Source: Gammaproteobacteria bacterium (GTDB lineage Bacteria; Pseudomonadota; Gammaproteobacteria; Ga0077536). From it: a DNA stretch of 37,461 nt. Shown here in pieces: positions 1 to 37,461 of the stretch. The notes beneath the pieces are model-generated. The model ran no database searches. It was given only the letters and a program-made list of their open reading frames with translations, and was not told the DNA's origin. A program made the position numbers and the translations under genes. The DNA lies in assembly GCA_030830685.1 (NCBI GenBank), contig JAURMM010000091.1:1-37461 (forward strand). The letters run 5' to 3'. How positions within the stretch are numbered: position 1 is the stretch's first letter; each line of letters starts with the position of its first letter.

Positions 1-25
1 AAGCGCTGAGTCTCACCTGACCACA

Positions 26-50
26 GTCACCGGCCGCAATGGCCGGTGAC
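26..50. terminator. Perfect 10-bp hairpin after the Rieske gene
   Basis: A perfect inverted repeat (10-bp stem, 5-nt loop GCAAT, stem GTCACCGGCC) lies about 30 bases beyond the stop of the minus-strand Rieske oxygenase gene. It could end that transcript. There is no T-run after it in the minus direction, so it is not a textbook intrinsic terminator and may only stabilise the 3' end. Confidence 0.4.
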
Positions 51-77
51 GCCCTCCGACAATTCTGCCGGTGCTAC

Positions 78-1235
78 TCAGGCCGGAGTGCGCGAGCAAT
101 GAAGCGCCTTCGTGATCTCCCGGTGGTAGTGCGCAAGCGCCGGCTCGTTGCGACCGAAGGCCGTGTGCGACTGGGCTGCGCTGTGGAATCCCTGTTGAAT
201 GCCCTCGCCCAGCGGGAAGTCCTCGTTCTGCACGACGTTGAGCACGATTTCCATATTACGGTCCCAATGACGCCGAGCCTTTTCCGTCAACGCGGGTGTC
301 GGAGAATACAGCGACAGGCGCATGGTGGCTTCGTCGGGTGAACTGCCCGGGAAGATCTGCCAGAGCTCGATCTGTTCGCCTTGCCAGACCACGACCGTAT
401 TCGGAAACAGGATGTAGATGACTACCGTGTGCGGAAGCACCGACCATGAATCGCCTGCGACAGGGTCTGGTGCTGCAGTGATCGACTTGCGCGGCGAGAC
501 CAGGCGGAAATGCGGCCCATAGGCATCGAACAGGGCGAGGTTATGGAAAAACGTGCTGCAGATGGAATCCCGGTGCAGCACACAGAAGTGATAGGACTCG
601 AGGAAGGTGTCGATCACGAGCTTCCAGTTCATGCGCCGCGTGATCTCGCGCGAGGCATAGTGCGAGAAGGTCCCCAGTCCGTAGGCTGCAAGCTCCGGTC
701 CGAGATTGCCGAGCCACGCGGCCACATCCATGTCCATGCCAGGTGTAGGACATACCCACAGCATGCCGTGCAGCTCTTCTGCGGCAAGTCGGGTCAGTCC
801 GAAGTCCTCGCGCGAAAGTGCAGCAAATGAGGCTTCATCAGGGCGATTGACCAGGCTGCCATCCAGACCGAACACCCAGGCGTGGTAGGGACAGGTAAAA
901 CCCCGCGCAGCACCACAGGCTTCCGCTACCCGCGCGCCGCGGTGACGACAGACGTTCAAGAAAGCGCGAAACTGGCCTTCAAGATCGCGTACGAGCAGTA
1001 TTGGAACCCCGGCAAGGTCATGCACGCGATAAGTACCGGGTTCCGGAAGGTCGTTGCTTAGGCCGAGACAGAGTGGCTGACGTCTGAAAAAAGTCTCTTT
1101 CTCATCGGCTGCAATCGCGGGGTCTGTATATTCGGAAACTGGCTGCAGGTAGGGCGCCTCCGTGCGGTCGGTGCCCTGAGTGTCGATGAGATTCAGAAGC
1201 CGGCGTGCGACGTTCAATTGTTCTGCGTGCTGCAT
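78..1235 (-). CDS. Rieske aromatic ring-hydroxylating-type oxygenase, large subunit
   Basis: A 385-residue oxygenase component that takes electrons from a reductase partner and activates O2 at a mononuclear iron. The Rieske [2Fe-2S] ligands are visible as C96-x-H98 and C115-x2-H118 (CRHRG ... CPYHAW). The catalytic iron ligands are H216 and H221 (ESYHFCVLH), with D339 (NEDF) as the likely third ligand. The residue three before H216, which usually bridges the Rieske and iron sites as Asp, is Glu213. By family knowledge that pattern occurs in carnitine/betaine-type monooxygenases such as CntA. The gene follows the molybdopterin oxidoreductase gene by 35 bases on the same strand, so they are probably co-transcribed. 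No reductase or ferredoxin gene lies nearby. The family is secure, the substrate unknown. Confidence 0.9.
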   Translation of the reverse strand: MQHAEQLNVARRLLNLIDTQGTDRTEAPYLQPVSEYTDPAIAADEKETFFRRQPLCLGLSNDLPEPGTYRVHDLAGVPILLVRDLEGQFRAFLNVCRHRGARVAEACGAARGFTCPYHAWVFGLDGSLVNRPDEASFAALSREDFGLTRLAAEELHGMLWVCPTPGMDMDVAAWLGNLGPELAAYGLGTFSHYASREITRRMNWKLVIDTFLESYHFCVLHRDSICSTFFHNLALFDAYGPHFRLVSPRKSITAAPDPVAGDSWSVLPHTVVIYILFPNTVVVWQGEQIELWQIFPGSSPDEATMRLSLYSPTPALTEKARRHWDRNMEIVLNVVQNEDFPLGEGIQQGFHSAAQSHTAFGRNEPALAHYHREITKALHCSRTPA

Positions 1236-1270
1236 GGCAGTGCTCGCTTGTTAAGCTGATGGATGCGTGG

Positions 1271-3343
1271 TCATGCCGGCCGGACCCACACGCTGTTGTC
1301 ATGAAATGCCGCCCCACCAACCGGTCCGGCGGGATCGGCGCCCGTCACCGCATTGATGCCAAGCCCCCCGGGGAAGGCGTCGTTAGGCCACAGACTTTCA
1401 CAGATGACGACACCACGCTGCAAGCCGTCGAAGGCCTCCAGCGCAAGTTCCACTTCGCCGCGCGCGTTGCCCACTCGGATCCTCGCGCCGTCTGTCACGC
1501 CCAGACCGGAGACATCCTCCGGATGCATCATCAGGGTTGGGCCTTTTTCCCGGCGGCGCGAAGTCGGCGTTTCGGTGAAGCTGGAATTCAGGAACTGGCG
1601 GGCCGGCGCCGTGACCAGTCGGAAGGGAAGGGCCTCGGTGCTGGCTTCAATCACATCATGGTGATCAGGCAGCTCGGGCCAGTGGTGCCCGGCGCCAAAG
1701 CCCTGTGGCGCAAGCGCTGACCAGTTGGCGCGAAAATGAAACTTCCGATCCGGATGGGCAAAGCCCTCCAGATAGTGGGCGGTGGCAAACTCGGGCTGGC
1801 AGTCGATCCACCGTTCCTGTTCCAGGCGTGATAGGTCCCCCCAGCCGGATTGCCTGAGGGTCCAGTCGATGATTTCGCGCGAGCTCATCCGGAAACCGCT
1901 GTGGCTGACACCGAGACGGTTGGCCAGGGCACAGATGACGTCATGATTGCTGCGACACTCCCCGGGGGCCTCGACAATCTTCGGCCCGAGCAGGATGTGC
2001 TGCTGACCGCCCGCCTGGTAGAGGTCGTCGTGTTCCATGAACATGGTCGCGGGCAACACGATATCGGCCATCTTTGCGGTATCGGTCATGAACTGCTCAT
2101 GCACGCAGGTGAAGAGATCCTCGCGCAGAAAACCGCGCCGCACGACGTTGAGATCGGGTGCAACCGACATCGGATTGGTGTTCTGGATGAACAGAGCAGT
2201 CACCGGCGGCCCCCCGGCGAGGGCTTTTTCGTCGTGCGCAAGCACGGCCCCGATGCGTGACTGGTCGAGCATGCGCACCGTCGGATCCCGCATCTCGCTG
2301 CCCTCTATGAGAGAGCGATCCCAATGGAAGATGGCGCCGTTGTTATGGAAGGCGCCGCCACCTTTGTGCAGCCAGGCACCGGTTACGGCGGGGATGCAGG
2401 CTGCAGCATGCATGTTGATGGCGCCGTTGCGCTGACGCGAGAAACCGTAACCCAGCCTGAAGAAAGTACGAGGGTGTTCCCCTACCAGGCGGGCGAAGGC
2501 CTCGATGGTGGCCACCGGCACGCCGCTGATGGCACTGGCCCAGGCCGGGGTGCGGCTCTGCAGGTGGGTTTCCAGTGCCTCGGGGCAGTCCGTGTAACGC
2601 GCAAGGTACTCACGGTTGGCATACCCGTCGCGGAACAGGCAATGCATGACCGCACAGGCCACGGCACCGTCCGTACCCGGTCTTACGCAGACAAAGAGGT
2701 CCGCTTGTTCGGCCGTGGCATTGCGGTAGGTATCCACCACCACGAGCTTCGCTCCCCTGGCGCGGCGTGCGGCCAGCGCGTGGGCCATCACGTTGATCTG
2801 GGTGGTGGCAGCATTAGTGCCCCAGATGACTACCACATCGGCCTCTGCCATCTCGCGCGGGTCGCAGCCTGCGAGCTTGCCGGTGCCTGCGAGGAATCCG
2901 GTCCAGGCAAGGGTGACGCAGATGGTGGAATACTGACCTGAGTAGCGCTTGGCATGCCGTAACCGGTTGATGCCGTCGCGCATCACCAAGCCCATCGTCC
3001 CCGCGTAATAATACGGCCAGACGGTCTCCGCGCCGTGACGTTGCTCAGCCCGGAGCAGCGCCTCGGCCACCTCATCCAGGGCCGCCTCCCACGAGATCCG
3101 CTCGAATTGACCCTCGCCCTTGGCACCGGTGCGTCGCAGTGGATGGTGCAGTCTGCCAGGGTGGTGGATGCGCTCGGCGTAGCGCGCGACCTTGCTGCAG
3201 ATGACCCCTGCCGTATAACTGTTCTCGTGTGCGCCCCGGACCTTGCCGATGGTTCGGGCATCGAGTTGTTCGATCTCGAGCGCACAGGTCGAGGGACAGT
3301 CGTGCGGGCAAGCGCTGTAGCGCAGGCGTGTTTCGGCGTTCAC
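1271..3343 (-). CDS. Molybdopterin-dependent oxidoreductase (BisC/formate dehydrogenase-like)
   Basis: A DMSO-reductase-superfamily catalytic subunit of about 690 residues. The N-terminal [4Fe-4S] site is C12-x3-C16-x3-C20 ... C49 (CPHDCPSTC and GVICSK). A long molybdopterin-guanine-dinucleotide-binding core follows, with WGTNAATTQ around residue 195. The C-terminal dinucleotide-binding barrel begins near RLVTAPARQF. I could not assign the molybdenum ligand. The start is uncertain: I chose a GTG at 3343, which puts the first Cys at residue 12 as usual in the family and has GGAG 11 bases upstream. An ATG at 3418 would add 25 residues without a good ribosome site. No Tat signal is evident, so it is probably cytoplasmic. 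It leads the unit that includes the Rieske gene. Substrate unknown. Confidence 0.87.
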   Translation of the reverse strand: MNAETRLRYSACPHDCPSTCALEIEQLDARTIGKVRGAHENSYTAGVICSKVARYAERIHHPGRLHHPLRRTGAKGEGQFERISWEAALDEVAEALLRAEQRHGAETVWPYYYAGTMGLVMRDGINRLRHAKRYSGQYSTICVTLAWTGFLAGTGKLAGCDPREMAEADVVVIWGTNAATTQINVMAHALAARRARGAKLVVVDTYRNATAEQADLFVCVRPGTDGAVACAVMHCLFRDGYANREYLARYTDCPEALETHLQSRTPAWASAISGVPVATIEAFARLVGEHPRTFFRLGYGFSRQRNGAINMHAAACIPAVTGAWLHKGGGAFHNNGAIFHWDRSLIEGSEMRDPTVRMLDQSRIGAVLAHDEKALAGGPPVTALFIQNTNPMSVAPDLNVVRRGFLREDLFTCVHEQFMTDTAKMADIVLPATMFMEHDDLYQAGGQQHILLGPKIVEAPGECRSNHDVICALANRLGVSHSGFRMSSREIIDWTLRQSGWGDLSRLEQERWIDCQPEFATAHYLEGFAHPDRKFHFRANWSALAPQGFGAGHHWPELPDHHDVIEASTEALPFRLVTAPARQFLNSSFTETPTSRRREKGPTLMMHPEDVSGLGVTDGARIRVGNARGEVELALEAFDGLQRGVVICESLWPNDAFPGGLGINAVTGADPAGPVGGAAFHDNSVWVRPA

Positions 3344-3423
3344 TTTGAAGTGGGCTCCGGTCAGCGGATCATGACCGCCAGTGTGCGACCACGCCCCGCC
3401 TAGGGCAACGCCCGGCATTTGCG

Positions 3424-3429
3424 TATGAT
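3424..3429 (+). promoter_or_regulatory. Candidate -10 box for the lipoprotein-TonB operon
   Basis: TATGAT lies about 30 bases before the ATG of the lipoprotein gene, in the divergent gap next to the molybdopterin oxidoreductase gene. No clear -35 box is seen at the right spacing, so this is only suggestive. Confidence 0.25.
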
Positions 3430-3459
3430 CGGGCCCCCTTGCCCCGAGTGATTGCCGCC

Positions 3460-4203
3460 ATGAAATCCAGCCTCGTCCTGTTGCGCCCGGTGCTGCTGCT
3501 GCTTTGTGTGTCCCTGCTGGGAGGCTGCCTCAATCTCAGCCAGACGCGTGTGACACCCGAGCATCGGCAGTTGAAGAACAAGGTGGGAATCGTAGTCCTC
3601 ATGGACCCAGCACCCAGGGTGCATCATCTGCAGCTCTCGGTCCTCAAGAGCACTGCGGGCCAGCTTGATTTGCCAGGCTGGAACGTGCGCGCTGCGGTCA
3701 CGGAATACCTCGCCCAGCGGATGCGCGGCATGACGCTCGATGTGAAGACGGTGCAGTATGACGACAACACTTTCCCGAGCCCGTACGACAGCAGCATGGC
3801 TTACCCTGCCTTCGAGCGGCTGCGGCAACCGCTTGGTACGTGGGCGGCAGGACAGGGGTTGGATATGGTGGTGGTGGTGTATCGCCAGATCAGTGAGGAC
3901 TTTTTCGGCGAGTCCATCGAAAACCTCATCGGCTATGGCGTGGCGAGGCACGCGGAGGAGCGGACCGATGCCTATGCTACGGTCTACCTCGAGGCCCTCG
4001 ATACTGAAGGTAGGCTGATTGGCAATTCCGACGGTCAGAAGAACATCCGCATCGATGATGCACTCTGGCGGCCGGAATTCAGTGAGGGCAAGGCGCGTGT
4101 CACAGTGGCGGGTGCGGCGGGCAAGGCCTTGCGTGAGCAGGTGACCCAGGCGCTGCTCGATGCCGTGCTGCTGGCGGCCCAGGAAGCCGGACTTTCCCAC
4201 TGA
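3460..4203 (+). CDS. Putative outer-membrane or periplasmic lipoprotein, unknown function
   Basis: A 247-residue protein with a clear type II signal peptide: a hydrophobic stretch followed by lipobox LLGGC, lipidated Cys at residue 23. The mature part has no motif I recognise. It is mixed alpha/beta in character and includes a stretch of alternating hydrophobics (MVVVVYRQI). ATG 3460 is preferred because it places the positively charged MK directly before the signal peptide; an upstream TTG at 3439 would add seven residues. It is the first gene of a closely packed plus-strand set, 20 bases before the PanE-like gene and then tonB-exbB-exbD. A role in TonB-linked envelope transport is inference from position only. 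Confidence 0.75.
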   Translation: MKSSLVLLRPVLLLLCVSLLGGCLNLSQTRVTPEHRQLKNKVGIVVLMDPAPRVHHLQLSVLKSTAGQLDLPGWNVRAAVTEYLAQRMRGMTLDVKTVQYDDNTFPSPYDSSMAYPAFERLRQPLGTWAAGQGLDMVVVVYRQISEDFFGESIENLIGYGVARHAEERTDAYATVYLEALDTEGRLIGNSDGQKNIRIDDALWRPEFSEGKARVTVAGAAGKALREQVTQALLDAVLLAAQEAGLSH

Positions 4204-4223
4204 TTGCCCCACGGAGCACGCGC

Positions 4224-5183
4224 ATGCATTTCGTCATCATGGGGGCGGGTGCCCTCGGCATCCTGCTCGCGGCGCATCTGTCCCGGGCCGGGCATGAAGT
4301 TCTGCTCGTGGCGCGTGGAGCCCGCGCCCGGGCGCTGGCAGAGAACGGCCTGCAGGTGCGTGGCCTCGCCGATTTCAGGGCCCGGTGCGAGATCACGGAC
4401 GACCCCACGTCACCAGCCCACACCGATGTCTTCATCAATACGGTCAAGACCCACGACAGCGCAGCGGCGCTGGCCTCGTTGACACGACTCACCCCGCAAG
4501 TCGCCTTCTCGGTGCAGAACGGCGTGGTGAAGGAAGCCGAGCTCATCGAGCGATTCGGGGCTGCGAACGTGCTGGGCGCCATGGCCGATTTCAGTGGCGA
4601 ACTGGAAGACGATGATGCGGTGCTCTTCACCCGCAACATCAATCTTCACCTGGGCGAACTCCAGGGTGAGCCGTCTGTGCGAGGCACTGACATCGCCGCC
4701 GCCATCCACCAGGCCGGCATCAACGCGCGCGCCGTGACCGATATCCAGAGCGTCATCTGGTCAAAGTTCACGGGGTGGGTGGCGCTGTTCCTGATGTCGG
4801 TGCTGACTCGCCGCTACACCGGGCAATACCTGTCTGATCCTGATGTGGCCCTGGTGGTGGCACAGATTGTCCGCGAGACCGCGCTGCTGCCACGGTCCCT
4901 GGGCATTCCCCTGCAGGATATCTCTCCCATGCCGGTGCTCGACATCACGGAAGCCAGCGAGGCCGATGCGGTGGCGCGAGTGATGGCCGTAGGTGAGCGT
5001 ATGCACGCCAATGCGCCGCTGCATCGTCTTTCTGCCCTGCAGGATCTGCTCAGGGGCAAGCGGCTCGAACTGGACCAGACCGTGGGCTATGCATGTCGTG
5101 AGGGCGCGCGGCTTGGTCTCGAGCAACCGGTGCTCAATACCTGCCATGGGATCGTGGCCGGGATCAATCACGGACTGGGTTGA
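4224..5183 (+). CDS. Ketopantoate reductase family (PanE/ApbA-like) oxidoreductase
   Basis: A 319-residue NADPH-dependent reductase-family protein. The Rossmann motif GAGALG begins at residue 7, and VKTHD (K75) and SVQNG (N99) match conserved positions. The C-terminal helical domain carries the catalytic-type Lys (K181, in WSKFTGW) and the acidic residue E282 (LELD). In E. coli PanE the Lys is followed four residues later by Asn (KLAVN); here that position is Trp185. So pantoate synthesis is not assured, and the enzyme may act on another 2-oxo acid. GGAG lies 7 bases before the ATG. Its TGA abuts the GTG of tonB, so the two are probably translationally coupled. Confidence 0.85.
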   Translation: MHFVIMGAGALGILLAAHLSRAGHEVLLVARGARARALAENGLQVRGLADFRARCEITDDPTSPAHTDVFINTVKTHDSAAALASLTRLTPQVAFSVQNGVVKEAELIERFGAANVLGAMADFSGELEDDDAVLFTRNINLHLGELQGEPSVRGTDIAAAIHQAGINARAVTDIQSVIWSKFTGWVALFLMSVLTRRYTGQYLSDPDVALVVAQIVRETALLPRSLGIPLQDISPMPVLDITEASEADAVARVMAVGERMHANAPLHRLSALQDLLRGKRLELDQTVGYACREGARLGLEQPVLNTCHGIVAGINHGLG

Positions 5184-5912
5184 GTGACGGTTCCTGCCAT
5201 GGGCGCAGTCATCGGCAACGTCGGGGGTCGCGGACGCGCGAGTCTTCCGCCTTGGCTGGATCATGCCCTGCTTGCCCTGGTGTCCTGCCTGCTGCATCTG
5301 TGGGTGTTTGCCTGGTTGCAGCAACCCGCTGATCGCCCGCCGCCGGAAACGGAACCGCGCGTGGTCGAACTGACGCTGTTGCGTCCGGCGCCTCCGCCGC
5401 CTGCTGTTCAGGCACCCGCGCCTCCTCCTCCGCCGGAGCCCGCGGTCGCGCCCAAACCAACACCACCCAAGCCGGTTGCCAAACCAGCGCCGCGCCCCAA
5501 ACCTCGGCCGCGGCCAAAGCCTGCGGTGGCGCCACCACCTGTGGTCAATCCGGCGCCCGCTGTGCCCACGCTTGCCCCGGTGCAGGCCGTCGCTCCAGTC
5601 GTCACACAGGCGCCACCCGCGGAGCCTGTCTTCGTGCCGGCAACCCGTGCGGCCTCCACACGCAATCCCAAGCCCGAGTATCCGATGATTGCCAAGCGAC
5701 GTGGCTGGCAGGGAACGGTTCTGCTGGAAGTGGAAGTAAAGGAGAATGGTCGCCCTGGCAGTGTGAAGGTGCGTGAGTCGAGCGGTCGCGAGATCCTCGA
5801 TCAGTCGGCCATCCGGACGGTGCGACTGTGGCTCTTCAATCCGGCCACGCGCGATGGCAAGCCTGTGAGCAGCCTCATGACCCTGTCCATCGTCTTCAAG
5901 CTTGAGAGATAA
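5184..5912 (+). CDS. tonB: TonB energy-transducing protein
   Basis: A 242-residue inner-membrane protein that passes proton-motive energy from ExbB/ExbD to outer-membrane TonB-dependent receptors. One N-terminal membrane helix spans about residues 25-45 and carries the functional Ser-x3-His pair (S34, H38 in SCLLH). A long Pro/Ala/Lys-rich periplasmic spacer covers about residues 50-145. The C-terminal TonB domain includes YPMIAKRRGWQGTVLLEVEV and ends with a FNPATRDGKPV strand region. The GTG at 5184 sits directly after the panE-like stop; ATG 5199 is an alternative start. exbB and exbD follow at gaps of 15 and 11 bases, completing the energising complex. Confidence 0.93.
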   Translation: MTVPAMGAVIGNVGGRGRASLPPWLDHALLALVSCLLHLWVFAWLQQPADRPPPETEPRVVELTLLRPAPPPPAVQAPAPPPPPEPAVAPKPTPPKPVAKPAPRPKPRPRPKPAVAPPPVVNPAPAVPTLAPVQAVAPVVTQAPPAEPVFVPATRAASTRNPKPEYPMIAKRRGWQGTVLLEVEVKENGRPGSVKVRESSGREILDQSAIRTVRLWLFNPATRDGKPVSSLMTLSIVFKLER

Positions 5913-5927
5913 CGAGGAAAGCGCAGC

Positions 5928-6587
5928 GTGTTAGCAACTATGTCCAGCGACGGAGTGGTCGCCCTCACCCTCTATGCGCTGATCCTTTTTTCCGTGGCCA
6001 CCTGGACGGTGGTGCTCTACAAGATCATCCAGCATCTGCGCGCCAGCCTGCGCAACCGTGCCTATATTCAGGCTTTCTGGGCTGCGCCTAATCTGCCCAC
6101 CGCCCGCGCGCTGGCGCTCGCGCCTGGGCCGGCGTCACGCATCGGCGAGGCCGGATTCGGGGTGCTGGAGGAGGCGGATGATGTCCATGACCTGGCGCAC
6201 TCGGGCAATCGTCGCGAACTGCTCGAGCGCTGCCTGCGCCAGCAGCTGCAGAAGGAACGGCGGGCCTTGGAGGGTGGGCTGGCGCTGCTGGCGAGTATCG
6301 GCAGCACGTCGCCCTTCGTTGGCCTGTTCGGCACGGTGTGGGGAATCATGTATGCCCTGCAGGACATCACCAAGGCCGGCAATGCCTCGCTCGACGTCGT
6401 GGCGGGCCCGATAGGCGAGGCGTTGATTGCGACCGCCGTCGGCATCGCCGTGGCGGTGCCGGCGGTGCTTGCCTACAACTTCTTCCTGCGCCGTATGAAG
6501 ACAGTGATTGCTGATCTCGATGACTTTGCAACCGACTTCCTCAACCTTGCGGCGCGAACGGGTTTCCGTCTGCAGCGGGCAGCCTGA
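5928..6587 (+). CDS. exbB: ExbB/TolQ-family proton channel subunit
   Basis: A 219-residue MotA/TolQ/ExbB-family inner-membrane protein that forms the proton channel with ExbD and drives TonB. One membrane helix lies near residues 8-30. A cytoplasmic loop follows, then two more helices containing GLFGTVWGIMYALQDI and IATAVGIAVAVPAVLAYNFF, the conserved signature region. The GTG start is chosen because GAGGAAA ends about 8 bases upstream; the ATG four codons later would be too far. It lies between tonB and exbD, so ExbB is a better call than TolQ. Confidence 0.92.
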   Translation: MLATMSSDGVVALTLYALILFSVATWTVVLYKIIQHLRASLRNRAYIQAFWAAPNLPTARALALAPGPASRIGEAGFGVLEEADDVHDLAHSGNRRELLERCLRQQLQKERRALEGGLALLASIGSTSPFVGLFGTVWGIMYALQDITKAGNASLDVVAGPIGEALIATAVGIAVAVPAVLAYNFFLRRMKTVIADLDDFATDFLNLAARTGFRLQRAA

Positions 6588-6598
6588 GGTATCTCACC

Positions 6599-7006
6599 AT
6601 GGCTATGGGTTCGCAAGGTGATAACGATGATGTGATGAGCGAGATCAACGTTACGCCGCTGGTCGACGTAATGCTGGTACTGCTGGTGGTATTCATCGTG
6701 ACGGCCCCACTGCTCACCAATGCCATCCAGGTCGACCTGCCGGAGACCGAGCAGACGCAAAGCCCGGATGATGACGAAGCCATCACCGTGAGCGTGGATG
6801 CCAAGGGCATCATCTTCGTGGAGAAAAAGCAGACTGCAGCGGAAGATCTCACCCGAACGCTGCAGGAACTCAAGCTGCAGCGCCCGGACGTGAGCCTCTT
6901 TCTGCAGGCCGACGATGCCGCGCGCTACGGCATCGTGGCGAAAGTGATGGCGAGCATCGAGCGTTCCGGTGTGAGCCGGGTGTCGGTGATCACCGCGACC
7001 GAGTAG
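6599..7006 (+). CDS. exbD: ExbD/TolR-family biopolymer transport protein
   Basis: A 135-residue protein with a short cytoplasmic N-terminus, one membrane helix (about residues 21-43) and a periplasmic domain. The helix has the conserved proton-relay Asp23 in [20 protein letters not shown] lies 8 bases before the ATG. It closes the tonB-exbB-exbD set. Its last 17 bases overlap the 3' end of the convergent RNA-helicase gene, leaving no room for a separate terminator. Confidence 0.93.
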
Positions 7007-8282
7007 GCGCCTGACGCTGGCCTCCGGAGCCGCGCCGGTCCTGCCCACCACGCGCCTGTCCTTGCGGACGGCGTGAATTGCGGCCCGGGGCGCCATCCCG
7101 TCCCGAGTGTCCACGCCGTTCTGGCGGGGGAATGTCCGACGGGTTTTCGGTCTGTACGTAACCGGGCACCGTGAAACGTTCAATCTTGCGGCCCAACAGA
7201 CGCTCGATGGCGGCCAATTGCCCGAACTCATCTGCGCTCACCAGCGCATGCGCCTCGCCCGCCGCACCGGCCCGACCGGTACGGCCGATTCGATGCACAT
7301 AATCCTCCGCCACTTGCGGCAACTCGTAATTGACCACATGCGGAAGTTCGTCGATGTCGATGCCGCGGGCAGCGATGTCGGTGGCCACCAGTACCTGCAA
7401 GGTACCGGCCTTGAACTCCGCCAGCGCACGCGTGCGCGCGTTCTGGCTCTTGTTGCCATGGATCGCGAGAGCAGGCACGCCTGACTTGGAAAGCTGCTCG
7501 GCCAGCCGATTGGCGCCGTGCTTGGTGCGCACGAACACCAGCACCTGGAACCAGCCGTTGTCCTTGATGAGGTCGGTCAGCAGATCTTTTTTCTGGCCCT
7601 TGTTGACGAGGCAGACACGCTGGCTGATCTGGCTTGGGCTTGTGCCACTGCGCGCCACTTCAACGCGCGCTGGGTCATGCAGCAGTTGCTGGGCCAGAGT
7701 CACGATTTCGCTCGGGAAGGTGGCGGAGAACAAGAGGTTCTGCCGTTTGGCCGGCAGGAGTTGCAGCACGCGACGGATGTCACGGATGAAACCCATGTCG
7801 AGCATGCGATCGGCCTCGTCGAGGACGAAAGTTTCGACACCCGAGAGATCCACGGCTTTCTGTCCAGCCAGATCGAGCAGGCGTCCCGGTGTGGCAACGA
7901 GCACATCCACGCCGCGCTTCAGCTGGGCAATCTGCGGGTTGATGCTGACGCCGCCGAAGACCACCAGCGCCGAGAGCCTGGTGTAGCGTGCGTAATCGCG
8001 GAAAGAAGCCTCGATCTGGGCGGCCAGTTCCCGGGTTGGTGTGAGGATGAGGGCGCGGACAGCCTGGGCACGCGGCCGCGGCGTGGAAGAAAGTCGGGCA
8101 AGAATCGGGAGCATGAAGGCCGCCGTCTTTCCGGTGCCGGTTTGTGCGGCGGCAAGCACGTCCCGGCCCTCGAGGACCACCGGTATGGCTTGTTGTTGAA
8201 TCGGTGTAGGGGTGGTGTATCCGCAGTCATGGACAGCGCGGACCAGGATCTCAGGGAGACCCAGTGAAGGAAAATTGGACAT
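6990..8282 (-). CDS. rhlE: DEAD-box ATP-dependent RNA helicase, RhlE type
   Basis: A 430-residue RNA helicase for RNA remodelling (ribosome assembly or mRNA decay). All core motifs are visible: Q-motif region [20 protein letters not shown] (Walker A), [33 protein letters not shown] and HRIGRTGR. The tail after about residue 385 is short, basic and Gly/Arg/Gln-rich, as in RhlE proteins; there is no DbpA-type domain, unlike the second helicase at 34875. AGGA sits 6 bases before the ATG. The 3' end overlaps exbD on the other strand. Confidence 0.9.
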
Positions 8283-8414
8283 AGTGTTCCTGGAGCTGGA
8301 GATCGGCCTGTCGCCCTTCAGAGGGCGTCAGTCAAAGGCAGACGGGATAATCGGGACGACCGTGGTCGGCGAGGCAGGTGAAGACTGATCACATAAAACG
8401 CGAGGGCACCATAG

Positions 8415-8448
8415 CATGCCGGACAGACGCTGTCGCCTGTCCGGCATG
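8415..8448 (-). terminator. Perfect 12-bp hairpin downstream of the esterase gene
   Basis: CATGCCGGACAG and its exact complement are separated by 10 bases, just past the esterase stop codon (8463) in the minus direction. A T-run occurs only some 25 bases later, so termination may be Rho-dependent or the hairpin may protect the 3' end. A nested alternative, GACAG-ACG-CTGTC, can form within it. Confidence 0.5.
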
Positions 8449-8462
8449 TCAGGTCAGTCAGT

Positions 8463-9395
8463 TCAGAGATATTTCCTGGCAAAGGCAGCCTGGGCGTCCT
8501 GTACCTGGCGACCCTCGGGGATGAACTTGCCCATCAGTGCAAAGCCATGGAAGACGCCACTGTAGGGCTCGTACTGCACCGGAACACCCGCGGCCTCCAG
8601 TTTCTTCGCATACGCCGCGCCCTCATCGCGTAGGGGATCGAACTCTGCGGTGCAGATGTAGGCGGGCGGAAGGCCGGCCAGGCTGGTTGCGAACAGGGGT
8701 GAGACGCCCGGATTTTTGGTGTCCAGTCCAGAACCATCGAGATACTGGCCCCAGAACCATTTCATCTCGGCTTCGCCGAGCAAGGGTGCGGTGGCATTTT
8801 CCTTGATGGAAGCGGCACTCATGGTGGCATCGACCGCGGGGTAGGTGAGAATCTGGCAGCGCAATTTCGGCCCGTTGTGATCGCGCGCCATCTGCGCCAC
8901 CACTGCCGCGAGATTGCCCCCTGCGCTGTCACCCATCACAGCGACGCGTTCGGGATCAACACCCAGTGAGGCGGCATTCGCGACGACCCATTTGAGCGCG
9001 GCATAGCAATCCTGTGCGGGCACGGGGGCCTTGAATTCCGGCGCCTTGCGATATTCCACGCTGATGATGGCAACGCCGGTCTTGTTGCAGAGGCTGCGGC
9101 AGCCGCCGTCGTGGGTTTCGATGTTCATGATGACCCAGCCACCGCCATGGTAGTGGACGATCACCGGCAAGGGCTGCGTGCTTGCGGGTGCATACAGACG
9201 CGCCCGGATGGTGCCGCCCTCTACCGGAATCACCTTGTCCTCTACGCGCGCGACGGGCTCCTGATCAGCTGGTTGTGTTGCAAACGCCGCGTTGAACAGG
9301 GCACGGCCTTCAGCGGGCGGTAGGCCATGCAGCGGAGGCATGTTCTGGGCAATCATCGCCTGGACGACGGCCATGGATTCTGCAGACAAGGGCAT
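8463..9395 (-). CDS. Alpha/beta hydrolase, hormone-sensitive-lipase-like carboxylesterase
   Basis: A 310-residue esterase/lipase of the HSL (family IV) type. The oxyanion motif HGGGW begins at residue 83. The nucleophile is S157 in GDSAGG, the acid D253 in EFDPLRDEG, and the base H283 in VFHGFALM. No signal peptide, so cytoplasmic. The ATG at 9395 is chosen because TTGGAGA lies 7 bases upstream; longer reading upstream lacks family similarity. It is divergent from the acetoin-dehydrogenase-type operon across a 256-base gap and could serve the same catabolic theme, but that is inference. It probably acts on short acyl esters; natural substrate unknown. Confidence 0.9.
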   Translation of the reverse strand: MPLSAESMAVVQAMIAQNMPPLHGLPPAEGRALFNAAFATQPADQEPVARVEDKVIPVEGGTIRARLYAPASTQPLPVIVHYHGGGWVIMNIETHDGGCRSLCNKTGVAIISVEYRKAPEFKAPVPAQDCYAALKWVVANAASLGVDPERVAVMGDSAGGNLAAVVAQMARDHNGPKLRCQILTYPAVDATMSAASIKENATAPLLGEAEMKWFWGQYLDGSGLDTKNPGVSPLFATSLAGLPPAYICTAEFDPLRDEGAAYAKKLEAAGVPVQYEPYSGVFHGFALMGKFIPEGRQVQDAQAAFARKYL

Positions 9396-9550
9396 CGGTT
9401 TTCTCCAATCGTTGGAATGTGAAGTGGGCTGGACCGTACTGGATGGCAGTGCGCTCTGCAACGGGCCGCCGGCATGCCGATGATGTGCAGCTGCAGCATG
9501 GGAAATGCCGCCTGGAGTGCAGTGGAATGGGCTGCGGAAGTGATACGCTC

Positions 9551-9616
9551 TGATGCAAATGTCCTGCAGGTTTGCCGCAGGAGACACGCTCGCGTTCACC
9601 GCCTGCATCAGGACAT
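9551..9616. promoter_or_regulatory. Paired dyads upstream of the acoABC-type operon
   Basis: The perfect palindrome CCTGCAGG (9563-9570) and the related dyad CCTG-CAT-CAGG (9602-9612) have centres about 40 bases apart, roughly four helical turns. Flanking words TGATGCA/TGCATCA and ATGTCCTG/CAGGACAT are repeated in inverse orientation. They lie in the divergent control region just before acoA and look like a candidate operator pair. No regulator gene is adjacent. Confidence 0.25.
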
Positions 9617-9651
9617 TCAGGTATACGTAAAAAAGCAGAGGAGGGGAGAAC

Positions 9652-10626
9652 ATGGCAGCTGCGCTCTCGAGAGAAGATCTCCTGGAGGCCTACAGGCGGA
9701 TGAAAACCATCCGTGAATTCGAGGAACGGGTTCATGTGGAATTCGCCAAAGGGGGTATTCCGGGTTTCGTGCATCTCTACGCCGGTGAGGAGGCTTCTGC
9801 CGCAGGGGTGTGCATGAACCTCACGGATGAGGACAAGATTGCAAGCACTCACCGCGGGCATGGTCACTGCATTGCCAAAGGCGTGGAGGTCAAGGGCATG
9901 ATGGCCGAGATCTTCGGCAAGCGTACGGGCACCTGTCATGGCAAGGGCGGCTCGATGCACATCGCGGATCTCGACACCGGCATGCTGGGCGCGAACGGCA
10001 TCGTGGGTGGCGGACCACCGCTGGTCTGCGGTGCCGCGCTCGCCGCCAAGATGAAACGCAATGGCGGTGTGGCTATCGCCTTTTTCGGCGACGGCGCCTC
10101 CAACCAGGGCACGACTTTCGAGAGCATGAATCTCGCAGCAGCCTGGAAGCTTCCGGCCATCTTCGTCGCCGAGAACAATGGCTACGCCGAGGCCACCAGC
10201 GCGAAGTTCTCGGTTGCCTGCGGCGATGTCTCCACCCGTGCAGCGGGCTTCGGCATGCCGGGCGTGACTGTCGACGGACACGATTTCTTCGCGGTGCATG
10301 AGGCCATGCGTGAAGCGGTGGAACGCGCACGTCGAGGTGAGGGCCCGTCTCTGGTTGAAGTGAAGCTGGATCGCTTCTACGGCCACTTCGAGGGTGACAA
10401 CCAGAACTATCGGCCACAGGATGAAGTGAAGAACATCCGCGCCACCAAGGACTGCCTCAACCGCTTCCGTGATCGCGTCACGCGCGAGCACGACATCTCG
10501 GCCAACGAACTCGATGCGGTGGATGCCGAAGTCGCCAGGCTCATAGATGAGGCGGTGGAAGAGGCGCGTGCAGCGCCTGATCCGCAGCCCGCAGATCTGC
10601 TGACTGACGTTTACATCAAGTACTGA
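9652..10626 (+). CDS. acoA: Acetoin/2-oxo-acid dehydrogenase E1 component, alpha subunit
   Basis: A 324-residue thiamine-diphosphate-dependent E1 alpha subunit. With the E1 beta product it cleaves acetoin (or a 2-oxo acid) and transfers the acyl group to the lipoyl E2. The ThDP/Mg motif is GDGASNQG (residues 146-153) with the closing NN at 175-176. THRGHGHCIAKG and GKGGSMH are typical of this family. GAGGAGGGG lies just before the ATG. It heads the operon acoA-acoB-acoC-NTF2-like. The AcoC type of E2 makes acetoin the best-supported substrate, though a pyruvate or related role is not excluded. No E3 gene is present. Confidence 0.9.
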   Translation: MAAALSREDLLEAYRRMKTIREFEERVHVEFAKGGIPGFVHLYAGEEASAAGVCMNLTDEDKIASTHRGHGHCIAKGVEVKGMMAEIFGKRTGTCHGKGGSMHIADLDTGMLGANGIVGGGPPLVCGAALAAKMKRNGGVAIAFFGDGASNQGTTFESMNLAAAWKLPAIFVAENNGYAEATSAKFSVACGDVSTRAAGFGMPGVTVDGHDFFAVHEAMREAVERARRGEGPSLVEVKLDRFYGHFEGDNQNYRPQDEVKNIRATKDCLNRFRDRVTREHDISANELDAVDAEVARLIDEAVEEARAAPDPQPADLLTDVYIKY

Positions 10627-10650
10627 TGGCCAACCGCGAGGACTGACACC

Positions 10651-11661
10651 ATGGCAAGAAAGATTCTGTTTCAACAGGCCATCAACGAAGCACTCGACCA
10701 GGAGATGGCGCGGGATCCCGCCGTCATCATCATGGGCGAAGATGTGGTGGGTGGCACGGGCGCGGATGGCGAGATGGATGCGTGGGGCGGTGTGCTCGGC
10801 GTGACCAAGGGGCTGTACGGCAAGTACGGCGATCGCATCATGGATACACCGATTTCCGAATCCGCTTTCGTCGGCGCTGCGATTGGTGCCGCAACCTGCG
10901 GCATGCGCCCGGTCTGCGAGCTCATGTTCATCGACTTCCTGGGCGTGTGTTTCGACCAGATCTACAACCAGGCCGCCAAGTTCCGGTACATGTTCGGTGG
11001 CAAGGCGCGCACCCCGGTGGTCATCCGCACGATGATCGGTGCAGGTTTCCGCGCCGCGGCCCAGCACTCGCAATCGCTCTATCCGATCTTCACCCACATT
11101 CCGGGGCTGAAGGTGGTGATTCCCTCTTCGCCCTATGACGCCAAGGGGCTCCTGATCCAGGCCATTCGCGATGACGATCCGGTGATCTTCTGCGAGCACA
11201 AGGCCTTGTACGCGATGGAAGGTGAAGTGCCCGAAGAGTCCTACACCATCCCCTTCGGCGAAGCCAATATCGTGCGTGAGGGCAAGGATGTGACCATCGT
11301 TGCGCTGGCCCGTATGGTGTCCTACGCGCAGAAGGCTGCGGAGGCTTTGGCCAAGGAGGGTATCAGCTGCGAAATCATCGATCCGCGCACCACCTCTCCG
11401 CTGGATGAGGACACGATCCTTGAAAGCGTGGAGAACACCGGGCGACTGGTGATCGTCGACGAATCCTCGCCGCGCTGTGGCATGGCGGCGGACATTTCGG
11501 CAATGGTTGCCCAGAAGGGCTTCGATCTGCTGGAGGCCCCCATCCAGATGGTGACACCGCCGCACACGCCGGTGCCGTTCTCGGGTGTGTTGGAGGATCT
11601 GTACATTCCCAGTGCCGAAAAAATCGAAGCTGCGGTTCGCAAGTGCGTGGAGTATGCGTAA
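10651..11661 (+). CDS. acoB: Acetoin/2-oxo-acid dehydrogenase E1 component, beta subunit
   Basis: A 336-residue transketolase-like E1 beta subunit that completes the ThDP site with acoA. Characteristic segments are MGEDVVGGTG (about residue 28), DTPISESAFVGAAIGAA, and the C-terminal transketolase domain with EIIDPRTTSPLDEDTI. GAGG stands 9 bases before the ATG. The gene lies 24 bases after acoA, and its TAA overlaps the ATG of acoC (TAATG), a strong sign of one complex made from one mRNA. Confidence 0.92.
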   Translation: MARKILFQQAINEALDQEMARDPAVIIMGEDVVGGTGADGEMDAWGGVLGVTKGLYGKYGDRIMDTPISESAFVGAAIGAATCGMRPVCELMFIDFLGVCFDQIYNQAAKFRYMFGGKARTPVVIRTMIGAGFRAAAQHSQSLYPIFTHIPGLKVVIPSSPYDAKGLLIQAIRDDDPVIFCEHKALYAMEGEVPEESYTIPFGEANIVREGKDVTIVALARMVSYAQKAAEALAKEGISCEIIDPRTTSPLDEDTILESVENTGRLVIVDESSPRCGMAADISAMVAQKGFDLLEAPIQMVTPPHTPVPFSGVLEDLYIPSAEKIEAAVRKCVEYA

Positions 11662-12776
11662 TGGGTAATCCGGCAATCATCCCGGTTACGATGCCGAAGT
11701 GGGGGCTCTCCATGCAGGAGGGCAAGGTCGTTGAGTGGTTGATCCCTGTAGGCACCTCAGTGCAGCCCGGGGATCAGATGCTCGATATCGAGACGGAAAA
11801 AATCGCCAACACCTTCGAGGCTCTGGACGCGGGGTTGCTCCGTCGGCAGGTGGCACAGCCGGATGATGTCCTGCCCATCGGCGCCTTGCTGGGCGTGCTC
11901 GCGCCGGAGTCGGTGAGCGACGCCGAGATCGACGCGTACATCACCGAGTTCCAGGCCAACTATGTACCGCCGGAGGATACCGGCGGCGACAGCGGGCCGG
12001 ACTATCGCTGGGCGGATGTGGGCGGCATGCGGCTGCGCTACGTGAAGGTGGGAGAGGCGGGCCCCGCAGTGATCCTCCTTCACGGCTTTGGTGGGGATCT
12101 CGGCAACTGGTTGTTCAATCAGGAGCCGCTCGCGGCGGGCGCGCAAGTCTATGCACTGGATCTGCCCGGCCACGGGCAGTCCAGCAAGACCTTGGCAGAT
12201 GCTTCGGTGCCCGGTCTCGCTGCCGCAGTGGCTGGTTTCATGGAGGCCGTTGGTATTGCCGAGGCACATCTTGTGGGCCATTCCCTCGGCGGTGCCATCA
12301 GCCTGCAGCTCGCGGCCAGCCATCCGGGACGGGTGCTGTCACTCAGCTTGCTGGCCCCGGCCGGTCTTGGGTCTGCAATCAACGGCGCTTACCTGAAGGG
12401 CTTCATCGAGGGTGAGTCACGACGCGAGATGAAGCCGGTCCTGCAGCAACTGGTGGCGGATCCGGAATTGATCACCCGCCAGCTCATCGACGACATCCTC
12501 AAGTTCAAGCGTACCGACGGCGTGCCAGAGGCGCTGGTGGCCATTTCAGCGGGGTTCATCGACGGAGACACGCAGAAGGTCGACCTGCGGGATGTGCCCG
12601 CGCGGGCTGCCGTGCCGGTGCAGGTGATCTGGGGCCGGGAAGACCGGATCATTCCGGTAGCCCAAGCCGAAGGGCTGCCTGGCGGTGTTGCCGTGCATGT
12701 GCTGGACGGTGTGGGCCATCTGGTGCAGATGGAAGCTGCGACCCAGGTCAACGCGCTGATAAAGGCCCTCCTTTGA
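11661..12776 (+). CDS. acoC: Acetoin dehydrogenase E2: lipoyl domain fused to alpha/beta hydrolase fold
   Basis: A 371-residue E2 of the AcoC type. Residues about 5-80 form a biotinyl/lipoyl domain with lipoylated K47 in IETEKIAN. A linker follows, then from about residue 115 an alpha/beta-hydrolase domain replaces the usual acyltransferase domain. That domain keeps a full triad: S208 in GHSLGG, Asp in IWGREDRIIP and His in GVGHLVQ. By family knowledge this arrangement is typical of acetoin dehydrogenase complexes. ATG 11661 is chosen because it gives a TAATG overlap with acoB. Its stop overlaps the TTG start of the next gene (TTTGA). Confidence 0.92.
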   Translation: MGNPAIIPVTMPKWGLSMQEGKVVEWLIPVGTSVQPGDQMLDIETEKIANTFEALDAGLLRRQVAQPDDVLPIGALLGVLAPESVSDAEIDAYITEFQANYVPPEDTGGDSGPDYRWADVGGMRLRYVKVGEAGPAVILLHGFGGDLGNWLFNQEPLAAGAQVYALDLPGHGQSSKTLADASVPGLAAAVAGFMEAVGIAEAHLVGHSLGGAISLQLAASHPGRVLSLSLLAPAGLGSAINGAYLKGFIEGESRREMKPVLQQLVADPELITRQLIDDILKFKRTDGVPEALVAISAGFIDGDTQKVDLRDVPARAAVPVQVIWGREDRIIPVAQAEGLPGGVAVHVLDGVGHLVQMEAATQVNALIKALL

Positions 12777-13264
12777 CTCCGGAACTGAAGACCGAGGCCG
12801 GGGATTTCTCAGTGCTGATCCGGCGCATGACGCAGGCGGCGGTGCGGGGTGATGGCCGTGCCGTGCGGGCCTGCTTCACGCCGGATGGGGTGTACCACGA
12901 CTGCTTTTACGGTGCATTCCGGGGTGATGCAATCATCTCCATGATCGAGGAGTGCTTTCATCGTGATGCCCGCGAATTCCGCTGGGACATTCACGCGCCG
13001 TTGAGCGACGGCGTCATCGGCTACGCACGATATGTGTTCAGTTATGAATCCCGCCTGCCGGGCGCAGAGGGCCGACGCGCAGGCTTTGAAGGCATGGCGG
13101 TGTGTACGCTACGCGGTGGTCTGCTCGAGAGTTACCGGGAGATCGCAAACTCCCTGGTGGCCTTGCAGGCGCTCGGTTTTGCGCCTGACCGGCTCGCCCG
13201 GTTGGCTGCCCGTGAATCGGCTGCATTCTTCGCCTCGCCTGAGGCCGCCGCCCACCGCAGCTGA
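12773..13264 (+). CDS. NTF2-like/SnoaL-like cone-fold protein
   Basis: A 163-residue protein of the nuclear-transport-factor-2/SnoaL-like alpha+beta cone superfamily, judged from RRMTQAAVRGDGRAVRACF, FTPDGVYHDCFYGAFRGD and WDIHAPLSDGVIGYARYVF. These small folds bind hydrophobic ligands or act as isomerases, cyclases or hydratases. Y and H residues near position 45 (VYHD) could line the pocket. It starts at TTG in a TTGA overlap with the acoC stop, so it is translated with the complex. This is not a standard acetoin-dehydrogenase component; function unknown. Confidence 0.75.
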   Translation: MTPELKTEAGDFSVLIRRMTQAAVRGDGRAVRACFTPDGVYHDCFYGAFRGDAIISMIEECFHRDAREFRWDIHAPLSDGVIGYARYVFSYESRLPGAEGRRAGFEGMAVCTLRGGLLESYREIANSLVALQALGFAPDRLARLAARESAAFFASPEAAAHRS

Positions 13265-13298
13265 CGCCTTTCCCGACCGGTCTGCCGCGCTGTTTTTT

Positions 13299-13598
13299 TC
13301 AGCCTGCGGTATCCAGAGCGATCCTGCACCTGGGGCATTCACGCGGTTTCACCGCCTGCGCCGGTGTCCAGACTTCGGCAAGACCGACCTGTGGCAGCCG
13401 GTGCCTGCAGCGTGGGCAGCGCAAGGCGAGCAGCAACCCGAGAATCGCCGCGATGACCGTAACGAATGACCCGACCATCACCGGCCAGGGAATCGCCGGA
13501 AAGAACATGCAGGCCACGAAGATCATCCAGCCTGCAGCGGCCGCCACCACCAGAAAGCGTGCGCGTGCGCCCAGGTGCTCGCGAATGGTTGCAGTCAC
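13299..13598 (-). CDS. Small membrane protein with zinc-ribbon-like Cys pairs
   Basis: A 99-residue protein I cannot name. Two membrane helices span about residues 14-32 and 38-58. A cytoplasmic-type tail follows with two CPRC knuckles, CPRCRHRLP and CPRCRIALD, spaced like a zinc ribbon. The ATG overlaps the stop of the upstream nitroreductase gene (ATGA), so the two are probably translationally coupled. Membrane zinc-ribbon proteins of this size are common and mostly uncharacterised. Confidence 0.7.
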   Translation of the reverse strand: MTATIREHLGARARFLVVAAAAGWMIFVACMFFPAIPWPVMVGSFVTVIAAILGLLLALRCPRCRHRLPQVGLAEVWTPAQAVKPRECPRCRIALDTAG

Positions 13599-14230
13599 GG
13601 TCTCTGCCTGTCGGCGAGCGTGGCGCCTTGCGCGCTTTCCAGATGCACGATTTCCGACAGCGGGCGGCGGAAAAGCCGCGCGGGCTGCAGGCCGTCGAGG
13701 GCCTTGCCCAAGGTGACCATCATGACTGGCAGCAGGGTCGCTGGCAGGGCGAGCAGCGCGCCCACCTTCGCTGCATCGAAACCAATCATGGGCCCGCTGT
13801 CCCAGCCCGTTTCCTTGGCGGCATACATGAGACTCATGGCCGCCAGTGCGCCGGAGCGGATGGCCTCCTCGCGCTGCAGTCCGGTCTGGCCGGCGTAGAC
13901 GCCGGCGACCATCGGCACGAACTTCTCACGCAGCTCCGCCGGCGCGTGCGCATAAAGACTGGCCGCATCTTCATGTGCATCGAGACGGCCGCACACCAGT
14001 ACCACGGCCGCACAGTCCTCCACCTGCTGTTGACCGAATGACAAGCCCCGCAGTTCGCGCTTGCGCGCTGCATCGCGCACGACCACGAAGCGCCAGTGCT
14101 GCAGGTTGAAGGAGCTCGGAGAGAGTTGCACCAGATGAAAAATGGCCTGCAGCTCGGCATCGTTGATGGTGAGGCCTGGCTGGTAGCGGCGAACACTGTG
14201 GCGTTCGGCGGCAAGTCGGGCGAAGTCCAT
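13595..14230 (-). CDS. Nitroreductase family FMN oxidoreductase (first of two)
   Basis: A 211-residue NAD(P)H- and FMN-dependent nitroreductase-fold protein. The N-terminal FMN-phosphate motif is ERHSVRRYQPG (about residues 8-18), followed by LSPSSFNLQHWRFVVVRD. The central AMSLMYAAKETGWDSGPMIGF and C-terminal VTLGKALDGLQPARLFRRPL regions are typical. ATG 14230 places the family's standard N-terminus correctly; in-frame ATGs upstream (to 14368) give unrelated residues. It is divergent from the cytochrome b-like gene and overlaps the small membrane gene. Physiological substrate (quinone, nitro compound or flavin) unknown. Confidence 0.9.
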   Translation of the reverse strand: MDFARLAAERHSVRRYQPGLTINDAELQAIFHLVQLSPSSFNLQHWRFVVVRDAARKRELRGLSFGQQQVEDCAAVVLVCGRLDAHEDAASLYAHAPAELREKFVPMVAGVYAGQTGLQREEAIRSGALAAMSLMYAAKETGWDSGPMIGFDAAKVGALLALPATLLPVMMVTLGKALDGLQPARLFRRPLSEIVHLESAQGATLADRQRP

Positions 14231-14300
14231 GGTGGGAATTCCGTGACAGGTTGGGGACAATGCGCGCCAGTATGCCGCAAGGGCAGGGGTTGCAGAAAAA

Positions 14301-15173
14301 ATGCCCCTGCGGGCGGCGGAAATCGCCTTCGGACTGCTCATACGGAGTATTGCCACCGCCGTGTCCACGCCCTTGCTGCCCAGTGAGAATTCGGCCTACA
14401 GGCCCGCGGTTCCCCACGCACGATGGCTGCTCGCAGTCCTCTGTTACACCGTGACACCGCTCGCGCTCCTGTTTCTGCCAGGCCATGCGCGGGCGATCGA
14501 CCCGGCCTGGGATTTCGGCATGGCGCTTGGCGTGATCTCGGTGGGCGGCGTCGCCTTGCTGCCGCTGCTCAGCGCGCGTTGGTGGGGCGTAGAGTTCCCC
14601 GCGCTTCCCTTCCTTCGTCTGCTGCACGATGTACACCTCGGCTTGGCTTATGTGCTCACCGCGTTCGCGTTGCTGCATGTGACGGTGCTGTGCGTCCTCG
14701 AACCGAGGGTTCTGGGCTATCTGACCCTCGCGGCACCCTGGTCCATGCTGGCAGGACTGGCGGCGGCGGTGCTCCTCCTGTTCCTCTGCCTCAGTTCCCG
14801 CTGGCGGGTGCGTCTCGGCTGGCGCCAGACCAGCTGGCGACGCTGGCATGCCTTGCTGTCTGCGCTGGCCCTGTCAGGCATGGCCTGGCACATCCTGGAT
14901 GCCCGTTACTATTTCAATCGCGGGTCCATTCTTGCGTCACTGCTGTGGATGCTGGCGGTGCCCACGCTCCTTTCCCTGTGGTTGCGCAAACACCCCGTGC
15001 AGCCGGCGGGTGGGCGGCGCATGCCCCGCTGGGTCGGCCGCATGGGCGCGTTGCGGGTGGTAGCGCTCATCACGTTCGTATGGGTGCTGCTCGGTGCCGT
15101 GTGGATAGGCGTAGGAAACACCGCCCCGCCTCCAAGCGCGACATCGCCGTGCGCAAGCAACCCCTGCTTGTAA
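14301..15173 (+). CDS. Ferric-reductase-like transmembrane cytochrome b
   Basis: A 290-residue membrane protein with about six or seven helices. Two helices each carry an H-x13-H pair: HLGLAYVLTAFALLH and HALLSALALSGMAWH. This is the bis-heme b signature of the ferric reductase/NADPH-oxidase/MsrQ transmembrane fold. No FAD or NADPH domain follows; the protein ends soon after its last helix, so electrons must pass to or from another protein. The next gene, overlapping by 25 bases, encodes a tetraheme cytochrome c, the obvious partner. The start is uncertain: ATG 14301 or GTG 14361, the latter with CGGAG 13 bases upstream. Confidence 0.75.
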   Translation: MPLRAAEIAFGLLIRSIATAVSTPLLPSENSAYRPAVPHARWLLAVLCYTVTPLALLFLPGHARAIDPAWDFGMALGVISVGGVALLPLLSARWWGVEFPALPFLRLLHDVHLGLAYVLTAFALLHVTVLCVLEPRVLGYLTLAAPWSMLAGLAAAVLLLFLCLSSRWRVRLGWRQTSWRRWHALLSALALSGMAWHILDARYYFNRGSILASLLWMLAVPTLLSLWLRKHPVQPAGGRRMPRWVGRMGALRVVALITFVWVLLGAVWIGVGNTAPPPSATSPCASNPCL

Positions 15174-15532
15174 TCCTCACGATCATTGCCGTGGCCGGGC
15201 TTGGTACCTGGCTAGGCAAGCTGCGTGCACACGCCATACGCGAGCGCCCACTGCTGCAGATACACTTCGACCATCACGAGCACGCGGCTGTCCGGTGCGC
15301 CACCTGCCACCACAACTTCCTGGACGACACCGGGCGAACCGCCTGCTATTTCTGTCACAAGCAGGACCCCAAGCTGGGTCTGACGATCGAGAAGGACTTT
15401 CACATGTTCTGCAGAAGCTGCCATGTTGATCTCGCGCAGCGGGGATTGAAGAGCGGGCCGGTGCGCCGCTGCGGTGACTGCCATGTGGCCATGGACACCG
15501 CGACGAGTACCACGCAGGGGAATGCACGATGA
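15149..15532 (+). CDS. Membrane-anchored tetraheme class III (c3-type) cytochrome c
   Basis: A 127-residue protein. One N-terminal hydrophobic helix (about residues 5-22) serves as uncleaved signal anchor or signal peptide and places the rest in the periplasm. Four heme-attachment motifs are present: CATCH, CYFCH, CRSCH and CGDCH. Extra histidines in FDHHEH, CATCHH and DFHMF can supply bis-His ligation, and the order resembles class III cytochromes. The GTG start at 15149 lies within the end of the cytochrome b-like gene. Its stop overlaps the photolyase start (ATGA). It probably shuttles electrons for the cytochrome b; the terminal partner is unknown. Confidence 0.85.
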   Translation: MRKQPLLVILTIIAVAGLGTWLGKLRAHAIRERPLLQIHFDHHEHAAVRCATCHHNFLDDTGRTACYFCHKQDPKLGLTIEKDFHMFCRSCHVDLAQRGLKSGPVRRCGDCHVAMDTATSTTQGNAR

Positions 15533-16941
15533 GCGGGGCCCTCTGGTGGATTCGGCGGGACCTGCGACTCGTCGACAACCCGGCGCTCGCGGCCGCCATC
15601 GCGCAAGGGCCGGTGCTGCCGGTATTCATCCTCGATCCCGTCTTCGCCACACCCCGCTATGATCCCGCGAGCAGTCGCCGCTATGCGTTCATGGTGGCCG
15701 GAGTGCGCGCACTCGCCGCAGATCTCCAAGCGCGTGGCGTCAGGCTGCATGTGGCGCAAGGCCGCCCTCTGGAGGTGCTGCGCGCACTGCTCGCGGCGAG
15801 TGGTGCGACCACCATCCACGCGATGGAGGATCTCAGCCCTTATGCGCGGCGTCGGGATGCGGAGATTGCGGCGTTACTGCCGCTCCGCCTCGCGCCCGGT
15901 GTCACGGTGCATCACCCGGCCAGCCTCCTCACCAAGCAAGGCAAGCCTTACACCGTATTTACACCCTTCTACCGCACCTGGCGCAGCCTGCCTGCACCGC
16001 GCCCGCAGGATTGCATCCCGGTGCCGAAGCGAATCCCGGGTCTCACCTGCGCGCACCCGGCGGCTCCGCTGCCCGCACTCGACAGCCCTCCTGGTTTCCC
16101 CGCCGGTGAAGCGGAGGCGCAACGACGCCTCACGCGTTTTCTGGAGGCGGGCATCGCCCGCTACGACCAGCAGCGAGATGTGCTAGCGGCGGACGGCACT
16201 TCCACTCTCTCGCCTTATTTCCGCTTCGGGATGCTGTCCCCGCGCGAGGCCGCTGTTGCCGCCTTGTCAGCGGTCACAGCAGCGGGCAGCGCTGCCGGTG
16301 CCGAAACCTGGCTCAAGGAACTGGTGTGGCGCGAGTTCTATCTCGCGGTGCTGTTTCACTTTCCCAGCGTGCTCAAGCGCGCTTTCAATCCAAGCCTGCG
16401 GGAAATCGCCTGGCGTGAGGCACCGGCAGATCTCGCGGCCTGGCAACAAGGAAGGACGGGCTATCCAATCGTGGATGCCTGCATGCGCCAGCTTCTGCAT
16501 ACCGGCTGGATGCACAATCGGGGCCGGATGATCGTCGCTTCGTTTCTCGCCAAGGATCTGCTTCTCGACTGGCGTCATGGGGAGGCCTGGTTCATGGACC
16601 AGTTGATCGACGGCGACCCCGCCGCAAACAACGGCGGATGGCAGTGGGCCTCCGGCGTGGGCACCGATGCGGCGCCTTATTTCCGCATCTTCAATCCCGT
16701 GACCCAGGGTGAGCGCTTCGATCCGCAGGGCCATTTCGTCCGGCGCTGGGTGCCTGAGCTTGCCGAGGTGCCAGACCGCTACATCCACGCACCCTGGTCC
16801 ATGCCTGCGCTCACCGCCTCGCTGTGCGGAGTGGCGCTCGGTCGAGACTATCCGGCGCCGATCGTGGATCGCGCGATCGTGCGTGAGCGCACGATCGCGG
16901 CCTACCAGTCAGCCAAATCCGCAAGCCGCGATCAGGCATAG
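15529..16941 (+). CDS. phrB: Deoxyribodipyrimidine photolyase (class I CPD photolyase)
   Basis: A 470-residue light-driven DNA repair flavoprotein that splits cyclobutane pyrimidine dimers. The N-terminal antenna-binding domain begins WWIRRDLRLVDNPAL. The C-terminal FAD domain contains TGYPIVDACMRQLLHTGWMH, NRGRMIVASFLAKDLL, and the GGWQWASGVGTDAAPYFRIF signature. The length fits class I. The ATG overlaps the stop of the tetraheme cytochrome gene. That coupling is unusual because a photolyase needs FADH- but not a cytochrome partner. The last 10 bases overlap the convergent nitroreductase gene. Confidence 0.93.
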   Translation: MSGALWWIRRDLRLVDNPALAAAIAQGPVLPVFILDPVFATPRYDPASSRRYAFMVAGVRALAADLQARGVRLHVAQGRPLEVLRALLAASGATTIHAMEDLSPYARRRDAEIAALLPLRLAPGVTVHHPASLLTKQGKPYTVFTPFYRTWRSLPAPRPQDCIPVPKRIPGLTCAHPAAPLPALDSPPGFPAGEAEAQRRLTRFLEAGIARYDQQRDVLAADGTSTLSPYFRFGMLSPREAAVAALSAVTAAGSAAGAETWLKELVWREFYLAVLFHFPSVLKRAFNPSLREIAWREAPADLAAWQQGRTGYPIVDACMRQLLHTGWMHNRGRMIVASFLAKDLLLDWRHGEAWFMDQLIDGDPAANNGGWQWASGVGTDAAPYFRIFNPVTQGERFDPQGHFVRRWVPELAEVPDRYIHAPWSMPALTASLCGVALGRDYPAPIVDRAIVRERTIAAYQSAKSASRDQA

Positions 16942-17585
16942 TCCGTGGCGCCCGGCAAAGGCTGGCCATAGCTGTCCTGGAAGGCGATGTCCGCCAGCGG
17001 ACGCCGTTTGAGTTTTTTCGGGAAGGGTTTTTCGGGCCAACCCAGGGTGACCATCGCGGCCGTCGCGATGTCCTCCGGGATGCCCAGCAGCTTCTGCATT
17101 TCCTTTTCGGCGAGCACCAGAAGGGTGGTCAGCACCGTGCCCAGGCCTTCATTGCGGGCTGCGAGCATCAGGTTCTGCACTGCGGGGTAGATCGAAGAAC
17201 CCGGCGTGAGCACCGTACGGCCGAGGCCTGCGTCGAGTGCCGTCATTTCCTTCCAGCGCGCACAGACCACGATCATCACCGGCACCTCCGCCAGATGTTT
17301 GGCGAAGTGATCGACATTGGCGAGAAAGCGTGCATCAAAGCCGGATTTGATGTCGCCGCTCGCGTACTTCTGCATGACTGTGTCCCAGATGGGCTGGTAC
17401 AGGTCGTGAATCGCCCGTCGTTTGGTGGCATCCCTCACCACCACAAAGCTCACTGGCTGATTGTTGCTGCCGCTAGCGGCCCAACGGGCATGATTCAGCA
17501 GCTTGGCGACCAGTGCCTCGGAGACATCCTCCTTGCGGTAGTGTCGACAGGCATTCAGCGTTTGCATGGCTTCGAGCAAATCCAT
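16932..17585 (-). CDS. Nitroreductase family FMN oxidoreductase (second of two)
   Basis: A 217-residue FMN-dependent nitroreductase-fold protein, only distantly like the one at 13595. The FMN motif region is NACRHYRKEDV, then LNHARWAASGSNNQPVSFVV. A central LMLAARNEGLGTVLTTLLV and a C-terminal VTLGWPEKPFPKKLKRRPL match the family. GGGAG lies 7 bases before the ATG. It converges on the photolyase gene. Substrate unknown; acyl-CoA genes follow on its other side. Confidence 0.9.
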   Translation of the reverse strand: MDLLEAMQTLNACRHYRKEDVSEALVAKLLNHARWAASGSNNQPVSFVVVRDATKRRAIHDLYQPIWDTVMQKYASGDIKSGFDARFLANVDHFAKHLAEVPVMIVVCARWKEMTALDAGLGRTVLTPGSSIYPAVQNLMLAARNEGLGTVLTTLLVLAEKEMQKLLGIPEDIATAAMVTLGWPEKPFPKKLKRRPLADIAFQDSYGQPLPGATDYA

Positions 17586-17713
17586 GGAACTCTCCCGCGG
17601 GTGGTAACAAGGCTTGCGAGCATAAGCGCGGATGCTAACCTCGCACCACTCCCCTGAACCCGGATGCAGGGTACAGGGGCAATGTGCAGATTCCCGAAAG
17701 GCAGGTAGCGAAG

Positions 17714-18511
17714 ATGTCAGTGCTGCAGATGGAAGTCCGTGATCATGTCGCGATCATCACCTTGAACCGTCCGGAAGCGCGCAATGCGCTGAACCCTGAG
17801 CTTGCGGTGCGGCTCGCCGAAGCCTGGGTCAGGGTGCATGACGATGAGTCGATTCGGGTGGCGGTACTCACTGGAACAGGCACGGCGTTCTGTGCGGGAG
17901 CGGATCTCGGGCAGCTCATTCCGCTCTTCTCGGGCGCGCGCGAGCCGGAAAACGACTGGGACGAGCGCGTCGTTGCAGATAGGTTCCTAGTGCGCAAAGC
18001 CTTGTTGCGGGACTTTGATACCGGCAAGCCGGTGATCGCCGCCATCAATGGTCATGCCATCGCGGGTGGCATGGAGATCGTGCAGGGCACTGATATCCGC
18101 GTCAGCGTGCCCGGAGCCAGGTTCGGGGTTCAGGCAGTGAAATGGGCGATCTTCCCGGCGGGTGGCTCAACCGTCCGACTGCCCGCGCAAATGCCCTTCG
18201 CCAAGGCCATGGAGCTGTTGCTCACCGGCGACCTCGTGACCGCCGAAGAGGCGCTACAGCTCGGATTTCTCAACCATGTGACGGACGATCCTCTGGGCAA
18301 GGCGCTGGAGATTGCGGGTCGCATTGCCGCGAACGGCCCGCTCGCAGTGCGCGCCATCCGGCGCTCGGCACGCGCTTGCCTCGGCAAACCGGAGGCCGAG
18401 GCGCTGGCGCTCGAACACGAGATTTCGGCACCGGTGTTTCTGACTGAGGACGCTCGCGAGGGACCGCGCGCTTTCATGGAAAAACGCGCGCCTGTCTATC
18501 ACGGACGATAG
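17714..18511 (+). CDS. Enoyl-CoA hydratase/isomerase (crotonase) family protein
   Basis: A 265-residue crotonase-fold enzyme acting on acyl-CoA thioesters. Oxyanion-hole segments are FCAGADLGQL and INGHAIAGGMEI. E121 matches rat hydratase Glu144. The position of the second catalytic glutamate (Glu164, normally in FGxPE) is Ala141 (FGVQAVKW), so simple hydration of an enoyl-CoA is doubtful; isomerase, hydrolase or altered chemistry is possible. ATG 17714 is preferred, with AGG upstream, over a GTG at 17684. It converges on the CoA-transferase gene and is divergent from a nitroreductase. Confidence 0.88.
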   Translation: MSVLQMEVRDHVAIITLNRPEARNALNPELAVRLAEAWVRVHDDESIRVAVLTGTGTAFCAGADLGQLIPLFSGAREPENDWDERVVADRFLVRKALLRDFDTGKPVIAAINGHAIAGGMEIVQGTDIRVSVPGARFGVQAVKWAIFPAGGSTVRLPAQMPFAKAMELLLTGDLVTAEEALQLGFLNHVTDDPLGKALEIAGRIAANGPLAVRAIRRSARACLGKPEAEALALEHEISAPVFLTEDAREGPRAFMEKRAPVYHGR

Positions 18512-18528
18512 GGCGCGCGGAGTGGCGG

Positions 18529-19731
18529 TCAGCGGTCGCCCCGGTGGGTGACCCCTGCTGCGGCGAGCTCATCCAGTCGCGCTTGCGGATAGCCGAGCAG
18601 TTCACCCAGCACCCGCGCATTGTGCTCACCGAGGATGGGCGCAACCAGCGTCGGGACTTCGGGCTGTTCCGAGAACTTGAGTGGGAAGCCGGGCATCACG
18701 AAGTCACCCAGGAAAGGGTCCTGCACGGTGCGTAGCGTGCCACGTTCCTCGAAATAGGGATGTTTGGGCGCATCGAACGGGCTAATTACCGGCGCACAGG
18801 GCACGCGGAATTCCTCCAGCCGGGCGAGCGCCGCGGCATCACTCTCGAAAGTGGCCAGCCAGGCTTCAATCTGCGGATTGAGTTCATCCTGGTTTGCCGC
18901 GCGCGGGCCAGGCTCGGCAAAGCGGGGGTCGTGTTCGAGATCAGGGCGATTCATGGCCTGGCACAGGTTAGGCCATTGCAGCTGCAAGGCCATGATGACC
19001 AGATAGCCTTCCGGGCCCTTGAAGACTCCGATAGGGGCAACCAGTTCATGATTGGAGCCCATGCGCCCCGGCTGCCAGCCATTGCCGAGCGAAATCGCCT
19101 GTACGTTGACCTCGTGCATGTGGAACAGCGCGTCGACCATGGAGATATCGAGGTATTGTCCACGTCCGGTGCGCTCGCGATGGAAGAGGGCATAACCGAT
19201 GGCCGAGAAGGCATGCACACCCGAGCCGACATCGGCCATGCCGACGCCCACGGGATGCGGTTTGCCATCGCGCGGGCCCGTCACGTGCATGAAGCCGGCA
19301 TAGGCTTGCGCGATCCAGTCATAGCCGGTGCGGTGCGCCAGCGGCCCGCTGCGCCCGAAAGCCGAGATGGAAGCCATGACAATGCGCGGGTTCAATGCCG
19401 CGGCGCCCGCGTAGTCGAGACCACGCCTTGCCATCACCCCGGGGCCATAGTTTTCCACCAGGACATCGCACTGCCGTACGAGATCGCGAAGAATGTCGAG
19501 CGACTCCGCCTTGGAGAGATCGAGGCACAGGCTCTGTTTGCCACGGTTCTGCTGCACGAAATAGCCGCTGCGCCGATCCTTCATGAAAGGCAGACCCCGT
19601 GCAGGATCGCCCCCGGGGGCGTGCTCCACCTTGATGACTTCTGCGCCCATCTCGGCCATGAGCCGTGTCACCGTGGGGCCCGCAAGGTACTGTGTGAAGT
19701 CGAGTACCCGAATACCGTCGAGAATCATCAT
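18529..19731 (-). CDS. Family III (CaiB/BaiF) acyl-CoA transferase
   Basis: A 400-residue CoA-transferase that moves CoA between carboxylic acids. The N-terminus MILDGIRVLDFTQYLAGPT is typical. The catalytic Asp that forms the acyl anhydride is D167 in MADVGSG, and LDLSKAESLDILRDLVRQCD matches the family. The start at 19731 follows AAGGA by 9 bases; an upstream in-frame start (19845) would add unrelated residues. Its 5' side meets the divergent MFS transporter gene. The genes around it (crotonase, acyl-CoA dehydrogenase) suggest activation of an organic acid for beta-oxidation-like breakdown. Confidence 0.9.
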   Translation of the reverse strand: MMILDGIRVLDFTQYLAGPTVTRLMAEMGAEVIKVEHAPGGDPARGLPFMKDRRSGYFVQQNRGKQSLCLDLSKAESLDILRDLVRQCDVLVENYGPGVMARRGLDYAGAAALNPRIVMASISAFGRSGPLAHRTGYDWIAQAYAGFMHVTGPRDGKPHPVGVGMADVGSGVHAFSAIGYALFHRERTGRGQYLDISMVDALFHMHEVNVQAISLGNGWQPGRMGSNHELVAPIGVFKGPEGYLVIMALQLQWPNLCQAMNRPDLEHDPRFAEPGPRAANQDELNPQIEAWLATFESDAAALARLEEFRVPCAPVISPFDAPKHPYFEERGTLRTVQDPFLGDFVMPGFPLKFSEQPEVPTLVAPILGEHNARVLGELLGYPQARLDELAAAGVTHRGDR

Positions 19732-19844
19732 TGCGCGTGTCCTTGGTCTGGTGCGGCGGAATTCACGAACACTGGCCGGACGCTTCTCCTTGGTCAAGAG
19801 GCAAGGGATCACGCACTTGCGCCTGACCTTCCAGGGGCTCAGCA

Positions 19845-21149
19845 TTGCTCACCATGAATACGCCAAGCCTCGTCACGCCCAGCGCCCGTCGTTACGTCCT
19901 CGGGATTCTGGTGGTCGTCTACACCTTCAATTTCATCGACCGACAAATCCTGTCCATCCTCATGCAGGACATCAAGGAAGAGCTCGGGCTTTCCGACAGT
20001 GCACTCGGCCTGCTCTCGGGCTTCGCCTTCGCCATGTTCTACGCAACGCTCGGTATTCCGATCGCCAGACTCGCTGATCGTGGCAACCGGCGGAACATCA
20101 TCGCGCTCTGTCTCGCCTTGTGGAGCGGCATGACAGCGTTGTCCGGGCTGGTTTCAAACTTCTGGCAACTGCTGGCTGCACGTGTGGGCGTAGGGATCGG
20201 GGAGGCTGGGTGCACGCCGCCAGCGAATGCCCTGCTGAGTGATTACTACCCGCCCGAACAGCGGGCCACCGCTTTTGGCATCTACGCCATGGGCATCCCC
20301 TTCGGAATCCTTTTTGGCTTTCTTGCCGGCGGCTGGATCAACGAATATTTTGGCTGGCGCTGGGCCTTTTGCGTGGTCGGCGTGCCGGGGCTGATGCTCG
20401 CGCTACTCGTCAGGTTGACCGTGCGGGAGCCTGCCCGGGGTGAACTGGAGCAGCGTCAAGCGAACACGTCCCAGCCGGGGCTCGCGGAAACGCTGCGCCA
20501 TCTGATGCGCAAACGTGCTTTCGTGCATCTGGCGCTCGGTGGTGGACTCACGGCGTTTGTCGGCTATTCCTGGATCATCTGGATGCCCGCGTTCCTCATC
20601 CGCTCGCACGGCATGAGTTCAGGGGCCGTTGGCACTGCGCTTGGTCTCATCATCGGCATCGCCGGCGCCGTTGGCATTGCGCTGGGCGGCTATCTCGCAG
20701 ATCGCTTTTCCCGCCGCGATCGCCGCTGGGCCTTGTGGTTGGTGTGCGTCGCCATCCTCATCAACGTGCCCTTCGCCTTCGGCGTGTTCCTGAGCGAGGA
20801 TCCGGACCATGCCCTGTGGTTCATGGTAGTGCCTTTCCTCCTGGGTAATTTCTGGCAGGGCACCTCGTTTGCCCAAACCCAAGGCCTCGCGGGCCTGCGC
20901 ATGCGGGCAGTGGCAGCTGCGGTGCTCCTGTTCATCGTCAACATCATCGGGCTGGGCGCAGGGCCTCAGTTTGTCGGCATCGCGAGCGACCTCCTGCAGG
21001 CCAGTCAGGGTCAGGAGTCACTGCGCTATGCCTTGCTGCTCTGCTCCCTGTTCAATCTGTGGGCGGCGGTGCATTTTTTCATCGCCGGCCGGATATTGCC
21101 TACCGAGCTGGATGCCCAGGCAGCCGAAGAAGCCTTGGCCGCACGCTAG
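19845..21149 (+). CDS. MFS transporter (Spinster-like/organic anion type)
   Basis: A 434-residue major facilitator with 12 predicted helices. Helix 1 region is VLGILVVVYTFNFIDRQILS. The MFS signature loop between helices 2 and 3 is ARLADRGNRRN, and the second-half counterpart is YLADRFSRRDRRW. The GIGEAGCTPPANALLSDYY stretch is typical of the Spinster-like branch. AGGGG sits 7 bases before the TTG at 19845; an ATG at 19854 is an equally possible start. It diverges from the CoA-transferase gene, so uptake of the acid that is activated next door is a reasonable inference. Confidence 0.9.
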   Translation: MLTMNTPSLVTPSARRYVLGILVVVYTFNFIDRQILSILMQDIKEELGLSDSALGLLSGFAFAMFYATLGIPIARLADRGNRRNIIALCLALWSGMTALSGLVSNFWQLLAARVGVGIGEAGCTPPANALLSDYYPPEQRATAFGIYAMGIPFGILFGFLAGGWINEYFGWRWAFCVVGVPGLMLALLVRLTVREPARGELEQRQANTSQPGLAETLRHLMRKRAFVHLALGGGLTAFVGYSWIIWMPAFLIRSHGMSSGAVGTALGLIIGIAGAVGIALGGYLADRFSRRDRRWALWLVCVAILINVPFAFGVFLSEDPDHALWFMVVPFLLGNFWQGTSFAQTQGLAGLRMRAVAAAVLLFIVNIIGLGAGPQFVGIASDLLQASQGQESLRYALLLCSLFNLWAAVHFFIAGRILPTELDAQAAEEALAAR

Positions 21150-21164
21150 GTGTGAATGGCTGCG

Positions 21165-22433
21165 TCAGTCGGCAACACCTTTAGGGGCGCGCTGCTGCAT
21201 GAAGCCGAACAGATAGCCTGCCACCCGCCGCATCTGGATCTCCTCCGCGCCTTCGGTGATGCGATAGCGCCGGTGATGCCGATAGATGTGCTCGAAGGGT
21301 TTGTGGCGTGAATAACCCATGCCGCCGTGAACCTGCATCGCCCGATCGGCGGCTTCGCAGCACAGGCGATTAGCCCAGAAATTGCACATTGAGACCTTGT
21401 CCGACACCGTGAAGGCACCGTAGGTGTCCATCATCCAGGCAGTCTTGTGGATGAGCGCGCGCAACATTTCGCATTGGGTGTGGAGTTCGACCAATGGAAA
21501 CTGGATGCCCTGGTTACTGGCCAGCGCCTTGCCGAAGGTCTTGCGGGTACGGGCGTGGGCCACCGCCTCGTTGATGCAGTACTGCGCGGCGCCCAGGCTG
21601 GAGGCTGCCTGGCGGATGCGGTTCTCGTTGAAGAAGTGCTGCACTACCTGCAAGCCGCGTCCCTCTCCGCCAAAGACGGCACTGTGCGGCACGCTTACAT
21701 CCGTGAGACTCACTCGGCCATGGTCGGTGGGCATGTTGAAGGTCCAGAGCATCTCCTCCACGCGGAAACCGGTGGCATCTGTCGGCACGAGGAAAGCCGT
21801 GATCCCGGTGGCATCGCCCGGCTGGCCGCTGGTCCGGGCAAAGATAAGATCCGCCTCCGCACTGTGGATACCGGTGTTCCAGGTCTTTTCACCGTTGATG
21901 ACCCATTCGTCACCCTTGCGGACGGCGATGCTTTCCATGTGCGTTGCGTCCGAGCCGTGTGTGGGCTCGGTGATGCCGAAGCCGAGAATCTTCTCGCCGG
22001 AAGCCAGCGCCTCGGCCCAGGTGGCTTTCTGCGCATCGCTGCCATATTCCAGCATCAGCAGGAAGCTGATGTTGTTGCCGACGATGGCGTGTTCATTCTG
22101 GAGATCGCAGTGCAGTCCCAGGCCCTTGGCGGCCAGGTGTTCCCTGATCACCGCCATTCCGAGGTTGTTGCCATCGCGACCACCCCAGGCCTTGGGGAAA
22201 GGATAGCGATAGTGTCCGGCGCGATCGGCGCGACGACGGGCTTCGGCCAGCAGGGCCTCCCAATCCGGATGAGGAAGTCCTTCGTGCTCCCAGTCCGTGC
22301 GCGCATACTCCCTGCGATGGTCGAAGAAACGGCGGTTGTCATCCGTTTCTTCGAGTGGCGTGATCTCGCGGGTGATGAAGTCATCAAGTTCGGCCAGGTA
22401 GGCGCTCAGTTCGGGCGGCAATTCATGATTCAT
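21165..22433 (-). CDS. Acyl-CoA dehydrogenase
   Basis: A 422-residue FAD-dependent dehydrogenase introducing a double bond in an acyl-CoA. Central segments GFGITEPTHGSDATH and VINGEKTWNTGIHSAEADL bind FAD and substrate. The C-terminal QVHGGMGYSRHKPFEHIYR and YRITEGAEEIQMR contain the glutamate equivalent to the catalytic base of medium-chain enzymes. The N-terminus up to about residue 100 is longer than usual and contains the charged EETDDNRRFFDHRREYAR. Electrons would go to ETF, which is not encoded here. It converges on the MFS gene and is divergent from the channel operon. Confidence 0.92.
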   Translation of the reverse strand: MNHELPPELSAYLAELDDFITREITPLEETDDNRRFFDHRREYARTDWEHEGLPHPDWEALLAEARRRADRAGHYRYPFPKAWGGRDGNNLGMAVIREHLAAKGLGLHCDLQNEHAIVGNNISFLLMLEYGSDAQKATWAEALASGEKILGFGITEPTHGSDATHMESIAVRKGDEWVINGEKTWNTGIHSAEADLIFARTSGQPGDATGITAFLVPTDATGFRVEEMLWTFNMPTDHGRVSLTDVSVPHSAVFGGEGRGLQVVQHFFNENRIRQAASSLGAAQYCINEAVAHARTRKTFGKALASNQGIQFPLVELHTQCEMLRALIHKTAWMMDTYGAFTVSDKVSMCNFWANRLCCEAADRAMQVHGGMGYSRHKPFEHIYRHHRRYRITEGAEEIQMRRVAGYLFGFMQQRAPKGVAD

Positions 22434-22484
22434 AGAGACTCTCCAGCTCGGCGGAACAGCGCGTGGGTGGTGCGCGGCTGTGGT

Positions 22485-22490
22485 TATAAT
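22485..22490 (+). promoter_or_regulatory. Perfect -10 box of the flavoprotein-channel operon
   Basis: TATAAT stands 33 bases before the ATG of the PPOX-fold gene, in the divergent gap with the acyl-CoA dehydrogenase. A TG two bases before the hexamer gives a near-extended -10. The -35 region is poor. A start site near 22497 would leave a leader of about 26 bases holding GAGGAG. Confidence 0.5.
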
Positions 22491-22522
22491 CGAAACACCC
22501 AGGCCAGAGCGAGGAGCACATC

Positions 22523-23179
22523 ATGAGCAATGTTTACGGGGAAGAGCATCGTAAGCTCCAGGAGCAGTTTTCCACGCGCAAGCTGGCAGACCGCCTCGAG
22601 GAAACCATCATCAAGACCGAAGTGGATGAAATGGACAGGGGCTTCATCGAATCCCGGGACTACTTCTTCCTCTCCACCGTTGATCAGAACGGTCATCCCA
22701 CGGTCTCCTACAAGGGGGGAGATCCCGGATTTGTCCGGGTGGTGGATCCATGCACCGTCGCCTTCCCAAGCTATGACGGCAACGGCATGTTCTTCTCCAT
22801 GGGCAACATCGCCGCCAATCCCAAGGTCGGCATTCTTTTCATCGACTTTGAAAACCCCAACCGTCTGCGCCTGCATGGCGAAGCCAGTGTGTCCGCCAAC
22901 GACCCGCTGCTGGCGAGCTATCAGGAAGCCGAACTCATCGTGCGCATCAAGGTGAGCAAGATCTGGGTGAATTGCCCGCGCTACATCCCGCAGATGAAGC
23001 GGATCAAACCCTCGGCCAATGTGCCGCGCACTGCCTGCGAAACCCCGCTTGCCACCTGGAAGCGCATCGATTTCGTGCAGGATGTACTGCCCCCCAAGGA
23101 CGTCGGGCGTCCGGAGAAGGCGGGTGGTGTGATCACCATCGAAGAGTACATCGCCAAGGTCATGCAAGGCGATACATGA
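22523..23179 (+). CDS. Pyridoxamine-phosphate-oxidase-fold (split barrel) flavoprotein
   Basis: A 218-residue PPOX/FMN split-barrel protein. FFLSTVDQNGHPTVSYKGG and the strand FFSMGNIAANPKVGILFIDF are characteristic of FMN- or F420-binding relatives of PNPOx. The C-terminal half (IWVNCPRYIPQMK) is typical of a subfamily often annotated as PPOX family of unknown function. GAGGAG lies 6 bases before the ATG. Its TGA overlaps the ATG of the Rap1a-like gene, so it is co-translated with a secreted protein and a channel, an unexpected setting for a cytoplasmic flavoprotein. Confidence 0.85.
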   Translation: MSNVYGEEHRKLQEQFSTRKLADRLEETIIKTEVDEMDRGFIESRDYFFLSTVDQNGHPTVSYKGGDPGFVRVVDPCTVAFPSYDGNGMFFSMGNIAANPKVGILFIDFENPNRLRLHGEASVSANDPLLASYQEAELIVRIKVSKIWVNCPRYIPQMKRIKPSANVPRTACETPLATWKRIDFVQDVLPPKDVGRPEKAGGVITIEEYIAKVMQGDT

Positions 23180-23568
23180 TCCCGGAACTGGCGCGTCGTC
23201 ATCTCTGCGCTCTGCTGCTGCTCGCGTTCGGCTTCGTGCCGAGCGGCGCGAGCGCCGCGCCAGAGGTGGCAGACGTGATCCGGATCTGTGAGGCTGCCCT
23301 GGCGGGCGATTACAATGACGAACAGGCGGCCGCTTGTGACTGGTTTGTGCGTCCCTGTGGTGCCTGCGGCGTTGAAGCACCGCCGCTATGGTGTATCCCT
23401 CATGACGTCTCACGCCGGGCAGTCGCGGAATATGTGGTGACAGGGCTCGCGACACTCGCGCCAGAGGCCCCAACTTCTTTGGCAGACGCAGTGGACGCGT
23501 TGCTCGGGCAGCGCTACCCGTGTCAGGAAAAACTCCTCAATCCGGCAGCGGTGGGCGGAAAAAAATGA
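23176..23568 (+). CDS. Secreted Rap1a/Tai-like domain protein
   Basis: A 130-residue exported protein with a Sec signal peptide (hydrophobic LLLLAFGFV, likely cleavage after ASA near residue 27). The mature part resembles the Rap1a/Tai fold of T6SS immunity proteins: an early Cys in IRICEAALAG, the block LWCIPHDVSRRAVAEYVV, and a final RYPC. Several Cys could form disulfides in the periplasm. No T6SS or effector gene is in the window, so an immunity role is unsupported. ATGA overlaps on both sides couple it to the PPOX and DUF6394-like genes. The family call is from motif recall and should be tested. Confidence 0.65.
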   Translation: MIPELARRHLCALLLLAFGFVPSGASAAPEVADVIRICEAALAGDYNDEQAAACDWFVRPCGACGVEAPPLWCIPHDVSRRAVAEYVVTGLATLAPEAPTSLADAVDALLGQRYPCQEKLLNPAAVGGKK

Positions 23569-23948
23569 ATTCGGAAAAAGTTGTCTTTGCCTTTTTCGTG
23601 CTGCTGGCGGCAGCGCTCAACCTTGGTTTCGTCTGGGGCACGATTGACGATCCCGGCCATCACCCGGCGTTTGAGCTCTTCGCCGCACTGGTTATCAATC
23701 TGATTGCAACCGTACTCAAGCTCGGTGACAGATCACATCTTGGCTCCGTGCTGTTGGCAACCAGCCTAGTCGCGGACGTTCTACTCGTCGCAGCTGCTGT
23801 GTACTGGGGGATTCAGAGCCAGGTCTACGGGCTTGGCGCAGAGCCCGCTACCATCGCCAAGGTAGTGTCCGTGGCGGCGGGCGCGCTGTTCGCGAACATC
23901 GCCTCGACCGTGCTGCTTGTCATCGAGACTGCCAGCGTCCGTCGCTGA
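23565..23948 (+). CDS. DUF6394-like small inner-membrane protein
   Basis: A 127-residue protein with three or four hydrophobic helices (about residues 6-24, 38-51, 60-82 and 97-120) and conserved-looking DDPGHHPAFELFAALVINL and LKLGDRSHLGSVLLATSLV. I recall this as the DUF6394 family, usually found next to a potassium channel gene, as here. The ATG overlaps the previous stop (ATGA); GGCGGAAAA upstream is the ribosome site. It lies 21 bases before the channel gene. A channel-accessory role is inference from position. Confidence 0.75.
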   Translation: MNSEKVVFAFFVLLAAALNLGFVWGTIDDPGHHPAFELFAALVINLIATVLKLGDRSHLGSVLLATSLVADVLLVAAAVYWGIQSQVYGLGAEPATIAKVVSVAAGALFANIASTVLLVIETASVRR

Positions 23949-23969
23949 ACCCGCCCAGGCAGCTCCGGC

Positions 23970-25676
23970 GTGAATCCGGTTTTCTTCATCATCCTGCGGC
24001 GTATGCGCACGCCGCTCTTGCTGTTGATTTCTGCTTACGCCATCGCCATCGCCGGACTGGTCATCATCCCGGGCGTTGATGATCGGGGTAACCCTTGGCA
24101 ATTCGATTTCCTGCACGCGTTCTATTTCATCAGCTATACCGCTTCGACGATCGGTTTCGGCGAGGTCCCTTACCCGTTCACGCCGGGCCAGCGACTATGG
24201 GTTTCGCTGTCGATTTACCTGACCGTGCTGGCCTGGCTTTACGCCTTCGGAAACATCCTGACTCTGCTGCAGGACGCAGCGTTCCAGCGCGCCATGGCAC
24301 TGCAACGCTTCAGGCGTCAGGTCCGGCGTCGTACCGAACCGTTCTATCTCATCTGCGGGTACGGCGAGACCGGCATGATGATCGCGCACCTGCTGGCGAG
24401 TTATCGCATCGGCGCGGTGGTGCTCGACAACGATTCGGACGCCATCACGGCCGTCGGTATGGAGACCCAGCTCGGTGATGTGCCGGCGCTGACCGCTGAC
24501 GCGCGCGATCCCGCACAACTTGCAGAGGCCGGGCTGCACCATCCGCTGTGCCTCGGCGTCGTGACGGTGACCGGTGATGATGAGGTGAATGTGGATGTGG
24601 CGCTTGCCACTTTCCTGTTGAACCCTCGCTTGAGGATCCTGTGCCAGGCCCAAACGGATATTGCTGCCTTCAAGCTGCCCGCCAGCCATGGCATGTGCGT
24701 GATCGACCCCTTCAATACCTTCGGTGCGTCTCTTGCGCTGGCGATCCATCAGCCGAGCACGTATCGCTTGCTGCGGATTCTCGGCAATCTGCCGGGCGAG
24801 CCCTTCCCACCCATGATCACGCCTCCCAAGGGACAGTGGATTCTGTGTGGTTACGGACGGTTCGGCCGCGCGATGGAGCGCCACTTGCGGGGACAGGGCG
24901 TGACACTTGGGGTCATCGAGAGCAGCGAATCTGTTTCGAGGCCCATGGCCGTTGTCGGTTCAGGGACTGATATCACTTCCCTTGCAGCGGCGGACATCAA
25001 CGAAGCCTCGGGCATCATCGCCGGCACGGATTCTGATATCTCCAACCTCGGCATTCTGCTCAATGCCCGGGAACTGAATCCCTCCGTGTTCACGGTGCTC
25101 CGGCAGAACCTCGATCTCAACACCCCCCTGGTAGCCGCCGCAAAGCCAGGTCTGGTGATGGAAACCAGCCGTATCGTCGTTGACCAGATTGTGGTGGAGT
25201 TGATCAATCCGCTTCTGCGGAAATTTCTCCTGCTCGCGCGGGATCAGTCCGTAGTCTGGGCGGAGGCTTTGATCGCGCGGCTGCTGGAATTCGATGCCGA
25301 GGCAACCCCCGAATCATTCGTGGTGCCCATCACCAAGGTGGATGCACCCGCCCTGCACGCGCATCTGGCGGCCGGTCGGCGATGCATGCTCGACAATCTG
25401 CTGCGGGATCCGGCCAGCCGCGAGGAAAGATTGCCCTGCGTGGGGTTGCTGGCCGAGTATGCCGGAGAGATCACGCTGCTGCCGGGGCCGACCCATGCGC
25501 TCAGAGCCGGGGAGCAACTGCTTTTTGCGGGCGGCAGCCAGGCGGCGAGGCGGATGCAGCCCAGCCTGTTCGATGAACGCGCGCTGCATTACGTGGTGAC
25601 TGGCGAGGATTTGCCCTCGTCCCGGGTCGGGCAGTGGCTGCGACGGCGTCTGCACGGCGCACCGCCCGCGACCTGA
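23970..25676 (+). CDS. Two-helix potassium channel with tandem RCK domains
   Basis: A 568-residue K+ channel-like protein. Two membrane helices (about residues 12-33 and 78-100) flank a pore loop with the selectivity filter TIGFGE at 60-65. A first RCK/TrkA-N Rossmann domain starts at YLICGYGETG (about residue 126), with the Asp ligand in VVLDND. A second starts at WILCGYGRFG (about residue 290). A C-terminal TrkA-C-like part follows. The GTG start at 23970 puts the first helix at the N-terminus. It closes the PPOX/Rap1a-like/DUF6394-like operon. Such channels set membrane potential and respond to nucleotides or ions at the RCK sites. Confidence 0.92.
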   Translation: MNPVFFIILRRMRTPLLLLISAYAIAIAGLVIIPGVDDRGNPWQFDFLHAFYFISYTASTIGFGEVPYPFTPGQRLWVSLSIYLTVLAWLYAFGNILTLLQDAAFQRAMALQRFRRQVRRRTEPFYLICGYGETGMMIAHLLASYRIGAVVLDNDSDAITAVGMETQLGDVPALTADARDPAQLAEAGLHHPLCLGVVTVTGDDEVNVDVALATFLLNPRLRILCQAQTDIAAFKLPASHGMCVIDPFNTFGASLALAIHQPSTYRLLRILGNLPGEPFPPMITPPKGQWILCGYGRFGRAMERHLRGQGVTLGVIESSESVSRPMAVVGSGTDITSLAAADINEASGIIAGTDSDISNLGILLNARELNPSVFTVLRQNLDLNTPLVAAAKPGLVMETSRIVVDQIVVELINPLLRKFLLLARDQSVVWAEALIARLLEFDAEATPESFVVPITKVDAPALHAHLAAGRRCMLDNLLRDPASREERLPCVGLLAEYAGEITLLPGPTHALRAGEQLLFAGGSQAARRMQPSLFDERALHYVVTGEDLPSSRVGQWLRRRLHGAPPAT

Positions 25677-25694
25677 GACCGTACATGGCCGCGA

Positions 25695-25723
25695 CCGGGC
25701 GTCTGCTGCCCGGCTATTCTTTT
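25695..25723 (+). terminator. Intrinsic terminator after the channel operon
   Basis: CCGGGC pairs with GCCCGG across a 7-nt loop, followed by CTATTCTTTT. It falls 19 bases after the channel stop and just before the sulfurtransferase ribosome site. Confidence 0.55.
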
Positions 25724-25746
25724 GACACTCTCTTCCGGAGGCACTG

Positions 25747-26622
25747 ATGATGAATCTCCCCACTCCCCTGGTTTCCACCGAATGGCTTGCGCAGCATCTT
25801 CAAGCCCCTGAACTTCGAATCTTCGATGCTACGGTCTTTCTTCACATCAATGCACAAGGCCCTGGATACATCCCGGAGAGCGGGCGGGCGAAATGGGCCG
25901 AAGACCACATCCCGGGTGCGTCTTTCATCGATCTGCTGGATGCCTTTTCCGACGCCGCAGCCCCCGTGCGATTCACCATGCCGGATGCCGCAACGTTTGC
26001 GCGACTGGCAGGGCCTGCCGGCATCGGAGATGACAGTTACGTCGTGGTGTACAGCGCCGGAAGCATGATGTGGTCCACGCGTTTCTGGTGGATGCTGCGG
26101 TCCATGGGCTTCGACCGGGCGGCGGTTCTGGACGGCGGTTGGGAAAAATGGGCGGCGGAGGGCCGACCGACCAGCCGTGATTCTGTTCGGCCACCTGCCG
26201 CCAACTTCACGGCCAAGCCTCGGCCAGGACTCTGGGCCAACAAGAGCGACATGCTCGCGGCCATCCAAGACGGAACTGTTTGCACGATCAATGCCCTGTC
26301 ACCTGAGGTCTACACCGGGAGCAAGAACATGTACGGCCGCGCCGGACACATTCCCGGGAGCCACAACGTGTTCTACAACTCGTTGCTGGAAATCCCTCCG
26401 GGGACCTATCTGTCTGCAGACCAGCTCGAGCAACGTTTCAAACCAACAGGAGCCCTCGACAAGTCACGGGTGATTGCCTACTGCGGAGGCGGCATCTCGG
26501 CCACCATGGATGCCTTGGCATTGACCCTGCTCGGTCATCCGGGTGTCAGTGTCTATGACGGGTCGATGATGGAGTGGGTAGCTGACCCGGCCTTGCCACT
26601 CGCGCTGGGCGAACAACCCTGA
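25747..26622 (+). CDS. sseA: Thiosulfate/3-mercaptopyruvate sulfurtransferase (two-domain rhodanese)
   Basis: A 291-residue two-rhodanese-domain sulfurtransferase. The inactive N-terminal domain includes VVYSAGSMMWSTRFWWMLR and VLDGGWEKWAAEG. The active C-terminal domain contains HIPGSHNVFYNS and catalytic C246 in the loop CGGGISA. Mercaptopyruvate enzymes usually have CGSGVTA and thiosulfate enzymes CRKGVTA, so the loop is slightly unusual. The TrkA-channel terminator lies just upstream, and GGAGG precedes the ATG. It converges on the response regulator gene, 16 bases away. The substrate choice between thiosulfate and mercaptopyruvate is open. Confidence 0.88.
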   Translation: MMNLPTPLVSTEWLAQHLQAPELRIFDATVFLHINAQGPGYIPESGRAKWAEDHIPGASFIDLLDAFSDAAAPVRFTMPDAATFARLAGPAGIGDDSYVVVYSAGSMMWSTRFWWMLRSMGFDRAAVLDGGWEKWAAEGRPTSRDSVRPPAANFTAKPRPGLWANKSDMLAAIQDGTVCTINALSPEVYTGSKNMYGRAGHIPGSHNVFYNSLLEIPPGTYLSADQLEQRFKPTGALDKSRVIAYCGGGISATMDALALTLLGHPGVSVYDGSMMEWVADPALPLALGEQP

Positions 26623-26638
26623 GAAGGAGACTGCAGCC

Positions 26639-27283
26639 TCAGCCGACCAGGTTCTCGTCCAGACCCTGGCGCAGGGCGAAGCGCACCAAATCGGCGGTGG
26701 TGGAGAGTGCGAGCTTCTGCAGAAGTCGGGTGCGGTGGGTGCTCACGGTTTTCACGCTGAGATTGAGCTCATTTGCGATTTGGGTCGAGCCCTTGCCGAT
26801 GACGATCATCTGGAAGATCTGATATTCCCGATCGGACAGGTCTTCCAGACTGGCCTCTTCCCGTTTGCGATTGACTGCATCCTTGAGTAAAGCGCCCACG
26901 CTGGGCGTGATATAGGTGCCGCCGCCGGCCAGTGCACGGACCGCTGCGATCACCTCATCCGGATCCGCTCCCTTGTGCAGATAGCCGGCTGCTCCGGCGC
27001 GCAGCGTGCGGACCGCGTAGTTTTCCTCGGGGAAGCGGGTGTAAAGGAGCACGGGCAGGCGCGGGTGCGCGGCGACCACCTCCCGCAGCACCTCGATGCC
27101 GTGCTTGCCGGGCATCGAGATATCGAGGATCGCGACATCAAAGGACGCGCGCGCCAAGACCTGCACTGCCTCTTCCCCGTTCTTGGCGGAGTCTGGGATG
27201 ACGATATCCTGGGTATCAGCAAAGACGTGCGCTAGTCCGGCCTGGACCAAGGGATGATCGTCAATGACGATGACTTTGATCAT
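26639..27283 (-). CDS. NarL/FixJ-type response regulator
   Basis: A 214-residue DNA-binding regulator. The receiver domain has acidic residues at VIDDHP, phosphoacceptor D54 in AILDISMPG, and the conserved Lys in GYLHKG. The LuxR-type helix-turn-helix occupies about residues 145-205: LSDREYQIFQMIVIGKGSTQ followed by LNLSVKTVSTHRTRLLQKL. It overlaps the 3' end of the histidine-kinase gene by 23 bases, so the pair forms one two-component system. Targets unknown; the dimethylformamidase-like operon directly upstream is a candidate by position. Confidence 0.93.
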   Translation of the reverse strand: MIKVIVIDDHPLVQAGLAHVFADTQDIVIPDSAKNGEEAVQVLARASFDVAILDISMPGKHGIEVLREVVAAHPRLPVLLYTRFPEENYAVRTLRAGAAGYLHKGADPDEVIAAVRALAGGGTYITPSVGALLKDAVNRKREEASLEDLSDREYQIFQMIVIGKGSTQIANELNLSVKTVSTHRTRLLQKLALSTTADLVRFALRQGLDENLVG

Positions 27284-29201
27284 GGGGCCTCTCCTCGAAG
27301 ACTGCAGTGCCCGCGGCTCCGCCGCGCGGCAGGGTGAAGGTGATACGGGTTCCGCGGGGTGTTTCAGGCTGGATGTCGAGGCTGCCGCCCAGCTGAGACA
27401 CCCGAGCGCTCATGCCACGAATGCCGTAGGCGTCCGCCGCACCCAGGAGTGCGGGATCAACACCCTTTCCATCATCAACCACATGCAGGGCGCAGCGCAC
27501 CTTGCCCAGCACAAGTTCCACCCGAACCTGGGTGGCCGCGGCATGCTTGGCGACGTTGGTCAGGCTTTCTTGCAGGCAACGGAACAGCGTGATTGCGAGC
27601 TGCTCGGGAACATGCTGGCTCTCCGCCGGCAAACGATGCGAGCACTTGATGCCTGTGCGCTGCTCGAACTCCTTGACGTACCACGCCAGGGTGGCAGAGA
27701 GGCCAAGGAGGTTGAGCATCTGGGGGTGCAAACCGTTGACGATGTCATCCAGCGCATGGCCCGCATTTGAAATCATCTCCTTGGTGCTCGCGAGCAAGTC
27801 GCGCACCGCAGGTGACGCCTCCGCAAGCTGGTTGGCCAGGCGATAGAGGCTGATGTTGGCGGCCGTGAAGACCGCACCAAACTCGTCGTGGATTTCCCGC
27901 GCAATGCGCCGTCGTTCAGTCTCTTGCACGTTTTGCAGATGCTGCATCAGGTCTTTCAGCTCATCGCGTGAGGCGGCGAGCTCGGAGCGGATGCGTTCGC
28001 TTTCCGTGATATCGCGGCAGACCCCGGTCATCACGCGGTGCTCGCCCGAATCGTTCTGCATCTCACCCATGGTGTGGATGAGTCTCACCGAGCCATCAGT
28101 GCGCACGACCCTGAAGATGAAGTCATAGGGTCGGCTGTGTTCGATGGTGGCCTGGACTGCTCTGCCCCATGAGGCCCGATCATCCGGATGCACCAGGGAC
28201 AAAATATCCTCCAGTGACATGTGTGTGGGGGCACCGCTCTCCATGCCGATGATTCGCTGTGCCTCATCGGAGACCGTGATAGCGCCCGTGTCGGGCTCCC
28301 ATTCCCAGCTGCCGACTTGCGCCACGCGCTGCGCAAACTTGAAATTGGCTTCACTTCGGCGCAAGGCCAGTTCGGTGCGCTTGCGTTCGGTGATGTCGAA
28401 GTTGGTGCCCGTCATGACGAGGGGCGCGCCATCCGTATCGTAGTGCGTGACTACGCCCTCGATGTGCACATGCCGTTCATCGCCGGATGGGCGGATAACG
28501 CGCATCTCATCCCGGAAATTGGTGCCCTGATGCGCGGCCGCGCTGAGCGTACGTCGAACGCGCGCGATATCGGCCGGGTGGATGTTCTTTTCGATGTAAA
28601 TGTAATTCGGGGTAAAGGTCGCCGGATCCACGCCCCAGATGCGGTAGCTTTCCTCGGACCACACCACTTCGTTGGTCTGGAGGTTCCATTCCCAGCTGCC
28701 GAGATGCGCTATGGCTTGGGCGGCGGCCAGTCGTGATTCACTCTGGCGCAGGGCTTCCTCTACCTGTCGCCGCGCCGAGATATCGCGCCCAATCCCGAGC
28801 ACGCCAATGATTCGGCCCGAGATATCACGCACCGGGCACTTGAGGGTCTGGAAACGTGACAGGTCGGTGGGGCCGTGTATGCCCTCGGGTTCGTAAGTGA
28901 GGCTCAGGCCGGTTTCGAGCACCAGGCGGTCCGTTCCCGCTGCGTCACGGACATGTCTTTCGTTCGAGATGAAGTCCGTATCCCGAGCACCGATCAATGA
29001 CTCCACCGGGAGGCCGAAATAACGCCCGAAGGCCGCGTTGACCATGAGGTAGCGGCCAGTGTCATCCTTGATGAAAACCAGATCCTCGGTTCCCTCGAGA
29101 ACGCGGGCCACCTCCCCGAAGTTACCCTCGAGGGTGAAATGCCCAGATCGATCGAGCAACGCCGAGAGACTTTTCAGCGAGATTTCTGGGGGTTGATCCA
29201 T
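27261..29201 (-). CDS. Soluble histidine kinase with three PAS domains (NarX/DegS-type HisKA_3)
   Basis: A 646-residue sensor kinase with no membrane helix, so it senses a cytoplasmic signal. PAS 1 covers about residues 20-140 (LVFIKDDTGRYLMVNAAFG). PAS 2 (about 160-275) and PAS 3 (about 290-405) both start with GSWEW and end in the PAC-like DITERKR / DITESER. The HisKA_3 dimerisation helix has the phosphorylated His in RRIAREIHDEFGAVF. The HATPase domain has VVDDGKGVDP and YGIRGMSARV. Three PAS domains fit sensing of redox state or small ligands, but no cofactor can be assigned. The adjacent response regulator is its partner. Confidence 0.92.
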   Translation of the reverse strand: MDQPPEISLKSLSALLDRSGHFTLEGNFGEVARVLEGTEDLVFIKDDTGRYLMVNAAFGRYFGLPVESLIGARDTDFISNERHVRDAAGTDRLVLETGLSLTYEPEGIHGPTDLSRFQTLKCPVRDISGRIIGVLGIGRDISARRQVEEALRQSESRLAAAQAIAHLGSWEWNLQTNEVVWSEESYRIWGVDPATFTPNYIYIEKNIHPADIARVRRTLSAAAHQGTNFRDEMRVIRPSGDERHVHIEGVVTHYDTDGAPLVMTGTNFDITERKRTELALRRSEANFKFAQRVAQVGSWEWEPDTGAITVSDEAQRIIGMESGAPTHMSLEDILSLVHPDDRASWGRAVQATIEHSRPYDFIFRVVRTDGSVRLIHTMGEMQNDSGEHRVMTGVCRDITESERIRSELAASRDELKDLMQHLQNVQETERRRIAREIHDEFGAVFTAANISLYRLANQLAEASPAVRDLLASTKEMISNAGHALDDIVNGLHPQMLNLLGLSATLAWYVKEFEQRTGIKCSHRLPAESQHVPEQLAITLFRCLQESLTNVAKHAAATQVRVELVLGKVRCALHVVDDGKGVDPALLGAADAYGIRGMSARVSQLGGSLDIQPETPRGTRITFTLPRGGAAGTAVFEERPHDQSHRH

Positions 29202-29254
29202 GGCCTGATGGTAGGCCGGAAGAGGCGGCTCCCACCATAGGAAGTTTCCGAAGA

Positions 29255-29280
29255 AACCGAGGGGGCAAGCCCCCCCGGTT
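29255..29280 (-). terminator. Intrinsic terminator of the dimethylformamidase-like operon
   Basis: A 12-bp inverted repeat with one A/C mismatch (AACCGAGGGGGC and its partner) and a 2-base (effectively 4-base) loop follows the cupin stop in the minus direction. It is followed on that strand by TTTCTT. It separates the operon from the downstream two-component genes, though read-through is possible. Confidence 0.65.
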
Positions 29281-29295
29281 CAAGACGGCAGGGCC

Positions 29296-29751
29296 TCAGG
29301 CTGCGGCGCGGCGCTTGGCGTGCCCCTGCTGCATGCGGCGAAGTTCCTCCCACCCGAGGTAGGTGGTGAAACCCTTGTCGTCGAAGAACAGCACCGGGCC
29401 ATCGCAGACGAAGAGATACTCGGTGTCTTCCAGCGCAGTCGTGGCACCGTGGATCATTCCGTTGGGCTCGTAGACGTAGTCACCCGCAGACAGGGTGCCG
29501 TCCCTTACCTGCAGCTTGCCTTTCAGGATGAAGGTGTGGGATGCACTCAGATGCTTGTGCTGGGGCGCTACGAACCCCTTCAGCCAGCGGAAGTGGACGG
29601 CCCAGCGGCCGCTCTCCGCGCCGGTGTAGAGCACCCGCACGAACGCCCGCTCGGGGTCCATGGGCTGCGGGATCCAGTCGTCTTCACTGGCCGGCACCAG
29701 AGTGTCCATGAGTTCCGGATTGATAGGGGAGATGTTCTGCGGCAAAGCCAT
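29296..29751 (-). CDS. Cupin-domain protein, 2,4'-dihydroxyacetophenone-dioxygenase-like
   Basis: A 151-residue single cupin. Metal-binding histidines are visible as H65-x-H67 (PQHKHLSASH), H72 where many cupins have Glu, and H101 in GMIHGA. The GKLQVRDGTLSAGDYVYEP strand pair and the C-terminal FVCDGPVLFFDDKGFTTYLG are as I recall them in 2,4'-dihydroxyacetophenone dioxygenases and relatives, which cleave C-C bonds using Fe(II). ATG 29751 follows GAGGAG by 6 bases; longer upstream starts are not supported. It lies 10 bases after the flavin oxidoreductase and ends the operon. Substrate unknown. Confidence 0.82.
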   Translation of the reverse strand: MALPQNISPINPELMDTLVPASEDDWIPQPMDPERAFVRVLYTGAESGRWAVHFRWLKGFVAPQHKHLSASHTFILKGKLQVRDGTLSAGDYVYEPNGMIHGATTALEDTEYLFVCDGPVLFFDDKGFTTYLGWEELRRMQQGHAKRRAAA

Positions 29752-29761
29752 GATGATCTCC

Positions 29762-30892
29762 TCAACCCACCGCGCGCAGGAAAGCCGGCGCCATGTCGTC
29801 CTCGACCTCGAAGGCAGGGCGTGCACCCAGCTTCTTCAGTTCCGGCATCACTTCCTTGGCGAAGAGGCTAATGTTGGAGCGCGACTGCTCCAGCGACATG
29901 CCGGAATAGCCGAAGACACCGGTGAAGCCGCAGGCATCAGTGCGACCCTGGATGTCCTTGAGCTTTTCATAACACTGCTCCGGGGTACCCCAGACCTGCA
30001 GGTTCATGAAGAATTCCGCCATGCCATCCACACCCATGGTGTCGATGGTCTGGTTGAGCGCGGAGTAATACTCATAGCCCTTGGTGGTGGCGAAGTGGTT
30101 GCTGTGCATCTCGTAGTGCTGGACCACCGAGCGCCAGTAACCGGAGATGTACTTGCGGGCCAGCTCCTCGGCGCGGCCGGCATCCTTGTCGCACATCACC
30201 CAGCCCGCCACGATGGGATTGGGCGCGGCGCGGCCGTGCACGGTCTTGAACAGCTCGTTGTACTCGCGCAGTTCCTGCGCGTGCTGCTCCCACGGCTTCT
30301 GCGGGATCACCAGCAGGCCCACGCCCAGCTTGGCCATGATCTGGGAGGATTCCGCCGAGACTGCTGCGGCATAGGTACGGTTGCGGAAGGACTTGAAGGG
30401 CTCGGGACGGATGCGCGCGCGCGGCTGCTTGATGTGCTTGCCGTCATATTCGCAGTAGCCCTGCTCGAGGCCCTGCAGGACCATCTCGGCGCTTTCCACG
30501 AAGCGCTCGCGGGAATCCCCCATGTTGAGCCTGAAGCCTTCGAACTCTACGCGGGCAAGCCCGCGGCCGATGCCGAACAGTGCACGCCCGTCGCTCATGC
30601 AATCGAGCATGGACATCTTTTCGGCCACGCGCATCGGGTCGTTCCACGGCAATACCACAACCATGGTCCCCAGCTTGACCTTGCGGCAGGCACCGCCGAT
30701 GAAGGACAGGAAATCCACCACATCGGGCATCATGGTGTAGTCGGTGAAGTGGTGCTCGATGCCCCATACGGAATCGAAGCCCAGGCCTTCGGCCATCAAC
30801 GCAATCTTCATGTCCTTCTGGTAGACGGAATAATCGCTGGTGCCCTGGGCGCGGTCCGGGTTCTGGAAGATGGCTGCCATACCTACGTGCAT
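29762..30892 (-). CDS. LLM-class (luciferase-like) flavin-dependent oxidoreductase
   Basis: A 376-residue bacterial-luciferase-like TIM-barrel oxidoreductase, likely FMN- or F420-dependent. SVWGIEHHFTDYTMMPDVVDF, GTMVVVLPWNDPMRVAEKM and ALFGIGRGLARVEFEGF are typical. GAGGAGG sits 6 bases before ATG 30892, which sets the start. It lies 99 bases after the dimethylformamidase-like large subunit; this gap holds a 7-bp hairpin (30965-30985). It needs a flavin reductase if it is a two-component monooxygenase; none is in the window. Its place in the operon suggests oxidative processing of the amide-derived compound. Confidence 0.9.
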   Translation of the reverse strand: MHVGMAAIFQNPDRAQGTSDYSVYQKDMKIALMAEGLGFDSVWGIEHHFTDYTMMPDVVDFLSFIGGACRKVKLGTMVVVLPWNDPMRVAEKMSMLDCMSDGRALFGIGRGLARVEFEGFRLNMGDSRERFVESAEMVLQGLEQGYCEYDGKHIKQPRARIRPEPFKSFRNRTYAAAVSAESSQIMAKLGVGLLVIPQKPWEQHAQELREYNELFKTVHGRAAPNPIVAGWVMCDKDAGRAEELARKYISGYWRSVVQHYEMHSNHFATTKGYEYYSALNQTIDTMGVDGMAEFFMNLQVWGTPEQCYEKLKDIQGRTDACGFTGVFGYSGMSLEQSRSNISLFAKEVMPELKKLGARPAFEVEDDMAPAFLRAVG

Positions 30893-30964
30893 TGTCGACC
30901 TCCTCGCTGTGCGGGTGTTTCCCCGCCTGTTTGTTGCTTTCCTTGACGCCTGTCTGGAACAGGG

Positions 30965-30985
30965 TTGCAGCCAGTGTAGCTGCAA
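30965..30985 (-). other. Intercistronic 7-bp hairpin
   Basis: TTGCAGC and GCTGCAA pair across a 7-base loop in the 99-base gap between the dimethylformamidase-like and flavin oxidoreductase genes. It lacks a T-run, so it may set relative expression or be chance. Confidence 0.25.
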
Positions 30986-30991
30986 GCCGCG

Positions 30992-33268
30992 TCAATCCTC
31001 CACCGCGCCGTCGGCCATGAACCGCTCCAGCACATTGCGGGTGATGCGCGAGATATCCGCGTTGACCGGCAGCGCCTGGCCCCAGGCAATCGAGCCAGTG
31101 GCGAACACGGCACCGTGGCCGGTGGTGGTGAACAGGGTCACATCGCCGCGCACCTGGAAATCCTGGGTGCCGGCGAGGCCCGGATAATTGAACATGATTT
31201 CCTCGCTCACGTGCGGATAGTGATCCGAGTGCTGGCCCTCCGAGGCCGCCAGCAACCAGGTGTGCGGCGGGGTGCCCCAGGCTCGGTCATAGCGGTCAAG
31301 CTCCAGACCGGATGCGCCATTGAGGCCGAGTCCGGTATCTCCGAAAACCTCGTTCTGCACCCCGCGCATGACCCAGGCCACGGCGGAATCGAGAGCATCA
31401 GGCAGCGTGCGGTAGGGTTTGCTTTCGTCCATGCCCTCTGAGGTGAAGCCCACGCCCATGATCTTCTGCGGCGGCCGGCCCCTGTTACGCCAGATGCCGC
31501 CTTTCTCCCCGGTGGTAGCCATGTAGTACTCGCCGGGCGCGGCCTGCCAGGCGCGGGAGCCGGAGTCCAGTTTGCGAATCTCCATGCACCAGGGACTGTC
31601 ATCCCGGAAGGCGACGACCCAGTAGTAGCCATTCGCACCCAGATACATCACACGCCCACCCTCGGCGAGGTAATCCTCGGTCGCGTCCATCATGCGTTCC
31701 GAGTAGTACTCCGAGTGGGTGCCGTTGAGCACCACCTTGTAGGGTGAAAGTGCCGCCTTGCCTTCACGATGCAGATCTTCATCGGTGAGCAGATCCCAGG
31801 CGATGCCGCTCTGTTCCAGCCACCAGATGATCGACATGTCTGCTGCGAACTGCCAAGGCACGCCGGTGGAAGCCATGCGGTGCCTGGGCCGCAAGCCCAT
31901 CACGGGCCGGTGGTACGACACATAACATACGCCTGCACCGTCGTTGTGATGGTCGTAACTCGAACGTCCCCATTCAGGATGTTCGGCCAGCAGATAGTCC
32001 ACATCCTGCAAGACCAGCGGATGGGCGGTCAGAACCTCCACCGCGGGCGCCTCGATGACGAAGCGCTCGTTGGCGTAAGCGAGATAGCTGGCAGTCGGCA
32101 TGAGCATGGCGACCTTGGCCGAGGGTTTGGCCGGTCGCACGAAGAAAGTGAGGTGATCTTCCTGACCATTCCCGCGCAGACGCGCGGCATAGACGCCACT
32201 CGGCAGATCTCCCGGCAGGGTCCAGGAGAGGGCAGGTTGCCAGTGGCAGTCGATGATCGCGTCATCGTTGAAGTAGATGCCGCCGTACTGCGCGGGCGCG
32301 AGGCGGAAGCAGTCGTCCCGACCCTGCCAGTTGTAACCGGTCATGGCGCGAACCGGGCGGTTGTGGCCCTCACCGTGCAGCCCCAGGGGACCAACATCCA
32401 CCAGCCTGTCCCCGATTCCCTTATCCGTATAGCCGGCTGTGGTGTCCCAGCGCGCCACGCAGCCATCCGTCGGCGGCTCGCCGCCGGCGCGCAGACCATC
32501 AAGCTCGGCGCGACTGAGCACCCGGCGCTGGAATCCGGCGCGATCAATCTTGCCGTTGTACAGCGCAGTCACACAGGACCCGTGCTTGCCGTGGCCATGG
32601 ACGCCGGCGAAAAGCAGGGATTCGCCAGCAGGGGCGGGAGCGACCGAGATACGGGTCGCCAGATGGCAATCGTAGGTCAGCGGGACGATGCGCGAGAGCA
32701 GACTGTTCCAGGCATTGATGACCGGCTCCTGGTAGAGAATGATCGTGTGGGTGCTGGCGTCATAGCTGGCCGCGACGAAATACCAGACCTTGGCTACCAG
32801 GGGTGTGGTCGCCGCCACTTCGGTCTGCTCTGCGCCATTGCCCAGCCTGAGCGACAGGCGTCCGTAGGGATTGATACCGAGCGCGAAGCCGAGGCCGGCC
32901 TCCCCGGGTGCCTTACCGTCCACCCATTGCGAGATGAGGCCTTGCCGCCCCTGTCCCGGGGTAGTGGGCCAGATGAAGGCATGCACGGTGAATCCCGCAC
33001 TGGGCGCAAAGTCGTTGCGTGGATCGGCTACCTCGATATAGCTGCCCGCCTGGGTGAACTGGTGGGTGACAGGAATTTGCCCGTTGCAGCTGGCAGAGAT
33101 TTCCTTTTCCACAAAACCTGGTCCGCGTGGATTCTCGTCGCCGTGGAGCAGGCGGACGATGTGCAGATCGACAGCATCCACGCCTTCACCGCTGATCATG
33201 AATGTTTGTGTCTCACCAGCCTTGAGGCTGAGCTTGTCGCAATAACCGGTCACATAAGGCATGGGCAT
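30992..33268 (-). CDS. dmfA2: N,N-dimethylformamidase-like large subunit
   Basis: A 758-residue protein close in size to the known large subunit (about 760). A jelly-roll/LamG-like domain spans about residues 80-190 (GFTVHAFIWPTT, GKAPGEAGLGFALG). The catalytic C-terminal region from about 380 carries the iron-site pattern I recall from Paracoccus DMFase: Tyr398 (SYLAYANER), Tyr438 (RSSYDHH), and His518/Glu520 (GTHSEYYS). ATG 33268 lies one base after the small-subunit stop, with GGGGAG 7 bases upstream. DMFase hydrolyses N,N-dimethylformamide to dimethylamine and formate. The wider family is diverse, so another amide is possible. Confidence 0.85.
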   Translation of the reverse strand: MPMPYVTGYCDKLSLKAGETQTFMISGEGVDAVDLHIVRLLHGDENPRGPGFVEKEISASCNGQIPVTHQFTQAGSYIEVADPRNDFAPSAGFTVHAFIWPTTPGQGRQGLISQWVDGKAPGEAGLGFALGINPYGRLSLRLGNGAEQTEVAATTPLVAKVWYFVAASYDASTHTIILYQEPVINAWNSLLSRIVPLTYDCHLATRISVAPAPAGESLLFAGVHGHGKHGSCVTALYNGKIDRAGFQRRVLSRAELDGLRAGGEPPTDGCVARWDTTAGYTDKGIGDRLVDVGPLGLHGEGHNRPVRAMTGYNWQGRDDCFRLAPAQYGGIYFNDDAIIDCHWQPALSWTLPGDLPSGVYAARLRGNGQEDHLTFFVRPAKPSAKVAMLMPTASYLAYANERFVIEAPAVEVLTAHPLVLQDVDYLLAEHPEWGRSSYDHHNDGAGVCYVSYHRPVMGLRPRHRMASTGVPWQFAADMSIIWWLEQSGIAWDLLTDEDLHREGKAALSPYKVVLNGTHSEYYSERMMDATEDYLAEGGRVMYLGANGYYWVVAFRDDSPWCMEIRKLDSGSRAWQAAPGEYYMATTGEKGGIWRNRGRPPQKIMGVGFTSEGMDESKPYRTLPDALDSAVAWVMRGVQNEVFGDTGLGLNGASGLELDRYDRAWGTPPHTWLLAASEGQHSDHYPHVSEEIMFNYPGLAGTQDFQVRGDVTLFTTTGHGAVFATGSIAWGQALPVNADISRITRNVLERFMADGAVED

Positions 33269-33269
33269 C

Positions 33270-33629
33270 TCACTTCTCCCCATCGGCCAGAAGATCTGCC
33301 ACATGGCGCAGGAACACCGCGTGATAGGCAGTCATTTCATCGTCGAAAACCACTTCATCCACGGGCTGCGGAGGTTGTCCTGGGGTAATCGGCATACGGA
33401 TGACCTGCCAGGTGCGCATCGGCACCCGCGAATAGAGCGCGTAGGTGGGTGGACGACTGAAGAAGTTCTTGACTCGCTGCAACGCATCCGAGCCCTGTCC
33501 CAGCGGCTTGCGACGATGCTCTTCTATGAGCGCGCCGGTGATGAGCCCCTTGATCTCGGCCCGTTTGGCCTCGTTGAATCGCGCATAGACGAGATGCTGC
33601 TTGTCCGGTGTCTTCACCGCTCCTCCCAT
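33270..33629 (-). CDS. dmfA1: N,N-dimethylformamidase-like small subunit
   Basis: A 119-residue protein matching the size class of the dimethylformamidase small subunit (about 130). It is helical with many charged residues (FNEAKRAEIKGLITGALIEE), then a Pro-rich region with PPTYALYSRVPMRTW. It sits directly upstream of the large subunit, as in characterised DMFases, with a one-base gap between stop and start. ATG 33629 follows GAGGGG by 8 bases. Without the neighbour I would not name it; the pairing is what supports the call. It is needed for the heteromeric enzyme in known systems. Confidence 0.75.
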   Translation of the reverse strand: MGGAVKTPDKQHLVYARFNEAKRAEIKGLITGALIEEHRRKPLGQGSDALQRVKNFFSRPPTYALYSRVPMRTWQVIRMPITPGQPPQPVDEVVFDDEMTAYHAVFLRHVADLLADGEK

Positions 33630-33757
33630 GATGTCGCCCCTCAGGTGTGCGCGGGATGCGCCGTGTATATGTGCCACGGCCACAAGGGAGTGAGCAAGCG
33701 CCACACCAGCGCTAACATGTCGGAAGCCACCCAACTCGATTCACTGCACTGCAGCAG

Positions 33758-33763
33758 TATATT
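33758..33763 (+). promoter_or_regulatory. Candidate -10 box for the arsenite methyltransferase
   Basis: TATATT lies 17 bases before the ATG, in an AT-rich patch of the 150-base divergent gap. A -35 box is unclear and no ArsR-type operator is seen. A start site here would leave a very short leader, including GGAG 6 bases before the ATG. Confidence 0.25.
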
Positions 33764-33780
33764 TTCGTACGGAGCCAGAC

Positions 33781-34827
33781 ATGCACGAACAGGTTCAGCA
33801 GTATTACGGCGAAGCCCTGCAATCCAGCGCCGATCTGAAGACCAGTGCCTGCTGTGATGTAAGCAGCCTGCCCGCTTGGTTCAAGCCTCTGCTGACCGGC
33901 ATTCATCCGGAAGTGCTGGCCCGCTACTACGGCTGCGGACTGGTCTGCCCACCGCTGCTGGAGGGATGCCGTGTGCTCGACCTCGGTTGCGGCAGCGGCA
34001 GGGATGTTTATGCGCTGGCGCAGCTGGTAGGCGCACAAGGCGAAGTGGTGGGCGTGGACATGACCGACGCCCAGCTCGCGGTGGCGGAGCGTCATCGCGC
34101 CTGGCATGCCGAGCGTTTCGGTTTTGACAACGTCAGTTTTCTGCGCGGTTACATCGAGCGTCTGGACGAGCTGCCACTGGAAGCCGGCAGCTTCGATGTG
34201 ATCGTGTCGAACTGCGTGGTCAATCTCTCGCCCGACAAGGATGCCGTGCTGTCCGGCATCAAGCGCTTGCTGAGGCCGGGCGGCGAATTTCATTTTTCCG
34301 ATGTGTACGCCGATCGCCGTGTGCCGGCAGCAGTGCGCGAAGATCCGGTGCTTTATGGAGAGTGTCTCGGGGGGGCGCTCTACTGGAACGATTTTCTGCG
34401 CCTCGCGCATCAGCACGGCTTTGCCGACCCGCGTCTGCTCGAAGATCGGCCACTTGCGATCACAGCGCCCGAGCTTGCAGTGCGACTTGGCAACCTGCGT
34501 TTTTTTTCCGCGACCTACCGGCTGTTCAATCTGGATGACTTGGAAACTGCTTGTGAGGACTACGGCCAGGCCGTGATCTACCGGGGCACCGTGCCGGGAC
34601 ATCCGGCCCGCTTCACGCTGGACGCGCACCATGGGATCGAGACCGGCAAAGTCTTCCCGGTGTGCGGTAACACCTGGCGCATGCTGGCGGACACCCGTTT
34701 TGCCCCCCACTTCGACTTCATCGGCGACTTTTCCTGCCACTATGGGATTTTCGCGGGCTGCGGAACGAATCTGCCGTTCCGGGAAGGCGGGGATTCCGTG
34801 TCTGCAGGCACGGGAGCCTGTTGCTAG
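33781..34827 (+). CDS. arsM: Arsenite S-adenosylmethionine methyltransferase
   Basis: A 348-residue cytoplasmic enzyme that methylates As(III). The SAM motif is VLDLGCGSGRDVY (about residues 65-77). Cysteines at the three arsenite-binding positions are visible: C24/C25 near the N-terminus, C145 in SNCVVNLSPDK and C195 in YGECLGGALYW. The C-terminal half has VCGNTWRML and the CGTNLPF segment typical of ArsM, ending in CC. CGGAG precedes the ATG. No arsR or other ars gene is adjacent, so induction by arsenite is not shown. It lies divergent from the dimethylformamidase-like operon. Confidence 0.92.
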   Translation: MHEQVQQYYGEALQSSADLKTSACCDVSSLPAWFKPLLTGIHPEVLARYYGCGLVCPPLLEGCRVLDLGCGSGRDVYALAQLVGAQGEVVGVDMTDAQLAVAERHRAWHAERFGFDNVSFLRGYIERLDELPLEAGSFDVIVSNCVVNLSPDKDAVLSGIKRLLRPGGEFHFSDVYADRRVPAAVREDPVLYGECLGGALYWNDFLRLAHQHGFADPRLLEDRPLAITAPELAVRLGNLRFFSATYRLFNLDDLETACEDYGQAVIYRGTVPGHPARFTLDAHHGIETGKVFPVCGNTWRMLADTRFAPHFDFIGDFSCHYGIFAGCGTNLPFREGGDSVSAGTGACC

Positions 34828-34874
34828 GCACGGGATGAGATTACACTGCGCGGCCATCCGCCTTGCGCCATCAC

Positions 34875-36872
34875 ATGCCAGATACCGATCTCTCGTTCGC
34901 CAGCTTCGCTTTCCCGCCCGCCCTGCTGACCGCTCTCAATGAGGTCGGCTACGAAACCCCGAGTCCCATCCAGGCTGCCGCCATTCCCATTCTGCTGGAG
35001 GGCCGGGACCTCATCGGTCAGGCTCAGACCGGTACCGGCAAGACCGCGGCCTTCGCCTTGCCCATTCTGGCGCGACTCGATTTCAGCCAGCGGGCGCCGC
35101 AGGTGCTGGTGCTCACGCCCACACGCGAGCTGGCCATCCAGGTGGCAGAGGCGTTCCAGAGTTATGCGCGGCATTTGCCAGGTTTTCACGTTCTGCCGAT
35201 CTACGGTGGGCAGAGCATGTACCAGCAACTACGCAGCCTGCAGCGGCCTGTTCACGTGATCGTCGGCACTCCCGGCCGTGTGATGGATCACCTGCGCCGG
35301 GAGAGTCTCTCGCTTGCCTCCCTGCGTGCGCTCGTGCTGGATGAAGCGGACGAGATGTTGCGCATGGGCTTCCTCGAGGAAGTCACCTTCATTCTCGAGC
35401 ACACGCCCGACACTCGGCAGACGGCGCTGTTCTCGGCCACCATGCCAGAGCCCATCCGCCAGGTTGCGCAGCGCTATCTGCGCGAGCCGGCAGAGGTCCG
35501 CATCAAGGCCAAGACCAGTACGGTGGAGGCCATTAGGCAGCGCTACTGGCCAGTGGGTGGCCTGCACAAACTGGATGCGCTGACCCGGATCCTGGAAGCG
35601 GAAGACATCGATGCCGTGCTCGTGTTCGTGCGCACCAAGACCGCCACCGTCGAAATAGCGGAAAAGCTAGCAGCGCGCGGGCATGCGAGCGCAGCGCTCA
35701 ACGGAGATCTGAACCAGGCCCAGCGCGAGAAAACCATCGAGCAGCTCAAGAACCGTCAGATTGATGTGCTGATTGCCACGGATGTGGCCGCTCGCGGCCT
35801 CGATGTGCCGCGTATCAGCCATGTGGTCAACTACGACATCCCCTACGACATCGAAGGCTATGTCCATCGCATCGGCCGCACCGGCCGCGCGGGACGCACC
35901 GGTGAGGCCATCCTCTTCGTGGCCCCGCGCGAAATCCGCATGCTGCGCGCCATCGAACGTGCCACGCGCCAACCCATTGAACCGATGCGCGCACCTACGC
36001 GCGCCGCCATTGCCGAAAAGCGCATCGGCCAGTTCAAGCAGACCGTTTCCGACGCCATCGCCAGCGAGGATCTCGAGTTTTTCCGCTCGCTGGTCGATGA
36101 AATGGCGGAAGAGCGTGGTGTGGAGTCGCGCGATCTGGCCGCGGCATTGGCGTGGCTGTTGCAGCGTGATCGCCCCCTGCAGGCCGAACCGGGACACGAT
36201 GAACGGCCCCCACGACCCATGCCCACCGATGAAAACCGTGGTCGCTTCCCACCCCGCGAGCAACGTGAACCTCGCCCACGCCGGGACGCCCAGCCGTATC
36301 CTCAGGCAGCGCGAGAAACCGGCACAGAGTCAGTGCGCTACGCCGAGCGCGCGCCAGACACCGCGACTCGCACCCGGGAACGGCCCAAGCTCGCTGCGCA
36401 CGGTGAGGCGCCGCCACGCCCGCGGGTACCCCGTGAACGGGCGGCCATGGAGCAGGGCAGTGACCGGCCTCCCCGGGAGGAGGTCAGACCCTCGCGCAGT
36501 CCTGCGCCGGACATGCGTGCGGAACGCCCGGCCCGGCTGCCGGAGGACGTGGACATGGTGCGTTACCGCCTGGATGTGGGGCATGCACAAGGCGCCACTG
36601 CCAAGCACATCGTGGGGGCCATCGCCAATGAGGCGGGCATCGACAGCCAGTACATCGGCAGGATCGACATCTATGACGACTTCAGCACGGTCGATCTGCC
36701 GAGCGGGATGCCGCGCGAACTGCTGCAGCACCTGAAGAGAGTCCGCTTCGGCAAGCATCGCTTCAACCTCACCGCCATGAGTCAACCGCAGATCAAGGGC
36801 TTGGCCGAGCTGAGCGCGGAGAGCGTCAAGCAACTGCGGGGCTCACCCAAGCCGAGACGCAAGCGCCCCTGA
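34875..36872 (+). CDS. deaD: DEAD-box RNA helicase, DeaD/CsdA type
   Basis: A 665-residue RNA helicase linked to cold adaptation and ribosome assembly in relatives. Core motifs: [50 protein letters not shown]. After the core comes an Arg/Pro/Glu-rich disordered stretch (about residues 435-565), then a DbpA-like RNA-binding domain starting near RYRLDVGHAQGATAKHIVGA, with IDIYDDFSTVDLPSGM. The tail ends in basic residues. ATG 34875 is preferred over a TTG at 34863. It is distinct from the shorter RhlE-type gene at 6990. Confidence 0.93.
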   Translation: MPDTDLSFASFAFPPALLTALNEVGYETPSPIQAAAIPILLEGRDLIGQAQTGTGKTAAFALPILARLDFSQRAPQVLVLTPTRELAIQVAEAFQSYARHLPGFHVLPIYGGQSMYQQLRSLQRPVHVIVGTPGRVMDHLRRESLSLASLRALVLDEADEMLRMGFLEEVTFILEHTPDTRQTALFSATMPEPIRQVAQRYLREPAEVRIKAKTSTVEAIRQRYWPVGGLHKLDALTRILEAEDIDAVLVFVRTKTATVEIAEKLAARGHASAALNGDLNQAQREKTIEQLKNRQIDVLIATDVAARGLDVPRISHVVNYDIPYDIEGYVHRIGRTGRAGRTGEAILFVAPREIRMLRAIERATRQPIEPMRAPTRAAIAEKRIGQFKQTVSDAIASEDLEFFRSLVDEMAEERGVESRDLAAALAWLLQRDRPLQAEPGHDERPPRPMPTDENRGRFPPREQREPRPRRDAQPYPQAARETGTESVRYAERAPDTATRTRERPKLAAHGEAPPRPRVPRERAAMEQGSDRPPREEVRPSRSPAPDMRAERPARLPEDVDMVRYRLDVGHAQGATAKHIVGAIANEAGIDSQYIGRIDIYDDFSTVDLPSGMPRELLQHLKRVRFGKHRFNLTAMSQPQIKGLAELSAESVKQLRGSPKPRRKRP

Positions 36873-36913
36873 GGCGCACCGCCTGATCTGCTGACTACGA
36901 CAGAGGCCTCGCA

Positions 36914-37461
36914 ATGGCCGCGCACAAACTGCCCGGCACGGTCTGGGCGCTCGGGTTCGTCTCTCTTTTCATGGATGCATCGTCCGAGCTCGTCCACAGC
37001 CTGCTGCCGCTCTACATGGCCTCGGTGTTGGGGGCAAGCATGGCGACCGTCGGCCTCGTCGAGGGGCTCGCTGAGGCGACTGCACAGGTCGTCAAAGTGT
37101 TCTCAGGGGCACTGAGTGACTACCTGCAACGGCGCAAGGTGCTCGCCCTGATTGGCTACGGCTTGGCCGCCTTCACTAAACCGGTGTTCCCGCTCGCCCA
37201 TAACCTCACCTGGGTGGCGGTGGCGCGTTTTCTTGATCGCGTGGGTAAAGGCATCCGGGGGGCGCCGCGAGACGCGCTCATCGCGGAGGTCACACCACCG
37301 GAGGTGCGTGGTGCAGCCTTCGGTTTGCGTCAGGCGCTGGATTCGGTGGGCGCATTCCTGGGGCCAATGCTCGCCGTGGGGTTGATGCTGCTGTTCGCCG
37401 ACAACCTGAGGCTGGTGCTGTGGTTTGCCGTCATTCCGGCGATGCTTTCGGTGGCGGTGCT
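36914..37461 (+). CDS. MFS transporter, 3' end beyond the window
   Basis: The first 182 residues of a major facilitator. Helix 1 (VWALGFVSLFMDASSELVHS) and helix 2 are followed by the MFS loop SGALSDYLQRRKVL. Next come RFLDRVGKGIRGAPRDALIA and RGAAFGLRQALDSVGAFLGP, which are typical of a group of permeases of unknown substrate. It starts 41 bases after the deaD-type stop. The reading frame is open to the edge, so the gene is partial here. Confidence 0.88.
   Translation, partial: MAAHKLPGTVWALGFVSLFMDASSELVHSLLPLYMASVLGASMATVGLVEGLAEATAQVVKVFSGALSDYLQRRKVLALIGYGLAAFTKPVFPLAHNLTWVAVARFLDRVGKGIRGAPRDALIAEVTPPEVRGAAFGLRQALDSVGAFLGPMLAVGLMLLFADNLRLVLWFAVIPAMLSVAV

Follow-up and report, generated by a model that had tools for sequence, protein, structure and literature searches.

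A dimethylformamidase-family amidase beside luciferase-like monooxygenase and Dke1-like cupin genes in an uncultured gammaproteobacterial family

Introduction

What does a dimethylformamidase (DMFase)-like amidase act on when its genes are followed by those of a luciferase-like (LLM) oxidoreductase and a cupin? This question is raised by a locus on contig JAURMM010000091.1 of a gammaproteobacterial assembly (GCA_030830685.1), of which we analysed a stretch of 37,461 nucleotides, called the window below. The iron site of DMFase is unusual, and to our knowledge almost none of the enzyme's relatives have been characterised with their natural substrates known. Dimethylformamide (DMF), which DMFase hydrolyses to formate and dimethylamine, is a solvent of recent, human manufacture; other compounds must therefore have shaped the evolution of the family. 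An earlier note on this DNA had proposed a pathway for an N-substituted amide or an aryl ketone in which hydrolysis and two oxidations cooperate.

Results

Layout of the locus

The locus contains the following features.

33629-33270, minus strand: DMFase small-subunit homologue, 119 aa (phmmer to 6lvb_B, the DMFase small subunit, E = 2.1e-10; directly before the large-subunit gene in relatives)
33268-30992, minus strand: DMFase large-subunit homologue, 758 aa, ATG at 33268 (Pfam DMFA2_C, 3.7e-91; 6lvb_A, E = 7e-178; mapped residues; tree)
30892-29762, minus strand: LLM flavin-dependent monooxygenase, 376 aa, as judged from Pfam Bac_luciferase (4.6e-56) and 1brl (E = 6.5e-37)
29751-29296, minus strand: Cupin_7 protein, 151 aa, acetylacetone-dioxygenase (Dke1)-like, with H65, H67 and H101 (Pfam Cupin_7, 1e-25; phmmer to 3bal, E = 3.5e-10; Foldseek to 3bal, E = 7e-9)
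29281-29254, minus strand: hairpin 3' of the cupin gene that may act as a terminator, though its U tract is weak (folding energy -31.4 kcal/mol, z -2.9)
27264-29201, minus strand: PAS-domain sensor histidine kinase, next gene downstream of the hairpin (Pfam PAS/HisKA_3/HATPase_c; syntenic in genomes G001, G004 and G005)
26642-27283, minus strand: LuxR-type (GerE) response regulator that pairs with the kinase (Pfam Response_reg and GerE; syntenic in the same three genomes)

The four minus-strand genes lie where the earlier note had placed them, and the gap of one base (33269) that it gave between the small- and large-subunit genes is exact. The LLM gene follows after 99 nt and the cupin gene after a further 10 nt. 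Direct reading of the sequence gives a purine-rich stretch just 5' of all four starts. A simple scan for promoters gave a single hit, which lies within the large-subunit gene, and nothing promoter-like in the spaces between the genes. The spacing suggests that the four genes are carried on a single transcript. Calling the hairpin a good intrinsic terminator was a little generous: it is strong, with a 12-bp stem, but its U tract is poor, the Us being taken up by the stem and the tail reading UUCUUCGG. Upstream of the small-subunit gene, the divergent gene encodes an ArsM-like methyltransferase.

The amidase keeps the DMFase iron site

Both subunits match the solved DMFase (6lvb, chains A and B), as had been recognised before. 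The large-subunit match covers residues 6-756 of 6lvb_A, i.e. its whole length, DMFA2_C scores 306.8 bits against a Pfam cut-off of 27, and identity to DmfA2 of Paracoccus aminophilus (the pAMI2 enzyme) is 41.5% over 749 positions. When aligned, Y399, Y440, H519, E521, N547, S395 and F693 of DmfA2 correspond to Y398, Y438, H518, E520, N546, S394 and F693 of the window protein. The site that the earlier note had named (Tyr398, Tyr438 and the pair His518/Glu520) thus falls at exactly these numbers, with no displacement of the Tyr/Tyr/Glu set, and N546 is added to it. In the Paracoccus enzyme, mutants showed Y440, E521 and H519 to be essential for activity, and the large subunit by itself was inactive (PMC7686228); here, the small-subunit gene is present directly 5' of the large one. 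By sequence comparison, membership of the DMFase family, the iron site and the two-subunit make-up of the amidase are established, while its iron binding, activity and substrate class are predicted. P. aminophilus carries a second dmfA1-dmfA2 locus, about 40% identical to its DMFase, with which no link to DMF use was made (PMC4543880), so the substrate cannot be read from family membership.

The LLM protein and the cupin

The second half of the locus encodes an LLM protein and a dioxygenase-type cupin, as the earlier reading had them from the sequence; Pfam domains and the nearest solved structures agree with it. The LLM protein scores 190.9 bits for Bac_luciferase (cut-off 27.9), its nearest solved chain is the alpha subunit of bacterial luciferase (1brl), and no NCBIfam subfamily among the matches listed reached its cut-off. 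Its AlphaFold model (pLDDT 47.5) was too poor for use. On its domain and nearest chain, it is a predicted flavin-dependent monooxygenase of the luciferase family. Aldehydes are oxidised by LuxA-type enzymes.

For the cupin, the nearest solved relative is Dke1 by sequence and by fold (Foldseek top hit 3bal; model pLDDT 67), and 2,4'-dihydroxyacetophenone dioxygenase comes second. It had been called acetophenone-dioxygenase-like, of which the dioxygenase type holds but not the closest relative; an aryl ketone as substrate finds no specific support. In the HMMER alignment, H62, H64, H104, R80, E98 and T107 of Dke1 pair with H65, H67, H101, R83, E95 and T104. All six are invariant in every cupin orthologue examined, including a 63% homologue from Sphingopyxis. 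At E98, MAFFT shifts Dke1 by one register, whereas HMMER pairs both glutamates. From the hydrophilic gate Tyr70-Arg80-Glu98 of Dke1, the cupin keeps R83 and E95, and T73 replaces Tyr70. The roles of these active-site residues in Dke1, whose O2-dependent cleavage of beta-diketones yields an alpha-keto aldehyde, have been described (PMC4019311).

Linkage is conserved in two genera

We surveyed the linkage in 58 relatives of the window's genome (G000; 3.09 Mb, 91% complete) and in further sampled genomes. The relatives in its gammaproteobacterial family (f1) are uncultured and represented by MAGs, of which several, going by their titles, come from lakes or groundwater. Amidase orthologues (60-92% identity for the large subunit) occur in 23 genomes of the family and in none of 22 genomes taken from the class's other families. 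The order large subunit-LLM-cupin is kept in 12 genomes belonging to two genera, g1 (G000, G001, G002, G004) and g4 (G008, G016, G022, G027, G030, G032, G034, G035). The amidase and LLM genes of G004 are parted by an AraC-type regulator gene read from the other strand; each half of the cluster may therefore have its own promoter in that genome. G013, of genus g9, has the large-subunit and LLM genes side by side without the cupin; in G033, where no cupin was found, three genes separate them, an opposite-strand AraC-type gene included. The amidase lies away from the LLM-cupin pair in G003 and G005. In G005 the distance is about 26 kb on one contig, in opposite orientation, and a single inversion could account for this split. 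In genera g6, g7, g8 and g10 (seven genomes), the amidase is unlinked.

Every genome with an amidase orthologue also carries an LLM orthologue, and LLM and cupin are present in nearly every genome of the family, the LLM protein being conserved at 80-97%. An LLM (at least 66%) or cupin (at least 71%) orthologue is found without an amidase orthologue in G007, G015, G017, G020, G021, G023, G029 and G031. Outside the family, the large-LLM-cupin arrangement was seen neither in a GTDB scan with the large subunit nor in the genomes sampled from the class. The GTDB scan gave relatives of the large subunit at 50-55% in Alphaproteobacteria and Gemmatimonadota, most of them with the small subunit; none has an LLM or cupin gene beside it, and in several the amidase instead follows a branched-chain-type ABC transporter. 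Cupin orthologues were restricted to the family among 369 genomes sampled from the class, and the Sphingopyxis homologue lies on a plasmid beside a glyoxalase gene. Near the known DMF loci of pAMI2 and pLVM1, where several genes are annotated only as hypothetical, no LLM or cupin gene is annotated, in agreement with the claim that known DMF pathways lack both. The linkage on which the earlier proposal turned is real but narrow.

Origin of the arrangement

In the large-subunit tree, the orthologues of the family form one clade (SH-aLRT 100). Within it, 14 rows from g1, g4 and g9 group together (support 89), and all LLM-linked members fall among them. This g1/g4/g9 group recurs in the LLM tree (support 98); both are quick trees without bootstraps. 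The simplest reading would be a single attachment of LLM-cupin in the ancestor of g1, g4 and g9, with later separation in G003 and G005. LLM and cupin themselves predate the link to the amidase in this family, since nearly all its genomes have them, some without an amidase orthologue, at separate loci.

Away from the amidase, the cupin gene sits in an operon-like run of thiolase, DUF1329, SDR, cupin, GST, GST-like and glutaredoxin/rhodanese genes (g3, g5, g7, g8), members of which are missing in some genomes. Many g4 clusters, and that of G001, have a GST-like gene of the same kind after the cupin. This GST-like gene is absent from the window, and its G000 homologue, elsewhere in the genome, is only 41% identical. 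The g8 LLM gene has a second LLM gene and an AraC-type regulator gene as neighbours. These separate homes argue against an obligate partnership with the amidase.

Amine metabolism in the genome

We also looked at where an amine released by the amidase could go. On one contig of the window's genome (C231), gmaS, which passes the curated cut-off, stands in a run with mgsABC-like and mgdABCD-like genes; by comparison of its gene composition with PMC4543880, this run makes a complete N-methylglutamate pathway. Because this pathway is found in almost the whole family and is not specific to the locus, it supports a role of the locus in methylamine release only loosely. PF11927, which we take to be the family covering dimethylamine monooxygenase, gave no homologue in this genome, about 91% complete. 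With the N-methylglutamate pathway present and no PF11927 homologue found, a monomethylamide looks a more likely substrate than DMF; the Paracoccus DMFase, too, is most efficient on N-methylformamide (PMC7686228). Single genomes of the lineage encode as many as six DMFase paralogues, and in genomes other than G000 such paralogues lie beside ammonium transporter and glutamine-synthetase-like genes, which fits amine and nitrogen scavenging.

Discussion

We favour, with a probability of about 0.6, a locus that combines an Fe(III)-dependent DMFase-family hydrolase of a small N-substituted amide with a semi-independent LLM-cupin oxidative unit, the two being likely co-expressed. Y398, Y438 and E520 would hold Fe(III), H518 and N546 would complete the active site, and the small-large enzyme would hydrolyse the C-N bond of the amide. 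The amine product, likely methylamine or a similar small amine, would enter the N-methylglutamate pathway. Downstream and in the same orientation, the LLM monooxygenase and a Dke1-like dioxygenase with a predicted Fe(II) 3-His site would form an oxidative pair of formerly separate genes, brought next to the amidase by a single event in the ancestor shared by g1, g4 and g9. Most likely, all four genes would be expressed together and meet the needs of one nutritional niche; LLM and cupin would take a keto or aldehyde compound, which might be the acyl part left from the amidase's substrate. An alpha-keto aldehyde step for these two enzymes is possible but speculative, by analogy with Dke1.

In the model of the earlier note, the products of the four genes would instead act one after another in a single pathway, so that one molecule, an N-substituted amide or a ketone, is hydrolysed and oxidised twice. 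The same-strand order in 12 genomes of two genera and the LLM orthologue accompanying every amidase orthologue speak for this, and the chemistry could fit, a Dke1-type alpha-keto aldehyde (PMC4019311) leading to LuxA-type aldehyde oxidation. The linkage part of that proposal stands; a single pathway sits poorly with the eight genomes that have LLM and/or cupin without an amidase orthologue, with the split loci of G003 and G005, with the AraC-type gene of G004 and with the cupin alone in the thiolase-DUF1329-SDR-GST operon of other genera. With evidence on both sides, we consider a joint pathway plausible but tentative. A more specific form of it would be a dedicated route for an N-(methyl)amide with a beta-dicarbonyl or keto function, in which (methyl)amine is released by the Fe(III) enzyme, cleavage of the keto fragment by the Dke1-like enzyme gives an alpha-keto aldehyde along with a carboxylate, and the LuxA-like enzyme converts this aldehyde to the acid. 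We hold this to be a long shot; if true, a lake lineage without cultured members would have a hitherto undescribed type of pathway. Conversely, LLM-cupin might be functionally unrelated to the amidase, their adjacency being a lineage accident kept by descent. Such an accident would agree with a linkage found in g1 and g4 alone (in g9, of the amidase and LLM genes only), with the separation in G003 and G005 and the opposite-strand AraC-type genes intervening in G004 and G033, and with LLM conservation of 80-97% against 61-92% for the large subunit. Yet the order survives where the large subunit has diverged down to about 64% identity, while the genes flanking the cluster change, which makes mere accident rather doubtful.

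Ordinary degradation of DMF or N-methylformamide by what is simply a DMFase, with incidental neighbours, appears unlikely. The intact active site, F693 included, and the methylamine pathway would suit it, as would the finding that N-methylformamide is the best substrate of the Paracoccus enzyme by catalytic efficiency (PMC7686228). However, the window enzyme shares only 41.5% identity with the pAMI2 enzyme and belongs to a different clade, no DmfR-type LuxR gene is annotated or recognised beside it, and G000 yielded no dimethylamine monooxygenase homologue, though P. aminophilus requires its dmm genes for growth on DMF (PMC4543880). As for the cupin, its Pfam domain name, ChrR Cupin-like, might suggest a sensor or binding protein in place of an oxygenase. 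The sigma-factor-binding domain is absent, the nearest structures are dioxygenases and six Dke1 active-site positions are kept, so we judge a ChrR-type role very unlikely.

The amidase is a new member of a known enzyme family, and it is the conserved gene arrangement that appears new: a literature search for DMFase together with luciferase, covering open-access papers, found no paper describing it. The neighbourhood with two oxygenases, the DMFase paralogues and the methylamine pathway together offer a concrete, testable lead to the natural substrates of the family.

Compared with known systems, the locus resembles Paracoccus DmfA1-DmfA2 (6lvb; pAMI2) in its small-large order, full-length domain family, identical iron ligands and catalytic His and Asn; it differs in its separate clade, in the LLM and cupin genes behind it and in having no LuxR activator recognised beside it. 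N-acetyl-(R)-beta-phenylalanine acylase (8huy) is also homologous to the large subunit (E = 6.5e-106), so family members can hydrolyse other amides. It is more distant, however, and the matched PDB entries name one protein only; a literature search found no paper joining this acylase with DMFase. The LLM protein shares its fold family and the EHHFT motif with bacterial luciferase alpha (1brl) and other LLM oxidoreductases, but the Cys of the luciferase FGICRGL motif is Gly in the window protein. The cupin has Thr73 and His72 in place of Y70 and E69 of Dke1. It shares the cupin fold and the 3-His site with both Dke1 (3bal; about 26% identity in structural alignments) and 2,4'-dihydroxyacetophenone dioxygenase (4p9g, 5bpx; about 20%), and it keeps the equivalents of R80, E98 and T107 of Dke1.

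Paralogues of the amidase and the methylamine pathway

A single genome of the gammaproteobacterial family f1 can hold as many as six DMFase-like matches, which lie in distinct gene settings (for example at loci L100, L107, L108, L101, L102, L112 and L117). The settings were:
Setting 1: ammonium transporter and glutamine-synthetase-like genes
Setting 2: branched-chain-type ABC transporter
Setting 3: hydantoinase A-type genes

In the ammonium-transporter clusters, a protein of about 130 aa was encoded 3' of the DMFase large-subunit genes (L100:6309-6728; cluster e7), and it had no Pfam match. The window's genome holds a complete N-methylglutamate (methylamine) pathway, at locus L120 on its contig C231, and the glutamine-synthetase-type gene family of this pathway scored above the curated cut-off in most f1 members.

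Neighbours and relatives of the clustered genes

One gene was divergent from the amidase, and its position was kept in genomes G002, G003 and G005:
33781-34827, + strand, ArsM-like arsenite methyltransferase

LLM oxidoreductases were extremely numerous across the whole of f1: a first-look search marked as many as 111 candidate places in a single genome, and no more than 34 of them were scored. On a plasmid of Sphingopyxis sp. 113P3 (L077:12001-12974), a cupin 63% identical to that of the window was located immediately 5' of a glyoxalase-family gene, an arrangement that would be consistent with an alpha-keto aldehyde as the product.

Tandem large-subunit genes in alphaproteobacteria

Tandem pairs of DMFase large-subunit genes were observed at alphaproteobacterial loci L055, L058, L059, L063, L060 and L071. 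In these pairs, one of the two copies had a substitution at an iron-site residue (Paracoccus aminophilus DmfA2 numbering):
Bradyrhizobium and Rhodopseudomonas: Tyr440 to Cys
Aminobacter pMDW2: Glu521 to Ala
Methyloligella: Tyr399 to Phe and His519 to Arg

Since the losses differ between loci, they suggest independent events. The tandem copies perhaps form mixed dimers of active and inactive subunits.
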